From contig JAFXLL010000010.1 of assembly GCA_017531225.1 (NCBI GenBank), positions 372,001 through 436,000 of the forward strand: a stretch of DNA of 64,000 nt. Reading direction: 5' to 3'. How positions within the stretch are numbered: the stretch's first letter is position 1; each line of letters opens with the position of its first letter. A model generated the notes under the pieces. That model was given only the letters and a program-made list of their open reading frames with translations. It was not told the DNA's origin and made no database searches. Below, one piece after another: positions 1 to 64,000 of the stretch. Both the position numbers and the translations under genes were made by a program. The stretch comes from Bacteroidales bacterium. Lineage in GTDB: Bacteria; Bacteroidota; Bacteroidia; Bacteroidales; F082.

Positions 1-276
1 GTTGCCACGCTTTGGGTGATGTGCGCCGCCACCCTCGTCACGCTGCCATGGAATGTATATCTGCAATCGGTGGCCGGGACCGGAAACACACGGATATGCC
101 TCCGTTTCGATGTGGTGGCTTTGTGCATCTACGCCGTATACTGCACCATCATCATCGGCATCCTCAAATCCAGTATTGCGTTGTGCTGGACGGCCGATGG
201 CATCTATTCGCTTTGCATCTGGATCCAGTGTATCGTGTACATCCACGGGAAAAAATGGCGCAAAAAGACAATATAA
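1..276 (+). CDS. MATE-family efflux transporter, C-terminal fragment (5' end outside window)
   Basis: An open frame runs in from the left edge and stops at TAA 274-276, giving the last 91 residues of a membrane protein. The segment GTGNTR, followed by two hydrophobic helices with a conserved Tyr/Trp pattern and a short basic tail (KKWRKK), matches the end of MATE drug/sodium antiporters of Bacteroidetes, where GTGNTR lies in the loop before the last two helices. Such proteins export cationic compounds in exchange for Na+ or H+. The substrate cannot be judged from this fragment. The family call rests on pattern recognition of a short piece and is fairly but not fully secure. Confidence 0.6.
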   Translation, partial: VATLWVMCAATLVTLPWNVYLQSVAGTGNTRICLRFDVVALCIYAVYCTIIIGILKSSIALCWTADGIYSLCIWIQCIVYIHGKKWRKKTI

Positions 277-315
277 TTTGATTTTGAGCAGTTACTAAAC
301 AAAGAACCTAACAAT

Positions 316-963
316 ATGCGTAAACATAGAATCGTCAGATTATTTGAGTCAAGGAAAGGACATCTTGATTCACGAGTGATGCAGGATTATATCAGTAATG
401 GAATCGCCACCATTCCTTGCCGCGTTTCCGACTACTACGATATCATCAGCACCTATAGCATCAAGAGTTTTGAGACACTGAATACGGACTTCGTGGAGTA
501 TCTTAAAATATCCGCCGAGGTGATACCGTCCGAATATCCCCTTGTCTTGGAATTCGTTGAAGACACCCTGTCGCAGGAGGAAAAGAAGACCATCAAAGAA
601 ACCATCCGCGAGTATTTCGCCTATAATCTCGGCATGGTGGAAAAGCACCTGAAGCGACATACGAAAAGGTTCATCCTTATGTGTATCGGCATGATTCTGT
701 CTGGAGTGTTGCTGTGGCTTTCGCAAGAAATGGCAGAGGTGCCGCGCGAAATGTTCTATGTCCTGTTCTGGTTTTTGGGCGACACCTTGTGCGACTATAT
801 CTTCCTGACAGGGTACGATCTTCGCAAGGACAAACGGACGGCCGGACGGCTTGCGAGTGTCAAAGTGAAGTTCTCCAAAAACTTCGACGAGTCCGACTAC
901 ACGGAAAAAGAAGTGGACAAATTGTATTCCGAAGTTGAAAAAGACGTAAAAGAAACACTATAA
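316..963 (+). CDS. Hypothetical protein with two membrane helices
   Basis: This 215-residue protein matches no family I recognise. The first ~115 residues are soluble and charged; two hydrophobic helices follow (about 118-136 and 144-166) separated by a short acidic loop. The C-terminal ~45 residues are again highly charged (Lys/Glu/Asp-rich) and probably cytoplasmic. There is no signal peptide or lipobox. It starts 39 bp after the MATE fragment and ends 26 bp before the amidohydrolase, all on the same strand, so the three may share a transcript. Even codon use and a full-length frame support a real gene. Function is unknown. Confidence 0.7.
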   Translation: MRKHRIVRLFESRKGHLDSRVMQDYISNGIATIPCRVSDYYDIISTYSIKSFETLNTDFVEYLKISAEVIPSEYPLVLEFVEDTLSQEEKKTIKETIREYFAYNLGMVEKHLKRHTKRFILMCIGMILSGVLLWLSQEMAEVPREMFYVLFWFLGDTLCDYIFLTGYDLRKDKRTAGRLASVKVKFSKNFDESDYTEKEVDKLYSEVEKDVKETL

Positions 964-989
964 AAAAACAAATCATAAAAATTGAAATT

Positions 990-2615
990 ATGAAAGCAGA
1001 GAAAATTATTCTTGGGAATGTCATCACAATGGATGCGTTCAAACCCTATGCTGAAGCTATAGCGGTGGCCGATGGAAAAATCATCTATGTCGGAAGCAAG
1101 GATGCTGCCATGAAACTTCAAGGGGATAAGACCATGGTTTTGGATTATGGGAGCAATACCATTTATCCGGGTTTCCTTGAGGCACATTGCCATCCCGGAT
1201 TTGCAGGTAACATCATGTTCGGCAGGGCAAACCTGGCAGAAGGAAACACGCCAGAGGACTACCTGGCCATTCTAAAAAAGTATGTCGAAGAGAATCAGGA
1301 TAAACCACACATAGTGGGTTCGGGCTGGGCAGACGATCTGCTGTATCAGCTCAATGCCAAGCAATTGGATCAGATATGTCCGGACAAGCCCATGATCAAT
1401 CAAAGCAGCAGCGGCCACATGATGTGGGTCAACACCAAGGCTATGGAGGCCTTCGACATCAATGAAGAAGCTGTGAAACAATGGGGAACGGAATGTATCC
1501 ATGTAGATGAGAATGGCAAGCCGAACGGCCTGCTTGCCGAAAAGCCCGCCATCGATCTGGTCAAGAGGGTCCAGCCGGATCTTGCGCAGGCGAAGAAGGA
1601 GCTGTTAGGCTTCCAGCAATACGCTTTTTCAAACGGGTATACGGGTGTATACGACGCCGGTTACCAGCTTCTGACCAAGCATGACCCCCGTGCCTACAAG
1701 GAGCTTGACGATGAAGGCAAGCTGAAGATGTATTCCTTCTGTGGCAGTTTCGTCAACGACAACACAGATACCCCTGAAGAGGACATGGATAGGATTGCTC
1801 AGGAGGCAAAGGAATATAACGGCAAGCATGTGAAGGTAATCGGCGCTAAAGTCTTTGCCGATGGAGTCGTGGAGGGTCATACCGCATGGATGCTGGACGA
1901 CTATGTGGATAAACCAGGGTACAAAGGCGTAAGAAGATTCGATGACCATGACAAGATGGTAAGGCTCGTCAAGGCGGCGGCGACGCACCAGATGAACGTT
2001 CACATCCATTCCATCGGCGACGGCGCCACCCGGGCATGGATCGACGCTATTGCCGAAGCGCAGACCGAAGTGGGCAATTTCGACATGAGAAATGCCCTCG
2101 CACATCTGCAAGAAGTGACTCCAGAAGATGTGAAGAGAATCGGTGAATATAACATTATGGCTGTATGCGGTATCATGTGGGCCATCAAGCATCCTGCCGG
2201 CTTTCCGCAGGAGGTTGCCTATGTGGGCGAAGAGAAGTCCAACAATGCCTATCCGGTCAAATCCATCATGGATGGAGGCGGTGTGGTTGCCAACCATTCA
2301 GACTACCCTGTATCCCCCCTGTTCAGTGCCGTCCAGGCATTCTGCATGGGAGTATTGAAGAAGCTGCCGTCATATCCTGACGAATATATCAGAAATATCG
2401 ACCAGGCTGTCAGCCGATATGAGGCACTGCAGACCCTGACAAGCAATGTGGCCTACATGTGGCATGAAGAGGACAGGATGGGGTCCATCAGCTTAGGCAA
2501 GCTCGCCAACTTCGCTGTCTTGGACCGTGACTTCATGCACGACGATTTTGCAGAGATTGAGAAGGCCAACATCATCGCCACCATCGTGGACGGCGAGGAA
2601 GTCTATTCACGTTAA
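990..2615 (+). CDS. Metal-dependent amidohydrolase (amidohydrolase 3 / YtcJ-like)
   Basis: The 541-residue protein has the layout of the amidohydrolase-3 branch: an N-terminal beta-sandwich strand block, then a TIM barrel starting at the metal-binding H-C-H pair (His66, Cys67, His68), a second His pair in VHIHSIGD (His338, His340) and the barrel Asp in NHSDYPVS (Asp438). These enzymes hydrolyse amide or cyclic amide bonds. The substrate of YtcJ-like members is mostly unknown, so none is assigned. No signal peptide is present, so it is cytoplasmic. Length fits the family (about 530-560). It follows the two-helix membrane protein by 26 bp and may be cotranscribed. Confidence 0.85.
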   Translation: MKAEKIILGNVITMDAFKPYAEAIAVADGKIIYVGSKDAAMKLQGDKTMVLDYGSNTIYPGFLEAHCHPGFAGNIMFGRANLAEGNTPEDYLAILKKYVEENQDKPHIVGSGWADDLLYQLNAKQLDQICPDKPMINQSSSGHMMWVNTKAMEAFDINEEAVKQWGTECIHVDENGKPNGLLAEKPAIDLVKRVQPDLAQAKKELLGFQQYAFSNGYTGVYDAGYQLLTKHDPRAYKELDDEGKLKMYSFCGSFVNDNTDTPEEDMDRIAQEAKEYNGKHVKVIGAKVFADGVVEGHTAWMLDDYVDKPGYKGVRRFDDHDKMVRLVKAAATHQMNVHIHSIGDGATRAWIDAIAEAQTEVGNFDMRNALAHLQEVTPEDVKRIGEYNIMAVCGIMWAIKHPAGFPQEVAYVGEEKSNNAYPVKSIMDGGGVVANHSDYPVSPLFSAVQAFCMGVLKKLPSYPDEYIRNIDQAVSRYEALQTLTSNVAYMWHEEDRMGSISLGKLANFAVLDRDFMHDDFAEIEKANIIATIVDGEEVYSR

Positions 2616-2656
2616 ATACATAACAACTAACAAGTTTATCTATAAAGGAGAACATT

Positions 2657-2728
2657 ATGATTTTTAAAGAACTCACACCCGATCATCCCGACATTCCTGC
2701 GGTCAAAGGACGATTCAATGTCCCGTAG
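2657..2728 (+). CDS. Possible 23-residue ORF or gene remnant with a strong ribosome-binding site
   Basis: In the 141-bp gap after the amidohydrolase, AAAGGAG lies 6 bases ahead of an ATG opening a 23-codon frame that ends in TAG (2726-2728). A clear Shine-Dalgarno is unusual in this window, where most starts have none. The peptide starts MIFKELTPDHPD and looks like the beginning of a longer soluble protein, so a truncated remnant is as likely as a real micro-protein. No function can be assigned. Confidence 0.3.
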   Translation: MIFKELTPDHPDIPAVKGRFNVP

Positions 2729-2756
2729 CTATTCCATCTAACTAAAAACGACAATC

Positions 2757-3314
2757 ATGCAAACAAGATTCAAAGAGAGAGCTAAAGTCATTGACATTGT
2801 AATTACCGCCGTGGCCGCCATGCTCTCGGTGGGCACGATGCTTTACGGCATTTTCCATTACGGGCTTAGTGAAACCTGGCCTGAGTTGGTGCTCAACGTG
2901 TTCTACATCGCCTGCGTGGTGATGATATGGATGTATTTCTTCAACACAGGCATCACCACACAGCAGTTCAACTATTGGTGTACCATCTGTGTTGGCATCA
3001 CGGTGATGCTACGCGACATTCTTTTCTCTCCTCAGATGGCCTATTACCCCATCAGTTTGGCTTGTTCCACCCTGTCGGTGACGCTGCTCTGTATGCTGAC
3101 TTACTTTTATGCGCGCAAAGACTGGGAGGGCTATACCAAACGGAACTTGTGGATGATTTGCATCATCGACGCACTCATCGCCCTACTCTATAACATCGAC
3201 ATTATGCTCGAACCTTCCGACGAATTCACGGCGTATTCTATCACAGAAATCTGGATTCGTCCAACCATCACCTACGGGCTTGTGGCCTGTTTCGTTTCGG
3301 AAACCAAAAAGTAG
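2757..3314 (+). CDS. Hypothetical multi-pass membrane protein
   Basis: This 185-residue protein is mostly hydrophobic, with about five predicted helices (near 12-33, 44-62, 72-90, 98-118 and 129-150) and short charged loops; the N-terminus is basic (RFKERAK), suggesting an inside location. No family motif was recognised. It follows the amidohydrolase after a 141-bp gap and converges on the fucosidase gene, with only two bases between the stop codons. Intact frame and codon use support a real gene. Confidence 0.65.
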   Translation: MQTRFKERAKVIDIVITAVAAMLSVGTMLYGIFHYGLSETWPELVLNVFYIACVVMIWMYFFNTGITTQQFNYWCTICVGITVMLRDILFSPQMAYYPISLACSTLSVTLLCMLTYFYARKDWEGYTKRNLWMICIIDALIALLYNIDIMLEPSDEFTAYSITEIWIRPTITYGLVACFVSETKK

Positions 3315-3316
3315 AT

Positions 3317-4717
3317 TTAATACCGCATTTCAAACACCACCGCATGGCGCGTTTCAAAGTCATTCGGGAAGTCAATACGGTAACGACCATCAGCCTCTCT
3401 GGAAAGGGAGGCTTTTTTCTTGCTTCCCAGCACCTTGATCTTTCCTGATTTAAGGCTGATCGGAGCCTCAAACCAATAGGTATCCGGCACAGGGCTCTCT
3501 TGCTCATCCAACAAGAAGATGGCATACACTTTATCGCCTTTCTGCGTGAAGCGGAACTTTCCGTAAGTAAATGGATAAATAGGTCTTGTGCCGTAAATGG
3601 CTTCGCCGTTCACCTGCATCCATTCGCCGATTTCTTTCATGCGAAGCAATGCCGTATCGGGTAGGTTGCCATCGGCATCGGGACCTACGTTAAGGAGGAA
3701 ATTGCCGCCTTTGGCCACAATGTCGCACAAAAGATGGATGAGCTTATTGGTACTTTTATACTGGTCAGTAGAGACATACGACCATGAATTGCCCATCGAC
3801 ATGCAGGTCTCCCATGGATAAGGAAGAAGGCTATCCGGTACCTGTTGTTCTGGGGTCTGGTAGTTTTCGTACTTCCCTCCTACTGAGCGATCCACGATGA
3901 TCAGGTCGGGGTTGTTCTCACGAGCCATGGCCGCAATCTTGGGCATGTCCACATCTTGGATATAGCCTTGGCAACCCAGCCACGGACGGGTTTCCTCGTT
4001 CACGCTCCATTCGGGACGCACCCAGCCGCCATCAAGCCAAAGGATGTCAATGCCGCCATAGTTGTGGGTAATCTCCTTGATTTGATTGAAAGTGAAGTCT
4101 TTATATTTTTGGAAACGCTCGGGATGCACCGTCGGGTCGTAGTTCACATTGCGGTCGGGGGTCGCCCATTCGTGTGCCCAGTAGTCATCGCAGTGCCAGT
4201 CGGGTTTGGAGAAGTAGAGGCCTGTCCAGAAGCCTTTTTCACGGAAAGCCTTCACCACCTCACCAGTAATGTCAGCTCGCGGATTCTCAGAAAAAGGACA
4301 AGATGGATCAGTGGTAGAATAAGTGGTTTCTTTGGTGCCGAACATGCAGAAGCCGTCGTGGTGTTTGGTCGTAAAGACCACGTATTTCATGCCAGCGTTT
4401 TTAGCTGCCACAGCCCATTTTGCAGGGTCGAAATTCTTGGGATTAAACGTTTTATTAAGATTCTGGTAATCAATCTTATACTGATAATAATCAGCCCCAT
4501 CGCGATTGATCCAAGGCTCGTTGCAGATGGACCATGACTCCACGACTTCCCATTGGGCGTACATCCCCCAATGCATCATGAAGCCAAATTTAAGGTCTTG
4601 CCACTCGTGGATACGGTTGACGATAATCGGATCAGTTTCAGGTTTTTGGTCGGTTTGGGCAAACGCCATTGTCCACGCAAGGCACAACAGCGTCAAAAGG
4701 AGAGGTTTTTGTTTCAT
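3317..4717 (-). CDS. Secreted alpha-L-fucosidase, glycoside hydrolase family 29
   Basis: The protein hydrolyses terminal alpha-L-fucose from glycans by a retaining mechanism, probably in the periplasm or on the cell surface. The frame opens at 4738, but the ATG at 4717 gives a clean signal peptide (MKQKPLLLTLL...AFAQ) and avoids overlapping the upstream gene, so I prefer it (466 residues). GH29 hallmarks are the N-terminal MHWGMYAQW, the TTKHHDGFCM strand and DILWLDGGW, whose second Asp (about Asp229) is the expected nucleophile; the acid/base is variable in GH29 and was not assigned. The gene lies 13 bp after the small 65-codon gene, so it could be read from the same transcript. It stands alone, without SusCD or other polysaccharide-locus genes. 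Confidence 0.9.
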   Translation of the reverse strand: MKQKPLLLTLLCLAWTMAFAQTDQKPETDPIIVNRIHEWQDLKFGFMMHWGMYAQWEVVESWSICNEPWINRDGADYYQYKIDYQNLNKTFNPKNFDPAKWAVAAKNAGMKYVVFTTKHHDGFCMFGTKETTYSTTDPSCPFSENPRADITGEVVKAFREKGFWTGLYFSKPDWHCDDYWAHEWATPDRNVNYDPTVHPERFQKYKDFTFNQIKEITHNYGGIDILWLDGGWVRPEWSVNEETRPWLGCQGYIQDVDMPKIAAMARENNPDLIIVDRSVGGKYENYQTPEQQVPDSLLPYPWETCMSMGNSWSYVSTDQYKSTNKLIHLLCDIVAKGGNFLLNVGPDADGNLPDTALLRMKEIGEWMQVNGEAIYGTRPIYPFTYGKFRFTQKGDKVYAIFLLDEQESPVPDTYWFEAPISLKSGKIKVLGSKKKASLSREADGRYRIDFPNDFETRHAVVFEMRY

Positions 4718-4730
4718 TAAAGTCAGTGCA

Positions 4731-4928
4731 TTATGCACCCATCAGTGTTTTCACATCTTTTGCCTTAACAGTATAGATGTTGCCTTTTTCGTCACAGAAG
4801 CACATGGTGCCATTATGTCTGCTACGCATGATCACAAGACGTCTGAAAGAGACGTCGAGGCCGCACATCAACTGCTTAGTCAATGGAGAGACCTCTTCTT
4901 TTTTAGCATTCACTTTTACCGTTGTCAT
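4731..4928 (-). CDS. Small hypothetical protein, possible partner of the zeta-toxin-like kinase
   Basis: A 65-residue protein whose start overlaps the last 26 bases of the zeta-like kinase gene, which implies translational coupling. It is basic, with RRLVIMRSRHNG in the middle followed by a CFCDEKGN turn and a Lys-rich end. I do not recognise a family. The overlap and size suggest the antitoxin slot of a toxin-antitoxin pair, but in classical epsilon-zeta loci the antitoxin precedes the toxin, so that role is only inferred. Confidence 0.55.
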   Translation of the reverse strand: MTTVKVNAKKEEVSPLTKQLMCGLDVSFRRLVIMRSRHNGTMCFCDEKGNIYTVKAKDVKTLMGA

Positions 4929-5487
4929 ATTGTCTGATCATTTTAAATTTTTCTTCATTATAAACCTTCACTGCATCGTAGTTCCCTTCGGCAATGACCT
5001 CGCGGGGCATGATGGAATTGTCGATCAAGATGAAGTAATCCACCACGGGGCAATACAGTTTGAACAGGTTGCGGATGCCAGTGACGTAACGGCGACGGAT
5101 GACCGCCTCCTCAACGTTATGACCGCCGTTCTTCACCCTTTCGGCGACGCGCTTCAGGGCAAGCTCGGGGCTCTGCAACCAAAAATAAATAAGGTGGGTA
5201 TTGTAGCCCTTCTCCTGGGCTTTTTGAACGAGAGCGTGATATGACTTGGTAGCCAAGGTGGTCTCAATGGCAAAGTCAGCATCCTCCGCGATGAGCTTCT
5301 TGATCCGGGAAAGCATCAGCTTCGCGGCAGGCAACAAAGCCCCCTCGGGATTGAGCGGTGAAAGACCCTTGGCAATCTCGTCGCAATTGACGAACTCCCG
5401 GCATTGCAGTGTTTCAGGCAATACCGTCATTGACGCAGTAGTCTTACCAGCACCATTACAGCCTGATATGATATACAGGTTCGGCAT
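4903..5487 (-). CDS. Zeta-toxin-like P-loop kinase
   Basis: The 194-residue protein opens with a strand and the Walker A loop GCNGAGKTT (residues 9-17), followed by FVNCDEIAKGLSP and, later, FAIETTLATKS. This is the layout of the zeta toxin / PezT kinase family, in which the Asp of the NxDEI motif acts in phosphorylating a UDP-sugar peptidoglycan precursor. Many Bacteroidetes homologues of this compact form are uncharacterised, and some may be ordinary small-molecule kinases. It overlaps the 65-codon gene downstream by 26 bases, consistent with a two-gene module. A tRNA-Pro on the same strand ends 33 bp upstream, so both could be read from one promoter. Confidence 0.75.
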   Translation of the reverse strand: MPNLYIISGCNGAGKTTASMTVLPETLQCREFVNCDEIAKGLSPLNPEGALLPAAKLMLSRIKKLIAEDADFAIETTLATKSYHALVQKAQEKGYNTHLIYFWLQSPELALKRVAERVKNGGHNVEEAVIRRRYVTGIRNLFKLYCPVVDYFILIDNSIMPREVIAEGNYDAVKVYNEEKFKMIRQYDNGKSEC

Positions 5488-5519
5488 GAAATAAAAACCT
5501 CTCTCGTTTTCAAATAAAG

Positions 5520-5593
5520 TCGGGATGACAAGATTCGAACTTGCGGCCTCTTCGTCCCGAACGAAGCGCGCTACCGGGCTGCGCTACATCCCG
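5520..5593 (-). tRNA. tRNA-Pro (anticodon CGG)
   Basis: Read on the minus strand the sequence folds as a full cloverleaf: acceptor stem CGGGATG/CATCCCG, D arm GCGC/GCGC, anticodon stem CTTCG/CGAAG around the loop TTCGGGA (anticodon CGG, reading CCG), and a T arm with TTCGAAT. The discriminator base is A and CCA is not encoded. A promoter box lies 14 bp ahead. Confidence 0.95.
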
Positions 5594-5607
5594 AAACTTT
5601 CAGACTG

Positions 5608-5615
5608 CAAAGATA
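5608..5615 (-). promoter_or_regulatory. Promoter for tRNA-Pro (minus strand)
   Basis: On the minus strand TATCTTTG fits the Bacteroidetes -7 box TAnnTTTG. A TTG (CAA on plus, 5634-5636) sits 18 bases further upstream, the right spacing for the -33 element. The mature tRNA starts 14 bp downstream. Confidence 0.75.
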
Positions 5616-5676
5616 CGATTTTTTCGAAAAATGCAAGAAAAACTTTATCCGTTTTTTCAACAAAAAGGCCTGACCC

Positions 5677-6243
5677 TTAAAAAGAGATTATCCCAAGATG
5701 TTCTAACAAAATCTTCAAACCAATGAGTATCAAGATGATACCACCAATGATTCCGGCCGACTTTTCGAATTTGGAACCGAACACATTACCAATTTTCACC
5801 CCTAAAACCGAAAAAGCGAAAGTGGTTAGTCCGATGATAAGCACCGACGACCAGATCTTCACTTGGATACAAGCGAAGGAAATGCCCACGGCCAGGGCAT
5901 CGATGCTGGTGGCAATGGCGAGGAGCAGCATGGTCTTGAAGTCCAAGGAACTGTCGCTGGATTCTTCCTCCTTCGAAAACGCCTCGCGGATCATGTTGGC
6001 ACCGATCAAAAACAGCAGTCCGAAAGCAATCCAATGGTCCACCGCTGTGATATACTGCTCGAACTGAGATCCGAGGAAATAACCCACCAATGGCATCAAG
6101 GCCTGAAAAAATCCGAACCACAGCCCGCAGGTTAAAGCCGTTTTCCATGAAAACTTCCTGGCAATCAACCCTTTACAAATAGACACCGAAAAAGCGTCCA
6201 TCGAAAGGCCGATACCGATCAAAAGAACCTCAACAAAACCCAT
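5677..6243 (-). CDS. mntP: Manganese efflux pump MntP family
   Basis: The 188-residue protein is a six-helix membrane protein made of two similar halves, each with the family signature: [14 protein letters not shown] near residue 13 and [12 protein letters not shown] in the second half. The Asp residues of these repeats are needed for Mn2+ export in the known family. Length is typical (about 185-190). It exports excess manganese across the inner membrane. No yybP-ykoY-type riboswitch fits in the 63-bp divergent gap to the next gene; a promoter box stands 20 bp before the start. Confidence 0.92.
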
Positions 6244-6262
6244 TGCAATCTTTTTAAGGCCA

Positions 6263-6270
6263 CAAAAATA
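6263..6270 (-). promoter_or_regulatory. Promoter of mntP (minus strand)
   Basis: Minus-strand TATTTTTG matches the Bacteroidetes -7 box and lies 19 bp ahead of the mntP start codon. It stands back to back with the box at 6279-6286, so the 63-bp gap is a compact divergent promoter. Confidence 0.6.
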
Positions 6271-6278
6271 GTTTTTTT

Positions 6279-6286
6279 TATTTTTG
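6279..6286 (+). promoter_or_regulatory. Promoter of the BamA-like gene
   Basis: TATTTTTG matches the Bacteroidetes -7 box, 20 bp ahead of the ATG at 6307. No convincing -33 TTG was seen at the usual distance. Confidence 0.55.
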
Positions 6287-6306
6287 CCCCGTCAAATTAT
6301 CGAAAC

Positions 6307-7659
6307 ATGAAAAAACATTTACTTATTGCTTTTGCGCTGCTGCTTTCGGTCAGCGCCTTTTCACAAGAGAAAAAAGAAATCGTAAAAAAAGGTTGGAACT
6401 TCGGTCCCCTGCCGGTATTGGGTTATGACAGCGACCTGGGCTTCCAATATGGCGCTTGTGTTGACATCTTCAACTTCGGCGACGGCACACGCTATCCGCG
6501 CTACTTCTACAAGTTCAACGTGGAGGTCTCACGTTACACTAAAGGTTCGGGCGTTTTCCGCTTCTACAGCGACATGCCGTACCTTGTCGAGGACACCAAG
6601 TTCTTCGTTGACCTCACCTATAACTATTCCAAGAAGTTCGAGTTCTTCGGCTTCAACGGTTATGAAGCAGGACCCTACGACCCTGTTGCCGAGTCCCTTC
6701 AACCATTGATCGAACTGGATCCTAAATTGGATACTGCAAGCGGCTACCACTTTATCAAGCGTAACACCCTTCGTTTTGTAGGCTCCATGCAGCGCAAGTT
6801 CTTCAACGTGCCCAACCTGAACTGGGTGGCTGGTTTGGCCTATTACAACGTGGCCACTGACAGCATCGAACTTGATAAATATAAAGGCCAGCCGACCTTA
6901 TACACCAATTATGTGAATGCCAGCGTCATCAAAGATAACGAGAAGAGCGGCGGTAACATCGCCCAACTCCGTCTCGGCCTCATCTACGACAGCCGCGACC
7001 ATAACAGCGATCCCTCCAAGGGTATCTACGCCGAATACACCCTCACCGGCTCCTCCGACTTCATCGACGGAAACGGTTACAATGCCTTGATCCAGACTTT
7101 CATCTGGCGTCATTACATTCCGATTTACAAGAACAAACTTACCTTTGCCTACCGTTTGGGCGTGCAACATAAGATTGCCGGCAACATGCCTTGGTACATG
7201 ATCAACAACCTCAACACCCCCTTCTTCCAGAAGATGTACACCGAAGGCTTGGGCGGCGTCGTGACCATGCGTGGCGTGAACCGCAACGGCGTCCTCGGCG
7301 ACGGCTTCGTGTTGGGTAATGCGGAACTCCGTTGGCACTTCCTCGATTTCCAATTCATCAACCAGAACTGGCAGTTGGCCTTCGCACCGTTCTTCGATGC
7401 TGGTATGATTATCCAACCCTTCAGGGAAGAGGAATTGAAACAGGCTCAATTGGATTACGAAGCCAGCCTTCCCGAAGGTCAAGTGGCGGAGAAGATTTAT
7501 TATAGTGGTGAAAAAGAAGGCCTCCACATGAGCGCTGGTGCCGGCATCAAGATCATCATGAACCGCAACATGATCCTTGGCGTTGACGTGGGTCGCGCAT
7601 TAGATGCCCGCGACGGGAAAAAGTTCAAGGTCGCCGTTGGATTTAACTATATTTTCTAA
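6307..7659 (+). CDS. BamA/TamA-family outer-membrane beta-barrel protein
   Basis: A 450-residue protein with a signal peptide (MKKHLLIAFALLLSVSAFSQ). The mature part begins GWNFGPLPVLGYDSDLG and continues as alternating amphipathic strands. The second half has the surface-antigen (D15) pattern, for example YDSRDHNSDPSKGIYAEY and GLGGVVTMRGVNRNGVLGDG, the latter resembling the VRGY/F loop of Omp85 proteins. It ends in VGFNYIF, a C-terminal Phe beta-signal. There are no POTRA domains, so it belongs to the small barrel-only branch common in Bacteroidetes rather than being BamA itself. Its substrate is unknown. It overlaps the acyltransferase gene tail-to-tail by 4 bases. Confidence 0.8.
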   Translation: MKKHLLIAFALLLSVSAFSQEKKEIVKKGWNFGPLPVLGYDSDLGFQYGACVDIFNFGDGTRYPRYFYKFNVEVSRYTKGSGVFRFYSDMPYLVEDTKFFVDLTYNYSKKFEFFGFNGYEAGPYDPVAESLQPLIELDPKLDTASGYHFIKRNTLRFVGSMQRKFFNVPNLNWVAGLAYYNVATDSIELDKYKGQPTLYTNYVNASVIKDNEKSGGNIAQLRLGLIYDSRDHNSDPSKGIYAEYTLTGSSDFIDGNGYNALIQTFIWRHYIPIYKNKLTFAYRLGVQHKIAGNMPWYMINNLNTPFFQKMYTEGLGGVVTMRGVNRNGVLGDGFVLGNAELRWHFLDFQFINQNWQLAFAPFFDAGMIIQPFREEELKQAQLDYEASLPEGQVAEKIYYSGEKEGLHMSAGAGIKIIMNRNMILGVDVGRALDARDGKKFKVAVGFNYIF

Positions 7660-8951
7660 AACAACCGATTCAATCCCAAGCTCCGGTATTCTTTCCGGAG
7701 CTTGCCGTTGAAGGCCCAGCGGATGTCAGACACCAGACGACGCACCAACTCGAGGTAGTCGTACCAGATATCATAGGAGAAGAATAACGCCACAGCACCA
7801 ACTAAAGCCCAGTACCAAGGCAGATTGCAGAACATCACGATAGTGCCGATGATAAAGACCAACGGTGCAATCAACAGTTTACTGCCAAAGCATACTGTGT
7901 TGCTGAACGCCTTGTCCTTCAGCTTCGACTTGATGATCAGTGTGGGAACCCAAGCAATGGCATTCACCACTGTGGAGGCCACAAAATAGGGGAACCCAAT
8001 CAAAGCCAGCAACGACTTCCAAATAAAGTTGATCAAGGGACGTTTCTTGGCGGTCGAAGTGACTGAGATCTTGTTTTTCACGCGATTCTCAGAGAACTTC
8101 TTCACCTTGGAAAACAGCTCTTTAGCCTCTTCGGGATGTGCTTCTCTATATTGTAAGACTTTCTCTACTGTGTCACGATTACGGAGCATTTTCTTGTATA
8201 AGCCGCCCGCCCGTTTTATGTTCTTCATCTTCACAATCTCCCAAATGGCATCATAGTCCTCATCATCAGGGATGTAGGTAATCAGCTTGGAGATCCGCTC
8301 CCCAAGCATGTCTCGCAGCTGATTCATCAGCACCGCTTCGTTTTCCTCGGTACTGTTGTTGATGAAATCAGTCACGTTAATGGCCTCACCGAAGTTGACC
8401 ATACAGGTGGAACGGAAACGGAAATAGTCGCCATACTCGATGCCAACAGGGACAATGTAAATAGGCTGTTCTTTGCCGAACTCGCGGTTCGAGTCAAGGG
8501 CGATGTGGAAAATGCCCTTGCTCAGTCGCAAAAGCGAGTGCTTTGTGCGATGACGACCCTCTGGGAACAAATACAGACCCACTTTGTCGTGCACTACATC
8601 CACAGCCTGCTCAATCGAGTCAGTGTTGTTACGCACAGCTGCAACGCCATTGCGAATTCTGAACAACGGCAGGATGCGTGCGAATTTCAAGAATTCAGCC
8701 ACCTTGGGATTGGCGAAGATGTCACCACGCGCCATAAACACTTTCTTATGCTGACTCGTAGCCAACACCACCAAGGCATCCATCAAGGTGTTACTATGGT
8801 TGATACCAAAAATTAACGCACCGTCTTTGGGCAGATTCTCCCTGCCGTGAACCTCAAAACGACGGTATGAACGCCGCGCATTGAAATCCACTATCATACG
8901 TACGAAATTGTACAGCAGGCTGTTATCCTGTATTTTTTTCTCCTTCGCCAT
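7656..8951 (-). CDS. 1-acylglycerol-3-phosphate acyltransferase-like (PlsC) membrane protein
   Basis: The 431-residue protein has a PlsC domain in its first half. The catalytic His and Asp lie in NHSNTLMDA (His52, Asp58); the spacing is one longer than the usual HX4D, as in related Bacteroidetes enzymes. The phosphate-binding FPEGRH follows at about 129-134, and IYIVPVGIEYG fits block IV. The second half (from about 300) holds two to three hydrophobic helices and a basic tail, an extension beyond the ~250-residue core. It probably transfers an acyl chain to a lysophospholipid or ornithine-type lipid at the inner membrane. The exact acceptor is not determined. Confidence 0.85.
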   Translation of the reverse strand: MAKEKKIQDNSLLYNFVRMIVDFNARRSYRRFEVHGRENLPKDGALIFGINHSNTLMDALVVLATSQHKKVFMARGDIFANPKVAEFLKFARILPLFRIRNGVAAVRNNTDSIEQAVDVVHDKVGLYLFPEGRHRTKHSLLRLSKGIFHIALDSNREFGKEQPIYIVPVGIEYGDYFRFRSTCMVNFGEAINVTDFINNSTEENEAVLMNQLRDMLGERISKLITYIPDDEDYDAIWEIVKMKNIKRAGGLYKKMLRNRDTVEKVLQYREAHPEEAKELFSKVKKFSENRVKNKISVTSTAKKRPLINFIWKSLLALIGFPYFVASTVVNAIAWVPTLIIKSKLKDKAFSNTVCFGSKLLIAPLVFIIGTIVMFCNLPWYWALVGAVALFFSYDIWYDYLELVRRLVSDIRWAFNGKLRKEYRSLGLNRLF

Positions 8952-8968
8952 AATAATGAATAGGATTG

Positions 8969-8976
8969 CAAAATTA
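8969..8976 (-). promoter_or_regulatory. Promoter of the acyltransferase gene (minus strand)
   Basis: Minus-strand TAATTTTG matches the Bacteroidetes -7 box, 17 bp ahead of the start at 8951. It forms a divergent pair with the box at 9006-9013. Confidence 0.55.
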
Positions 8977-9005
8977 AGAAAAACGCCCGTACAAAAAAGT
9001 TTTTT

Positions 9006-9013
9006 TATCTTTG
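9006..9013 (+). promoter_or_regulatory. Promoter of the lytic transglycosylase gene
   Basis: TATCTTTG matches the Bacteroidetes -7 box, 18 bp before the ATG at 9032. It covers the alternative TTG start at 9011, which argues that translation begins at 9032. Confidence 0.6.
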
Positions 9014-9031
9014 ACGGCTAAAATCGATGTT

Positions 9032-9580
9032 ATGAAGGCATATTTGAGTGTTGGAATGTGGATCTGCTGCGTTTTGTTGATGATGCAGCACCCACGGACT
9101 GACACCCTACGGATCAGCCAATACGACGACCTCATCAAGGTTGAAGCCCAAAAGATCGGTTGGGACTGGCGGATGCTTGCCTCCATCATCTACCAGGAGT
9201 CGCGTTTCAAGCCCGACTTGGAAAGCAGCAGGGGGGCATACGGACTTATGCAGCTGATGCCAACCACCATGCGTAAGTTCGGCATTGACCGTAACGCTTC
9301 GGTGGAAGAACAACTGGAGGCAGGCGGTAAGTTGCTACTGTTCTTGGACCGAAAGCTTTCCAGCACCATCACCGACAGCAATGAACGGATGTATTTCGTC
9401 CTTGCCTGCTACAATGCTGGCATGAGCAAAGTGATGAGGTACCGTGAACTCGCCCTTCAGCATGGCCGTAACCCCAATGTGTGGTCGGGCAACGTAGAGC
9501 GGTATTGTCCCAAACAAACCATTGCCTTTGTGAGAGATATAACCAATAGATATTCATATTACAAAACCATCATCGAATGA
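9032..9580 (+). CDS. Lytic transglycosylase (SLT domain), MltF C-terminal type
   Basis: The enzyme cleaves peptidoglycan glycan strands with formation of 1,6-anhydromuramic acid. The start at 9032 gives 182 residues with a hydrophobic N-terminus (MKAYLSVGMWICCVLLMM) that can be a signal peptide or anchor; an upstream TTG at 9011 lies inside the promoter box and is rejected. The SLT fold is clear: ASIIYQESRFKP with the catalytic Glu56, GAYGLMQLMPTT, and YNAGMSKV. It lacks the solute-binding half found in full MltF. Its last 4 bases (ATGA) overlap the next gene, so the two are translationally coupled. Confidence 0.9.
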   Translation: MKAYLSVGMWICCVLLMMQHPRTDTLRISQYDDLIKVEAQKIGWDWRMLASIIYQESRFKPDLESSRGAYGLMQLMPTTMRKFGIDRNASVEEQLEAGGKLLLFLDRKLSSTITDSNERMYFVLACYNAGMSKVMRYRELALQHGRNPNVWSGNVERYCPKQTIAFVRDITNRYSYYKTIIE

Positions 9581-10206
9581 AGAAAATCGCAGTTCTGCTA
9601 TTTGCAATATCACTTTCACTTCTTGGGCTCAAAAGCCAAGCCCAGTCCTTTGACGGCGGCTTGACAGGTGGCGTGGTAGCCTCCCAAATCAACGGCGACG
9701 GCTATGGCGGATTCCACCAAATCGGATGGACCGCTGGTGTCTTTGGCCGCATTCCCTCCGGCAGATGGAGCTCATGGCAATTAGAGATGAAATATTCACT
9801 GTACGGCGCCCATTCCGACATTAAGGAGACGCCTGAAATGAACATCCGACTGCATTACATCGAGATGCCCATCATGTTTCGCTATAATCTTGGTGGAATC
9901 AACATCAACGGAAGGCACATGGATTTCATCACTGCAGAAATTGGCCTGAGCGGTGATTTCCTGATCAAAAGCAAACAAGAAGCTGGCTACGACGGAGGAT
10001 TCGACAATCCCTCGTGGGCGTTTTTCTCAGTTACGGGAAATATAGGATTGCAATTCGACATCAATGATCGATGGGGAATCAACATCCGCTCCATGAATTC
10101 ATTGATTCCATGCCGTTGGAAGCCTAATGTGGGCAGTTATTTCCTACATTATTTCAATATTGCCTTGCAGGCCACCGTGGTTTACACCATCATCCACGCC
10201 CATTAA
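9577..10206 (+). CDS. Outer-membrane beta-barrel protein (PorT-like)
   Basis: A 209-residue protein with a signal peptide (first ~22 residues, ending in SQAQ) and a body of alternating strands beginning SFDGGLTGGVVASQINGDG, the opening pattern of small Bacteroidetes barrels of the PorT/OmpW-like type. About eight strands are plausible. It overlaps the lytic transglycosylase by 4 bases, which hints at a cell-envelope role, but no function can be assigned. It meets the next gene tail-to-tail with a 4-base overlap. Confidence 0.7.
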   Translation: MKKIAVLLFAISLSLLGLKSQAQSFDGGLTGGVVASQINGDGYGGFHQIGWTAGVFGRIPSGRWSSWQLEMKYSLYGAHSDIKETPEMNIRLHYIEMPIMFRYNLGGININGRHMDFITAEIGLSGDFLIKSKQEAGYDGGFDNPSWAFFSVTGNIGLQFDINDRWGINIRSMNSLIPCRWKPNVGSYFLHYFNIALQATVVYTIIHAH

Positions 10207-10871
10207 AATGGTGCGAAGGTGAAGCCCACTGAGAGAGGCCTGATGTTGGGCGCTTCGTGACCCACTACGAAAACAGGATTCAGCTGCATGGCAGCAAATA
10301 CGCTCACCCATTTGTAGCCAACACGCAAGGTGACTGAATAAGCCATCTTCTCAACATTGCTGATGTAGCAATACTTCTCACGGATCTTGACACCGTCGTC
10401 GTTATTGCCTACAAATTTGGTTTTGGCCATGACCATAAAACCAACCTTGAAGCCCACGCCAATCTTCCAGGCATCCTTGATACGAAAGCGCAGCTCAACG
10501 GGGATGTCGATATAGTTGCAGTTCACCTTATACCGTTTGAAGCCGTCCACACCACGGTATTGCTCCAACTCGAAAGTTTCAGCGTATGGATTCAGGATAC
10601 GGCTATATGAGAAATAGTTGTGGCCGGTGTAGCCCGCACCGATGCTCACCGTATGTTTCTTGCTCTCACCCAAAGGGAAGTTATAAGTCAACGCGCAGCT
10701 GAAGCCCTGGTTGAACATGCGAGCATCCCAATTATCAGGGGTGGCCAGTTGGAAGTCATTGAAAAAATCAAGACCCATCGTGAATCTCTTGTCGGTCTTG
10801 TTGGCGATGAGTTGTGCGAAAGCGCTGGTTGAAAGCAGCACAACGGTCAGGGTAATCAGTATTCTTTTCAT
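10203..10871 (-). CDS. Outer-membrane beta-barrel protein, hypothetical
   Basis: I place the start at 10871 (MKRILITLTVVLLSTSAFAQ, a standard signal peptide) rather than at the upstream in-frame ATG at 10904, which lies inside the promoter box. The 222-residue product has alternating strands, many aromatic residues and a C-terminal Phe (VGFTFAPF), the mark of an outer-membrane barrel. No closer family is recognised. The neighbouring convergent gene is also a small barrel, but the two do not look like duplicates. Confidence 0.7.
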   Translation of the reverse strand: MKRILITLTVVLLSTSAFAQLIANKTDKRFTMGLDFFNDFQLATPDNWDARMFNQGFSCALTYNFPLGESKKHTVSIGAGYTGHNYFSYSRILNPYAETFELEQYRGVDGFKRYKVNCNYIDIPVELRFRIKDAWKIGVGFKVGFMVMAKTKFVGNNDDGVKIREKYCYISNVEKMAYSVTLRVGYKWVSVFAAMQLNPVFVVGHEAPNIRPLSVGFTFAPF

Positions 10872-10901
10872 ATCAATAGAATTCGCATGATTAGGAAACG
10901 A

Positions 10902-10909
10902 CAAAATTA
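10902..10909 (-). promoter_or_regulatory. Promoter of the barrel gene (minus strand)
   Basis: Minus-strand TAATTTTG fits the Bacteroidetes -7 box and stands 30 bp ahead of the chosen start at 10871, supporting that start over the one at 10904. Confidence 0.55.
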
Positions 10910-10928
10910 GGAATAAATTTCAAACCTA

Positions 10929-11336
10929 TCACAATTTGTTTGAAATTTGGGAACGACGGTCCAGCAACGCATCGATTTCGGCGTCGGTCAAATTGGGATT
11001 CTTCAAAAGCTCGTCGATAGCTGCCACGCTTGTAGGTTCTTCGATCGACACGCGGTTGGCTTCTTCAATTCTTTCGATATCGCCCATATCGTCATCCAAC
11101 TGTTCACGCAGCTGTTTCACCAAGGAAGAGACCATCATCTTGGTAAAGGGATCCACATGAACCGACTCTATCTTGAGTTTGTCCTTCACATCGTCGAACT
11201 GTGCCATGAAGGCCTTGAGTTGCTCAAGCTGTTGCGGGTCGACGCCCGGCATTTCGTCGAGCGACTCCTTTTCCACAAGGCGCTTAAACAATCTGAAAAG
11301 GTCTTCCAATTCCTGTCTGAAATTCTCGTCTTCCAT
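10929..11336 (-). CDS. Hypothetical acidic alpha-helical protein
   Basis: A 135-residue soluble protein rich in Glu, Asp and Leu, almost entirely helical by pattern (LEDLFRLFKRLVEKES, SSLVKQLREQLDDDMGD), with probable coiled-coil stretches. There is no signal peptide or membrane segment. I recognise no family. It lies divergent to the enoyl-CoA hydratase gene across a 99-bp gap without a convincing promoter box on this strand. Confidence 0.6.
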   Translation of the reverse strand: MEDENFRQELEDLFRLFKRLVEKESLDEMPGVDPQQLEQLKAFMAQFDDVKDKLKIESVHVDPFTKMMVSSLVKQLREQLDDDMGDIERIEEANRVSIEEPTSVAAIDELLKNPNLTDAEIDALLDRRSQISNKL

Positions 11337-11435
11337 AATAATCGTCTTTCAAAGAGAAACATCAAATAATGTGCAAAGGAAAAGATTTTTTCTGAAACGG
11401 AGGTAGTTTATGACAAAATTTCCGATTTTTGCGGT

Positions 11436-12224
11436 ATGGATTTCAAGACGATCAAAATACAATTGGGGGAAAGCATGGCATGGGTCAACCTTGACCGCCC
11501 CGAGGTGCGCAATGCGTTGAATCCTGAGATGATCAACGAACTCACCGAAGCCATTGATTGGTTGAACAGCCGCGATGACATCCGTGTCATCATCATCAAA
11601 GGCAATGGCAAGTCGTTTTGTGCCGGTGCCGATTTGGCCTACATGAAAGAGATGGCAGAATTCAGCTACGAGCAGAATGTAGCTGATGCCGAGCGGCTTT
11701 CGAAGCTGTTTCGGACGATCTATTTCTGCAACAAGGCCGTCATCACGGTGATTCACGGCGCTTGCATCGGCGGAGCCAATGGCATCATTGCCGCTGCCGA
11801 CATCGTCATCGCCGAGTCGTCAACCAAATTCGCTTTCTCTGAAGTGCGGTTGGGCATCACACCAGCCACCATCTCACCTTTTGTGGTGCAGAAGATCGGC
11901 CATACCGCCGCCAAGGAACTGATGCTCACGGGTAGGCTCTTCTCTGCCGAAGAAGCCAAGGCCTTTAAGCTTGTGAATACTGTCACTGATGAGGCAAATC
12001 TGGTTGACGTGGAGCGGCAATATATCGACCATTTCATGCATGCCTCGCCCGATGCCGTGGCCGAGTGCAAGAACCTGTTGCGTTTGGTGAGTGGCACCAA
12101 CGATCCCTTTGCTCCCATCTTTCACGAAACGGCAACCCTTATTGCCAACCAGCGCATCTCGAAGGCCGGCCAGGAAGGCATGGCATCGTTCTTCGAAAAG
12201 CGGAAGCCAGAGTGGTTAAGCTAA
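11436..12224 (+). CDS. Enoyl-CoA hydratase/isomerase family, methylglutaconyl-CoA hydratase-like
   Basis: A crotonase-fold protein of 262 residues (usual size). The CoA and oxyanion loop is GKSFCAGADLAYM and the second oxyanion strand is HGACIGGANGIIAAAD. The first catalytic Glu of classical enoyl-CoA hydratase is replaced by Gly here, while the second is kept in SEVRLGITPATISP. That combination, with PATISPFV, resembles methylglutaconyl-CoA hydratases (LiuC) of leucine breakdown. The nearby biotin carboxylase and acyl-CoA dehydrogenase would fit branched-chain acyl-CoA metabolism, but the full leucine set is not here. It overlaps the Nudix fusion gene tail-to-tail by 9 bases. Confidence 0.8.
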   Translation: MDFKTIKIQLGESMAWVNLDRPEVRNALNPEMINELTEAIDWLNSRDDIRVIIIKGNGKSFCAGADLAYMKEMAEFSYEQNVADAERLSKLFRTIYFCNKAVITVIHGACIGGANGIIAAADIVIAESSTKFAFSEVRLGITPATISPFVVQKIGHTAAKELMLTGRLFSAEEAKAFKLVNTVTDEANLVDVERQYIDHFMHASPDAVAECKNLLRLVSGTNDPFAPIFHETATLIANQRISKAGQEGMASFFEKRKPEWLS

Positions 12225-13061
12225 CACAAATTCTTTTGGCAGGATGATATTCTCCACATCGATGGCGTCCTGAAACAGGGGAGCCATTTCCCTTGTAGTA
12301 AATCCAGCGATGCCGCATCCCACCTTGGTCACAAAGAACTTGTATTCGGGATGTGCTTTAGCGAATTCGATGAAATCGTCCACGTATGGCTTAATGGCAT
12401 CCACTCCACCGTGCATAGTGGGGATGCCATAGCTCTGGCCTTGCAGTCCAACACCTTGACCCCAGATGGCGCCAAAGCGCTCGTAAGCCAACAGTGCGGC
12501 ACCGCCGCCATGTGAGCCAGAAAGGTTGCTACCAAAAACGAAGATTTCATTCGGTTTCAGTTCCGAGATTCTTTCAGGTGTAAATTCTTTGTTGTACATT
12601 TCCTTGTATTTTTCCTTCAGACGTCTTAATGCTACACGCAGGATCTTCTCATGGTCAAAGGCCAACGGGGGAATCTCACCGATGGGATACCACCGTGCGT
12701 TTCTTGCATCATCGCCACCTTTAACGGTTCCTTTTTGCACCAAGGCATAATATGCAATGGTAATGACCCGCCCACGAGGATCCCTGTCGACATCCGAAAA
12801 ACAGCCCAGCTGCTCCAGAAAGTCCACCTTCACATCAAACCCCGTCTCTTCCTTCAGCTCGCGAAGCGCCCCCATCTCTGTGGTTTCGTCCATATTCAGG
12901 AAGCCTCCGGGAAATGCCCAACATCCTTTATATGGTTCTATCCCTCTTTCTATTAAGAGCACCGACAATCCTTCCTTGACGTCATATCCGAATATCACAC
13001 AATCTGTCGTCACAGCCGGACGCGGGTAATCATATGTATAAACACCTTTCTTTACTTCCAT
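12216..13061 (-). CDS. Nudix hydrolase fused to an A1S_2505-like (macro-related) domain
   Basis: Two domains are visible in 281 residues. Residues about 10-145 are a Nudix hydrolase with a complete Nudix box: Gly53, Glu59, then RELKEETGF (67-75). Residues about 160-275 (ISELKPNEIFVFGSNLSG, GGGAALLAYERFGAIWGQG, FFVTKVGCGIAGF) match the domain annotated as A1S_2505-like, found in phage-associated and macro-domain-like proteins. Nudix enzymes cleave nucleoside diphosphates linked to another moiety; the SDVDRDPRGR segment resembles ADP-ribose pyrophosphatases. A role in ADP-ribose or NAD-derivative turnover is therefore plausible, but inferred. Transcription is probably from the box at 13087-13094. 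Confidence 0.8.
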   Translation of the reverse strand: MEVKKGVYTYDYPRPAVTTDCVIFGYDVKEGLSVLLIERGIEPYKGCWAFPGGFLNMDETTEMGALRELKEETGFDVKVDFLEQLGCFSDVDRDPRGRVITIAYYALVQKGTVKGGDDARNARWYPIGEIPPLAFDHEKILRVALRRLKEKYKEMYNKEFTPERISELKPNEIFVFGSNLSGSHGGGAALLAYERFGAIWGQGVGLQGQSYGIPTMHGGVDAIKPYVDDFIEFAKAHPEYKFFVTKVGCGIAGFTTREMAPLFQDAIDVENIILPKEFVLA

Positions 13062-13086
13062 AATGCACTATACTCTAAACATGAAG

Positions 13087-13094
13087 CAAAGATA
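13087..13094 (-). promoter_or_regulatory. Promoter of the Nudix fusion gene (minus strand)
   Basis: Minus-strand TATCTTTG matches the Bacteroidetes -7 box, 25 bp ahead of the start at 13061. Confidence 0.55.
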
Positions 13095-13179
13095 CGACGT
13101 TTTTTTTCTGTTTCCGTAACCATTTCATTGCTTCTAACACAAAAAAGTTCCAATATTTAAAAAATTATGTAGGATTTTA

Positions 13180-13187
13180 TATTTTTG
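13180..13187 (+). promoter_or_regulatory. Promoter of the biotin carboxylase gene
   Basis: TATTTTTG fits the Bacteroidetes -7 box, 22 bp before the ATG at 13210. No clear -33 TTG was found. Confidence 0.55.
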
Positions 13188-13209
13188 CTCTTTAAAAGCC
13201 ATCATTAAG

Positions 13210-15204
13210 ATGAACACCAAGAAAATCAATAAAGTCCTGATTGCCAACCGAGGCGAGATCGCTGTGCGTATCATGCGCACCCTGAAACGGCTGCACATCG
13301 AAAGCGTGGCGGTGTTTGCCGACAACGACGCCAACGCCTTGCATCGACGCATGGCCGACGAGGCCTATCCGCTCGGCAACGGCAGCCTCAAGGACACCTA
13401 CCTCAACATACAGAAGATCATCGATGCCGCCCTCGACAGCGGTGCCGATGCCATCCACCCTGGCTATGGTTTCCTCTCGGAGAACCCCGAGCTGGCTGAA
13501 GCTTGCGCCGCCAACAACCTCATCTTCATCGGTCCCGATGCCGACACCATGCGCCTGATGGGCAACAAAATCGCCGCTCGAAAGGTCGCCATTGAAAACG
13601 ACATCCCCGTGACCTTTGGTCTGACAGGAGACATAAGCCAGATCATAGCACAAGCCGACACCCTGCCCTATCCTGTGCTCATCAAAGCAGCTGCCGGCGG
13701 CGGTGGCAAAGGCATGCACATCGTCAGACGTAAGGAAGATCTAAAAGACCAGCTAGAGACAGCTTCGCGCGAAGCGGAGAAATACTTCAGCGACGGCACC
13801 GTGTTCGTAGAACAATATATCGAGAATCCACGCCATATCGAAGTTCAGATTCTGGCCGACCACCATGGCAACGTGATCCATCTTGGCGAGCGTGAATGCA
13901 CCATCCAACGGCGCTACCAGAAAATCATCGAGGAGTCGCCGTCACCTACACTCAACGAAGAGAAGCGGCAACAGCTGTTGGCCACGGCGGTGAAACTCTG
14001 TAAAGGCATCGGCTACAAAAACGCCGGCACCGTGGAGTTCATCGTCGATCAAAACCAGAACTTCTACTTCTTAGAAGTAAACACCCGCATCCAAGTGGAG
14101 CATCCCGTCACCGAGATGCGCACTGGCATCGACATCGTGGAAGAACAGATCCGCATTGCCAGAGGCAAGGAGATTGGATGGACGCAAGACATGATCCAAT
14201 TCCAAGGTCACGCCATCGAGCTCCGTATCTACGCTGAAGACCCTGAAAACGGCTTCCTGCCTACTCCCGGCAAGGTGACCGCCTACCACGAACCCCAAGT
14301 GCGCGGCACCCGTGTGGACAGCAGCATCGACGGACCTTGCACCGTCAGCGAAGCCTACGACCCCATGATCGCCAAGCTCGTCTGCCACGCAAAGAACCGC
14401 CAGGCCGCCATCGAGACGGCGCAACATGCTCTGAAAGAGTTCATCATCCAAGGCTTGACCACCAACAAGGCCTACCTCTGGGAAGTCATCAAAAACAAGG
14501 ATTTCGCTGACAACAAGATCGACACTTCGTTCTGCGACACCCATCAAGATGCGCTTTTGAAGGCTTTGAATGAGAGTCGCGACAATTTGAACATCAACGA
14601 TATAGCTGTATCATTCCTGCTTTACGACTTCAGCAAGAAACAACTTGAAAGTCAAGCGGAAAATGTGTGGGAACAGATCGGTTTCTGGCGATTCCACAGC
14701 CATTTCACCGTCGACGTGGAAGGCCATCAAATCCCCGTCCACATCACCCAATGGGAAGCAGACAGCGGCAAACTGACAGTGGAAATCACCTCTCAGCTCT
14801 CCGCCGAGCTCATCAGCCACGACAACCATCAGCTGAAAATCATGCTCAACGGTCGCACCGAGGTAGTGTATTGCTCCGTGAACGATGAACAAAAGACCAT
14901 CATCAACTTCCATGGCCTCAACTTCAGCTGTCACCGCCTCGACCAGCTCAACGACAACCTCGACTATTCCCGCAAAGAGAGCATGAACGACCGCTCAACC
15001 CTCATCTCGCCTATGCCTGGAAAAGTGGTGAAGATCAACGTGAAGGAAGGCGACGAGGTGAACGAAGGTACCGTCATGATTGTGGTGGAAGCCATGAAAA
15101 TGGAAAACAACATCACCGCCACTGCCAAAGCCAAAGTGAAACGCATATTGGTGACAGATGGCGAGATGGTGGATAATAAAAAGCAATTGATTGAGTTAGA
15201 GTAG
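13210..15204 (+). CDS. Acyl-CoA carboxylase biotin carboxylase/biotin carrier subunit
   Basis: A 664-residue fused alpha subunit of a biotin-dependent acyl-CoA carboxylase. The N-terminal biotin carboxylase (about 1-450) shows HPGYGFLSENPELAE, the ATP-grasp loop AAAGGGGKGMHIV, RHIEVQILAD and the catalytic ERECTIQRRYQK. The C-terminal ~70 residues are a biotinyl domain with EAMKMEN (biotinylated Lys630). The arrangement and size match methylcrotonyl-CoA or propionyl-CoA carboxylase alpha subunits; the carboxyltransferase partner is not adjacent. The only carboxyltransferase in the window (56423-57982) belongs to the decarboxylase operon. The acyl-CoA dehydrogenase follows after a 30-bp gap filled by a heptad repeat, so the two are likely cotranscribed. 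Confidence 0.85.
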   Translation: MNTKKINKVLIANRGEIAVRIMRTLKRLHIESVAVFADNDANALHRRMADEAYPLGNGSLKDTYLNIQKIIDAALDSGADAIHPGYGFLSENPELAEACAANNLIFIGPDADTMRLMGNKIAARKVAIENDIPVTFGLTGDISQIIAQADTLPYPVLIKAAAGGGGKGMHIVRRKEDLKDQLETASREAEKYFSDGTVFVEQYIENPRHIEVQILADHHGNVIHLGERECTIQRRYQKIIEESPSPTLNEEKRQQLLATAVKLCKGIGYKNAGTVEFIVDQNQNFYFLEVNTRIQVEHPVTEMRTGIDIVEEQIRIARGKEIGWTQDMIQFQGHAIELRIYAEDPENGFLPTPGKVTAYHEPQVRGTRVDSSIDGPCTVSEAYDPMIAKLVCHAKNRQAAIETAQHALKEFIIQGLTTNKAYLWEVIKNKDFADNKIDTSFCDTHQDALLKALNESRDNLNINDIAVSFLLYDFSKKQLESQAENVWEQIGFWRFHSHFTVDVEGHQIPVHITQWEADSGKLTVEITSQLSAELISHDNHQLKIMLNGRTEVVYCSVNDEQKTIINFHGLNFSCHRLDQLNDNLDYSRKESMNDRSTLISPMPGKVVKINVKEGDEVNEGTVMIVVEAMKMENNITATAKAKVKRILVTDGEMVDNKKQLIELE

Positions 15205-15231
15205 ATAAGAGTTAAGAGATAAAAGATAAAA
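15204..15231 (+). repeat. Heptanucleotide tandem repeat (4 units)
   Basis: Four 7-base units in tandem, GATAAGA, GTTAAGA, GATAAAA, GATAAAA, fill the gap between the carboxylase stop codon and the dehydrogenase start. This is one of eight similar arrays in the window. Confidence 0.85.
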
Positions 15232-15234
15232 ATT

Positions 15235-16377
15235 ATGAACTTCGATTTAACCAAAGAACAAGAGGCATTACGCCAGCGTGTACGTGAATTTGCCGAAGCA
15301 GAGATAAAACCAGTGGCACGTTACAACGACGAGCATCAGCATTTCGACACTGAGCTGACCCTCAAAATGGGTCAACTCGGCCTATTAGGCATGACCGTGC
15401 CGAAGGAATACGGCGGTCAGGGACTCGACAACCTGAGTTACATCATCGCCGTGGAGGAGTTAGCTCGTGTGGACGGTTCCACTGCCGCCACCATCGCAGC
15501 CGACAACTCGTTGGGTATCGGTCCTATCAAGGATTATGGCACCGAGGAACAGAAACGCAAGTACCTGCCTCAGCTGTGTAAGGACAAACTTTGGGGTTTC
15601 GGCCTCACCGAGGAAGACGCTGGTAGCGACTCGCGTGGCACCAAGACCACGGCTAAGCTCGAAGGCGACACCTGGGTGCTCAACGGCTCCAAGATCTTCA
15701 TCACCAACAGCGCCACGCCGATCACCTTAGGTACCAGCGTGCAGGCTATCTCAGGTGAGAAAGACGGCAAGCCCGAGTTCACCGCCCTGCTGGTGGAGAA
15801 CGGCACTCCAGGCTTCACCCAGACCCCGATGGACGACAAGATGATGTGGCGTGCCTCCAACACCGGCAAGCTCATCTTTGACCATGTGCGGCTGCCTAAG
15901 GAATGCATCTTGGGCGAGCCCGGGGAAGGCTCCCACATGATGCTGGCCACCCTCGACTCAGGTCGACTCTCCATCGCCGCCATGGGCCTCGGATGCGCCC
16001 AAGGCGCTTATGAGATGGCCCTCGCCTACTCCAAGAAACGCGTGCAGTTCGGCAAGCCCGTGTGTAAGTTCCAAGCCGTGGCTTTCAAACTCGCTGACAT
16101 GGCCGTGAAGGTAGAGGCCGCACGTAACCTGCTCTACCACGCCTGTTGGCTCAAAGACCAACACCGTCCCTTCGGCAAAGAGGCCGCCATGGCCAAGCTC
16201 TACTGCTCCGAAGTGGCCGCCGAGATATGCGACAACGCCGTTCAGGTGATGGGCGGCCATGGACTTCTCAAAGAGTTCGACATGGAACGCTTCTATCGCG
16301 ACCAACGCATCCTTCAAATCGGTGAAGGCACCTCTGAAATCTTAAGACTGGTCATTTCCAGGGCTATTGGTTGCTAA
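15235..16377 (+). CDS. Acyl-CoA dehydrogenase (short-chain/branched-chain type)
   Basis: A 380-residue FAD-dependent acyl-CoA dehydrogenase forming an alpha,beta double bond in an acyl-CoA and passing electrons to ETF. Family signatures are FGLTEEDAGSDSRG (FAD/substrate region), NGSKIFITNS, and the C-terminal ILQIGEGTSEI with the catalytic Glu at the position used by short/medium-chain enzymes. Isovaleryl-CoA dehydrogenases lack a Glu there, so this is more likely a butyryl- or other short/branched-chain enzyme. It sits 30 bp after the carboxylase gene, separated only by a heptad repeat, and probably shares its transcript. Confidence 0.9.
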   Translation: MNFDLTKEQEALRQRVREFAEAEIKPVARYNDEHQHFDTELTLKMGQLGLLGMTVPKEYGGQGLDNLSYIIAVEELARVDGSTAATIAADNSLGIGPIKDYGTEEQKRKYLPQLCKDKLWGFGLTEEDAGSDSRGTKTTAKLEGDTWVLNGSKIFITNSATPITLGTSVQAISGEKDGKPEFTALLVENGTPGFTQTPMDDKMMWRASNTGKLIFDHVRLPKECILGEPGEGSHMMLATLDSGRLSIAAMGLGCAQGAYEMALAYSKKRVQFGKPVCKFQAVAFKLADMAVKVEAARNLLYHACWLKDQHRPFGKEAAMAKLYCSEVAAEICDNAVQVMGGHGLLKEFDMERFYRDQRILQIGEGTSEILRLVISRAIGC

Positions 16378-16380
16378 GGA

Positions 16381-16401
16381 GGTGAAAGGTGAGAGGTGAA
16401 A
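16381..16401 (+). repeat. Heptanucleotide tandem repeat (3 units)
   Basis: GGTGAAA, GGTGAGA, GGTGAAA in tandem, directly after the dehydrogenase stop codon. The unit GGTGAGA is the same, on the opposite strand, as the CACCTCT repeat inside asd (33317-33344). Confidence 0.85.
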
Positions 16402-16455
16402 ATACACAACCAAACAACTAAAAAACAAATAAACTAAATAAACAACTGAAAAACG

Positions 16456-17454
16456 ATGAAAATCTTAAACACTATCGCAGTCATTGCCATCATTTACAGC
16501 ATCGTGGCAGCGCTCTACAACAACATGATCCGCAAGAGCAACAAAGGCGGCAAACCTTTAGCTAACAGCATCTTCCTATGGCTCATTCCTGTCATTTACC
16601 TGGCTTGCAGCAGTTTCCTCACTATCATCCCCGCTCAGGAATGCGGTGTGGTGATCACACCATCGGGCGTAAAACACCAGACCTATAGTACAGGTTGGCA
16701 TCTGATTTTCCCCTGGTACGAAGTTCAAACCATGGATAAGACCGCACAAGTTTATACCTGCGCCAAGCGCAACGACGTGAGCCGCAGCGACCCGAACTAT
16801 AAGTCATACAAAGCTGACGCCACCCAGTCGGAAACCGTGTGGACCCCCACCATTGACGGTATCAAGATGGGATTCGATATCAGTGCCTCATGGCGCATCG
16901 ACCCCGAGTATGCCTGGTGGATCTACGACAATGTGTCGGAAACCGACGGCAAGGAGAACGGCCGTTTCTATTGGCTCGAGGAAAACGTGATCAAGCCCAA
17001 ACTGAAGTCGGCATTGGCTCTGACTACCAGTAAATACACTCCTATTCAGGTATATAGCACCAGCCGTGAAGAGATTCAGGCCATCGTGTTCGAAAAGATG
17101 AAGAAAGACATTGAATCATATCACCTTTTCCTCGAACAGATTGACATCCGCGAGGTGTACTACAACAGCGATTACGAAACCGCCTTGAACCAGAAGAAGC
17201 TTGAAGAACAGAAGGCTCTCACCTTGGTTGAAGTCACCAAGCAGAAGGAAGAGCTGAAGAAACAAGCCGAGATCGACAAGGACATCCAGATCCTGACCGC
17301 CGAGGGTGAGGCTGAGGCCCTGAAAATCAAAGGCGCCTCCGTGTCGAGCAACCCCAAGATCGTCCAACTGGAATGGATCAGCAAGTGGGATGGCAAACTG
17401 CCTGAGATCATGACCGGAGACGGAAATGGGCTGCTACTCAATTTGGATAAATAA
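16456..17454 (+). CDS. SPFH (prohibitin/stomatin-like) domain membrane protein
   Basis: A 332-residue protein with two N-terminal hydrophobic segments (about 4-21 and 38-58), then an SPFH domain beginning IPAQECGVVITPSG (about 60-250), as in HflK/HflC and prohibitins. Residues about 215-285 form a charged coiled coil (KKLEEQKALTLVEVTKQKEE), followed by AEGEAEALKIKGA, typical of prohibitin tails. Such proteins form ring-like membrane scaffolds that organise microdomains or regulate FtsH-type proteases. No protease gene is adjacent. The 78-bp leader holds a heptad repeat and a low-complexity A/C-rich stretch. Confidence 0.85.
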   Translation: MKILNTIAVIAIIYSIVAALYNNMIRKSNKGGKPLANSIFLWLIPVIYLACSSFLTIIPAQECGVVITPSGVKHQTYSTGWHLIFPWYEVQTMDKTAQVYTCAKRNDVSRSDPNYKSYKADATQSETVWTPTIDGIKMGFDISASWRIDPEYAWWIYDNVSETDGKENGRFYWLEENVIKPKLKSALALTTSKYTPIQVYSTSREEIQAIVFEKMKKDIESYHLFLEQIDIREVYYNSDYETALNQKKLEEQKALTLVEVTKQKEELKKQAEIDKDIQILTAEGEAEALKIKGASVSSNPKIVQLEWISKWDGKLPEIMTGDGNGLLLNLDK

Positions 17455-17471
17455 TCTAAGAGACAACCGCC

Positions 17472-20400
17472 ATGAAACGTCACCTGACACTCGCACTACT
17501 ATTAGCGATCGGCTTTATTACATCGGCCGCGCCACTCAAAAACATTCCAGCTCGAATAACCCAACCTGACGGAAAAGTGATCGACTGTTTCGCCTCAGGT
17601 GACGAATTCTACAATTACCTACATGACGCCAACGGCTTCACCATCGTGAGAGCCGAAAACGGCTACTATTGCTATGCCACCAAGGATGACAAGGGGAAGG
17701 TCGTTGCCTCCCCTTTCATCGTTGGCAGCGTCGACCCCGCCTCTGTAGGATTAAAGCCTTACACCAAAATCTCAAAAGAGGAATATTATGCCCGACGTCA
17801 AGCGCGTGAGCAAAACTATCGCAAGCCCCAGGTCAGGAACGGAAAAGAACTCAACCATGGCCTTTACAATAACCTTGTAGTGTTCATCCGTTTTGCGGGC
17901 GACACCTACCATAACACGTCATTCCCCACGGTTGAGGCCATGTTCAACGACACCGACTACAATGCCAACTCGTTGCACAACTACTATCATCATGCCTCAT
18001 ACAACCAAATCGACATGTGGTCGTATTTCTATCCTGAACCCGACGGCGAGGTGATCCTTTCTTACGAAGATATCTATCCCAAACAATACTATCAACCTTA
18101 CAATTCCGTTTCCAATCCCATTGGCTACCTCGAAGAAGACCGCGTCGAACGCGAGTTTTCCCTGTTGGAAAGAGCCATCGCCTATATTGAAGACATGGTT
18201 CCCGAGGACATCGATTTCGACTACAACGATGACGGACTGGTTGACAATGTGGTGTTCGTGTGCAAAGGCGAAACTGGTGCTTGGAATTCCCTGCTTTGGC
18301 CGCACCGCTGGTGGATCTTCGACCGTACCGTGATGCTCCACGACCTGCAGGTGTACGACTTCAACCTTCAACTCGAACAAGGAGGCTATTTCAACGTCAG
18401 TACCCTATGCCATGAGATGTTCCACTCCTTGGGCGCTCCCGACCTTTACCACTATGATGACATTGCCAATCTTACTCCTGTAGGCCCTTGGGATCTGATG
18501 GCTGGCACTACTGAGCCGCCGCAACAGACGAGTGCCTACATGAAATACAAGTACGGCAACTGGATTGAGGATTTCCCCGTTCTCAACACGGCGGATCCCG
18601 CTTCCTTCGATATCCACGAGTTGGAATCCGTTTCTTGGGAAGGAGGACGGCGCAATGGATACATTATCCCGATCGGATTCGATCCCAACCAATTCTTCTT
18701 CATCGAATACCGCGACAGAAACGATCTTTTCGACCGTAAACTACCAGGCAGCGGAATACTGATTTATCTCATCGACACCAGTTTCTGCGGCAATGCAGGA
18801 TGGGATGGGAATGAAAATTTAGACGAAGTATATCTCTTCCGACCTGGAGGAACTCCTACCGAAGTGGGCAATATTGATCACGCCAATTTCAGCGAAGGAT
18901 CGAAAAGGACTTCCTTTAATGTTGGCACCGACCCTTACCCATTCGCTCATAACCAACCCTATTCTTTCTACGATTGGCCTGTCCAGATCACCGACATCAG
19001 CGCAACGGGTGACAGGATGAGTTTCGCCTTCAGAGCATATGGCGGAGAAGGAAGTGCCCCCGGACCGAATAATTTCGTCACACATGTCAATAGTCCAGCA
19101 CACCAGGTGGAGCTTTCATGGGAGTCAGATCCCTATGCTGGATATTATAATGTTTATCGCGACGGCATGTACATTGCCGAGGTCACGGACACCACTTTTG
19201 TTTATCCATATACTGAGATTGACAACGGCTTTCACATCTTTAGCGTGCTGTCCGTTGACGCGGGACTGATGCATGTTTACAGTGCCGAATCCAAAACTTG
19301 GGTCATCCTCGGCGACTACGAGACTATCGACGTCACCATCGACTGTGATTCTCCCCAAGGCACCATAGGAGGAGAGTTGGAGGTTAGCTTCAACGATCCT
19401 AAGATGAGAGCCTAGTACTTCACCGTTTATGATGGAAACCATAAAAAAGGACAAGTGTATGTTCCCGCTAACACCGAGGTCACTTTCCGCTGGGTGGCTG
19501 GCTTCGATCCTGAAAGCTACGGCATCCATGTCGCAGCCATCAAGTCCAACGAAAGTGGACAAGAGACCTTGTTCTCCATCGACCAACCCGCCGAAGGCAT
19601 CTTAGCCACCTATACAGCAGCTGAGGGTCACAAGGGCGTCATGCCACCTCAACACCTGACTGCCACCTCTGACGGCACCAACGTTCAGCTCCGCTGGACC
19701 ATGCCAGTGGAAGCCAATCAATTCAAGGTTTACCGCGACGGAAAGCCTTGTGGCCCAACCTTCTCCGGTTACGAGTATCTCGACGATCGCGTCATGCGTT
19801 CAGGCACACATCGTTATCAAGTGGAAAATGTCAACGGCTCCGCAGCAACTTTGGATCCTGAGGACATCCTCTACGCCACGGTGATGAACTACTACTGTGA
19901 GCCACCGCAAAACCTCTCTGGGAGCCATCTTACCGACCATGATGAGCTTCAGTGGGAAACTCCGCAATTTGTGGGCTACGGACTGATAGCTTATGACGAC
20001 AACGTCTTTGAAAACAGTTTTGGATCCAATACCCAAAAATGGGGCATCACCATCGATCCAGTAAATCTGGCCATCTTCGAAGGTCATCCCATTACTCATT
20101 TGGAGATGTACGATTGCTCGGAGGGCGAATACACTTACACGATTTATAACGGAGAAAAAGCCAATAACAACAGCTTGATCTACACCCAACAACATACGAT
20201 GACCGGTTCCCATCAGATGGTCAGGTTCCCCTTGGATGACGAGGTGCCTATCGATGTCACTTTGCCGTTATGGATTGGTGTGAGTTCATCAGGAGCGTCG
20301 CATCCTATTCCTTATGGCCGTTATGTTGGCAATCCCAACAGTTGCATGTTTAGGTCGGGGTCGACTTGGAAACCTGCTACTGATCTCAATTTGGAATACA

Positions 20401-20885
20401 CTTGGCTACTCAGGGCTTACACCAGCCCCATCGAGAGCGGCGATGATTTCAGCTATAACGTTTATTGGGGTCCCTATGAAGGTAGTGACCAACAAATGGA
20501 AATAACGTATGAGAACCTTACCGCCACCAGCGTGGTTCTCAACAACACCGAAAACACCCGCTACAACGTCACCGCCATCTGGAACGGTCGTGAGACAGAT
20601 TTCTCCAACACCATTTATCTTGGTCCAAGTGTAGAATTAGAGACGTTCTCTGACAATAGAGAAACCAAAATCTTTCCTAATCCCACCAAGGAGTTGTTAA
20701 CCATCCAAAGCCCCGGCATCAGGCATATTACGCTTTATAATGTCTCTGGACAAGTAGTTTACGATGCTTTCGTTGATGCCGATATGGTCACTGTGGATCT
20801 AGACTCCTTCAAAGCAGGCATATATGTTATTCAAATCTGTACTGAGAGCGAAACGTTTTCCAAAAAGGTTTCTATTATAAAATAA
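17472..20885 (+). pseudogene. M6-family secreted metallopeptidase with T9SS tail, interrupted by an in-frame TAG
   Basis: One continuous frame is broken only by TAG at 19413-19415 (codon 648); sequence on both sides reads smoothly in the same frame to 20885 (about 1,137 residues in all). The first part has a signal peptide, a propeptide and an M6 (immune inhibitor A-like) domain with the zinc motif HEMFH (314-318) in STLCHEMFHSLGAPDLYHY. The part after the stop has FN3-like domains and ends in a T9SS type A sorting domain (KIFPNPTKELL... KKVSIIK). If the stop is real, the truncated product keeps the catalytic domain but loses the export tail. A sequencing error or strain-level mutation cannot be excluded. 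The C10 peptidase follows after 16 bp. Confidence 0.85.
19413..19415 (+). other. In-frame amber stop codon interrupting the M6 peptidase gene
   Basis: TAG separates ...NDPKMRA from YFTVYDGNHKKG... without a frame change. A single base change from CAG, AAG, TGG, TAC or TAT would explain it. TAG is used as a normal stop by neighbouring genes (for example at 24298-24300), so genome-wide amber recoding is unlikely. Confidence 0.9.
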
Positions 20886-20901
20886 TTACAATGAACGCTT
20901 T

Positions 20902-23900
20902 ATGAGAAGATTGTTACTATTATTGGAGATGGTCTTGGTGGCCCTTTCTTTGACCGCCGGACCCGTCAACCAGATTAAAGCAAAGAAGATAGTTTACGCC
21001 TTTTCCTCAACACATTTCAACAATGCTGAAGCACGTTACATCGATGTAGTTTACACACACCCGATGCCTGAGAAACGGGAAGCCGCCTTTTATATTGCAA
21101 ACATTGACAACGAAGGTTTCGTGATCGTGTCGGCCCAAGATGTAGCTCATCCTGTTTTGGGTTACAGTTTCGAGCATCCATGGCCAACTGATGCTCTTCC
21201 AGCCCAAATCACGGTTTTTTTTGACGACCTAGCTGCCCAAATCGAAGCCGCCTCTAGTCAAGAACCCGACCCCGAAATTGCGACTGAATGGGCGCAGTGG
21301 CTGTCGGACTATCCGCCAACCGTCGACAACCGAAACGAAAACACAGTTAATCCATTGCTAACCACCACTTGGGACCAGGGGATGTATTACAACAACCTGT
21401 GTCCCGAGGACGCCAACGGCCCTGGCGGGCATGTCCAATCCGGCTGCGTCGCCGTTGCCATGGCTCAAATCATCAAGTATTGGGGCTATCCACAGCATGG
21501 GCGAGGAACGCACAGTTACGAGACCAACTACGGAACACTCACCGTGGATTATGCCACCGAAACCTACAATTACAATGACATGCCCAATGCCCTGTCTTCG
21601 GGAAGCTCTCCCGAACAAATGGTTGCCATAGCACAACTGATTAAGGATTGCGGCGTATCCGTAAACACAAATTTCACAACTGTTGAAAGCGGTGCATACG
21701 GTCCTGAGGTTCGCGCGGGGCTGATTAATTATTTCCAGTTCAGTCCAAATCTCAGTATTGCGGAAGAATTGTATTTTACACCCACCGATTGGCACCAGAT
21801 TCTCAAGGACAACCTTAACGCCAACCAACCTGTTTACTACTCCGGCGAAGGCACCGGAAACCATGGTTTTGTTTGTGACGGCTATAACACCAATAACTAC
21901 TTCCACTTCAACTTTGGATGGGGAGGTCAGGCCGATGGCTGGTTCTTGACCTATGCCATTAACCCGGGAAGCAATCAATACAACACTTCACAGATTGCCA
22001 TAGTCGGCATTTCTCCCGATAGTACCGGCAACGTCATTTTGGGTCATTCCAAAGGACACAGCATATTCGAATTTGACGAGCCTGTCGACTACTATGACCT
22101 GTTTGGGCACAACCTATATACCGCATCCAACCGACATATCAATTGTCAGTCCACCGCAACGTTTCATTCCAATGTCAATTTGCATCTGATTGTTGATGCC
22201 ATTTCTATTCATGGATTCATTAATGTTCATGACGGACCAGACAATAATTCCATGAATATTGGACAGTTTTATGAGTATTTGCTCAATCATCTTCCAGAGT
22301 TTTATCCTATTGAAACCAGTTCCAATTGGGTTACACTGAGCGATTACGGAAACTACTCTTGTAACAAAGGATTCCACATTCACGTTCAGAAAAAAGGTAG
22401 TTGCAGGCTGGTGTCACACATTGAGACCCATGCAGACATCAGCTCCATAAGCCTGGCCTGGCAAGAACATGGAACATCCGACAGTTGGGAGGTCGAGTAT
22501 GGACCAACCGGCTTTACACAAGGAACAGGGGACACCTTTACAACAAGTACCAATGCGGTCTGTATTGACAACTTGGTTTTCGACAAATACTATGATTTCT
22601 ACATTCGACCGAACTGTGGAGCCAACACGAGTTACATGTGGAAGAAAACCAAGGCTCGCCCCGACAAACCCTACTGGCACGAGAGAATCACATCGCGTCC
22701 AAGTACCTACGTCACCGATTCTTCAGGAGACATATTTCTCTATTCCCCAGAAGCTCTGGCATGGTTTAATGCGGTTGCCAACGGCTATGACGACGGCATC
22801 AGGCATCATTTCAACGATACTACCGTTTATCTTATGGCCGACTGCGACCTTGGACAGTACAAATGGATGCCCATCCATTATTTTGGAGGCAATTTCGACG
22901 GAAGGAACCATATCATCTCGAATATGTATATCAATGAGGACCGGCGGGTGGAATTGACTCAAAACATGTATTCTGTTGGGATGTTCCGAATGGTTAGAAA
23001 CCAAGGCACCATACAGGATCTGACTCTTTACAACTCGTTTGTCACAGGTGGCGGAGGTGTAGGTGCCCTGATCGGATCCCTACAACCCATGGACCAATCC
23101 TACACTACTCCAGACGACGAAGACGGTGCCACATTGACCAACGTCCATTCCATTGCAGCCAATGTCAGTGGCATGCATTGGGTCGGAGGTTTGGTGGGAG
23201 ATGCCAGCTATGTAAATGAGACCCATGGCCTGCATACCTATAACTGCTCCTCCTCCGGCATTGTCAGCGGTGCAGAATACATTGGCGGTTTGATTGGCAA
23301 CATGGAGTATTCCGAATGCAACAATTCATTTTCAACAGCAACCATCCAGCTCAAATACCAAGAAAACGGCACTTTTGACAGAGGAGGGCTTGTTGGGAAC
23401 GCCATAAATTCCAATCATATTCATAATTGCTATGCTTCCGGTGAAGTATTTTATATCCCTAACCCTATGTTCTATTCGGAATTCGGAAAAGTGGCCGGTG
23501 TAATCATGGAAGCAGACCCCAATACAACCGATGTCAGCACCGTCAGCCATCTATACGGATTTGACAACAATCCATCCTTGTCCATCTACACTTGCTTTTA
23601 TGAGCCCTTCCCCATCGTATCCGACACCTCGGTCTTTTCACAGAATGGCGAACACTTCCATTTGAATCCAGCGGTTACCGTCAACCAGCACCAATACACC
23701 GACTTGCTTGAAGCCCTCAACGCTTGGGTAGATGACAACAATCCTGACGATCTTTATCTTCACTGGGTTGCCGACACTGCAATGCTCTATGGCGGATTCC
23801 CCATGCTTGAAAGGATTGAAACGCATAACACTTACCTTGTTACCGCATCTGCACAGCCGCAGACGAGCGGTACAATCACAGGTGCAGGAGCCTATGATGA

Positions 23901-24300
23901 GGGTTCCATCGCCACAGTCACGGCAACACCGAATGGCAGCTACGTTTTCTTGAACTGGACAGAGAACAACGAAGAAGTTTCCACCGATGCCACATTCACC
24001 TTTACGGTCACAAACAACAGGCAACTGGTGGCCCATTTTACCGATTTAAGCGATACAGATGAGCAAAATGAGAGCACTGTGTCTGTTTATCCCAATCCCG
24101 CACACGACAAACTATACATAGAAAGTCCCCAGCGCATCCTCGTCTGTGAACTCTTCACAACGGTCGGTTCCAGAGTGTACCATAGAAGTGACAACGGCAC
24201 AAAAATAGAGATTCCACTGGAGTCATTACCCGATGGACTGTATCTTGTGAGAATCACCACCCAAGACCGAGTTGTGACGAAAAGATTCATTAAAGAGTAG
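20902..24300 (+). CDS. C10-family cysteine peptidase (streptopain/interpain-like) with T9SS sorting domain
   Basis: A 1,132-residue secreted peptidase. After the signal peptide comes a Spi/propeptide-like region (about 20-150), then the C10 catalytic domain with Cys182 in QSGCVAVAMAQI and His321 in GNHGFVCDGYN, followed by FNFGWGGQADGW. Further on are an FN3-like domain (about 505-590), GLUG-type repeats (GGLVGDASY, GGLIGNMEY, GGLVGNAIN; about 670-900), an InlB B-type repeat (about 973-1050) and a T9SS type A tail (VYPNPAHDKLYIES... VVTKRFIKE). This resembles interpain A and PrtT of oral Bacteroidetes. It is 16 bp downstream of the M6 gene and likely cotranscribed, so the pair would act as surface or released proteases. 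Confidence 0.92.
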   Translation: MRRLLLLLEMVLVALSLTAGPVNQIKAKKIVYAFSSTHFNNAEARYIDVVYTHPMPEKREAAFYIANIDNEGFVIVSAQDVAHPVLGYSFEHPWPTDALPAQITVFFDDLAAQIEAASSQEPDPEIATEWAQWLSDYPPTVDNRNENTVNPLLTTTWDQGMYYNNLCPEDANGPGGHVQSGCVAVAMAQIIKYWGYPQHGRGTHSYETNYGTLTVDYATETYNYNDMPNALSSGSSPEQMVAIAQLIKDCGVSVNTNFTTVESGAYGPEVRAGLINYFQFSPNLSIAEELYFTPTDWHQILKDNLNANQPVYYSGEGTGNHGFVCDGYNTNNYFHFNFGWGGQADGWFLTYAINPGSNQYNTSQIAIVGISPDSTGNVILGHSKGHSIFEFDEPVDYYDLFGHNLYTASNRHINCQSTATFHSNVNLHLIVDAISIHGFINVHDGPDNNSMNIGQFYEYLLNHLPEFYPIETSSNWVTLSDYGNYSCNKGFHIHVQKKGSCRLVSHIETHADISSISLAWQEHGTSDSWEVEYGPTGFTQGTGDTFTTSTNAVCIDNLVFDKYYDFYIRPNCGANTSYMWKKTKARPDKPYWHERITSRPSTYVTDSSGDIFLYSPEALAWFNAVANGYDDGIRHHFNDTTVYLMADCDLGQYKWMPIHYFGGNFDGRNHIISNMYINEDRRVELTQNMYSVGMFRMVRNQGTIQDLTLYNSFVTGGGGVGALIGSLQPMDQSYTTPDDEDGATLTNVHSIAANVSGMHWVGGLVGDASYVNETHGLHTYNCSSSGIVSGAEYIGGLIGNMEYSECNNSFSTATIQLKYQENGTFDRGGLVGNAINSNHIHNCYASGEVFYIPNPMFYSEFGKVAGVIMEADPNTTDVSTVSHLYGFDNNPSLSIYTCFYEPFPIVSDTSVFSQNGEHFHLNPAVTVNQHQYTDLLEALNAWVDDNNPDDLYLHWVADTAMLYGGFPMLERIETHNTYLVTASAQPQTSGTITGAGAYDEGSIATVTATPNGSYVFLNWTENNEEVSTDATFTFTVTNNRQLVAHFTDLSDTDEQNESTVSVYPNPAHDKLYIESPQRILVCELFTTVGSRVYHRSDNGTKIEIPLESLPDGLYLVRITTQDRVVTKRFIKE

Positions 24301-24340
24301 TGTTTTTAAAAAAAAGCAATTCAGTTTCTTGAATATTCCT

Positions 24341-24348
24341 TATCTTTG
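24341..24348 (+). promoter_or_regulatory. Promoter of ileS
   Basis: TATCTTTG matches the Bacteroidetes -7 box, 27 bp before the ATG of ileS. The leader is too short for a T-box. Confidence 0.65.
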
Positions 24349-24375
24349 CAACTTTAAACCAAGATTCTCAAAAAG

Positions 24376-27300
24376 ATGCAGAGTTACAAAGAGTATAAGC
24401 AGCTGAATCTCACCGAGACAGCCAACGAAATCCGCAAATACTGGGAAGAGAACGATACCTTCCAGAAGAGCCTTGACAACCGCGATAAAGATAATTCATT
24501 CGTGTTCTTCGAAGGCCCACCGAGCGCCAATGGCACTCCCGGCATTCACCATGTAATGGCCCGTTCCATCAAGGACGTGGTGTGCCGCTACCAAACCCTG
24601 AAAGGCAAGCACGTTGTCCGCAAGGCCGGTTGGGACACCCACGGTCTGCCCGTTGAACTTGGCGTAGAGAAGAAACTTGGCATCACCAAGGAAGACATCG
24701 GCAAGAAGATCAGCGTGGACGACTACAACCGCGCTTGCCGCGAAGAGGTGATGAAATACAAGGACATGTGGGATGACCTCACCCGCAAGATGGGCTATTG
24801 GGTCAACCTCAACGATCCTTACATCACTTTCACCAACGATTACATTGAGACCTTGTGGTTCCTGCTGAAGGACCTCTACAACAAAGGTCTGCTTTATAAG
24901 GGCTACACCATCCAGCCTTACTCGCCCGCTGCCGGCACTGGCCTCAGCTCGCACGAATTGAATATGCCTGGTTGCTATCGCGATGTGAAAGATTTGACCT
25001 GCGTGGCTTTGTTCAAATTGAAAGTCGAGAACGATCTCCCAACCTACGCCATTGCTTGGACGACCACCCCGTGGACCTTACCGAGCAACACTGCATTATG
25101 CGTTGGTCCTAACATCGACTACGTGCTGCTGAAGGCCGCTCATCCATACACCGAAGAACCTTGCTACATCTTGATGGCTAAAGCACTGGTGGGCACCATG
25201 TTCAAGGAAGCTCCCGAAGTCGTCAAGGAATACAAAGGCAAGGACCTCGTTGACATTGCATATGAACCGTTGATCCCGTGGGTTAATCCAGGCGAAGGCG
25301 CATTCCGCATCATCCCTGGCGACTATGTCACCATTGAAGACGGTACCGGTATCGTCCACATCGCCCCGACCTTTGGTGCTGACGATAAACGTGTGGCCGC
25401 CGCCGCAGGCATCCCGCCTTTGCAGATGATCGACAAGGACGGCAAGCCACAGCCTATGGTGGACCGCACTGGTAAGTTCTGGCTGATTGAAGACCTCGAC
25501 CCCGAGTTCGTCAAGAACTGCATGGACGTAGAAGCCTACCGCCCCTACGCCGGTCAGTTTGTGAAGAACGCTTACGACCCCACCAAGACCGAGAAGGACA
25601 AGAGCCTCGACGTCGACATCGTGATGCTCCTCAAGGAACAAGGCAAGCTCTTCAAGAGCGAGAAGCACACCCACAACTACCCACACTGCTGGCGCACTGA
25701 CAAACCCGTGCTCTACTATCCCTTAGACAGCTGGTTCATCAAGACCACGGCCCTCAAAGACCGCATGATCGAACTCAACAAGACCATCAATTGGAAGCCC
25801 GAGGCTACCGGTAGCGGCCGTTTCGGCAACTGGTTAGAGAACCTCGTTGACTGGAACCTCTCGCGCTCACGCTACTGGGGCACGCCGCTGCCCATCTGGC
25901 GCACCGAGGACGGCAAGGAAGAGATCTGCATCGGCAGCGTGGAAGAACTCCGCAACGAAATTGAGAAATCCATCAAGGCTGGCTTCATGACCAATAATCC
26001 TTATGCCAGCGAAGACTATACCAAGTTTGACCTGCACCGTCCGTACATCGACGGCGTTGTTTTGGTCTCCAACTCAGGCAAGAAGATGTTCCGCGAGCCC
26101 GACCTCATCGACGTGTGGTTCGACTCAGGTGCCATGCCGTATGCCCAATACCACTACATGGGAGACAAGACTGGTCTTCCCTTCCCAGCGGACTTCATCG
26201 CTGAGGGCGTCGACCAAACCCGTGGTTGGTTCTTCACGCTTCATGCCATCGCCACGATGTGTTTCGACAGCGTAGCCTATAAGAACGTCATCTCCAACGG
26301 TTTGGTGCTCGACAAGAACGGTAACAAGATGTCCAAGCGTTTGGGCAATGCCGTCGATCCTTTCGGCGTCATCGAGAAATACGGTGCCGATGCCGTGCGT
26401 TGGTACATGATCACCAACTCGCAACCTTGGGACAACCTGAAGTTCGACGAAGCTGGTGTCGATGAGGTGCGCCGTAAGTTCTTCGGAACCCTCTACAACA
26501 CCTACGCATTCTTCGCTCTGTACGCCAACATTGACAAGTTCGACTATACAGAGGCCGACATGCCGTACGCTGAGCGTCCAGAGATCGACCGCTGGATTCT
26601 TTCCGAGCTGAACTCGCTAATCCTCGAAGTGGACAACGCCTACCAGAGCTACGAGCCCACCCGCGCCGGTCGTGCCATCGCCGACTTTGTGGATGCCCAC
26701 CTCAGCAACTGGTACGTGCGCCTCTCACGCCGCCGTTTCTGGAGAAGCGACGACAACAAGGACAAGCTCTCTGCTTACCAAACACTTTACACCTGCTTGG
26801 AGACAGTGGCCCGTCTGAGCTCGCCTATCGCTCCATTCTTCAGTGAGCAACTCTATCGCGACCTCAACAACGCCACAAGCCGTAACAAAGCCGAGTCAGT
26901 GCATTTGACCGACTTCCCTGTGGCCGACACCAAGCTCATCGACAAGGCTTTGGAAGAGCGCATGGAAGCCGCCCAGCTGATTTCATCACTGGTGCTCTCG
27001 CTGCGTAAGAAAGCCAACATCCGCGTGCGTCAGCCCCTGTCGAAGATCATGATTCCTGTGGCTAACGACGAGATGAAGAGCCAACTTGAAAAGATCTCTC
27101 ACCTCATCATGAGCGAGGTCAACATCAAGGGCATCGAGTTCTTGGCACCCGACAACAACATCTTGGTGAAGAACGTGAAGCCCAACTTCAAGACCTTGGG
27201 TAGAAAATACGGCAAGCAGATGAAGCAGATTCAGACCTACTTCGCCAACATGACCCAAGACGAGATCCATGCTTACGAGAAGAACAACGGCACCCACCTC

Positions 27301-27696
27301 GATGTGGACGGCGTCGACGTCGAGTTGACCCTTGAAGATGCTTTGATCTCCACTCAGGACATCCCAGGCTGGGCTGTCACCTCCGAAGGCAACTTCACCG
27401 TGGCATTGGATATGACCATCACCGAAGAGCTCTTCAACGAAGGCCTCGCCCGTGAAATCGTCAACCGCGTGCAGACCCTGCGTAAGAACTCAGGCTTTGA
27501 AGTCACCGACCGCATCGTGATCAGCATCGAAAAGAACGAGCAGATCGAGACCGCCGTGGAACGCTTCAACAGCTACATCTGCTCCGAGACTTTGGCCAAT
27601 TCCATCCAAATCGTTGACAAACTTGAAGGTGACGACGTACTCGAAGACGAACTCACCGACAAGGTCATTGTTAGAATGAAAATAACGAAACCCTAA
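24376..27696 (+). CDS. ileS: Isoleucyl-tRNA synthetase
   Basis: The 1,106-residue class I synthetase charges tRNA-Ile. The HIGH motif reads HHVM (58-61, in PGIHHVMARS), a form usual for the long Bacteroidetes/eukaryote-like IleS branch. The KMSKR loop is exact (651-655, GNKMSKRLGNA). The editing (CP1) domain carries TTPWTLPSNTALCV and the C-terminal anticodon-binding region is complete. It heads a set with the DksA-like gene (11-bp gap) and lspA, an arrangement found in other Bacteroidetes. Confidence 0.97.
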   Translation: MQSYKEYKQLNLTETANEIRKYWEENDTFQKSLDNRDKDNSFVFFEGPPSANGTPGIHHVMARSIKDVVCRYQTLKGKHVVRKAGWDTHGLPVELGVEKKLGITKEDIGKKISVDDYNRACREEVMKYKDMWDDLTRKMGYWVNLNDPYITFTNDYIETLWFLLKDLYNKGLLYKGYTIQPYSPAAGTGLSSHELNMPGCYRDVKDLTCVALFKLKVENDLPTYAIAWTTTPWTLPSNTALCVGPNIDYVLLKAAHPYTEEPCYILMAKALVGTMFKEAPEVVKEYKGKDLVDIAYEPLIPWVNPGEGAFRIIPGDYVTIEDGTGIVHIAPTFGADDKRVAAAAGIPPLQMIDKDGKPQPMVDRTGKFWLIEDLDPEFVKNCMDVEAYRPYAGQFVKNAYDPTKTEKDKSLDVDIVMLLKEQGKLFKSEKHTHNYPHCWRTDKPVLYYPLDSWFIKTTALKDRMIELNKTINWKPEATGSGRFGNWLENLVDWNLSRSRYWGTPLPIWRTEDGKEEICIGSVEELRNEIEKSIKAGFMTNNPYASEDYTKFDLHRPYIDGVVLVSNSGKKMFREPDLIDVWFDSGAMPYAQYHYMGDKTGLPFPADFIAEGVDQTRGWFFTLHAIATMCFDSVAYKNVISNGLVLDKNGNKMSKRLGNAVDPFGVIEKYGADAVRWYMITNSQPWDNLKFDEAGVDEVRRKFFGTLYNTYAFFALYANIDKFDYTEADMPYAERPEIDRWILSELNSLILEVDNAYQSYEPTRAGRAIADFVDAHLSNWYVRLSRRRFWRSDDNKDKLSAYQTLYTCLETVARLSSPIAPFFSEQLYRDLNNATSRNKAESVHLTDFPVADTKLIDKALEERMEAAQLISSLVLSLRKKANIRVRQPLSKIMIPVANDEMKSQLEKISHLIMSEVNIKGIEFLAPDNNILVKNVKPNFKTLGRKYGKQMKQIQTYFANMTQDEIHAYEKNNGTHLDVDGVDVELTLEDALISTQDIPGWAVTSEGNFTVALDMTITEELFNEGLAREIVNRVQTLRKNSGFEVTDRIVISIEKNEQIETAVERFNSYICSETLANSIQIVDKLEGDDVLEDELTDKVIVRMKITKP

Positions 27697-27707
27697 TACT
27701 TACAGCT

Positions 27708-28109
27708 ATGAACGAGAATACTAACAACACTCCCTCTGTACGCTATTCCGACGAAGAACTTGAAGAATTCAAGGAACTAATCTTACAGAAACTACAGCAG
27801 GCTCGCGAAAACCTCGCTCAACTTAGTGAAAACATCGCCGGCGGCGAAAACAGCACCGACGACACAGCCCCCACTTTCAAGATTTTGGAAGAAGGCTATG
27901 CAGTATCGCAAAAGGAAGAGAATGCCAAGTTGGCGGCTCGTACTGAAAAGTACATCCAAAACCTGGAGTTTGCCCTGATGCGTATCGAAAACAAGACTTA
28001 CGGTGTGTGCCGTGCCACAGGTAAGCTGATCCCCAAGGAAAGGCTGCGCTGCGTTCCCACGACCACCATTTGCCTTGATGCAAAAATGAAGGAAAAAAGG
28101 AAAAAGTGA
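27708..28109 (+). CDS. TraR/DksA-family zinc-finger-like transcription regulator
   Basis: A 133-residue protein: an N-terminal coiled-coil helical pair (ELEEFKELILQKLQQARENL) and a C-terminal zinc-finger-like segment (YGVCRATGKLIPKERLRCV). The DksA family binds the RNA polymerase secondary channel and works with ppGpp. Only three Cys remain, spaced unlike the CxxC-x17-CxxC finger, so the zinc site looks degenerate, as in other Bacteroidetes members. It lies between ileS and lspA; its TGA overlaps the GTG start of lspA. Confidence 0.85.
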   Translation: MNENTNNTPSVRYSDEELEEFKELILQKLQQARENLAQLSENIAGGENSTDDTAPTFKILEEGYAVSQKEENAKLAARTEKYIQNLEFALMRIENKTYGVCRATGKLIPKERLRCVPTTTICLDAKMKEKRKK

Positions 28110-28624
28110 CTGAAAAGAAACATAAAGGCTTAGGCGCCTCTTTAATCATCATCGCCGTCATCCTGATTCTCGACCAGGTCCTGAAGATCTGGGTCAAGAC
28201 GAATATGTCCATCGGTCAGGAGATTCCGATCCTCGGCAACTTCTTCAAGCTGCTGTTCATCGAGAATGACGGCATGGCATTCGGCATGTTAGGCGGTGGT
28301 GGCATCATAAAACTCCTGTTGAGCATCTTCAGGATAGTGGCAGTTGTTGCCTTGTTTTACGTCTTGTTCCGCCTTACCAAAAAAGGCACCAAGTTCGGAG
28401 TGCTTCTCGGCATCTCCTTAATCACAGCGGGCGCTTTGGGCAACATCATCGACTGTGTGTTCTACGGAAAGCTCTTCCATTACGCCGGATGGCTTCAGGG
28501 AAGAGTGGTCGACATGTTCAGCTTTAGCATCTTCCCGCCCATTTTCAATTTAGCCGACTCGGCCATCACCATTGGAGTGTTTTACATGATCCTCTTCCAG
28601 TGGAAATGGATAAAAAGTTTATAG
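28106..28624 (+). CDS. lspA: Lipoprotein signal peptidase (signal peptidase II)
   Basis: The membrane aspartyl protease that removes signal peptides from prolipoproteins. In 172 residues the conserved boxes are all present: LDQVLKIWV, ENDGMAFGM, GALGNIIDCVFYG (catalytic Asp) and FNLADSAI (second catalytic Asp), within four membrane helices. Translation starts at a GTG (28106) overlapping the stop of the dksA-like gene. The last two codons and the stop (TTTATAG) form the first unit of a heptad repeat. Several lipoproteins encoded in this window would be its substrates. Confidence 0.95.
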   Translation: MTEKKHKGLGASLIIIAVILILDQVLKIWVKTNMSIGQEIPILGNFFKLLFIENDGMAFGMLGGGGIIKLLLSIFRIVAVVALFYVLFRLTKKGTKFGVLLGISLITAGALGNIIDCVFYGKLFHYAGWLQGRVVDMFSFSIFPPIFNLADSAITIGVFYMILFQWKWIKSL

Positions 28625-28645
28625 TTTAAAGTTAATAGTTTAGAG
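28618..28645 (+). repeat. Heptanucleotide tandem repeat (4 units) overlapping the lspA stop codon
   Basis: TTTATAG, TTTAAAG, TTAATAG, TTTAGAG in tandem. The first unit supplies the final codon and stop of lspA; the last ends 2 bases before the gpmA ATG. Confidence 0.85.
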
Positions 28646-28647
28646 AT

Positions 28648-29391
28648 ATGAAGAAACTGATATTAATACGTCATGGCGAAAGCCAGTGGAATAAGCTCAA
28701 CCTGTTTACAGGCTGGACCAATGTTGACCTTTCAGAAAAAGGCATCCAAGAAGCCATTGAAGCCGGTAAGGTGCTGAAAGAAAACGGCTACAAACCTGAA
28801 ATCTGCTTCACCTCGTACCTGAAGCGTGCCATCAAGACCTTGAACTATGTGCTTGACACCATGGACATGGACTGGCTGCCCGTTTATAAGACCTGGCGTT
28901 TGAACGAAAAGTCGTATGGCAAGCTGCAAGGTCTCGACAAGAAGGCCACTGCCGAGAAATACGGCGATGAGCAGGTGCGTTTATGGCGCCGCGCCTTTGA
29001 CGTACGTCCTCCGGCGTTGGAAATGAACGATCCCAACAGTCCCCGCATGGATCCCCGTTACGCTGAGCTCACCGACGATCAGATTCCGCTGACCGAGGCT
29101 CTCTGCGACACCATCGAGCGTGTGATGCCCTATTACAAGGACAACATCATGAAGGCTTTCGAGACCCACGACCAAGTGATGGTGGTAGCCCACGGCAACA
29201 GCCTCCGCGGCGTGGTGAAGGTGCTCAAAGGCATGTCGAACGACGAGATCATCGCCTTCAACATCCCTACCGGCATCCCTTACATCTTTGAATTTGATGA
29301 CAAGATGAACCTGACGAAGGACTTCTTCCTCGGCGACCCCGAAAAGGTTGCCGCTCTGATGGCCGCCGTCGCCAACCAAGGCAAGAAATAG
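28648..29391 (+). CDS. gpmA: 2,3-bisphosphoglycerate-dependent phosphoglycerate mutase
   Basis: This glycolytic enzyme interconverts 3- and 2-phosphoglycerate through a phosphohistidine. The 247-residue length is typical. The N-terminal LIRHGESQWN contains the phosphorylated His9; FTGWTNVDLSEKG, YKTWRLNEKSYGKLQG and VVAHGNSLRGVVK (second active-site His) are all conserved. It sits between two heptad repeat arrays that fill the gaps to lspA and to the phosphatase gene. Confidence 0.97.
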   Translation: MKKLILIRHGESQWNKLNLFTGWTNVDLSEKGIQEAIEAGKVLKENGYKPEICFTSYLKRAIKTLNYVLDTMDMDWLPVYKTWRLNEKSYGKLQGLDKKATAEKYGDEQVRLWRRAFDVRPPALEMNDPNSPRMDPRYAELTDDQIPLTEALCDTIERVMPYYKDNIMKAFETHDQVMVVAHGNSLRGVVKVLKGMSNDEIIAFNIPTGIPYIFEFDDKMNLTKDFFLGDPEKVAALMAAVANQGKK

Positions 29392-29418
29392 TTTAGAGTT
29401 TAAAGTTAAGAGTTTAGA
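29391..29418 (+). repeat. Heptanucleotide tandem repeat (4 units)
   Basis: GTTTAGA, GTTTAAA, GTTAAGA, GTTTAGA in tandem fill the gap between the gpmA stop codon (sharing its G) and the next ATG at 29420. Confidence 0.9.
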
Positions 29419-29419
29419 G

Positions 29420-30121
29420 ATGGGACGTTGGATTATACCTGATATACATGGCTGTGCCAGAACCGTGAAGGTGTTGCTGGAGAACATGCTGAAAGTCACC
29501 CGTGACGATGAGCTGTTCTTCTTAGGCGACTACATCGATCGCGGTCCGGCAAGCAAAGAGGTCCTTGACTACCTGATGGATCTCCAAGAAAGAGGCTGGA
29601 AAATCCATTGCCTCAAAGGAAACCACGAGGATTATTGCGTGAAGGCCTGGGAAGAAGACCAGAAATGGCACCTTTTCAAACCCGGCATCCAAAAGGCATG
29701 GGAAAACGTAGGCGCAACGGAGACCTTTAACAGTTTCGGCATCAAACGTCCTCGCGAGATCCCTCAGAAGTACATCGACTGGATGAAGAACCTCGACTAT
29801 TACTATGAGCTTGAAAACTACATCCTTGTCCATGCCGGAATGAACTTCAGGATAGAGAATCCTTTTGAGGACACCCACAGCATGATCTGGGTCAGAGACT
29901 TCAAGGTGGACTTCGAGAAGACCAAAGGCCGCCGTATCATCCACGGACACCTTCCTGAGGACTATAGCTTCATCGACTTCGTCATCAAGAACCCCAAGAG
30001 CCACGACTTCATCGCCCTCGACAATGGCGTGTTCAACACCAAAAAGGCCGGCATGGGCAACCTAATGGCCTTCAACCCCGACACCAACGAGCTCTTCGCA
30101 CAGTCGAACCTTGACATGTAA
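29420..30121 (+). CDS. Metallophosphoesterase, serine/threonine protein phosphatase-like
   Basis: A 233-residue PPP-family phosphoesterase. The metal ligands stand out: PDIHG (Asp8, His10), FLGDYIDRGP, LKGNHED and, near the end, IIHGHLPE. These are the signature blocks of bacterial PrpA/ApaH-like phosphatases. The substrate may be phosphoprotein or a dinucleotide; the sequence alone does not decide. It follows gpmA by 28 bp (all heptad repeat) and converges on the LTD protein gene with one base between the stops. Confidence 0.85.
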   Translation: MGRWIIPDIHGCARTVKVLLENMLKVTRDDELFFLGDYIDRGPASKEVLDYLMDLQERGWKIHCLKGNHEDYCVKAWEEDQKWHLFKPGIQKAWENVGATETFNSFGIKRPREIPQKYIDWMKNLDYYYELENYILVHAGMNFRIENPFEDTHSMIWVRDFKVDFEKTKGRRIIHGHLPEDYSFIDFVIKNPKSHDFIALDNGVFNTKKAGMGNLMAFNPDTNELFAQSNLDM

Positions 30122-30122
30122 G

Positions 30123-32705
30123 CTACCGCGAAGCCACCACCACGGCTTTCTTGTATTTCTTGACCATCCCATCCATGTCGAACACCTCGACAATGACAAC
30201 GTAGACTCCCAGCGGAACTCGGCTGCCGTGGCTATCCATGCCATTCCAAACAAAACCTCCCTCTTGTCCAGCCAACTCCCCTTTCACCAAATGACGCACT
30301 AACTGGCCTTCCACATTGAACAAATAAGCGTTCATGGTGATTCCTGATTTATCTAAACGATAGGTTATTAAACAATTGTCATCAATACCATCGCCATCAG
30401 GTGAAAACACCGAAGGCTCTATACCAATAGGATCTTCCACTGCATCACTTTGTTCAACAGCCATCATCGAATTGGCGTATCCTGGTGTGCCAAAATGCAC
30501 CGCTTCCACCGCCGAATGCCAATTGTCAAGCTGTTCTGACGGCACATCCCAAGCGACACGCTCCAACGATACGCCTTTGGTCTCTTTCAACAAAGGATAA
30601 TGCATCTTTTCCGAAAACGCCATCTGGTCAATGACCACTCCCTGACGGCTCATCAGCAAGGCCGTGCCGCCTGCATTAGGATAGGATGGGAACGATGCCA
30701 TATCCACATAATCCAAGATATTACACTCATACTGCTTACCCACGGTGTAAGCGTCTGTTGACAGTAACAGATACGATTGTGGAAGAAATAATCGGCTATC
30801 CTCAGTAATGGCTTTCAGTGTAGTATCGGTTGGGTCAGGAAAACTCTCCTTGATCACACCCAATTTCAGTTCACTCAAATCGAAAGTCTTGTTGGAATAG
30901 TTGTACAACTCCACATAATCCACCCCGGGACTGATGGGATCAAAAAGGATTTCGTTGATCAGTACTTCGCCTGGACTGATTTCATTTGGGATACCAAAAC
31001 GTACCTTAGTATCGGGAGCGATTGGATGACCACTGCAGCTCTCCATGTCATTTAGCAGCAATGTATAGATCACGCCTTCCTGAAAACCATAGTTAAACAT
31101 CACTTCGACCGAAGAAGCGTCAATAGGATTACATAAAACCTCTATAGGATTGATATTCAATTCCTCAACCCTGTAATGTGAGGGATCTGAAAGCGTGGAA
31201 CGATCCATGAATTGGTCAAACCAAAGCAATACCGTATTGTCGCCCAGCATACTCACACGGGCTACGCTTGGCGTGATTTCGTTCAAGGCATTGATGGCGT
31301 TTTCGCAACCCGGAGTACCACCCGATGGATCTGTCGAAGCCGACCAGTTGACCGTCCCAGCACAGGGATTGAACGGATCTATCTGTTCCAATGACCAACC
31401 TCCGTTTTTCTTCTCCGCATCATGGTACCAAGTGTCGTTGAAGGAGACCTCCGAAACCAAGATGGTGTCAGGCGAAAACAGACGTAGCGTGGCACCGGCA
31501 TTGGCGATGGAGAAACTGGAGAAGCCACAAGTTGGCCCATACATCGAAAGTTCAGCCGTCGCATCGTCTTTGCAAAGGATAAGATAGTCCAATGGCTGGA
31601 TTCGTGTTGAAGGTAGCACTTTGTTGGAAGTGCCAATCGTTAGCATCCAGTTTTTCAGATCGATGGTGAAGTTGGTGGTGTTGAACAACTCGATGTATTC
31701 CCTCTCGGGAAGACCTACTACCGGTGTGGGATCAGCCATGATCTCGTTGATAACCACGTCATTTTCAAAAGCCTTGTAAATAGAGAAATTCCATGAAGTC
31801 TCAGGCATGATGTTGCCTGCCAAATCGCTGATACCGTTGATGGTCAGCTGAAGGTTGGTGTTTTCGGGTAAAGGATCGTTGAAACACAATAGCACTTTGG
31901 AAGGCTTATCACTAAAAACTATCGTGTCAGGAATGCTGTTAAGGGTTGGGCTAACGTGATAGCATTGTGGATCAAGGGCTGTTTCGGAAAGCGATTCGTT
32001 GAAAATCAGCAGAATATGATTGACATCGAGCACTTCCAAATCCAATAGTTCAGGGGGATCGGTGTCGATGATCTTTGGCCCGATGTAGACGTCGTCGAAA
32101 TAAAACTTCTTGGCATTGCTGGAGGTGAACTTGAGGTAGAAACCGAAGTAACCCTTAGACAGGCCGTGATCATCGGTGCCTTCCGCCTCCAAGGCATAGT
32201 TCCCAACACTATCGTAATCCGTTTGGATGCTCCAATGCCCTTCCCTATCGCAGTTCACCTTAACGGCCACCTTAAACGAGGAGGCGATACTGGCATCGGG
32301 ACCTTTGCAAATCAACGTTTCGGTGCCGTCAGTCTTTCGGTAGAGTTCGATAGCATCTTGATTACCTACGGTGCCGAAACGCAAGAAATACCCATTGGCT
32401 TTGGTGAGATCGGCACTATCCGCAGCCAGCCACACCTCGGCATAGTTGTTCGTTGAAGGGCTAAAGTTCTCACGGATCCAGAAACGCCACTCCATTTCTT
32501 CTTCACCATTAAAGCCCGTGACGAGATACGATTCGCCCGCTGAAGTAGCTGAAGATTGAAGCTGTTTGTTCGTGTTGACTATGAAACACGTATCGGTGCC
32601 AAACCAGGTCGGATTGGCAGTAAAATCGCCGTCAGTGAAATCATCCGTAACTTGCGCCATTGCCCATAATGGCAGAAATAAAAAAAGTAGCAGTGTCGTT
32701 CTCAT
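30123..32705 (-). CDS. Secreted lamin-tail-domain protein with FlgD-like Ig C-terminus
   Basis: An 860-residue extracellular protein. After the signal peptide (MRTTLLLFLFLPLWAMAQ) comes a lectin/LamG-like jelly-roll region (about 20-205). Ig-like segments alternate with two lamin-tail domains (around DVVINEIMADPTPVVG... REYIELFNTT and EVLINEILFDPISPGVDYVELYN). The C-terminus (SVFSPDGDGIDDNC... PLGVYVVIVEVF) is the FlgD-type Ig fold that closes many Bacteroidetes surface proteins. No catalytic domain is visible; such proteins are thought to be structural or adhesive, and surface export is inferred. Confidence 0.8.
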   Translation of the reverse strand: MRTTLLLFLFLPLWAMAQVTDDFTDGDFTANPTWFGTDTCFIVNTNKQLQSSATSAGESYLVTGFNGEEEMEWRFWIRENFSPSTNNYAEVWLAADSADLTKANGYFLRFGTVGNQDAIELYRKTDGTETLICKGPDASIASSFKVAVKVNCDREGHWSIQTDYDSVGNYALEAEGTDDHGLSKGYFGFYLKFTSSNAKKFYFDDVYIGPKIIDTDPPELLDLEVLDVNHILLIFNESLSETALDPQCYHVSPTLNSIPDTIVFSDKPSKVLLCFNDPLPENTNLQLTINGISDLAGNIMPETSWNFSIYKAFENDVVINEIMADPTPVVGLPEREYIELFNTTNFTIDLKNWMLTIGTSNKVLPSTRIQPLDYLILCKDDATAELSMYGPTCGFSSFSIANAGATLRLFSPDTILVSEVSFNDTWYHDAEKKNGGWSLEQIDPFNPCAGTVNWSASTDPSGGTPGCENAINALNEITPSVARVSMLGDNTVLLWFDQFMDRSTLSDPSHYRVEELNINPIEVLCNPIDASSVEVMFNYGFQEGVIYTLLLNDMESCSGHPIAPDTKVRFGIPNEISPGEVLINEILFDPISPGVDYVELYNYSNKTFDLSELKLGVIKESFPDPTDTTLKAITEDSRLFLPQSYLLLSTDAYTVGKQYECNILDYVDMASFPSYPNAGGTALLMSRQGVVIDQMAFSEKMHYPLLKETKGVSLERVAWDVPSEQLDNWHSAVEAVHFGTPGYANSMMAVEQSDAVEDPIGIEPSVFSPDGDGIDDNCLITYRLDKSGITMNAYLFNVEGQLVRHLVKGELAGQEGGFVWNGMDSHGSRVPLGVYVVIVEVFDMDGMVKKYKKAVVVASR

Positions 32706-32713
32706 ATTATTAT

Positions 32714-32721
32714 TATTTTTG
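32714..32721 (+). promoter_or_regulatory. Possible promoter of asd
   Basis: TATTTTTG matches the Bacteroidetes -7 box, 79 bp ahead of the asd ATG, implying a leader of roughly 70 bases. Confidence 0.5.
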
Positions 32722-32742
32722 CATGATGGAAAGTTTTCTCCG

Positions 32743-32750
32743 CAAATATA
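32743..32750 (-). promoter_or_regulatory. Promoter of the lamin-tail protein gene (minus strand)
   Basis: Minus-strand TATATTTG matches the Bacteroidetes -7 box, 37 bp ahead of the start at 32705. It crosses over with the plus-strand box at 32714-32721, so the two transcripts would overlap at their 5' ends. Confidence 0.5.
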
Positions 32751-32800
32751 CCGTCGGGGAAGCCGTTTTGATAAAAAAGTCGAAAATAAATCATATAAAA

Positions 32801-33805
32801 ATGAGAATCACTGTTGTTGGTGCCACGGGATTGGTAGGATCAAAGATGCTTCAAGTTCTTGACGAACAAAAGATTAAGATTGACGAACTGATTGTTGCCG
32901 CTTCAGAAAGATCCGTAGGGAAAGAAATCGTTTTTCAGGGGAAAACACACCGTGTAGTCCGTGTGGAGGATGCCATCGAGGCTCGTCCCGACATCGCCAT
33001 CTTTTCGGCTGGAGCAAGTGCGTCGAAGCAATATGCCCCTCTGTTTGCCGCTAAAGGCACCTACGTCATCGACAACAGCTCAGCTTGGCGCATGTTTCCC
33101 GAGATTCCGTTGGTGGTGCCTGAAATCAACGCCGACACCATCACCAAGGACACCCACATCATCGCCAACCCCAATTGCTCCACCATCCAAATGGTTTTGG
33201 CACTGCATCCTTTGCACAAGGCTTTCGACATCAAGCGTTTGGTCATCGCCACCTATCAAAGCGTGAGCGGCAGCGGCATCAAAGGCATTAGCCAATTGGA
33301 CCGTGAAGAAAACTCCCACCTCTCACCTCTCACCTCTCACCTTCCCAACGCTTACCCCCACCAGATCTACCGCAACGTTCTGCCTCACGGCGGCGATTTT
33401 TGCGACAACGGCTACACCACCGAGGAAGAGAAACTGGTGAACGAAACCCGCAAGATTCTGAGGGCACCGCAAATCGCCGTCACTGCCACGGTGTGCAGGG
33501 TTCCCGTCACCGGTGGCCATTCAGAGGCTGTCAACGTGGAGTTCAACAAGCCTTTCGAGTTGGATGAAGTGCGTCGGCTGTTGGAAAGCCAACCTGGAGT
33601 AGTCGTTCAAGACGATCCCGCACAAAACCTTTATCCAATGGCCATCACATCCTACGACAAGGACGAGGTGTTTGTTGGCAGAATCCGCAGGGATTTCAGC
33701 ATCGAGAACGGATTGAACCTCTGGGTGGTCAGCGACAACATCCGTAAAGGTGCTGCCACCAACGCCGTGCAGATCGCCAAATATGTCATTGAAAACATTT
33801 TATGA
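32801..33805 (+). CDS. asd: Aspartate-semialdehyde dehydrogenase
   Basis: The enzyme reduces aspartyl phosphate to the semialdehyde for lysine/DAP, threonine and methionine synthesis. The frame is open from 32660, but the homologous start is MRITVVGATGLVG at 32801 (334 residues, normal length), with the NADP-binding GATGLVG. The active-site Cys is in IIANPNCSTIQM and the substrate His in VPVTGGHSEAVNVEF. Between QLDREEN and NAYPHQIYRN there is an extra SHLSPLTSHLP segment encoded by an in-frame heptad repeat. The stop overlaps the ribF start (ATGA), so the two genes are coupled. Confidence 0.95.
   Translation: MRITVVGATGLVGSKMLQVLDEQKIKIDELIVAASERSVGKEIVFQGKTHRVVRVEDAIEARPDIAIFSAGASASKQYAPLFAAKGTYVIDNSSAWRMFPEIPLVVPEINADTITKDTHIIANPNCSTIQMVLALHPLHKAFDIKRLVIATYQSVSGSGIKGISQLDREENSHLSPLTSHLPNAYPHQIYRNVLPHGGDFCDNGYTTEEEKLVNETRKILRAPQIAVTATVCRVPVTGGHSEAVNVEFNKPFELDEVRRLLESQPGVVVQDDPAQNLYPMAITSYDKDEVFVGRIRRDFSIENGLNLWVVSDNIRKGAATNAVQIAKYVIENIL
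33317..33344 (+). repeat. Heptanucleotide tandem repeat inside the asd coding sequence
   Basis: CACCTCT three times in tandem plus CACCTTC. Three 7-base units equal 21 bases, so the array keeps the asd frame and adds the repetitive peptide SHLSPLTSHLP. The unit is the reverse complement (rotated) of GGTGAGA at 16388-16394. Confidence 0.85.
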
Positions 33806-34746
33806 GAATCATCAACAATAGCATACAAGCCCGTAACATCAAAAATGCCGTGGTCACCATTGGCACCTTCGACGGTGTGCACCTCGGCCATCAGGCCATC
33901 TTCAAGGAGATGCGCCGGTTGGCTGACGAGGTGAATGGCGAGACCGTGGTGGTTACATTTCACCCCCATCCCCGTCAGGTATTGGCCATTGGCACTGAGA
34001 AGCTTCGTTTCATCTGCTCACAGGAAGAAAAGTTGAAGAAATTCGAGGAGTTCGGCATTGACAACGTAGTGATTATCCCTTTCACCAAGGAGTTTGCCAG
34101 CACGCCTTCTGACGAGTTTATTAAAGATTACATCATCGAGCGCATCCATCCCGCCGTCATCGTGGTCGGTTATGACCATCACTTTGGCAAAAACCGAATG
34201 GGCGACTTCCAAATGCTCAACGAGTTAGGCGCACAATATGGCTTCAAGACCGTTCAGGTGGAAGCGCAGGACATCAACGAGGTGGCCGTCAGCTCCACCA
34301 AGATCCGCAACTTCCTTTGGACCGGCAACGTGAAAGCCGCCAATGAACTGTTAGGCTATCCTTATTCCGTCACAGGTCTGGTAATTCGCGGGAATGAAAT
34401 CGGTCGCACCATCGGCTTCCCAACAGCCAACCTCGACATCCCTAACGAGTTCATGATGATCAACAACCCAGGAGTGTACGCCTGCCGCACCGAGATTAAC
34501 GGCAAGTGCTACGATGCCATGGCTAACACAGGTACCCGTCCCACCATCGGCGACCGCGCCGATGGCGACTTCATCATCGAAGTCAATGTCTTCGACTTCG
34601 AAGGAGACCTTTATGGCAAGACCTTGAAAGTTTGGTTCATCGACCGCATCCGCGACGAAGTGAAGTTCAACGGATTGGAGGCTTTGAAGAACCAATTGCA
34701 TCAAGATCGTGAGAAAGCCAAAAAAATATTATCTTTGTCCCAATAA
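33802..34746 (+). CDS. ribF: Bifunctional riboflavin kinase / FAD synthetase
   Basis: The 314-residue enzyme converts riboflavin to FMN and then to FAD. The N-terminal adenylyltransferase carries GTFDGVHLGHQ (21-31) and VGYDHHFGKNRMGD. The C-terminal kinase (from about 185) carries GRTIGFPTANLDIP and NTGTRPTIG. The length is normal. It overlaps asd by 4 bases. FAD and FMN made here would serve the acyl-CoA dehydrogenase and the flavinylated lipoprotein encoded nearby. Confidence 0.95.
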   Translation: MRIINNSIQARNIKNAVVTIGTFDGVHLGHQAIFKEMRRLADEVNGETVVVTFHPHPRQVLAIGTEKLRFICSQEEKLKKFEEFGIDNVVIIPFTKEFASTPSDEFIKDYIIERIHPAVIVVGYDHHFGKNRMGDFQMLNELGAQYGFKTVQVEAQDINEVAVSSTKIRNFLWTGNVKAANELLGYPYSVTGLVIRGNEIGRTIGFPTANLDIPNEFMMINNPGVYACRTEINGKCYDAMANTGTRPTIGDRADGDFIIEVNVFDFEGDLYGKTLKVWFIDRIRDEVKFNGLEALKNQLHQDREKAKKILSLSQ

Positions 34747-34773
34747 TAGCAAACAACATAAAATCAAGCAAAT

Positions 34774-36507
34774 ATGAAAAGATTACTTACCGCAATGATG
34801 GCCTTGGTCCTTGTTTTTGTCTTTGGCAAAGCCAATGCCTGCACTAATTTCCTGATCACTAAAGGAGCCTCTACCGACGGCAGCTGCATGATCTCCTACG
34901 CCGCCGACTCTCACGTGCTTTATGGCGAATTGTATCACTTCCCGGCAGGCGACCATGCTCCTGGCACCATGCGCGACGTGTATGACTGGGACGGCGGTGC
35001 TTATCTCGGACAGATTCCTGAGGCAGCACACACCTACAACGTGGTTGGCAACATGAACGAATGTCAAGTGGCCATCGGCGAGACCACCTACGGCGGCATT
35101 GAAGCCCTTTGGGGAGGTCAAGGCGTCATCGACTACGGCAGCCTGATCTACATCACCCTGCAGCGTGCCACAACTGCTCGCGAAGCCATCAAAATCATGG
35201 GTGAACTGGTCTACAACTACGGCTATGTCAGCGAAGGTGAATCCTTCTCCATTTGCGACACCGAAGAATGCTGGATCCTTGAGATGATTGGTAAAGGTAA
35301 GGAAAACAAAGGTGCCGTGTGGGTTGCCCGCCGCATCCCTGATGGCTATGTGAGCGGTCATGCCAACCAAGCCCGTATCACCACTTTCCCGTTAGCCACC
35401 AGAAAGTGCAAGACCAGCATCACTTTCAAGAATATTGACAAGCTGCTGAAAGACAAGAACATCGACTGCGTGTATACCGATGACGTCATCAGCTTCGCCA
35501 AGGAAATGAAACTCTATAACGGTCCAGATGACCAATTCTCTTTCTCTGACGTTTATAACCCTGTGACCTTCGATGGCGCTCGTTTCTGCGACCTCCGCGT
35601 GTGGGCCATGTTCAACAAGGTGACCGACAACATGAAAGACTATTGGGACTATGCCACTGGCCGCGACATCAAGCGTGCACAGCCTTACACCGCTAACATG
35701 TGCCAGACCCCTGACAACTTCCCAACCAACCGCATGCCTCTTTGGGTGAAGCCCAACAAGCAGGTTAGCGTGCTCGACATGATGGACTTCATGCGTGATC
35801 ACCTTGAAGGCACTGAACTTGACATGTCTAAAGACTTCGGAGCAGGTCCGTTCCACTGCCCATACCGCTGGCGCCCAATGGACTGGGAAGTCGATGGCGT
35901 GACTTATGTGCATGAGCGCACCACCGCCACCCAACAGACTGGCTTTAGCTTTGTGGCTCAGAGCCGTGGCTACAACCCCTTCGGCATCATCTGGTTCGGC
36001 GTTGACGACACCGACAACTGCGTGTATTGCCCGATGTACACCTGCATGACTGAGGTTCCTGAGAGCTATCGCGAAGGCAATGGCTCCATGACCCAATGGT
36101 CAGAGAACTCTGCTTTCTGGACCTTCAGCCAGATGAGTAACTGGGCTTACACCAAGTATAACTACATCCACCCTGAGATCCGCAATCGTCAGCGCGAGAT
36201 GGAAACCAAATGGGTGGAAAAAATGGTTCCTGAACTCGATAAAAGAGTGGAAGCCATCAAGGGTCGCGACGGACAAGTGCTGGAGATGACCCGCTTCTCC
36301 TGCAACACCGCCAACGATCTTTGCGCTTCCTGGAAGCAGTTCTACCATGAGCTCTTCATGAAGTACATGGACGGCAACCTGAACACTGCCCAACCAGTGA
36401 ACCCCGGCAGCAAATATACCCCCATCAAGAGCGAGCATCCCAAGTATAGCGATGAATACTATCGCATACTTATCGAGAAGACTGGCGACAAGTATAAAGC
36501 CTATTAA
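34774..36507 (+). CDS. Secreted C69-family dipeptidase
   Basis: A 577-residue peptidase of family C69 (formerly U34), an N-terminal nucleophile hydrolase that cleaves dipeptides. A signal peptide (MKRLLTAMMALVLVFVFGKANA) ends exactly before Cys23, which becomes the N-terminal nucleophile (CTNFLITKGAS). DGSCMISYAADSH, the conserved MNECQVAIGETTYGG block and GHANQARITTFPL fit the family. It is probably periplasmic or surface-attached and complements the DPP IV and secreted endopeptidases in the window. It precedes glnS, the gap being mostly heptad repeat. Confidence 0.9.
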   Translation: MKRLLTAMMALVLVFVFGKANACTNFLITKGASTDGSCMISYAADSHVLYGELYHFPAGDHAPGTMRDVYDWDGGAYLGQIPEAAHTYNVVGNMNECQVAIGETTYGGIEALWGGQGVIDYGSLIYITLQRATTAREAIKIMGELVYNYGYVSEGESFSICDTEECWILEMIGKGKENKGAVWVARRIPDGYVSGHANQARITTFPLATRKCKTSITFKNIDKLLKDKNIDCVYTDDVISFAKEMKLYNGPDDQFSFSDVYNPVTFDGARFCDLRVWAMFNKVTDNMKDYWDYATGRDIKRAQPYTANMCQTPDNFPTNRMPLWVKPNKQVSVLDMMDFMRDHLEGTELDMSKDFGAGPFHCPYRWRPMDWEVDGVTYVHERTTATQQTGFSFVAQSRGYNPFGIIWFGVDDTDNCVYCPMYTCMTEVPESYREGNGSMTQWSENSAFWTFSQMSNWAYTKYNYIHPEIRNRQREMETKWVEKMVPELDKRVEAIKGRDGQVLEMTRFSCNTANDLCASWKQFYHELFMKYMDGNLNTAQPVNPGSKYTPIKSEHPKYSDEYYRILIEKTGDKYKAY

Positions 36508-36535
36508 GTTTAGAGTTTAAAGTTTAGAGTTTATT
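36508..36535 (+). repeat. Heptanucleotide tandem repeat (4 units)
   Basis: GTTTAGA, GTTTAAA, GTTTAGA, GTTTATT in tandem fill the gap from the dipeptidase stop codon to 3 bases before the glnS ATG. Confidence 0.9.
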
Positions 36536-36538
36536 GTT

Positions 36539-38281
<1,743 letters not shown>

Positions 38282-38300
38282 GTATTTGATCATCAATTTT

Positions 38301-38330
38301 AATAGAGACGTAGCATGCTACGTCTCTATT
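38301..38330 (+). terminator. 30-bp perfect palindrome after glnS, probable terminator
   Basis: Fifteen-base arms (beginning AATAGAGACGTAGCA) pair perfectly with no spacer, followed by ATTTTT on the plus strand. The hairpin with its T-run can end glnS transcription. The GAGACGTRGCATGCYACGTCTC type of palindrome resembles dispersed repetitive palindromes, so it could also be a REP-like element. Confidence 0.7.
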
Positions 38331-38369
38331 ATTTTTGCAAAAAACTATTGACAAAACAGAAAAAAAGAT

Positions 38370-38377
38370 TACTTTTG
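38370..38377 (+). promoter_or_regulatory. hicAB promoter
   Basis: TACTTTTG (-7 box) with TTG at 38348-38350 and a 19-base spacer gives one of the best promoter matches in the window. The ATG of hicA follows 19 bp after the box. Confidence 0.75.
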
Positions 38378-38397
38378 CAACTGAAAAATAGTTGCAA
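38375..38397 (+). promoter_or_regulatory. Probable HicB operator: perfect 8-bp inverted repeat
   Basis: TTGCAACT and AGTTGCAA are exact reverse complements separated by 7 bases (GAAAAAT). The left arm overlaps the -7 box and the right arm reaches the A of the hicA start codon, an ideal place for repression by the ribbon-helix-helix domain of HicB. Confidence 0.7.
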
Positions 38398-38654
38398 TGA
38401 CGAATAAAGAAAAACTGAAAAATAGGATTCGCCAACTTCCCAAAGATTTCACCTTTGAGGAATTGGAAACGATTCTTTATCAGTTAGGATTTGAACGGGA
38501 CAACAAAGGGAAAACCTCAGGATCACGGGTGAGATTTTATAATCGCGAAAAGCATTTACAGTATTTGGCACACAAACCTCACCCTCAAAGTATTATTAAA
38601 GAAAAAGCTTTAAAAGATATCGTTGATTTTCTAGAAGAAAACAAACTCTTATAA
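38397..38654 (+). CDS. hicA: HicA-family mRNA interferase toxin
   Basis: An 85-residue toxin of a type II toxin-antitoxin pair. It has the small dsRBD-like HicA fold: FTFEELETILYQLGFE, then GSRVRFYNREKHLQ and LAHKPHPQ, where His59 or His62 is the likely catalytic His (HKPHP is the form common in Bacteroidetes HicA). HicA cleaves mRNA and stalls growth when HicB is lost. It is one base upstream of hicB. The base composition of the pair is clearly more AT-rich than glnS beside it, suggesting acquisition by transfer. Confidence 0.88.
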   Translation: MTNKEKLKNRIRQLPKDFTFEELETILYQLGFERDNKGKTSGSRVRFYNREKHLQYLAHKPHPQSIIKEKALKDIVDFLEENKLL

Positions 38655-38655
38655 T

Positions 38656-38991
38656 ATGGAAACACTGAGATACAAAGGATTTATCGGAAGCATCGAAGCA
38701 GAGTTAAACGAAAACACGCTTTACGGGAAGGTGCTTGGATTAGACAAAGGAACACTTGTCACGTATGAAGGACAAACGATTTCTGAGTTAAAAGAAGATT
38801 TTACTAATGCGGTGGATGACTATATCACACATTGTAAAGAAAACGGGATTCCTTTACACAAGTCTTATAGCGGAAGTTTTAACATCCGCATTCCCGCTGA
38901 ATTACATGCCCGAGCAGCGGTTATGGCCCAAGAGCTTGGCATTTCATTAAATGCGTTTGTGAGGGAGAGTCTCGCTAAGGCTGTAATGTAA
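38656..38991 (+). CDS. hicB: HicB-family antitoxin with ribbon-helix-helix DNA-binding domain
   Basis: The 111-residue antitoxin has an N-terminal HicB partial RNase H-like fold (YKGFIGSIEAELNENTLYGKVLGL, TYEGQTISELKEDFTNAVDDYI) and a C-terminal ribbon-helix-helix (about 74-111, FNIRIPAELHARAAVMAQE... FVRESLAKAV). The N-terminal part neutralises HicA and the C-terminal part should bind the inverted repeat at 38375-38397 and repress the operon. It lies immediately after hicA and ends at a strong terminator. Confidence 0.9.
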   Translation: METLRYKGFIGSIEAELNENTLYGKVLGLDKGTLVTYEGQTISELKEDFTNAVDDYITHCKENGIPLHKSYSGSFNIRIPAELHARAAVMAQELGISLNAFVRESLAKAVM

Positions 38992-38998
38992 TAAAAAA

Positions 38999-39020
38999 GG
39001 GGTCTCACGACCCCTTTTTT
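38999..39020. terminator. Bidirectional terminator between hicB and blaR1
   Basis: GGGGTC-TCAC-GACCCC hairpin flanked by A6 on the left and T6 on the right, so it can end transcripts from both sides. It lies between the hicB stop and the blaR1 stop. Confidence 0.9.
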
Positions 39021-41089
39021 CATTTACCAATCTTGTAAGTCACCGGCAGCACGTATCTCACTCTGACCGGCTTTCCGTCCATGGTGCCAGGCTTCCATTT
39101 TGGCATGCCCTTAACAACACGGACTGCCTCATCGTTCAGATCTTGCTTGGATGGTTCTGGCTTAATCGTTTCAACCTCGGTAACCGAACCATCAGCTTCG
39201 ACCACAAACTTCACCATGACACGATAGGTAGCTTTGGTATCCATATCCATGTATTTCTCAGGAACAGTGATGTTCTCTTGCAAATACTTGATCATGGCCT
39301 CCATGCCGCCAACATACTCTGGCATCGTCTCAGGGGTATCATAAATATTATCCTTATCTGAATTTGCCGGCCATCCCCCAACTGGATTTGATGACTTGCC
39401 CTTTTTACTGAAAACGATCTTTTCCACGCCGATGTCATCTTTCATGTCGTAGAAATTGACAATCATGTTGCCTTGGGCATCAAGGGTAAAACCGTAAGGA
39501 GGTTGGGCTTCAGCCGTCATGGCACTGCCGTCGGGATTGGTGGGGTTGATGGAACCCATCGATTTGCCATCAAAAGTATAGGTGAAGGGCAGGCCGACAT
39601 CCTGAAAATCAACCTCGGTCTTGCCTTTCTTCTCTGAAGTCAAGGTCATCACGAAGTAGCCTGCAGTGGCGCTCTCAATTTCCATGGTCATGTGCATCGT
39701 GTAGTTCACCTTGTCCTTGATGCCCTTCCCTGTGCCTTCCCAAGAGGTACCTGACAAGCCGTTATCCTTGACATTTTCCTCCAATTTGAAAAAGACAGGA
39801 AGTACATAGTATACACGAACCGGCTTGCCCTTCATCATACCAGGCTTCCATTTCGGCATGGCCTTCACTACGCGGAGCGCTTCTTCGTCGCAGCCGCCAC
39901 CGATGCCTCTCATTATCTTGGCGCTAGACACCGAGCCGTCTTTCTCGATTACGAAGCTGATAAACACTCTACCACTGATCTCTTTCTCTTTGGCTTCCTC
40001 GGGATATTTGATGTTTTCGGAGAGATATGTTGCCATTTGACTCATACCTCCGGGGAATTCCGGCATCACCTCAACAACATTGTAAATGCTGTCAGTGTCC
40101 ATTTTCTTGATCTTGACATCAGTGACATCATCGGTTGTGATTTCGTTAACGGTCTGATCCGTTTTCTTCACTTGTTGTGCCGAGGCCCTTGCGTTGACAA
40201 TCAGCAATAGCGCCAACACGGGCAACGTTGCCAGCAGCTTCCACCAGAAGCCCTTGGCCTTTTCATGTTTTGTAATCATCTTGATACGTTTTTTGGTTAA
40301 GATTAAACTGAAATTATTGCTCATGTCGCTGAAATCGACGGCCGTGCACTGCTGCAAGATCAGCATCATGTAGTTTCTCTTGTCGGCTCCAGTGGACACC
40401 ACGTCATCATCGGCGATGTATTCGTGAAGGCTCTGGAGTTCTCTTTTATAGAAGTAAATGAAGGGGTTGAACCACTGGAAGATCTTCACCAGCTCCACCA
40501 TCAGGATGTCCCATGAATGATGATGGCTGATATGGCTCAACTCATGACGGATGATGTCGGGGTTGACATTTTCATCCGTGAAGAAGGCATAGCGGAAGAA
40601 CGAATAGGGACCATGCTCCTTGTGGGTGAACACCATGGTATAGCCGTCCATCTTGCGCTTGGGCGAACGGATAATCATGGCAACCAGTTTCCCCATCTTG
40701 AAGAGGAAAAGCAATGCCATTACCGCCACACCTATTAAATAAATAACGCCCAACACTTGCCATAGCGAAAAATGGATTCGGGTAGGGGTTGCGACTTCCA
40801 CCTCGGGCAAGGTAACCACGGAAGGATCGCCATAGCTAATAGTGATTTCATTAAGCATGAAGCCATTGAATAGGTTTTGCTTGAATGCCACCACCTGAGG
40901 CGTGCTCTCACCCATCAGCAGTCCGAACAACGGCAACGCCAGTGAAAACAGCATGGCCGACAACAAGTAGAAGCGGTTGAACTGGAACCGATTGCTATTG
41001 GTGAACAGCAGACGATAAGCCACCCACAGCACCATCAAGCCAATGGCAATGGGCAGGAGATACTCTGTAAATAATGTTTGTGTGTTCAT
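39020..41089 (-). CDS. M56-family BlaR1-like sensor peptidase fused to two TonB C-terminal domains
   Basis: The 689-residue membrane protein starts with four hydrophobic helices and an M56 zinc-protease domain (HELSH, His182; then HHHSWDILMVELVKIFQWFNP and HEYIADDDVV). After a further helix (about 284-302) come two TonB C-terminal domains, each built on FPGGM/YVGGM... LPKW-type AMPKWKPG... YVLPV, at about 330-450 and 580-689, separated by a ~110-residue lipocalin-like insert. No penicillin-binding sensor is present, so the signal is unlikely to be a beta-lactam. In the classic system such a peptidase relieves BlaI repression; here blaI is 3 bp upstream. Confidence 0.88.
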   Translation of the reverse strand: MNTQTLFTEYLLPIAIGLMVLWVAYRLLFTNSNRFQFNRFYLLSAMLFSLALPLFGLLMGESTPQVVAFKQNLFNGFMLNEITISYGDPSVVTLPEVEVATPTRIHFSLWQVLGVIYLIGVAVMALLFLFKMGKLVAMIIRSPKRKMDGYTMVFTHKEHGPYSFFRYAFFTDENVNPDIIRHELSHISHHHSWDILMVELVKIFQWFNPFIYFYKRELQSLHEYIADDDVVSTGADKRNYMMLILQQCTAVDFSDMSNNFSLILTKKRIKMITKHEKAKGFWWKLLATLPVLALLLIVNARASAQQVKKTDQTVNEITTDDVTDVKIKKMDTDSIYNVVEVMPEFPGGMSQMATYLSENIKYPEEAKEKEISGRVFISFVIEKDGSVSSAKIMRGIGGGCDEEALRVVKAMPKWKPGMMKGKPVRVYYVLPVFFKLEENVKDNGLSGTSWEGTGKGIKDKVNYTMHMTMEIESATAGYFVMTLTSEKKGKTEVDFQDVGLPFTYTFDGKSMGSINPTNPDGSAMTAEAQPPYGFTLDAQGNMIVNFYDMKDDIGVEKIVFSKKGKSSNPVGGWPANSDKDNIYDTPETMPEYVGGMEAMIKYLQENITVPEKYMDMDTKATYRVMVKFVVEADGSVTEVETIKPEPSKQDLNDEAVRVVKGMPKWKPGTMDGKPVRVRYVLPVTYKIGK

Positions 41090-41092
41090 GGC

Positions 41093-41467
41093 TTATTTCT
41101 TTTCGACTTCAATAGCATCGTCAATCATTTTCTTTAAGGTCTCCAACTCCTCGAGGCTGAAGTTTTCCTTCTTGGCGAAGGCCGATACCAAGTCGAGGTA
41201 GGAGTTGTTGAAGTAGCGTTCCACCACGCTGCCCAGGAAATTCTGCGAATACTCCTCTTTGCTGATGGCTGGACTGTAACGGTTGGCTCTACAGAAGGTC
41301 TCGTGCTTCACAAAACCTTTGTTTTCGAGGATCTTGATGACGGTCAAAACCGTGTTGTAAGCCGGCTTCGGTTCGGGGAAGGCCGCCATGATTTCGTTGG
41401 CAAAACCCTGACCGATGCCCCACAGCACCTGCATCACTTGTTCCTCTGCTTTTGTTAACTCTTTCAT
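41093..41467 (-). CDS. BlaI/MecI/CopY-family transcriptional repressor
   Basis: A winged-helix repressor. The frame is open to 41521, but the ATG at 41467 (MKELTKAEEQVMQVLW) matches the family start and follows the promoter; this gives 124 residues. Typical parts are TKAEEQVMQVLWGIG, AYNTVLTVIKILENKGFVKHE (recognition helix and wing) and a C-terminal dimerisation half rich in Leu and Glu. It precedes the M56-TonB gene by 3 bp, the usual blaI-blaR order. Two identical dyads bracket its promoter, so autoregulation is likely. Confidence 0.92.
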   Translation of the reverse strand: MKELTKAEEQVMQVLWGIGQGFANEIMAAFPEPKPAYNTVLTVIKILENKGFVKHETFCRANRYSPAISKEEYSQNFLGSVVERYFNNSYLDLVSAFAKKENFSLEELETLKKMIDDAIEVEKK

Positions 41468-41491
41468 TTTCAGTGTTATTAATCGATTTAT

Positions 41492-41507
41492 AACTATTTT
41501 CTTAGTT
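41492..41507 (-). promoter_or_regulatory. BlaI operator candidate 1 (downstream dyad)
   Basis: AACTA-TTTTCT-TAGTT, a perfect 5+5 dyad with 6-base spacer, between the -7 box and the blaI start. Centres of the two dyads are 54 bp apart. Confidence 0.7.
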
Positions 41508-41518
41508 CTATAACGCTG

Positions 41519-41526
41519 CAAATATA
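41519..41526 (-). promoter_or_regulatory. blaI-blaR1 promoter (minus strand)
   Basis: Minus-strand TATATTTG is the -7 box; TTG (CAA on plus, 41545-41547) is 18 bases upstream as the -33 element. The -33 element overlaps the upstream dyad. Confidence 0.78.
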
Positions 41527-41545
41527 CATAATATTTTAATCTTGC

Positions 41546-41561
41546 AACTATTTTTTTAGTT
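41546..41561 (-). promoter_or_regulatory. BlaI operator candidate 2 (upstream dyad)
   Basis: AACTA-TTTTTT-TAGTT, the same dyad as at 41492-41507, overlapping the -33 element of the blaI promoter. Confidence 0.7.
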
Positions 41562-41628
41562 TATTCACGAAAAAATTTACTTAAATCAAAAAATTTGGAT
41601 TTTTTTCTTGCATGAAATAAAAAAAGTG

Positions 41629-41636
41629 TATTTTTG
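41629..41636 (+). promoter_or_regulatory. Promoter of tRNA-Gln
   Basis: TATTTTTG (-7 box) with TTG at 41608-41610 and an 18-base spacer; the tRNA begins 14 bp downstream. Confidence 0.78.
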
Positions 41637-41649
41637 CAGCCGAAATCAG

Positions 41650-41720
41650 TGTCCAATGGTGTAATGGCAGCACAACTGACTCTGGATCAGTTAGTCTAGG
41701 TTCGAATCCTGGTTGGACAA
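41650..41720 (+). tRNA. tRNA-Gln (anticodon CTG)
   Basis: A complete cloverleaf: acceptor stem TGTCCAA/TTGGACA, anticodon stem ACTGA/TCAGT around loop CTCTGGA (anticodon CTG, reading CAG), and T arm with GGTTCGAATCC. The first pair is T-A, as in most tRNA-Gln. The discriminator is A and CCA is not encoded. It is flanked by its own promoter and terminator. Confidence 0.95.
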
Positions 41721-41728
41721 CTAAGCAT

Positions 41729-41768
41729 CCCTAACTTGTTGAAATTCAGGTTAGGGTTTTCTTTTTTA
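41729..41768 (+). terminator. Terminator after tRNA-Gln
   Basis: CCCTAAC and GTTAGGG form a hairpin (41729-41756) followed by a long T-rich run up to 41768, just before the pseudouridine synthase start. Confidence 0.8.
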
Positions 41769-41770
41769 TC

Positions 41771-42325
41771 ATGGTCATCCTTTTCAACAAGCCTTACGGC
41801 GTATTAAGTCAGTTCACTCCCGAGGCGGGGCATCCGGCACTCAATGAGTTCGGGTTCCCTCCTGGCGTGTATGCGGCAGGGCGACTGGACCATGACAGCG
41901 AGGGCGCCTTGCTGCTCACCGACGATGGCAGACTTGTCAAGAAGCTATTGGATCCGAAGTTCGAGCATCCACGCACCTATCTTGTACAGGTGGACGGACA
42001 GATCACTCCCGAGGCCTTGAAGCAGCTGTCGAAAGGCGTGGTGATCAAAGGTTATCGTACCAAACCATGTCGCGCAGAGATGGCTACTCCACCCGAGGAT
42101 CTTTGGGAGAGGATTCCGCCCATCCGTTACCGCGCCAACATCCCCACCAGCTGGATCCGTATCACTCTCATCGAAGGCAAAAACAGGCAAGTGCGGCACA
42201 TGACGGCCGCCGTAGGGTTCCCCACACTAAGGCTCATCCGAATAAAAATCGGTGATTTCTCGTTAGGCGACCTCAAACCCGGCGAATGGAAGATTGTAAA
42301 GACTATTTATCCAAATTCATTTTAA
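41771..42325 (+). CDS. RsuA/RluE-family rRNA pseudouridine synthase
   Basis: A 184-residue synthase that isomerises a uridine in rRNA. It begins directly with the catalytic fold (VILFNKPYGVLSQF) and has no S4 domain, as in RluE. The catalytic Asp is in AGRLDHDSEGALLLT. LIEGKNRQVRHMTAAVGFPTLRLIR is the conserved C-terminal block. It lies right after the tRNA-Gln terminator and overlaps udk tail-to-tail by 23 bases. RluE-like is favoured over RsuA because of length; the modified position is not certain. Confidence 0.9.
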   Translation: MVILFNKPYGVLSQFTPEAGHPALNEFGFPPGVYAAGRLDHDSEGALLLTDDGRLVKKLLDPKFEHPRTYLVQVDGQITPEALKQLSKGVVIKGYRTKPCRAEMATPPEDLWERIPPIRYRANIPTSWIRITLIEGKNRQVRHMTAAVGFPTLRLIRIKIGDFSLGDLKPGEWKIVKTIYPNSF

Positions 42326-42911
42326 TGCGCGAAGCGAGGATATCGACAACCACGGGGCTAGAGCCTTGAGGCAGGATGATGTCGGCATAACGCTTGGTAG
42401 GCTCGATGAACTGCTGGTGCATAGGCTTCACATAGGTTTGGTAATGGCGAAGCACAGCTTCCCAAGTGCGGCCACGCTCAGCGATATCGCGATGGATAAT
42501 ACGCATCAAACGCTCGTCACTGTCGGTATCCACAAACACCTTGATATCCATGCGCTTGCGAAGCTCTTCGCTGTTCAACACCAAGATACCCTCCACGATG
42601 ATCACCTCGGTGGGCTCCACGTGAACCACCTCTTCGGAACGGGCGCAGGTGACGTAGGTATAGATCGGCATCGGGATGGTCTCACCTTTCTTCAGACGAT
42701 CCAAATGGTCGATCATCAGACTCCATTCAATGGCGTCAGGATGGTCGAAATTGATGTGCAGCTTCTCCTCTGGCGAGAGGTGCCCGTTGTCGTAATAATA
42801 AGCGTCTTGTGATATAACCGAAACCGAATTGTTAGGCAGCTGCTTGACCAGCTCTTTGACGACGGTGGTCTTGCCTGAACCTGAACCGCCTGCGATACCG
42901 ATGATTAACAT
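42303..42911 (-). CDS. udk: Uridine kinase
   Basis: A 202-residue P-loop kinase of pyrimidine salvage that phosphorylates uridine and cytidine to the monophosphates. The Walker A loop is GGSGSGKTT (8-16). SQDAYYYDN, FDHPDAIEWSLMIDHLDRL and IVEGILVL are the standard uridine kinase blocks, and RDIAERGRTWEAVLRHYQTYVKPMHQQFIEPTK is kept near the end. Its promoter stands back to back with that of the flavinylated lipoprotein gene. Confidence 0.95.
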   Translation of the reverse strand: MLIIGIAGGSGSGKTTVVKELVKQLPNNSVSVISQDAYYYDNGHLSPEEKLHINFDHPDAIEWSLMIDHLDRLKKGETIPMPIYTYVTCARSEEVVHVEPTEVIIVEGILVLNSEELRKRMDIKVFVDTDSDERLMRIIHRDIAERGRTWEAVLRHYQTYVKPMHQQFIEPTKRYADIILPQGSSPVVVDILASRIKMNLDK

Positions 42912-42933
42912 GTTATTGCGTTTTTTGAATTCG

Positions 42934-42941
42934 CAAAGATA
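42934..42941 (-). promoter_or_regulatory. Promoter of udk (minus strand)
   Basis: Minus-strand TATCTTTG (-7 box) with TTG (CAA on plus, 42961-42963) 19 bases upstream. Confidence 0.7.
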
Positions 42942-42949
42942 AAAAAAAG

Positions 42950-42957
42950 TAATTTTG
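42950..42957 (+). promoter_or_regulatory. Promoter of the FMN-binding lipoprotein gene
   Basis: TAATTTTG matches the Bacteroidetes -7 box, 17 bp before the ATG at 42975; a TTG at 42925-42927 is 22 bases upstream. Confidence 0.6.
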
Positions 42958-42974
42958 CATCAAATTTCAACGCC

Positions 42975-43472
42975 ATGAAAAAATCAAAGCTTTATTTCGC
43001 TGGGCTGATCATCGCCCTCTCCACCCTTTTGTTCACCCAATGCACCAGTTACACTCCCACTGAGAAAGACCTTCCCATCGAGACCCTGACAGAACTCCAG
43101 GTTGCCTTCCCAAAGGCCACTTACGTCGAGCTGACTAAGACTGCCACATACGCCGTGAAGGATGAAAAAGGAAAAGTCATCGGCACCGTGCTGCTATCTT
43201 CCCCTTATTCCGATGAGATCATGGGATTCAATGGCCCTACCCCACTGCAAATCGCCATGGATGCCGATGGTAAGATCATCGAGGTTCGTGTGTTGGCCAA
43301 CGACGAGACGCCTAATTTCCTAAACCGCGTGATCAAGGCTGGGTTCCTCGACTCATGGAACGGCCTGACCGCCGAAGAGGCTTTGAATAAAGAAGTGGAT
43401 GCCGTCAGCGGAGCGACTTACTCCTCCAAAGGAATCCAGAATAGCTTGAAAGCACGTCTTTCGAACATTTAA
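42975..43472 (+). CDS. FMN-binding domain lipoprotein, probably flavinylated
   Basis: A 165-residue protein with a lipoprotein-type signal (LLFTQC, lipid-modified Cys about 23) and one FMN-binding domain. GFNGPTPLQIAMDADGKIIEVRVLANDETPNFLNRV is the NqrC/RnfG-type fold, and DAVSGATYSS contains the flavinylation site (Thr148), to which ApbE attaches FMN through a phosphoester bond. It is a stand-alone carrier: no Rnf, Nqr or ApbE gene is adjacent. It probably moves electrons on the outer face of the inner membrane. The partner enzymes are unknown. Confidence 0.88.
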   Translation: MKKSKLYFAGLIIALSTLLFTQCTSYTPTEKDLPIETLTELQVAFPKATYVELTKTATYAVKDEKGKVIGTVLLSSPYSDEIMGFNGPTPLQIAMDADGKIIEVRVLANDETPNFLNRVIKAGFLDSWNGLTAEEALNKEVDAVSGATYSSKGIQNSLKARLSNI

Positions 43473-43540
43473 TAAAATGGTATGATTCTTGTTTATTTTT
43501 CAATGTGTAATTCACGTAAGAACAAATAATACAACATACC

Positions 43541-44155
43541 ATGAAAAAGATCATCCTTTCCTTCTGTTTGCTTCTAGCCGTCGTTTTATCGGCAGGAGCA
43601 CAGCCGCATCACAGACCTCGTCCTCACCAGGATTATTATACTTACAGCAATATCGGTGAAGCCCGTTTACATATTGGTGGTGAGCTCGGCATTGCCGATC
43701 CCGTAGCCTTCTTTTGGCACAGAGCACCCCGGCATTATAGCATTGGAGCCATGGGCGAGATACAGGTTGGCAGACGGCTCAGCTTGGGTTTAGGCGCGGA
43801 GTTCTACGGGACACGCATCAGTGATCAAACCTATTATGCCTATTACAACAGCGTCCCCGTTTATGGCAACATCAGGCTCAGTTCACCTGGCTATGGTACC
43901 AAAGTATTTGTGGAAGCTCGTGTCGGTTATGCCATCCCGGTAAATACCGTTAGCATGGGATATCCCACAAGCTATTACGAAACCCGAGGATTGTTCACGG
44001 GAGGAGGCGTCGGCCTGAATTGTTATGGCAACAACATCAGCATCGGAATCAATGCCATTGATCTCATGAATCGCTATGATTACGGAACTCCTGGGAGAAG
44101 CCGTGTCATTACTAATTTCTACCTCAGGTATTCCTATGCGATACCGCTGAATTAA
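43541..44155 (+). CDS. Hypothetical outer-membrane beta-barrel protein
   Basis: A 204-residue protein with a signal peptide (ending LSAGAQ), a His/Pro/Arg-rich mature N-terminus (PHHRPRPHQDYYTY) and then a Gly- and Tyr-rich alternating strand pattern (IGAMGEIQVGRRLSLGLGAEF, VFVEARVGYAIPV) fitting an eight-strand barrel. It is not assigned to a known family. The His-rich N-terminus could bind metal, which is speculation. It ends just before a bidirectional terminator. Confidence 0.65.
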   Translation: MKKIILSFCLLLAVVLSAGAQPHHRPRPHQDYYTYSNIGEARLHIGGELGIADPVAFFWHRAPRHYSIGAMGEIQVGRRLSLGLGAEFYGTRISDQTYYAYYNSVPVYGNIRLSSPGYGTKVFVEARVGYAIPVNTVSMGYPTSYYETRGLFTGGGVGLNCYGNNISIGINAIDLMNRYDYGTPGRSRVITNFYLRYSYAIPLN

Positions 44156-44165
44156 AACAAAAAAA

Positions 44166-44189
44166 GGCGACCAGATGGTCGCCTTTTTT
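44166..44189. terminator. Bidirectional terminator between the barrel gene and the DPP IV gene
   Basis: GGCGACC-AGAT-GGTCGCC hairpin preceded by A-rich and followed by T6, so it can act on both strands. Confidence 0.9.
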
Positions 44190-44192
44190 CAT

Positions 44193-46334
44193 TTACAGGT
44201 TGTCTTTAAAGTATTGCGTGATCTTCATAATCAGATGGGCACGATCCATGCCGTAAACGTTGTGGTCGTGACCAGGATACACGAAGTAATCCAACAGCTT
44301 ACCGTTGTGGATGCAGTTCTCGACAAAGACGAGGCTGTGCTGCCACATCACCACGGGGTCGGTGGTACAGTGGATCATCAGAAGCTTGCCTTCGAGTTTG
44401 TCGGTTTTGTTCTCAAGACTGGTCAACTCATAGCCTTCAGGGTTCTCTTGAGGGGTATCCATGTAACGCTCGCCGTACATGATTTCATAGTATTTCCAAT
44501 CCAACACCGGGCCGCCAGCCACACTCACCTTGAACACCTCAGGATGATTGATCTTCAGTGAAGTCGACATGAAGCCACCGTAGCTCCAGCCATCGCTACC
44601 GATACGGTCGGCATCCACGTATGGGAGGGTCTTCAGCCATTCGACACCTGTCATCTGGTCTTGCATCTCCAATTGTCCGCACTGGCGGTGGATGCATTGC
44701 TCAAAGGCCTCACCACGGTCAGCGGAACCACGGTTGTCCAGGGTGAAGACGAGGAAACCTTCCTGGGCCAGGTAGTTGAGATAGATGCCCGCGCCGGCTG
44801 TCCACTCGTCGGTGATCAGCTGGGCGTGAGGACCGCCGTACACATAGACAATCACAGGGTATTTCTTGGAGGAATCGAAGTTATAGGGCTTGATCAAACG
44901 GGTGTAGAGGGTCTGGCCGTCAACAGCCTTCAAAGTGCCAATGGTAGTTTCACCAATGTTGTAGTCCTTCAATGGGTTCTCCGCCTCATGCAGACGGCTC
45001 ACAAACTTACCACTGGCATTTTGCAGATCGACATTGTAAGGCACATCGGTGCTGGTATAGCTATCGATGAAATACTTGCCGCTCTTTGAAGGAACGATAT
45101 TATGGGTACCGTGTTCCTTGGTGATCTTGGTAACCTTGCCACTCTTGATGTCCATCACATAGCAGTGGCGTTCCAGCGGACTGACCTCTGTGCTGCGATA
45201 ATAGATCTTGCTACCATCCTTTGAGAAGCCCTCGAAGTCGGTGATGACGAACTCGCCCTTGGTGAGCTGCTGCACTTGCTTCTTACTGATGGTGTACAGA
45301 TAGAGATGGTAATAGCCGTCACGCTGGGCTTTCCAGATGAACTGGTCGGGGTTGTTGGGCAGGAAATAAGCAGGACCTTGGGGCTCCACCCACTGTTCAT
45401 CGCGATCTTCGAAAATGGTTTGGATGAACTCACCGCTGATGGCGTTGTATTCATTGAATTTCAGATGATTCTGCTCACGATTCAAAACGCCAATGTAAAT
45501 GCGCTTGTTGTCGGGGTTCCAGGTGATGGCGGTGAGGTATTGCTCCACGGGTTCACCAGTCTTTACTACGATATCCTTGCCCGTTGCCATCGTATAAACA
45601 TGCAATGTCACCTGATGGCTGGTCATGCCGGCCATAGGGTATTTGATGGGCTTGGGAGTAGCAACACGTTTGGTGATATCAACCAGCGGGTAATCGGTCA
45701 CCATGCGCTCATCCATGGAGTAGTAAGCCAATTGCGAGCCATCGGGGGACCAGAAGATGCCACCGTCGATGGCAAACTCGTTGCGGTGGACGCTCTGACC
45801 GGCTACCACGCCCTCGGGGTTATTGGTGATCTGGATCTGCTTGTCGCCGTCAGCCACATAGAGGTTGTTGTCGATGGTATAGGCGATACGCATGGTCTTT
45901 TCGCAGATCTTCTGATTCTCAGCACCTTGTGGCACGGTGGTCAGCAGCTCAATGGTCTTCTTCTTGATGTCGAGACGGTTGAGGGCGATGCCATCCTTGC
46001 CCAAAGCGTAGAAGTAGGCCTTCTGGTCGTTGAGCCAAGTGAGGTTGGGGATGCGCTTGAGGCTGTCGATGCCCGCCTTATTGGCGTAGGTGTTGAGTTC
46101 ATCGAGGGTCAGGAAGGTAGCTTCTTTCTTGCCGCCAGGCATCATAGTGACGATGTTCTTGCCATCGACTTTCATGAGGATATCTTGATCGCCAACCCAT
46201 TTCAGCTGGGTGGGACGTTGGGCGTAGAGGCTTCTGTTGTTATAGGAAGCGTCAGCGGGTGTGAAGAACTTCTTTTCCTGGGCACCGGCAGTGAGTGCCA
46301 GGGCAAGGATGAGGAACAGGAATAGCTTTTTCAT
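44193..46334 (-). CDS. Dipeptidyl peptidase IV (S9 family)
   Basis: A 713-residue secreted serine peptidase removing X-Pro or X-Ala dipeptides from peptide N-termini. A signal peptide (MKKLFLFLILALALTAGAQ) leads into an eight-bladed propeller (about 40-470) with DPPIV_N features such as DGGIFWSPDGSQLAYYSMDE. The alpha/beta-hydrolase domain has the nucleophile Ser584 in GWSYGGFMS, Asp in TTDPVVMW and His in PGHDHNVYG. The length fits bacterial DPP IV (about 710-740). It is probably periplasmic and feeds peptide fermentation with the other peptidases here. Confidence 0.93.
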   Translation of the reverse strand: MKKLFLFLILALALTAGAQEKKFFTPADASYNNRSLYAQRPTQLKWVGDQDILMKVDGKNIVTMMPGGKKEATFLTLDELNTYANKAGIDSLKRIPNLTWLNDQKAYFYALGKDGIALNRLDIKKKTIELLTTVPQGAENQKICEKTMRIAYTIDNNLYVADGDKQIQITNNPEGVVAGQSVHRNEFAIDGGIFWSPDGSQLAYYSMDERMVTDYPLVDITKRVATPKPIKYPMAGMTSHQVTLHVYTMATGKDIVVKTGEPVEQYLTAITWNPDNKRIYIGVLNREQNHLKFNEYNAISGEFIQTIFEDRDEQWVEPQGPAYFLPNNPDQFIWKAQRDGYYHLYLYTISKKQVQQLTKGEFVITDFEGFSKDGSKIYYRSTEVSPLERHCYVMDIKSGKVTKITKEHGTHNIVPSKSGKYFIDSYTSTDVPYNVDLQNASGKFVSRLHEAENPLKDYNIGETTIGTLKAVDGQTLYTRLIKPYNFDSSKKYPVIVYVYGGPHAQLITDEWTAGAGIYLNYLAQEGFLVFTLDNRGSADRGEAFEQCIHRQCGQLEMQDQMTGVEWLKTLPYVDADRIGSDGWSYGGFMSTSLKINHPEVFKVSVAGGPVLDWKYYEIMYGERYMDTPQENPEGYELTSLENKTDKLEGKLLMIHCTTDPVVMWQHSLVFVENCIHNGKLLDYFVYPGHDHNVYGMDRAHLIMKITQYFKDNL

Positions 46335-46360
46335 AGGTTGATCGTTTTGGAATTTGATGG

Positions 46361-46368
46361 CAAAGTTA
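46361..46368 (-). promoter_or_regulatory. Promoter of the DPP IV gene (minus strand)
   Basis: Minus-strand TAACTTTG matches the Bacteroidetes -7 box, 26 bp ahead of the start at 46334. Confidence 0.55.
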
Positions 46369-46400
46369 TAAAAAACTGCGCATGGCTTCCACTATTATTG

Positions 46401-46408
46401 TACTTTTG
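46401..46408 (+). promoter_or_regulatory. Promoter of the HAD lipoprotein gene
   Basis: TACTTTTG matches the Bacteroidetes -7 box, 43 bp before the ATG at 46452. Confidence 0.5.
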
Positions 46409-46451
46409 CTTGTTAAATTACTATTGTTGAATCATCACAATAAAAACACCT

Positions 46452-47525
46452 ATGATGAAGAAAAACAATTTTTTGGTCATCGTCCTCTTGTGCGCCTTCG
46501 TGCAGGGGACTGTACTGACTTCGTGCAGCGAGCAAAAACGACTCACAAAGAAGGAGTATTTCACCCTGTGGAACTCCTGCGAGGCGCTGACAACGTTGAA
46601 GGCTTATGTGGAGGACGTGACCACCCCCACCTCGGCCAACTTCATTCCGAAGGAGGACCGCATCGCCACCTTCGACATGGACGGCACCTTCATCGGCGAG
46701 CTTTACCCAACCTATTTCGAGTATAACCTGCTCGAATACCGTGCGTTGGATGACACGACTTACTCCAAAACCGCCCCAGAGGATGTCCGTGCGGCGGCGC
46801 AAGCCATCCGCGACTTCGTCCGCAACGGCACCCCTCTGCCCGATCATTTCGACATGATCCATGCCCATGCGGCGGCCAAAGCCTACGCTGGCATGACCCT
46901 AGACGAGTTCGATGCCTACGTCAAGACCTACGCTGCCAATACCCCCAACGGCTTCACCGGCATGACCTACGCCCAGAGCTTTTACAAGCCCATGCTCGAA
47001 GTGTTCAACTATCTCGAGGACAATGGCTTCACCAACTACGTCATCTCCGGTTCCGACCGCTTCATCTGCCGTTCCCTCTGCGAGAGCATCGGCATCGAGC
47101 CTAACCGCGTCATCGGCATGGACGTGAGACTCGTCTCCAGCGGCCAGGGCGACGAGGAGGGCGTCAACTACACCATGAGCAGCAAGGAAGACCTCATGCG
47201 TGCCGACGAGCTGATCATCAAGAACCTCAAGACCAACAAGGTGTTACAAATCAGCCAGGAGATAGGCAAGGTGCCCGTGCTGTCGTTCGGCAACAGCAGC
47301 GGCGACTGTGCCATGCACAACTATTGTGCCGGTAACACCAAATACCGTACTGAGGTCTTTATGCTGGTGGCCGACGACGATGCCCGCGACCATGCCGACC
47401 TTAAGGAAGGCGCCCGACGCGAGGCCCTATGGCGCGAAGCCGGCTACATTGTCATCTCAATGCACGACGACTTCCGCACCATCTACGGCCCTGGCGTCAC
47501 CAAAGTGGGCTTCACATTCAAATAA
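46452..47525 (+). CDS. HAD-superfamily phosphatase, lipoprotein
   Basis: A 357-residue HAD hydrolase with a lipoprotein signal (lipobox LTSC, Cys25), so it is anchored in the cell envelope. Motif I is FDMDGTFIGE (Asp75, Asp77), motif II lies in YVISGSDRF, and motif IV is SFGNSSGDCAMHNY. The arrangement resembles the phosphoserine-phosphatase-like branch with a helical cap. Secreted HAD enzymes act on phosphomonoesters; the substrate is unknown. It converges on hydG across a hairpin. Confidence 0.85.
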   Translation: MMKKNNFLVIVLLCAFVQGTVLTSCSEQKRLTKKEYFTLWNSCEALTTLKAYVEDVTTPTSANFIPKEDRIATFDMDGTFIGELYPTYFEYNLLEYRALDDTTYSKTAPEDVRAAAQAIRDFVRNGTPLPDHFDMIHAHAAAKAYAGMTLDEFDAYVKTYAANTPNGFTGMTYAQSFYKPMLEVFNYLEDNGFTNYVISGSDRFICRSLCESIGIEPNRVIGMDVRLVSSGQGDEEGVNYTMSSKEDLMRADELIIKNLKTNKVLQISQEIGKVPVLSFGNSSGDCAMHNYCAGNTKYRTEVFMLVADDDARDHADLKEGARREALWREAGYIVISMHDDFRTIYGPGVTKVGFTFK

Positions 47526-47546
47526 ACAATACTAGCTCTTAAGACA

Positions 47547-47579
47547 CAGAGGGTGGCCAAAACTTTTGGTCACCCTCTG
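47547..47579. terminator. Hairpin between convergent HAD and hydG genes
   Basis: CAGAGGGTG and CACCCTCTG pair as a 9-bp stem with further pairing inside (CCAAAA/TTTTGG). T-runs after the stem are weak on both strands, so termination is likely but not certain. Confidence 0.6.
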
Positions 47580-47603
47580 ATCTATTAAAATTCAAGATCT
47601 CTC

Positions 47604-49058
47604 TTAGAAATAAAGGTCTCTCTCGCCTTGCTTGATCCTCTCAATACGAGATTTGAGCTCGTCGAGGAACTTCGGATCGACGTTCTTGAAGTTGTTCTCG
47701 ATAGTCTTCCATCCTTTGGCGGCCACTTCAGGTGTGGCGTAGTCCACCAGATACTCGCTGAGGGTGAGGATGGCATTCGGAGTGCAGTAGCGCTTGATAA
47801 AGCCCGGCACGCTGAATTCCATGAAATGCTCGCCCGTACGGCCCAAACGGTAGCAGGCCGTACAGAATGAAGGAATGAAGTCGTGATCCAACAACTTGTC
47901 AATGATCTCGCCCAAGGAGCGGTCGTCGCCAATCTTGAACTGCTCACGGTGCAGGTTCTGGTCCTCCTGCTTGTCACTATTCTTTTCCTCTTCCTCGTGA
48001 TGGTATTTGTAGTCACCAATTTGAAGATTGGTGCCGCCGTCGATTTGCGAGATGCCGTATTCGATGGCCTTGGCGCGGAAGGCGGCGTCTTCACGGGCGG
48101 TCAAAATCATACCCGTGTAAGGCACGGCCAGACGGAAGATGGCGATGATCTTCTCGAAGGTGTCGTCGTCGACGAAGTACTTCTTATCAATGCTCAAGCC
48201 CGAAGCATCCTTGATACGTGGGAACGAAATGGTGTGTGGACCCACATTGAAGCAAGCCTCCAGGTGGTTGGTATGGCGAATCATGGCCAGCACCTCATAA
48301 CGCCAGTCGTATAAGCCGAAGAGGATACCGAGGCCATTGTCGTCAATACCGGCCTGCTGGGCGCGGTCCATCGAGGTGAGGCGGTAGTTGTAGTCGCCCT
48401 TCTTGGTATTAATCGGGTGGTATTCGTTATAGATCTCGGGGCAATAAGTCTCCTGGAAAATCTGATAGGTGCCGATGCCCGCCTCTTTCACGACGCGGAA
48501 GCCTTCCACATCCAGCGGAGCGGCGTTGATGTTCACACGGCGGATGCTACCTTTGCCTTTCTTGGTGGCGTAGGTGACCTTCACAGTGTGGGCGATGTAC
48601 TCAGGGGAGTATTTCGGCGACTCGCCATAAACGAGGATAAGGCGTTTCTGACCATCGTCCTCCAGGGCTTCTACGTTACGAACCAACTCCTCATCGGTCA
48701 ATGTGGTTCTGACCTGCTCTTTGTTGGAGGAGCGGAATCCGCAATAAACACAGTTATTAACGCAGTAGTTGCCCACATACAAGGGGGCGAACAGTACGAT
48801 GCGGTTGCCGTAGACGCGGCGTTTTAGCTCACGAGCGCCTTCCTTGATCTCTTCCACCAGCTTAGGATCGGTGGTGTTGACCAACACAGCGGTCTCTTCC
48901 ATGGTCAGACGGTTCTTGTCCAACGACTTTTGGATGATTTCATGCACACGCTCAGGGGTGCTCTTGGTGTTGTTGATGTAGTCCCAGATTTCTTCTGAGT
49001 CAATAAATGGACGATTCGGCTCGTCGGGAATTCTGCATTTTTCAGGATGGAATTGCAT
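47604..49058 (-). CDS. hydG: [FeFe]-hydrogenase maturation radical SAM enzyme HydG
   Basis: HydG cleaves tyrosine to make the CO and CN ligands of the H-cluster. The 484-residue protein has the radical SAM CX3CX2C motif (Cys99, Cys103, Cys106 in YCVNNCVYCGF) and the C-terminal CX2C (Cys399, Cys402 in FCTACYRLGRTG) that holds the dangler iron cluster. That second motif and the length separate it from ThiH. A Glu/Lys-rich stretch (YHHEEEEKNSDKQEDQ) lies shortly before the C-terminal domain. It ends the TM1266-hydF-hydG run, 11 bp after hydF. Confidence 0.95.
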   Translation of the reverse strand: MQFHPEKCRIPDEPNRPFIDSEEIWDYINNTKSTPERVHEIIQKSLDKNRLTMEETAVLVNTTDPKLVEEIKEGARELKRRVYGNRIVLFAPLYVGNYCVNNCVYCGFRSSNKEQVRTTLTDEELVRNVEALEDDGQKRLILVYGESPKYSPEYIAHTVKVTYATKKGKGSIRRVNINAAPLDVEGFRVVKEAGIGTYQIFQETYCPEIYNEYHPINTKKGDYNYRLTSMDRAQQAGIDDNGLGILFGLYDWRYEVLAMIRHTNHLEACFNVGPHTISFPRIKDASGLSIDKKYFVDDDTFEKIIAIFRLAVPYTGMILTAREDAAFRAKAIEYGISQIDGGTNLQIGDYKYHHEEEEKNSDKQEDQNLHREQFKIGDDRSLGEIIDKLLDHDFIPSFCTACYRLGRTGEHFMEFSVPGFIKRYCTPNAILTLSEYLVDYATPEVAAKGWKTIENNFKNVDPKFLDELKSRIERIKQGERDLYF

Positions 49059-49069
49059 GATTGAATGTT

Positions 49070-50218
49070 TTATTTGTTGAATATTTGAATTGATCTATTG
49101 AAAACACCCGTCATAAAGGCGATGGCCATGCCGTAGTTGCTGATGGGAATGCCTGCCTTGACGGCGAGGTTGGTGCGATTGAAGAGTTGCTTTCTCGTAG
49201 CCACGCAGCCTCCGCATTGGATGGCCATGGCATATTGCTCAATGTTATTAATTGGCGTTAAACCCGCCACATAATCGAATTGGATGTTTTTACCCGTAAA
49301 TTTACGAATCAAGTTGGGCAGCTTCACCCGGCCGATGTCGCCACAGCTGATCTCATGGGTACAGGATTCCAGCATGAGGATCTTGTCGCCATCTTTCAGC
49401 TCAGCCAGATGCGGCGTGCCTTTCAGGTAATTCTCGAAATCGCCTCTAAGTCTTGCCAACAAAATGCTAAAGCTGGTGAGTCTGACTTCTTCGGGGACGA
49501 TCTTGCTGACCATGGCAAAGGCTTGTGAGTCAGTGACCACAAGGTTGGGATGTGGCATGGTATCGAAGTATTGCTGAAGGTTGGTTTCCTTCAAAACAAC
49601 GCAGATGCAGTCGTTGTCGAGCGCATTGCGGATGGCCATTACCTGAGGCAGGATCAAGCGGCCTTCGGGGGCCTCAGCGTCAATGGGAGTCACTAACACC
49701 ACCACGTCGTTGGGCTTTACGATGCCACCCAACATGGAGGTTTTCTTATAGGCGCTTTCAGGAATGGCTTGCTTTAAAGCGTCAATCACTGGTTGAAGGT
49801 CATCTTTCAGTACGTTGAGATTGATGGCTTCGTTTCTCGAAACGCCTTCAAACAGGTTGTTGACCATGACAAACGGAACGTCGTATTCCTTGAACTTCTC
49901 GATCAGTTGGGTTTCAGGCTCACCATAGTGATTGTCAGCGACAACAAGAATGGCACAGTCAATCTCTTTGAGGGTCTGATAGGTCTTCTCCACCCTTTGC
50001 TTTCCGAGTTCCGAAGTATCGTCAATGCCTGCTGTATCAATCAAAATCACGGGACCGATACCGAAGATCTCGATGGATTTCTTCACCGGATCGGTGGTGG
50101 TGCCCGCTTGGTCGGAGACGATAGCGATATTCTGTCCCGTCAACTTATTGATGATGGAACTCTTGCCGCTGTTGGTACGGCCGTAGATGCCAATATGAGG
50201 ATTGAGATCACGAGGCAT
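49070..50218 (-). CDS. hydF: [FeFe]-hydrogenase maturation GTPase HydF
   Basis: HydF is the scaffold on which the diiron part of the H-cluster is assembled before transfer to the hydrogenase. The 382-residue protein has an N-terminal Era-like GTPase domain (P-loop GRTNSGKSS at 13-21; AGTTTDPV; DTAG) and a C-terminal cluster-binding domain with CTH and, further on, CGGC. The length is normal. It lies between the TM1266-type regulator and hydG; a heptad repeat fills the gap to the regulator. The structural hydrogenase is not in this window. Confidence 0.95.
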   Translation of the reverse strand: MPRDLNPHIGIYGRTNSGKSSIINKLTGQNIAIVSDQAGTTTDPVKKSIEIFGIGPVILIDTAGIDDTSELGKQRVEKTYQTLKEIDCAILVVADNHYGEPETQLIEKFKEYDVPFVMVNNLFEGVSRNEAINLNVLKDDLQPVIDALKQAIPESAYKKTSMLGGIVKPNDVVVLVTPIDAEAPEGRLILPQVMAIRNALDNDCICVVLKETNLQQYFDTMPHPNLVVTDSQAFAMVSKIVPEEVRLTSFSILLARLRGDFENYLKGTPHLAELKDGDKILMLESCTHEISCGDIGRVKLPNLIRKFTGKNIQFDYVAGLTPINNIEQYAMAIQCGGCVATRKQLFNRTNLAVKAGIPISNYGMAIAFMTGVFNRSIQIFNK

Positions 50219-50220
50219 GG

Positions 50221-50248
50221 GTTAATAGATAAAAGATAAAAGTTAATA
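50221..50248 (-). repeat. Heptanucleotide tandem repeat (4 units) ahead of hydF
   Basis: On the plus strand GTTAATA, GATAAAA, GATAAAA, GTTAATA in tandem. The array fills the gap upstream of hydF and runs 6 bases into the 3' end of the regulator gene. Relative to transcription it is the pyrimidine-rich strand, opposite to most other arrays. Confidence 0.85.
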
Positions 50249-50494
50249 GTTTTCTTTTTGTTTTAGCAAAGCTGATTTCACTTCTATACCCTCAATACGA
50301 CCGAGTTGCCCAGTGAGCGAGCCAATGCGGTCAGTAGTGCCTTCAAACACCACGGAAATCAAACTATAATCTTGTCTTGGGAAGCCTTGACGGCAGATGA
50401 TGATGTCGGCGTGACGCGACAACACTTCATTCAGTTGCGGTGCCGACTGACGGTCACCGACATAGATGATGACGGTTCCTATTCTCTTTTCCAT
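50243..50494 (-). CDS. TM1266-type iron-only hydrogenase system regulator
   Basis: An 83-residue ACT-like protein of the small family linked to [FeFe]-hydrogenase maturation genes. IGTVIIYVGDRQSAPQLNEVLSRHADIIICRQGFP, followed by LISVVFEGTTDRIGSLTGQLGRIEGIEVKSAL, fits the TM1266 pattern; it was named a putative regulator from context and resembles the NikR ligand domain. Here it heads the set TM1266-hydF-hydG. The last codons are part of the heptad repeat preceding hydF. Its direct role is unproven. Confidence 0.88.
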   Translation of the reverse strand: MEKRIGTVIIYVGDRQSAPQLNEVLSRHADIIICRQGFPRQDYSLISVVFEGTTDRIGSLTGQLGRIEGIEVKSALLKQKENY

Positions 50495-50580
50495 TTGTAA
50501 TTACTTCAGGATCAGATGTTTAATACTTTTCTCCGCTTTGATGTCAACGCATGGTCTTCATCTCGGCACTTTTGGAACTG

Positions 50581-50588
50581 CAAAGATA
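50581..50588 (-). promoter_or_regulatory. Promoter of the TM1266-hydF-hydG operon (minus strand)
   Basis: Minus-strand TATCTTTG matches the Bacteroidetes -7 box. It lies 86 bp ahead of the start at 50494, leaving a leader of about 80 bases, long enough to hold a control site. Confidence 0.5.
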
Positions 50589-50592
50589 GGAT

Positions 50593-50600
50593 TATTTTTG
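50593..50600 (+). promoter_or_regulatory. Promoter of the lipoprotein and M1 peptidase genes
   Basis: TATTTTTG (-7 box) with TTG at 50572-50574 and an 18-base spacer. A second box, TAACTTTG, follows at 50601-50608 but is very close to the ATG at 50613. Confidence 0.65.
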
Positions 50601-50612
50601 TAACTTTGCTCC

Positions 50613-51110
50613 ATGAAAAAGACATTATTGCTTCTGTTTCTTCCATTTATGTTCCTGGTAGCCTGCCAGGAAAAGGTGGAATATCCCATTGAACCGAGGA
50701 TTTCCTACGAAGGCATCACATACCTGATAGATGCCGACAGCACCCTTACGGGTGAGGTCATCCTCAGCATCGGTTACACCGACGGCGATGGCGATTTGGG
50801 CCTTGATGATGCCGACACGCTCTATCCTTTCGGGCCTAACGATCCACATTATTACAACCTCATCATCGATTATCTCCGTTGGGACGGAACGCATTTCGTC
50901 ACTGACACCATCAACTTCAATGTGCGATTCAAGCGATTGCTGTTCAACAACGAAGTGAAGGCCATCTCGGGCACCATCGACAACACCATCATGTTGCTCA
51001 ACCCGTTTGCACCCGACGACACCGTAAAACTCAAGGCCCATATCATCGATAGGGCACTTCACGAGAGCAACACCATCGAAACGGATCCAATCTGTTTTAA
51101 AATGAATTGA
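50613..51110 (+). CDS. Hypothetical lipoprotein
   Basis: A 165-residue protein with a lipoprotein signal peptide (MKKTLLLLFLPFMFLVAC, lipidated Cys18). The mature part is beta-rich and acidic, with a Gly-Asp segment (YTDGDGDLGLDDADTLYPFG) that resembles a calcium-binding loop, then an Ig-like strand pattern. I recognise no named family, though similar small lipoproteins are common in Bacteroidetes. It is 13 bp upstream of the M1 peptidase gene on the same strand, so the three genes 50613-53875 probably form an operon. Confidence 0.75.
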   Translation: MKKTLLLLFLPFMFLVACQEKVEYPIEPRISYEGITYLIDADSTLTGEVILSIGYTDGDGDLGLDDADTLYPFGPNDPHYYNLIIDYLRWDGTHFVTDTINFNVRFKRLLFNNEVKAISGTIDNTIMLLNPFAPDDTVKLKAHIIDRALHESNTIETDPICFKMN

Positions 51111-51123
51111 AAAACTACTAGAT

Positions 51124-53394
51124 ATGAAACGTGTATTGACTATTCTCATTGCCATCCTCGCCCTCATGGGATGTGCCAACGCCCAAACTTCCGGCGAGAA
51201 CTTCAACGTGACGCATTACGAGATCCACCTGTGGGATTTTAACTTCACGAGCCACACCTTGCAAGGCGAGGCTTTCATAGACCTCTACGCAACCGCTCCC
51301 ACCAACACGTTTGTGCTGGAGCTTCAAACCTTGACCGTTACCGATGTAGCCGCCGATATATATGAAGTAACCAGCTTCAACCAGGAAGGCAACTTCCTCA
51401 CCATTGTTATCGACGAGACTGTAGGCGCTGGCGAGACCTTAACCCTCGATGTCCGTTACGGTGGCAACACCTTTAACGAGAGCTGGGGCGGAGTGCACTG
51501 GTGGGGTGATTACGTATATAACCTTGGCGTGGGCTTCGAATCGATACCTCACAACCTCGGCAAGACTTGGTTCCCTTGCGTCGACAACTTCACCGACAAG
51601 GCCACCTACAGTCTCGCTATCACTGTCACTAACGACAAGAAAGCCATCTGCGGCGGCAACCATACCAATACCATCGACAATGGCGACGGCACCAGCACGT
51701 GGTACTGGGAAATCCCTCAAGGAGTGGCCACCTACCACCCTTCCTTCGCCATCGGCGACTATGTGGAATGGACTGATACCTACAACGGCATTGAGCGCGA
51801 CATCCCGATCACGGTCTATGTGAAACCCACACAGATCAACAGCGTTCCCGGCACCTTCGTCCATGTAAAGGATATCGCAGCGTTTTATGAAGAGAGTTTC
51901 GGCCCTTACCCTTTCAATAGAATCGGCTATGTTTGCACTGGCAAGGGCTGCATGGAGCATGTTGACAATATCGCCATTACTTCAGGCGTCATCACTGGCG
52001 ACACCTCCCAAGAGGAGTACGTCGCCCACGAACTCTCGCACATGTATTTTGGCAACAAGACCACTTGTTCCACCGCTGAAGACATGTGGCTCAACGAAGG
52101 CTTCGCCCAGTTCTGCGGCATGTTCTACCGTGTGAATGTCTATGGTGAAAGCGACTTTCAGGAAGCCATGAGCAACACTATCAACACCATCACCAACTGG
52201 TGCAAGAGCGAAAGCCATTGGATTCCATTGAACAACGTTCCACAAGACATGACCTATGATGGCAGCGCCGTTTACGACCGTGGCGCCGTCGTCGTCAACA
52301 CTATGATGAACTACATGGGACGCGAAAACTTCCTCAACGGCATCCGTCATTACCTTACCAACTATTCCTGTGGAGCCGCTTCGTCAGAGCAACTCCGCGA
52401 CGCCCTCACCGAAGCCACCGTCATCGACATGAATGGGTTCTTCGACACTTATGTATTCACCGCAGGCATGCCACACTATGACGTCAATCTGCTCAGCGTC
52501 ACGCCGAACGGTAACCAGTATGACGCACGCATCAAGATGTCGTACCAGCATTATGGTCCTTCACATGTAGGACAGAACAACCGTGTGGAAGTCACCTTTA
52601 TTAATAATGAATGTCAACTGCAAACCGTGATGGTCAATTGGGACGGCTTGGAAGCAGAACAAACCATAACTCTCGACATTGAGCCAATAGCCGCTTTTGC
52701 CGACTATTACAATCATTTCTTAGATGCCAAGATTGACAAGAATTTGACCGCTACAACCAATACAAGCCTCGCTGTTGAACAACTCACCATTAACACCAGT
52801 AACATTACTGACTCGACAATGCTTCGCGTGGAAGGACATCTGGTGGGTCCCGACTACGATCCCGAAATCCCGGGATTGACCGTCTCCACCAGACACTACT
52901 GGAATGTGTACAGAAAAGATTTTGGCGATGCTGATGTAACTGGACAATTCACCTATAACAACTCTTCCAATCAGGACGGCGACATTATCCATACGGAAAA
53001 CGATTCCGCTGTGTTGCTCTATCGCACCAATGTCAACGACATTTGGCATACCATCCCATACACCCAACAAGGCAACTGGAAAATCGGTCGATTCACTGTA
53101 AGTGATCTCCAAACCGGACAATACACTATTGGCGCCATTGACAAATCGACGCTTTCCCTTGGAGAGTATTATGTCGATCAGCAACTGTTCCCCAATCCAG
53201 CACAAGATCGAGTCACTCTTCAATGGACGGGTAACAACAGCGGCGAGGTCAAGATTTTCAATCAAAACCTCCAACTCATTAAAACCATCAATTTTAACGA
53301 CACTGACAAAGTTACATTCTCCGTCGACAGCTTGACATCAGGGCTTTACTTTATTGAATGTAACGCTGTTATGCATAAACTAATCATCAAATAA
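51124..53394 (+). CDS. M1-family metallopeptidase with T9SS sorting domain
   Basis: A 756-residue secreted aminopeptidase-like enzyme. After the signal peptide (ending MGCANAQ) comes the M1 N-terminal beta-saddle (HYEIHLWDFNFTSHTLQGEA), then the gluzincin domain: HELSH (His302, Glu303, His306) and Glu325 in WLNEGFA, i.e. HExxH-X18-E. The usual GAMEN exopeptidase loop is GCMEH here, so substrate binding may differ. The C-terminal ~75 residues (QLFPNPAQDRVTLQW... MHKLIIK) are a T9SS type A sorting domain, indicating outer-membrane export. The next lipoprotein gene starts 2 bases after its stop codon. Confidence 0.92.
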   Translation: MKRVLTILIAILALMGCANAQTSGENFNVTHYEIHLWDFNFTSHTLQGEAFIDLYATAPTNTFVLELQTLTVTDVAADIYEVTSFNQEGNFLTIVIDETVGAGETLTLDVRYGGNTFNESWGGVHWWGDYVYNLGVGFESIPHNLGKTWFPCVDNFTDKATYSLAITVTNDKKAICGGNHTNTIDNGDGTSTWYWEIPQGVATYHPSFAIGDYVEWTDTYNGIERDIPITVYVKPTQINSVPGTFVHVKDIAAFYEESFGPYPFNRIGYVCTGKGCMEHVDNIAITSGVITGDTSQEEYVAHELSHMYFGNKTTCSTAEDMWLNEGFAQFCGMFYRVNVYGESDFQEAMSNTINTITNWCKSESHWIPLNNVPQDMTYDGSAVYDRGAVVVNTMMNYMGRENFLNGIRHYLTNYSCGAASSEQLRDALTEATVIDMNGFFDTYVFTAGMPHYDVNLLSVTPNGNQYDARIKMSYQHYGPSHVGQNNRVEVTFINNECQLQTVMVNWDGLEAEQTITLDIEPIAAFADYYNHFLDAKIDKNLTATTNTSLAVEQLTINTSNITDSTMLRVEGHLVGPDYDPEIPGLTVSTRHYWNVYRKDFGDADVTGQFTYNNSSNQDGDIIHTENDSAVLLYRTNVNDIWHTIPYTQQGNWKIGRFTVSDLQTGQYTIGAIDKSTLSLGEYYVDQQLFPNPAQDRVTLQWTGNNSGEVKIFNQNLQLIKTINFNDTDKVTFSVDSLTSGLYFIECNAVMHKLIIK

Positions 53395-53395
53395 A

Positions 53396-53875
53396 ATGAA
53401 AAGAATCAGCACATTATTAGCAACACTGCTCTGCCTCGTTGTGTTTGTTTCATGCGAGAAAGAGCCCGTCAACGAATGGCAAAGATTTTGGGGATACACC
53501 AAGGCCGACCTCATCGGGCATTACGACGCCAACCCCGATGAAAGCCTTTACGAAGCACTCCCAACCTCAGGTGTGAAGGTTTACTCCGATGCCTCCATCG
53601 AAGTGATTGATCTTTCTGACAACCTCGTCTCGGTCAGGCTCACCATTCCGGGAACCCTCAACATCGTATTCTCAGGGACGGTTTACAGTGCTTCCGACAA
53701 CTCCGACTTTGCCCTTACCGGTGGCAATGACGACATCCGAATGACTGTTTACAAAAACAGCAAAGGCGACGTACGTTTTCACGGGGTGCAAAAACGCTAT
53801 TTTTACGATGCCAACCATGTGTTGGACCACAGCAACAATTACGGATTTGATGTCATAAAAAAAGCCGCTGAGTAA
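53396..53875 (+). CDS. Hypothetical lipoprotein
   Basis: A 159-residue protein with lipoprotein signal (MKRISTLLATLLCLVVFVSC, lipidated Cys20). The mature part is beta-rich (SVRLTIPGTLNIVFSGTVYS, DIRMTVYKNSKGDVRFHG) with no motif I recognise. It starts 2 bases after the M1 peptidase stop, so the two are certainly linked in expression. Its stop codon lies inside the hairpin loop of the terminator. Confidence 0.75.
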   Translation: MKRISTLLATLLCLVVFVSCEKEPVNEWQRFWGYTKADLIGHYDANPDESLYEALPTSGVKVYSDASIEVIDLSDNLVSVRLTIPGTLNIVFSGTVYSASDNSDFALTGGNDDIRMTVYKNSKGDVRFHGVQKRYFYDANHVLDHSNNYGFDVIKKAAE

Positions 53876-53886
53876 GCGGCTTTTTT
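53864..53886 (+). terminator. Terminator of the M1 peptidase operon
   Basis: GCCGCT-GAGTA-AGCGGC followed by T6. The stem codes for the last residues of the lipoprotein and the TAA stop (53873-53875) spans the loop and right arm. Confidence 0.9.
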
Positions 53887-53916
53887 CTTGTTTCTGTCTT
53901 CCGACTTCTAAAAGGA

Positions 53917-55581
53917 TTACATCATCAGGAACGACATCATCACACCGGCTGCCACAGCAGAACCGATGACGCCCGATACGTTCGGAGCCATGGCATGCAT
54001 GAGCAGGTGGTTGGATGGGTCGTACTTCTGGCCTTCGACTTCGACCACACGGGCGCTATCCGGCACAGCCGAAACGCCAGCGGCACCAATCATCGGGTTG
54101 ATCTTCTCCTTCAGGAAGACGTTCATCAACTTGGCACCAAGCAGACCGCCGGCAGTAGCCACGCAGAATGAGAGAGCACCAAGCACGAAGATCATGATGG
54201 AGCTTGAAGTCAGGAACACGGAGGCCTGTGTTGAGGCACCCACGGTGATACCCAAAATCATGGTCACGATATCGATCAGAGGATTGGAGGCGGTGTTCTG
54301 CAAACGCTTCACCACGCCTGATTCCTTAATGATATTACCGAAGAACAGCATACCCAACAGCGGCAGAGCCGTGGGGCTGATGAAAGTAGTCAGGATAAGG
54401 CCAACGATGGGGAACATGATCTTTTCGGTCTTGTTCACCATGCGGGGAGCCTTCATCTTGATGAGGCGTTCTTCCTTGGTGGTCAGCAAACGGATGATAG
54501 GCGGCTGGATCACGGGCACCAAAGCCATGTAGGAATAAGCTGCAATGGCGATAGGTCCGATCAAGTTACGTGTGCCGTCGGCTCCGTTGGCAAGACGTGA
54601 TGACAGGAAGATGGCGGTAGGACCGTCAGCACCACCGATGATGCCGATAGCACCTGCCTCACGCAGGTTGAAGCCGAGGTACAAGGCACCGATGAAGGTC
54701 AGGAACACGCCGAGCTGAGCGGCGGCACCGAGGATCATCAGCTTGGGGTTAGCGATAAGCGACGAGAAGTCGGTCATGGCGCCGATGCCCAAGAAGATCA
54801 AAGGAGGATAGATACCTTTGTTCACGCCGAAGTACAGGTAATTGAGCACGCTGCCTTGCTGGTAAAGGCCCGTCTGCAGGTTCAATTCGCCAGGCTCAAA
54901 CACCTGGGTCAAGAACAGCTTCACGTCCTCGATGTTGGCAGCGGCAATGCCGACCTGAGTGAGGTCCATCTTGTCCACCACCTTAATAGCTTCGCTCAAC
55001 ACCATGTTGTCACCATTGGAGCCAGCAAATACAGCACCAAGCAAGGCTTTGGCTGCATCGAGATCGAAGCCGTATATCCCCGATTCAAGGACTGTCTGCG
55101 CATAGATTAAGGCATCATTGAGGCTCACACCGTAACCTTGGAAGAAGGGGATGTTACCACAGATGATACCAGTGCCGATCGGGATGAGCAGCATGGGCTC
55201 AAACTCAAACTTCACAGCAAGGAAGATGAAGATGATACCCACAAGGATCATGATGAGGTTGCCGAGCTTGCAGTTTCTGAAACCCGTGAGCAGCCAGAAC
55301 TTGCGGAGACCGCTCTTCAGCTCTCCTTTGACGGAGGTGTCTTCCTCTGCCACATCAAGCGTCTGTTGAACCTGTGCAGCCTCAACTTCAGCCATTTCGG
55401 CCAACTGGGCGTTGCTTTCGTCAACGCTCATTTCGCTAACCGAGTCCGTCTGCTCCGTGAGGTCGATCACTCTGGTAGCGAACATCGGGTTGTTGACCAC
55501 CACGAGGTTCAGCAGGAGCAACACGACCACCGAAGCGAGAATGACGGCTGGTCTTCTGTAAATACTTTTCTTGCCCAACAT
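53917..55581 (-). CDS. Sodium-translocating decarboxylase beta subunit, extended
   Basis: The membrane subunit of the methylmalonyl-CoA decarboxylase: carboxybiotin decarboxylation here drives Na+ export. The core is clear (YPPLIFLGIGAMTDFSSLIANPK; IGIIGGADGPTAIFLSSRLA with the functional Asp; GASTQASVFL). At 554 residues it is well above the usual ~380-430. The extra length is an N-terminal membrane helix plus an acidic stretch (about 15-95) and an insert of about 90 residues (about 150-240) between the early helices and the conserved core. It is the last gene of the mce-mmdA-oadG-bccp-oadB set, 4 bp after the biotin carrier gene. Confidence 0.92.
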   Translation of the reverse strand: MLGKKSIYRRPAVILASVVVLLLLNLVVVNNPMFATRVIDLTEQTDSVSEMSVDESNAQLAEMAEVEAAQVQQTLDVAEEDTSVKGELKSGLRKFWLLTGFRNCKLGNLIMILVGIIFIFLAVKFEFEPMLLIPIGTGIICGNIPFFQGYGVSLNDALIYAQTVLESGIYGFDLDAAKALLGAVFAGSNGDNMVLSEAIKVVDKMDLTQVGIAAANIEDVKLFLTQVFEPGELNLQTGLYQQGSVLNYLYFGVNKGIYPPLIFLGIGAMTDFSSLIANPKLMILGAAAQLGVFLTFIGALYLGFNLREAGAIGIIGGADGPTAIFLSSRLANGADGTRNLIGPIAIAAYSYMALVPVIQPPIIRLLTTKEERLIKMKAPRMVNKTEKIMFPIVGLILTTFISPTALPLLGMLFFGNIIKESGVVKRLQNTASNPLIDIVTMILGITVGASTQASVFLTSSSIMIFVLGALSFCVATAGGLLGAKLMNVFLKEKINPMIGAAGVSAVPDSARVVEVEGQKYDPSNHLLMHAMAPNVSGVIGSAVAAGVMMSFLMM

Positions 55582-55585
55582 GATC

Positions 55586-56026
55586 TTATCCGATTACGAT
55601 TAACACATCACCTTGGAGCACATTGTCGCCCTGACGGCAGTTGATGGCGGTAATGGTACCGTCGGCTTCTGCCAGCAGGTTGTTTTCCATCTTCATGGCT
55701 TCGTACATCAACAGCTTGTCGCCCTTCTTGACGCTGTCGCCCTGATGCACAAAGATCTGCATGATGGTTCCGGGAAGCGGAGCAGCCATCTTGTAGCCAG
55801 CACCACCTGTTGCTGCGGCTGGTTTCGGAGCAGCAGCTTGAGTTGAGGTACTGGCAGCGGGCTTGGCAGCCGGACGTGCCACTGGAGCGACGACTGGAGC
55901 AGCCTGTTCTTCCATTTCCACTTTATATTCGGTCCCGTTCACATTGACTGTGGCAATGTTGCCTTCAATGCTCTGGACTTCCACTTCGTATGGTTTATCA
56001 CTAATGGTGAATTTGAATTTTTTCAT
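55586..56026 (-). CDS. Biotin carrier protein of the sodium-pumping decarboxylase (gamma subunit)
   Basis: A 146-residue biotin carrier. The N-terminal ~40 residues form a small beta domain; a flexible Ala/Pro linker (about 42-75, PVVAPVARPAAKPAA) follows, then the biotinyl domain with EAMKMEN (biotinylated Lys112). The linker lets the biotin shuttle between the carboxyltransferase and the membrane beta subunit. It lies 12 bp after the oadG-like gene and 4 bp before oadB. Confidence 0.93.
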   Translation of the reverse strand: MKKFKFTISDKPYEVEVQSIEGNIATVNVNGTEYKVEMEEQAAPVVAPVARPAAKPAASTSTQAAAPKPAAATGGAGYKMAAPLPGTIMQIFVHQGDSVKKGDKLLMYEAMKMENNLLAEADGTITAINCRQGDNVLQGDVLIVIG

Positions 56027-56038
56027 AGTTTCTAAAGA

Positions 56039-56410
56039 TTAACGTTTCCAGTGTCTGACTCCATAATTCTTATCATTCCAAGAAGTCTGCCTTCTCTCGA
56101 TGGTAATGACGTTGCTTTCTTCATCATGAAGATTGGTAGAGAGGTACAGGGCCATCCCGATGGCAGTGAGCACTTCGTTCGGGATCTCGCCTTCGGCGGT
56201 TTTCACGGCGGGTTTGGCCACTGGCTTGTCAATCACCTTGGGAGCGCTCTTTTCAGCGTCCTTTTTGGTGAAGTAGGCAGCCACGCCCCTGAAGATCATC
56301 GAAAGGATGAAGAGGGCGATGATGACGATGAGAAAACCGGCGACCGTGACAATCCATCCCTTGGTATAGATGGCCGGATCATGTCTCAAGATAACTGATA
56401 ACATTTCCAT
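56039..56410 (-). CDS. OadG-family subunit of the sodium-pumping decarboxylase (delta subunit)
   Basis: A 123-residue protein with one N-terminal membrane helix (about 17-43, GWIVTVAGFLIVIIALFILSMI), a charged Pro/Lys/Ala linker and a C-terminal cytoplasmic tail ending ...NYGVRHWKR. OadG/MmdD proteins anchor the carboxyltransferase to the beta subunit. PNEVLTAIGMALYLSTNLHDEES is the conserved tail block in Bacteroidetes members. It is 12 bp after mmdA in the operon. Confidence 0.88.
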   Translation of the reverse strand: MEMLSVILRHDPAIYTKGWIVTVAGFLIVIIALFILSMIFRGVAAYFTKKDAEKSAPKVIDKPVAKPAVKTAEGEIPNEVLTAIGMALYLSTNLHDEESNVITIERRQTSWNDKNYGVRHWKR

Positions 56411-56422
56411 GACACAAACGGT

Positions 56423-57982
56423 TTATAACGGGATGTTGGAATGTTTCTTCTCGGGGTTGGCCAGACGCTTGGTCTCGAGGGTACGGAGGGCGCGGATCAC
56501 GCGGAAACGGGTGTTGCGCGGCTCGATGACATCGTCGATGTAGCCAAACTTGGCAGCCTCGTATGGGTTGGCGAACTTCTTGCGATATTCCTCTTCCTTC
56601 TGGGCAACGAACTCGGCGCGCTCTTCAGGATTGGTGATCTCGGCGATCTTCTTGCCATCAAGCACCTCAACGGCACCACTGGCACCCATCACAGCGATCT
56701 CAGCGCTCGGCCAAGCGTAGTTGACGTCGTTGCGGAGCTGCTTGCAGCCCATCACGAGGTGGGAACCGCCGTAGGACTTACGCAGGGTAACGGTGACCTT
56801 CGGCACGGTGGATTCGCCGTAGGCGTAGAGCAACTTGGCGCCGTGGACGATGATGCCGTTGTACTCTTGGCCAGTGCCGGGCAGGAAGCCGGGAACGTCA
56901 ACCAAAGTCACGATCGGGATATTGAAAGCGTCGCAGAAGCGGACGAAACGAGCGCCCTTACGGGAAGCGTCGCAGTCAAGCACACCAGCGAAGAAAGCTG
57001 GGTTGTTGGCCACGATACCCACTGGCATGCCGTCGAAGCGAGCGAAACCGACGATGATGTTCTTGGCGTAGTTCTTATGGATCTCCAAGAAGTCACCATT
57101 GTCAACGATGGCGGTGATGATGTCACCCACGTTGTAAGGCTTGTTCGGGTTGTCAGGGATGATCTGGTTGAGGGCATCTTCCATACGGTCGATGGGGTCG
57201 TTGCACTCCATCAAAGGAGCGTTCTCCATGTTGTTCTGCGGGATGAAAGAGAGCAGACGACGGATGAGGCCGAGGCCTTCCTCTTCGTTTTCAACGGCGA
57301 AGTGGGCCACGCCTGACTTCTGGCTGTGGATGCGTGCGCCACCAAGGTCATCGGTGCTGACATCCTCGCCGATGACAGTCTTCACTACCTTAGGACCAGT
57401 GAGGAACATGTAGCTGTTGGCTTCGGTCATGATGATGAAGTCGGTGAGGGCCGGTGAATACACGGCGCCGCCGGCACAGGGACCGAAGATGGCTGAGATC
57501 TGTGGAATCACGCCAGAGGCATTGATGTTACGCTGGAAGATCTCGGCATAGCCGGCGAGGGAGCGTGAGCCTTCCTGAATACGGGCACCGCCTGAGTCGC
57601 AGATGCCGATGACGGGAGCGCCAACCTTCATGGCTTGGTCCATCACCTTACAGATCTTCAGTGACATGGTCTCGCTCAAAGCGCCGCCAAACACGGTGAA
57701 GTCCTGAGCGTAGACGTAAACGACGCGGCCGTCGATGGTGCCATGACCAGTGACGACGCCGTCGCCGAGGTACTGTTGCTTGTCGAGACCGAAATCGGTG
57801 GTGCGATGGGTCACGAACATATCCGTCTCTTCGAAGCTGCCTTCGTCGAGCAGGATGGCGATACGTTCACGGGCAGTCATCTTGCCCTTTGCATGCTGTG
57901 AGTCGATACGCTTTTGGCCGCCACCAAGACGAGCCTCGCCGCGCTTCTCCAGCAATTCCTGTATTTTCTGTTCAATTAACAT
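56423..57982 (-). CDS. mmdA: Methylmalonyl-CoA decarboxylase alpha subunit (carboxyltransferase)
   Basis: The 519-residue carboxyltransferase moves CO2 from (S)-methylmalonyl-CoA to biotin, giving propionyl-CoA. Both crotonase-like halves are present: [26 protein letters not shown] and [18 protein letters not shown] in the first; [18 protein letters not shown] and [16 protein letters not shown] in the second. Propionyl-CoA carboxylase beta subunits are very similar; the neighbouring oadG, biotin carrier and oadB genes decide for the sodium-pumping decarboxylase. It follows mce by 11 bp. This enzyme completes the succinate route to propionate. Confidence 0.93.
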
Positions 57983-57993
57983 GATTGAATGTA

Positions 57994-58410
57994 TTATTTG
58001 TTTTTGTTTTCGCAGAGTTCAGTCAGCACGCCGAAGGTTGATTTCGGGTGGAGGAAAGCGATGCTGAGGCCTTCAGCGCCGCCACGGGGAGCCTGGTCGA
58101 TAAGACGGATGCCTGCTTCCTTGGCTTCCTCAAGTTGATTTTCGATGCCTTCCACAGCGAAAGCGATGTGGTGCATGCCACCTTTGCCGTTGTTTTTCTC
58201 GATGAAAGCGGCGATGGTGCTCTCTGGGCTGGTGGGTTCGAGCAATTCAATCTTGGTTTGACCACAACGCAAGAAGGCGGTCTTCACCTTTTGGTCAGCT
58301 ACTTCTTCAATGGCATAGCACTTGGTGCCAAGCAGCTTTTCAAAGAAAGGGATGGACTCGTCGAGGCTTGTCACGGCGATTCCAATGTGCTCAATGTGAG
58401 TAGGATTCAT
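57994..58410 (-). CDS. mce: Methylmalonyl-CoA epimerase
   Basis: A 138-residue glyoxalase-fold enzyme interconverting (R)- and (S)-methylmalonyl-CoA, which links methylmalonyl-CoA mutase to the decarboxylase. Metal ligands are His8 ([10 protein letters not shown]), His in [13 protein letters not shown] and Glu in FGVLTELCE. The usual [10 protein letters not shown] block is present and the length is typical. It is the first gene of the propionate operon; its promoter and a pair of repeated motifs lie in the 136-bp gap upstream. Confidence 0.95.
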
Positions 58411-58411
58411 G

Positions 58412-58427
58412 ATTTATTCGAATAAAT
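58412..58427. promoter_or_regulatory. Palindrome in the mce leader
   Basis: ATTTATTCGAATAAAT is a perfect 16-base palindrome just ahead of the mce start. Its left half, ATTTATTCGA, recurs at 58474-58483 beyond the promoter. A second palindrome, AATACGCGTATT, lies at 58439-58450. These may be binding sites for a regulator of the operon; that is inferred. Confidence 0.45.
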
Positions 58428-58461
58428 TAATAATAAAAAATACGCGTATTAAAAATCGGTG

Positions 58462-58469
58462 CAAAGGTA
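58462..58469 (-). promoter_or_regulatory. Promoter of the mce-mmdA operon (minus strand)
   Basis: Minus-strand TACCTTTG (-7 box) with TTG (CAA on plus, 58490-58492) 20 bases upstream. The leader is about 45 bases. Confidence 0.7.
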
Positions 58470-58491
58470 CGACATTTATTCGAGGTTTCCA

Positions 58492-58523
58492 ATAAAAAAT
58501 GGAGACGATTTCTCGCCTCCATT
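58492..58523 (-). terminator. Terminator of the gatE-gatD operon (minus strand)
   Basis: On the minus strand an 11-bp stem (AATGGAGGCGA with TCGTCTCCATT, one G-T pair) around the loop GAAA is followed by a T-rich run. It lies 24 bp after the gatD stop codon. Confidence 0.8.
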
Positions 58524-58546
58524 TTCTTTTCGTTAATTGCATCTAT

Positions 58547-59935
58547 TTACTTATGCACCTTACGGACGAATTCATCGACCTCGGGCACACCGCCCTGATA
58601 GACGAGGTAGCCGTTGTAAGGCTCACGAGGCGTGATCTCACTGTTGATAGGAGTGAGCATGATCTTCTTCACCTCTTCCCTATCGTGAGTCTGACCTAAA
58701 GCCCAACCTAACTTGATGTAGGCGGTCTCAGCCAGCATGTTACCTGCCGGGATAATACCACGGTTCATCAGGTCACGGCCAGTGTCATACACAAACATGT
58801 GAGCATAACCCCAGATGGTCTGGACACACATGTACTGATGCACGCCCTTGTCGGTAGCACGTTGAATAGCGTCGAACATACCCTTGTTGACGTGACCCAG
58901 TCCTGTACCGTCCCAAATGATGCCCTTGTAGCCGTTGTCGACCAAAGCGTCGAGCACATCGGGCTTCATGCCAGGATAGTAGTAAAGGATAGCCACACGG
59001 TCGTCGAAGGTCGGGATGATCTTCACGTCACGGTCGTTGCGACGATGGTTGTATTCTTCCTTGATCGGCACTACGCCACGCTTGCGGTCCACAGTGGCCA
59101 CCGGTGTGTCACCGATGGTACGGAAAGTGGAACGGTAGCTGGAGTGCATCTTACGAACACGGGTACCACGATGCAGGAAGCCATACTCGTCGGAGGTGGG
59201 ACCGAACATGCAAACCATCACCTCAGCCACGTCGCCGTGACCAGCAGCTGTCATGGCATGCATCAGGTTCAGAGCGGCATCCGAGGAAGGACGGTCCGAT
59301 GAACGCTGTGAGCCCACCAGCACGATCGGCACAGGCAGGTTCTGGCACATGAAAGTCAGAGCAGCGGCAGTATGAGCCAATGTATCGGTACCGTGACCAA
59401 TGACAATGCCTTCGATGCCATTCTGGATCTCCTCGCCAATCTTCTTGGCCAAAGCGATATATTCTTTGGGTGACATGTTCTCGGAGAACACGGCAAACAC
59501 TTTTTCAGTCTCGAGGTTACAGATATCAGCCAACTCCGGCACAGCGCCATACAACTCACCAGGTGAGAATGCAGGAATCACAGCTCCAGTACGGTAGTCC
59601 AAGCGGGAAGCGATGGTACCACCCGTGCCGAGCAGTTTCACATGAGGAAGACCCTCGGTGTAGGGGAATTCCTTCTCAGGGATGTGATAATTGGCCTTCT
59701 TATAGTCAGTCTCCACCATGCTGGTGATAGTGCTGATATCCACGCCGATGTTGTAGCCCGTGTTGACCTTCATCACAATGTGTTGGTCATCCTGGAAAGC
59801 GGCGCGAGGCAGAATCGTTCCTTTGAAAAGTCCGCCCGTGGTCTGGCACTCGGCCTGACTCCACACGCGGCAGTTATATTTTTTAAGCACCTCAAGAGCG
59901 GCGCCCCAATATCCTTGGAAAAAATCTTCAGCCAT
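58547..59935 (-). CDS. gatD: Glutamyl-tRNA(Gln) amidotransferase subunit D (asparaginase-like, archaeal type)
   Basis: GatD frees ammonia from an amide donor for the GatE-catalysed conversion of Glu-tRNA(Gln) to Gln-tRNA(Gln). The 462-residue protein is longer than a type I/II asparaginase because of the GatD-specific N-terminal domain (about 1-95). The asparaginase core follows: LLGTGGTIAS (103-110, nucleophile Thr about 107), GHGTDTLAHTA (second Thr-Asp pair, 181-185), VGSQRSSDRPSSDAALNL and FGPTSDEYGFLHRGTRVRKMHSS. GatD and GatE are otherwise regarded as archaeal. It starts 8 bp after gatE, and the pair ends at a clear terminator. Metal sites and tRNA contacts were not examined. Confidence 0.9.
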   Translation of the reverse strand: MAEDFFQGYWGAALEVLKKYNCRVWSQAECQTTGGLFKGTILPRAAFQDDQHIVMKVNTGYNIGVDISTITSMVETDYKKANYHIPEKEFPYTEGLPHVKLLGTGGTIASRLDYRTGAVIPAFSPGELYGAVPELADICNLETEKVFAVFSENMSPKEYIALAKKIGEEIQNGIEGIVIGHGTDTLAHTAAALTFMCQNLPVPIVLVGSQRSSDRPSSDAALNLMHAMTAAGHGDVAEVMVCMFGPTSDEYGFLHRGTRVRKMHSSYRSTFRTIGDTPVATVDRKRGVVPIKEEYNHRRNDRDVKIIPTFDDRVAILYYYPGMKPDVLDALVDNGYKGIIWDGTGLGHVNKGMFDAIQRATDKGVHQYMCVQTIWGYAHMFVYDTGRDLMNRGIIPAGNMLAETAYIKLGWALGQTHDREEVKKIMLTPINSEITPREPYNGYLVYQGGVPEVDEFVRKVHK

Positions 59936-59943
59936 AATCTCTT

Positions 59944-61890
59944 TTATTTGATAGTGTTAGCCAATTCTTTCAATTCGATATTACCCACAGCCTCACGCAT
60001 CTGACCCATGATCCAGTTGCGTTTGTTGACGGCGGCGTGGAACTTCTTACGTGGGACGTATGCCGAAACAAGCTTGTCGAGCTTCTTGCTCAGCGTGTCT
60101 TCCGAAGCTCTTCTGAAGCCGATGGTGCGAAGCACTTCCTTCATATCCATGGAAGCGTCGGCAACCAGCACAGGAGCCATATTCCAAGCCAGACGGTAAT
60201 TGAGTTTCTCTTTCTTCAAGAAAGCGAAGAGCTTATAGAGGGTGTCGTTATTAAACTGTGAACCAGGATTCTTGCACATCAGGTTCTTGAGACGCATGCC
60301 CACGAAGCAACCCAACATACGGCCGTCCACCTCAAGCTTCTCCACGATGTCCTTCATCGCCGGGAACCAGTTCTTGGTGAAGATGTAAGTGAAGCAATCC
60401 TGCGGGACGTTCCATTCCTGCAGTTTGTAGTAACGGTCGACGACCTCTGAAGGCAGTTCCTTCTTCATTGCTTCGATCTCCTTCGGGTCAAGCGGGATAG
60501 GAGCCGAGTCGGTATCAGGATACATACGATCGGCACCTGGCAACACACGCTCGAAGATGGTGATGCCGTTGCAGATGGCCTTACGGGTTTCTTTCGGCAC
60601 GCCGTCGAATGCCATCAAGCAGCGTTCCTCGATGGTCTCGATAGCCGTAGGCATGTCATTCTTGGGACCCCAGATAAGGATCAAGGCGTCCTTCTCAGTG
60701 GCATGGACTTTCTTGCCCAACTTACGCCACACTGAAGGTTCCAGCACAGGCTCCATCATCTCGTCGTGAAGCATGTTCGGGCGTTCGAGGCAGGCGATCA
60801 CCTTCAGGCGGTCAGCAATTTCGTCGGCGAACATCTTACCAGGTTGGGTGAAATGCGACAACACGCCACGGAAACCAGGCAGACGGACGATCTTCAAGGC
60901 TCCGTCGGCAGCTTTAGCATCGCAAATCGGGGCATAATCAGTCTTGAAGCCCACGTCGGCCACTTCAACTTTCCAGTTATTCTTTTTCAGTTTTTTGTTG
61001 AGTTTCTCAGCAAGCAGCACCAACGACCATTGGCGGAAGCACTCGTTGTGCGACAGCTCAGGAATCCACTTGGTGTGTGAAACACCCTTCAGCTCGATAC
61101 GGGTACCACCAGTGCAGCTCACGTTGACGTCCTGACGGCCAGCGCCCATACCTGTACGCACCAAACCTGTGGAGCGTCCGAGGAAACGGATGAAGTCGCA
61201 GGTCTCGCGAAGTTCATCGGGGTTCTTGCAGTCGGGGTAAGTCACAGTCTCGATCAACGGCACACCCAGACGGTCGGTTTGATACACACGACGGTGGCCA
61301 ATGTCGCTAATCTCGCGGCAGGCGTCCTCCTCGATGCTCAGCTGGATCAGGCGGATGTCCTTCTTCGGCATCTTCAGCAGACCTTCCACGCCCACGATAG
61401 CGGTACGCTGGAATCCCGTCGGGATGGAGCCGTCAAGGTATTGTTTACGGGTGATATGTACCTCACCCACGATGTTCAGGTTAGAGCGCAGAGCGATGAT
61501 GATGGCGTTGTGCAGCGCTTCCTTGTTGATGGGGAACGGTGGAGTGTCATCGATGTCATAAGTGCATGCCGTCTGATTCTTGATACGGTAGACGATCTCT
61601 TTCTTCGTCTTGAACTCCATCAAGGCGGTGCCGTCGTATTCACCCAATTCCGAAAGGGTCGGGCGCATGTGACGGATCAGCTCGGCGTCGTAGTCCTCAA
61701 ACTTGTTGAATTTTCCTGCGGGGCAGTGGCAGAACAGTTTCTCTTTGGTCTTGATCTGCTGGTGCACCTCCAGTCCCGACATGAACCCGATGCGGTCATA
61801 ATCGGCCTGGGTAGCTTTCTTGCGCTCCACGTAACCGGCCTCTTGCATGGTCTGCTCGTAGTTGGCGCGAGGGTCGAAGTTAGTGCTCAT
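59944..61890 (-). CDS. gatE: Glutamyl-tRNA(Gln) amidotransferase subunit E (archaeal type)
   Basis: GatE binds and phosphorylates Glu-tRNA(Gln) and amidates it with ammonia from GatD. The 648-residue protein has the GatB/E kinase core (FMSGLEVHQQIKTKEKLFCHCP; GSIPTGFQRTAIVG; IEEDACREI; VPLIETVTYPD; GMGAGRQDVNVSC). It then has the AspRS-like insertion that GatB lacks (about 280-420, LPGFRGVLSHFTQPGKMFADEIADRL) and a C-terminal YqeY-like helical tail. Length and insertion separate it from bacterial GatB (about 480). No gatA or gatC is nearby. It precedes gatD by 8 bp, and its leader carries a heptad repeat. Confidence 0.92.
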   Translation of the reverse strand: MSTNFDPRANYEQTMQEAGYVERKKATQADYDRIGFMSGLEVHQQIKTKEKLFCHCPAGKFNKFEDYDAELIRHMRPTLSELGEYDGTALMEFKTKKEIVYRIKNQTACTYDIDDTPPFPINKEALHNAIIIALRSNLNIVGEVHITRKQYLDGSIPTGFQRTAIVGVEGLLKMPKKDIRLIQLSIEEDACREISDIGHRRVYQTDRLGVPLIETVTYPDCKNPDELRETCDFIRFLGRSTGLVRTGMGAGRQDVNVSCTGGTRIELKGVSHTKWIPELSHNECFRQWSLVLLAEKLNKKLKKNNWKVEVADVGFKTDYAPICDAKAADGALKIVRLPGFRGVLSHFTQPGKMFADEIADRLKVIACLERPNMLHDEMMEPVLEPSVWRKLGKKVHATEKDALILIWGPKNDMPTAIETIEERCLMAFDGVPKETRKAICNGITIFERVLPGADRMYPDTDSAPIPLDPKEIEAMKKELPSEVVDRYYKLQEWNVPQDCFTYIFTKNWFPAMKDIVEKLEVDGRMLGCFVGMRLKNLMCKNPGSQFNNDTLYKLFAFLKKEKLNYRLAWNMAPVLVADASMDMKEVLRTIGFRRASEDTLSKKLDKLVSAYVPRKKFHAAVNKRNWIMGQMREAVGNIELKELANTIK

Positions 61891-61895
61891 ATTTT

Positions 61896-61916
61896 GTTAA
61901 TTTTCAATTTTCAATT
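61896..61916 (-). repeat. Heptanucleotide tandem repeat (3 units) ahead of gatE
   Basis: Plus strand GTTAATT, TTCAATT, TTCAATT; on the gatE strand this reads AATTGAA, AATTGAA, AATTAAC. It lies 5 bases upstream of the gatE start codon. Confidence 0.75.
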
Positions 61917-62021
61917 CTAAAAAGAATCGGCTAAAATAAGAAATTCTTGGATTGGTTTTGAAAAAACGAGGATTTTTTGAATCGAACTTAGCGACAGAAT
62001 CGTTACTCTTTTCATTTCAAG

Positions 62022-64000
62022 CTAGGGTAACGTTGTAAACATCTGATTGTCGCCATATCCACCTTGCATATTTTCACCTGCAGCAAAAAACCTAACATAA
62101 TAGGTCGTGTTGGGGGTTAAACCCGTCATAGTATAAGACCAAGCATCACCGTCAAGAGTATGATCCACTCCCACCACAGGATTTGGTGACGTACTCCAAC
62201 AAATAGCAGTGTACATAACCTGCCCCGTGGTAATGACACTTCCACCACACACAGCTGTAGTACTAGTAATATTACTCACTGGAGAAGTAATAACGGTAGC
62301 TTGAGGATACCCTCCTGTAGTTTTCGCTATCACCTCCCCATATCCGACTCCTACTGAGTTAACGGCAAATGCTCTGAAATAATATGTGGTATTAGGATTA
62401 ATACCTCCCCATGACACAGTAAATGTACTTCCAACTCCTTCCATTCCATTCTCCCAAGAAACCTCCAAAGTATAGTTGTTGCCATTGAACGTAGGATTTG
62501 GATCAGTACTAATTAAAATTCCCACTTTTCTGTAATCAATGTTAGCTCCCCCATCGCTTGTTATTATTCCAGAAGCAGACCATTCATATCCGTACAATCC
62601 ATTCCAACAAGAAGCAGAAAGGGTTGTTACCATTGGCACCTCTGGCGGCAAAGTAGTAAAAGTAACAGTATTGCCATAACTGGTTGTACCATTGCTGACA
62701 GCAAATGCTCTCACATAGTATGTAGTATTTGCCCTTAATCCTGTGATTTGCCCTGTAAACTCCCCTGATCCACTACCTATTGTTATTTTATTGTCATCAA
62801 TTGTTGGATTATTTGACATACTCCAACAAATTCCTCGTGAGGTAACCGCCACACCTGTGTTTGACACTATACCTCCAGCAATAGCAGTTGTTGCAGTAAT
62901 GTTGGTTATTTCAGCTGTTGTTAATCCTATCGCCGCACCAAAACTCACCGTTTCACCGTATGCAATACCAACATTGTTTTTAGCGTATGTGCAAATAAAA
63001 TATTGTTGTCCTGCTAGCAAATTATTAACTGTCACATAAAAATCTCGTGAATCAGTTAATTCAGCGGTGACACAAGTACCATTGTGAGCAAGATCGGAAG
63101 AGGTGCCATAGCAGCAACCACATTCCGTAATATAGGAGCCTCCATCACTGATAAACCAACCCCTGACTCCAACTGAATTTGTGGTAATATTTAAACTCGG
63201 ATCTGTTTGAAGCCCTGGTACACTCGGCTGACCCGCCGAATATGACAACACCAAACGTAAGCCGAGCGTTGACAAAGCCGTTGATGGAGAACGACGGCAT
63301 GCAACACGACACGACCTTGAGCCACTACCATAACCCTGTCCGCTATAACACCCTCCCCTCGTAATATGATTCTCACTGTATCCAACAAACTTGGCAGAAG
63401 GACCTATAGGATCCGTTTGAGGATCACGCACATATCCTATCTCTCCATACTTTTTCCCGCTTCTGTAATCACTGCACCACTCAGCCACATTACCACTCAT
63501 ATCATAAAGAAACAGTTCGTTTGGCTCCTTAAGTCCTACAGGATGTGTCACCTCTCCACTATTCTCGCCAAACCATCCCACAGAAGAAAGATCGTTACTT
63601 CCACTGTATGTATATCCGTGGCTCTGGTTTCCGCCTCTTGCAGCATATTCCCATTGAGCTTCTGTTGGCAGACGAAACTGCATACCTGCTGGCAATTGAT
63701 CACTGACTTTTGTGTTAAGCGTGGTCAAAAAGTCTTGGACAGCATTCCATCCGACACTCTCTACAGGCAAACCATCTCCTTGGAAAGTGCTCGGGTTATT
63801 TCCCATCACCGCCCGCCAAAGCTCTTGAGTCACTTCATATTTACCCATGTAAAAGCCACTCATTGTAACTTGATGAGGTGGAGTTTCCTCTGCAGAACTT
63901 TGTGGATCATAATTCTGACCATTCTCATTATCCTGTTGTGCTCCCATCCAATACGTTCCACCTTGAACCTTCCTCATATCAAAACTGACGCCATCAACCG
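62022..64000 (-). CDS. SUMF1/FGE-like domain protein with FN3-like repeats (5' end outside window)
   Basis: The frame remains open upstream of the ATG at 63977 to the window edge, and VDGVSFDMRKVQGGTYWMG matches the usual start of a SUMF1 domain, so the gene begins outside the window. The SUMF1-like domain (about 240 residues: MGKYEVTQELWRAVMG, FRLPTEAQWEYAARGG, YDMSGNVAEWCSD, RGGCYSGQGYGS) lacks the Cys pair of true formylglycine-generating enzymes as far as I can see, so it is likely a binding domain. About four FN3-like repeats of ~95-100 residues follow, each with GICWS/CCYG and NTTYYVRAFA-type ends. There is no T9SS tail. Composition is markedly more AT-rich than the genes before it. Confidence 0.85.
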   Translation of the reverse strand, partial: VDGVSFDMRKVQGGTYWMGAQQDNENGQNYDPQSSAEETPPHQVTMSGFYMGKYEVTQELWRAVMGNNPSTFQGDGLPVESVGWNAVQDFLTTLNTKVSDQLPAGMQFRLPTEAQWEYAARGGNQSHGYTYSGSNDLSSVGWFGENSGEVTHPVGLKEPNELFLYDMSGNVAEWCSDYRSGKKYGEIGYVRDPQTDPIGPSAKFVGYSENHITRGGCYSGQGYGSGSRSCRVACRRSPSTALSTLGLRLVLSYSAGQPSVPGLQTDPSLNITTNSVGVRGWFISDGGSYITECGCCYGTSSDLAHNGTCVTAELTDSRDFYVTVNNLLAGQQYFICTYAKNNVGIAYGETVSFGAAIGLTTAEITNITATTAIAGGIVSNTGVAVTSRGICWSMSNNPTIDDNKITIGSGSGEFTGQITGLRANTTYYVRAFAVSNGTTSYGNTVTFTTLPPEVPMVTTLSASCWNGLYGYEWSASGIITSDGGANIDYRKVGILISTDPNPTFNGNNYTLEVSWENGMEGVGSTFTVSWGGINPNTTYYFRAFAVNSVGVGYGEVIAKTTGGYPQATVITSPVSNITSTTAVCGGSVITTGQVMYTAICWSTSPNPVVGVDHTLDGDAWSYTMTGLTPNTTYYVRFFAAGENMQGGYGDNQMFTTLP

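Follow-up and report, generated by a model that had tools for sequence, protein, structure and literature searches.

A GatDE-type gene pair of a bacterial clade coexists with GlnRS in a Bacteroidales genome

According to the available sections of PMC9499178, the amidotransferase GatDE is today confined to archaea, all known members of which are without GlnRS; the same sections give the archaeal GatDE reaction and its ND-GluRS partner, and report the argument that LUCA had GatDE nonetheless. The window studied here, a stretch of 64,000 nucleotides from a Bacteroidales bacterium, contains gatE and gatD as well as glnS and a tRNA-Gln gene. What does such a pair do in a bacterium that has GlnRS, and where did it come from? 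A first-pass annotation of the window, which regarded GatDE as the archaeal route to Gln-tRNA(Gln), suggested that the pair had either been repurposed or been acquired recently from an archaeon of the same habitat.

The features of the locus are listed in Table 1. Domain and profile searches and structure alignment identified the GatD_N domain and the asparaginase-type core in GatD. Thr107 in TGGT, Thr183 and Asp184 in HGTDT, and Lys262 in RKMHSS, which we take to be the catalytic positions, were aligned with the archaeal enzymes from M. thermautotrophicus (2d6f) and P. abyssi (1zq1). GatE has the catalytic core of GatB/GatE (PF02934, 149.5 bits) and scored above the cut-off of TIGR00134 and below that of NF003107 (434.8; cut-off, 456). 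It also contains the AspRS-like insertion, the absence of which would make the protein a GatB. Alignments of the tail to GatB of 3kfu, 3ip4, and 4wj3 extend to residue 648; a search with the whole protein gave no YqeY match from Pfam there, which is no evidence of absence. The terminator that the first-pass annotation assigned to the pair was also recovered: the hairpin 3' of gatD (-20.5 kcal/mol, z -7.0, none of 200 shuffles equally good) was detected by folding and is absent from the terminator-scan list. The open reading frame immediately upstream of gatE (62022-63977) is low in GC (43.7%; GC3, 32.7%), has a start that reads like a formylglycine enzyme, and has no counterpart in the eight other loci of the genus compared.

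Table 1. Positions of the gatE-gatD locus and related features in the window
Feature	Position	Strand	Remarks
gatE, Glu-tRNA(Gln) amidotransferase subunit E (putative)	59944..61890	-	648 aa
AspRS-like insertion, coded within gatE	60601..60984	-	about residues 303-430
GatE C-terminal tail	59947..60120	-	residues 591-648; YqeY-like by position and GatB alignment; sequence diverged
gatD, asparaginase-like amidase subunit (putative)	58547..59935	-	462 aa
Terminator-like hairpin and U-run, downstream of gatD	58494..58527	-	RNA folding
glnS, GlnRS (parallel direct route)	36539..38281	+	
tRNA-Gln(CTG)	41650..41721	+	U1-A72, A73

The genome from which the window was taken (G000; completeness, 98.4%) contains glnS, two tRNA-Gln isoacceptors (CTG and TTG anticodons), and glutamine synthetase. 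Searches of this genome for gatA and GatB gave no match, and one GluRS was above the cut-off. Thus, domains, profiles, and the genome search bear out the first-pass description of a true GatDE pair beside GlnRS and tRNA-Gln without GatCAB; among the further genes that it had proposed to look for, the second tRNA-Gln was found, and gatA, gatB, and a second GluRS were not. The pair shares with GatCAB the GatB catalytic core and, as far as position and alignment show, the tail, and differs from it in the AspRS-like insertion of GatE and the asparaginase-like GatD. Glutamine synthetase was found in 39 of the 40 genomes searched, including this one; therefore, GatDE is ruled out as the sole source of glutamine. 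An indirect route alongside direct synthetases is also described for GatCAB beside AsnRS and GlnRS in Bdellovibrio, Deinococcus, and Thermus; for Bdellovibrio, the available part of that source (PMC4206432) proposes that the indirect route serves to make asparagine in the absence of AsnA and AsnB. A reason of this kind does not transfer here, because glutamine synthetase is present.

Above the cut-off, GatE was present in 30 of 61 genomes, comprising 23 of 37 from the genus (this one included) and 7 of 24 others from the order. Of 100 genomes drawn from the genus, 55 had a GatE match (51 above the cut-off) and 45 had none; when only those with completeness of 90% or more and contamination of no more than 5% were counted, GatE matched in 22 of 47 and had no match in 25. 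As many close relatives without GatDE live with GlnRS, GatDE is dispensable. A draw of 392 genomes from the phylum gave GatE above the cut-off in 31, namely, the present genome and 30 from outside its class; no other drawn member of its own class was positive. We then searched a selection of 80 genomes, to which 50 of the 60 having GatE above the cut-off belonged. GatD was above the cut-off in all 50, and also in G029, where GatE was not found. GlnRS was above the cut-off in 43 of the 50, which rules out replacement of GlnRS by GatDE in general, and it stood alongside in 17 of the 20 genomes with other bacterial GatDE checked in the phylum. The seven exceptions were four genomes less than 90% complete (G003, G008, G016, and G045) and three at least 98% complete (G373, G347, and G311); GatB-type matches were also seen in G373 and G347.

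Beyond the phylum, when aligned bacterial GatE sequences were used as the query against named genomes, at least 552 relatives were obtained among 591 stretches; with such a query, the scan says nothing about the number of archaea with GatDE. All titles of the best 80 name bacteria. These 80 span 13 phyla in the NCBI ranks (Ignavibacteriota, Bacteroidota, Planctomycetota, Acidobacteriota, Calditrichota, Chlorobiota, Fidelibacterota, Aminicenantota, Latescibacterota, Cloacimonadota, Krumholzibacteriota, Gemmatimonadota, and Zixiibacteriota), 21 of them having no phylum there. Chance binning of archaeal contigs is unlikely, because four of the best 80 loci are on records (all from MAGs) with chromosome in the title, and G192 consists of one contig. 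The first-pass view of GatDE as the archaeal route was therefore too narrow. In 70 of the best 80 loci, gatD lies downstream of gatE on the same strand (within 400 bp in 67), and in eight of the other ten, the sequence stops within 431 bp past gatE. The window pair has this usual gene order, and shares its clade, with the GatDE found here in Ignavibacteria, Kapabacteria, Aminicenantes, Planctomycetota, Calditrichota, and others. Among nine loci of the genus, the pair occupies at least three different chromosomal settings. In four genomes of the genus (L009, L011, L012, and L016), gatE looked like an orphan; this was ruled out, as the same contig carries gatD at a distance of 1.7 to 11.4 kb. 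The genes adjoining gatE in these four loci read as secreted proteins. One genome of the genus has gatE and gatD in a single frame of 1100 aa (L316:342-3644; G030:C9), which could be a natural fusion or an assembly error; unless it is the latter, it fits two subunits of one machine. In a distant genome (L306; G074:C45), glnS adjoins gatD-gatE in convergent orientation. An unannotated GatE-like stretch in two pieces was also seen on a haloarchaeal plasmid (Natrinema thermotolerans, L202:3001-4883), with no gatD annotated within 3 kb.

The pair resembles archaeal GatDE in its two subunits, its domains, and its conserved core positions, and differs from it in sequence: the two archaeal enzymes are about 33% (GatE) and 42-45% (GatD) identical to the window proteins, whereas the bacterial GatE compared outside the genus are 43-60% identical. 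In the GatE tree (59 rows), the two archaeal rows were separated from the 57 bacterial rows with support of 100/100, and the window fell in a clade of 13 rows (100/100) that consists of Bacteroidales and two genomes of another class (G216 and G447) and has a long stem (1.75 changes per column). The GatD tree (55 rows; a full GatD was lacking for three of the rows used for GatE) recovered the same clade with 12 rows (100/100; stem, 0.52). The window type is thus a long-branched, Bacteroidales-type subclade, with GatE 43-46% and GatD about 65% identical to the other bacterial representatives compared. The Bacteroidales type also occurs in two genomes from a different class (L091 and L092), likely by transfer within the phylum. 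Codon bias of the pair is like that of glnS (Nc, 40.1 for gatE, 40.7 for gatD, and 40.8 for glnS; mean of 42 open reading frames in the window, 47.3). Recent capture from an archaeon, the second of the two initial suggestions, accords with the printed description of GatDE as archaeal in the available part of PMC9499178. It is contradicted by the trees, in which neither subunit nested in an archaeal clade, by the identities, by the spread over the order and phylum, and by the codon bias, and we consider it extremely improbable. With two sequences on the archaeal side and a very long row (L089), the trees do not fix how deep the split lies, and bacterial GatDE may have been inherited or taken up long ago.

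Both genes are under strong purifying selection. Against relatives in the genus, dN/dS was 0.049-0.158 for gatE (14 pairs) and 0.016-0.033 for gatD (10 pairs), with dS of 0.67-1.42, close to saturation in some pairs. The patchy presence in the genus might suggest a vestigial, functionless pair; dN/dS well below 1, intact frames, and the presence of gatD with every gatE checked make this very unlikely. We favor, with moderate confidence, a working bacterial GatDE, that is, a tRNA-dependent amidotransferase most likely serving as a second line beside GlnRS. The reaction is assigned from the family and the conserved core, and the role from three observations: the pair stands beside GlnRS, relatives can do without it, and it is under selection in the genomes that have it. 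By the chemistry generally attributed to the family, GatD would free ammonia from glutamine (or asparagine), and GatE would use ATP to activate the glutamate of Glu-tRNA(Gln) and amidate it to Gln-tRNA(Gln). GluRS would mischarge some tRNA-Gln, and repair by GatDE would keep this tRNA from being lost or becoming a source of Gln-to-Glu errors. A larger share for GatDE, as a main route to Gln-tRNA(Gln) for some of the tRNA-Gln, GlnRS then having a secondary or specialized role, would suit the strong codon bias, the two isoacceptors, and the three nearly complete GatE-positive genomes of other classes without GlnRS above the cut-off; we regard it as improbable, since GlnRS is found in most genomes of the genus and GatE in about half, and two of those three genomes also have GatB-type matches.

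The main rival to the ordinary reaction is a changed substrate: the Bacteroidales type would keep the ATP-driven amidation of the glutamate carboxyl group and act on another carrier, e.g., another tRNA or Glu-tRNA outside translation. In addition to the long stems of the clade in both trees and the GlnRS already there, the C-terminal half of GatE points in this direction, as it is remodelled in comparison with the archaeal enzymes and with other bacteria. The helical part and the tail are 13.7% and 14.9% identical to those of other bacteria (10 versus 39 rows), as against 28.8% and 22.7% among the other bacteria themselves, and the basic tail motif ..RGR..G.. has been lost, reading ..GNI..EL. 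These parts contact tRNA in known enzymes; therefore, tRNA recognition by the Bacteroidales-type GatE has probably shifted. The catalytic side argues the other way. The N-terminal catalytic part of GatE is 64% identical to that of other bacteria. Where other bacteria reach 90% identity or more and both archaeal enzymes agree with them, the Bacteroidales type has mostly retained the residue as its majority residue (GatE, 100 of 112 positions; GatD, 118 of 127). The excess path length of the clade is similar in GatE (ratio, 2.32) and GatD (2.03), hence not peculiar to the tRNA-binding subunit, and acceleration of GatE alone was not convincing. Moreover, no recurrent neighbor besides gatE and gatD occurs within up to 3 kb in the 80 loci, the largest other family being present in six. 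Thus, the repurposing suggested at first has the altered C-terminal half in its favor and the retained core against it, and we judge it rather unlikely.

For the favored role, repair of mischarged tRNA, the source of Glu-tRNA(Gln) matters. The only GluRS of the present genome (G000:C11:267206-268636; L051:1501-2931) is not of the native Bacteroidales type, and the native type was not found in this genome. Among the 100 genus genomes, this foreign GluRS was found in 16 (including the present genome; 90-96% identical to its enzyme, two being fragments) and the native GluRS in 74 (mostly 40-45% identical to the enzyme of the present genome; two fragments, 52-53%), and ten had no GluRS match at E 1e-50. 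The best solved structure was 4gri for the foreign GluRS (409 bits, versus 307 for 6b1z) and 6b1z for the native one (622 bits); 4gri is B. burgdorferi GluRS (PMC4381286, in its Table 1). Across the order, 21 of 295 genomes matched the foreign GluRS at E 1e-100, all with 42-47% identity except the present genome and G754 (52%). When the ten genomes without a GluRS match (four with GatE) were excluded, GatE matched in all 16 genomes with the foreign GluRS, versus 35 of 74 with the native one. These 16 are not independent, because the enzymes are so alike that a single acquisition is likely. In a 32-row GatE tree, the foreign-GluRS rows lay outside a group of 19 native or unassigned rows (93/89); they did not form one clade, being unseparated with a native row (L232) among them. 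As GatDE also occurs with the native GluRS, it probably predates the GluRS swap.

If the donor was a spirochaete-like bacterium with a single GluRS and no GlnRS, the foreign GluRS may charge tRNA-Gln; in Table 1 of PMC3927822, whose columns are flattened in the available text, four of five spirochaetes stand under a single GluRS without GlnRS. Demand for GatDE in this lineage may be greater for the reason that its only GluRS is foreign. In a fuller scenario, this lineage would have, in parallel with GlnRS, a whole indirect route for glutamine built from unrelated parts: the native GluRS gave way to a foreign one charging both tRNA-Gln and tRNA-Glu, and GatDE, an old enzyme of bacteria that is ancient in both domains and kept by many bacteria, repaired the product of this GluRS and made the swap survivable. 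We offer this scenario only tentatively. The equivalent of T. thermophilus Arg358 was dropped as a mark of a discriminating GluRS, being kept in 30 of 30 GluRS compared, including those of two genomes without GlnRS above the cut-off; the available part of PMC3927822 also notes that the residue does not exert its effect generally.

The GatDE family is known, and its occurrence across many bacterial phyla contrasts with the archaea-only statement in the available sections of PMC9499178. The bacterial clade makes the question of GatDE in LUCA directly testable. Genes of this kind have probably been annotated automatically as GatD and GatE, and Sheppard and Soll (2008) is said to be the key paper on GatDE evolution; a literature search judged by titles and the openings of abstracts found no description of bacterial GatDE. 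A survey of bacterial Glu/Gln synthetases (PMC3927822, available in part) took missing gatCAB to mean that in Bacteroidetes the indirect route no longer works and GlnRS is essential, and GatDE undercuts this wherever it occurs. If GatDE is ancient and kept by many bacteria, scoring the indirect route by gatCAB alone would misjudge these bacteria. Two routes to one aminoacyl-tRNA, both maintained by selection, would also offer a natural system in which to test how cells deal with mischarged tRNA.

The available sections of PMC9499178 state that archaeal GatDE recognizes A1:U72 and the D-loop; the tRNA-Gln here has U1-A72, which would speak against the ordinary Glu-tRNA(Gln) role. Of 40 regions taken around glnS, six contained tRNA-Gln. 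A73 and U1-A72 were seen in all seven tRNA-Gln of six GatE-positive genomes and in the single tRNA-Gln of a GatE-negative genome, so that no link between a special tRNA-Gln and GatDE was seen. A73, described in the same sections as archaeal (G73 being bacterial), is present in both tRNA-Gln of the present genome (41650-41721 in the window and L048:1501-1572) and may be a trait of the order. Both tRNA-Glu (L056:101-175 and L061:101-174) have G1 opposite U72, a wobble first pair. The tRNA-Gln(CTG) has 72 bases in the window and in G023, and 74 in G034 and G020 (e.g., L284:5201-5274).
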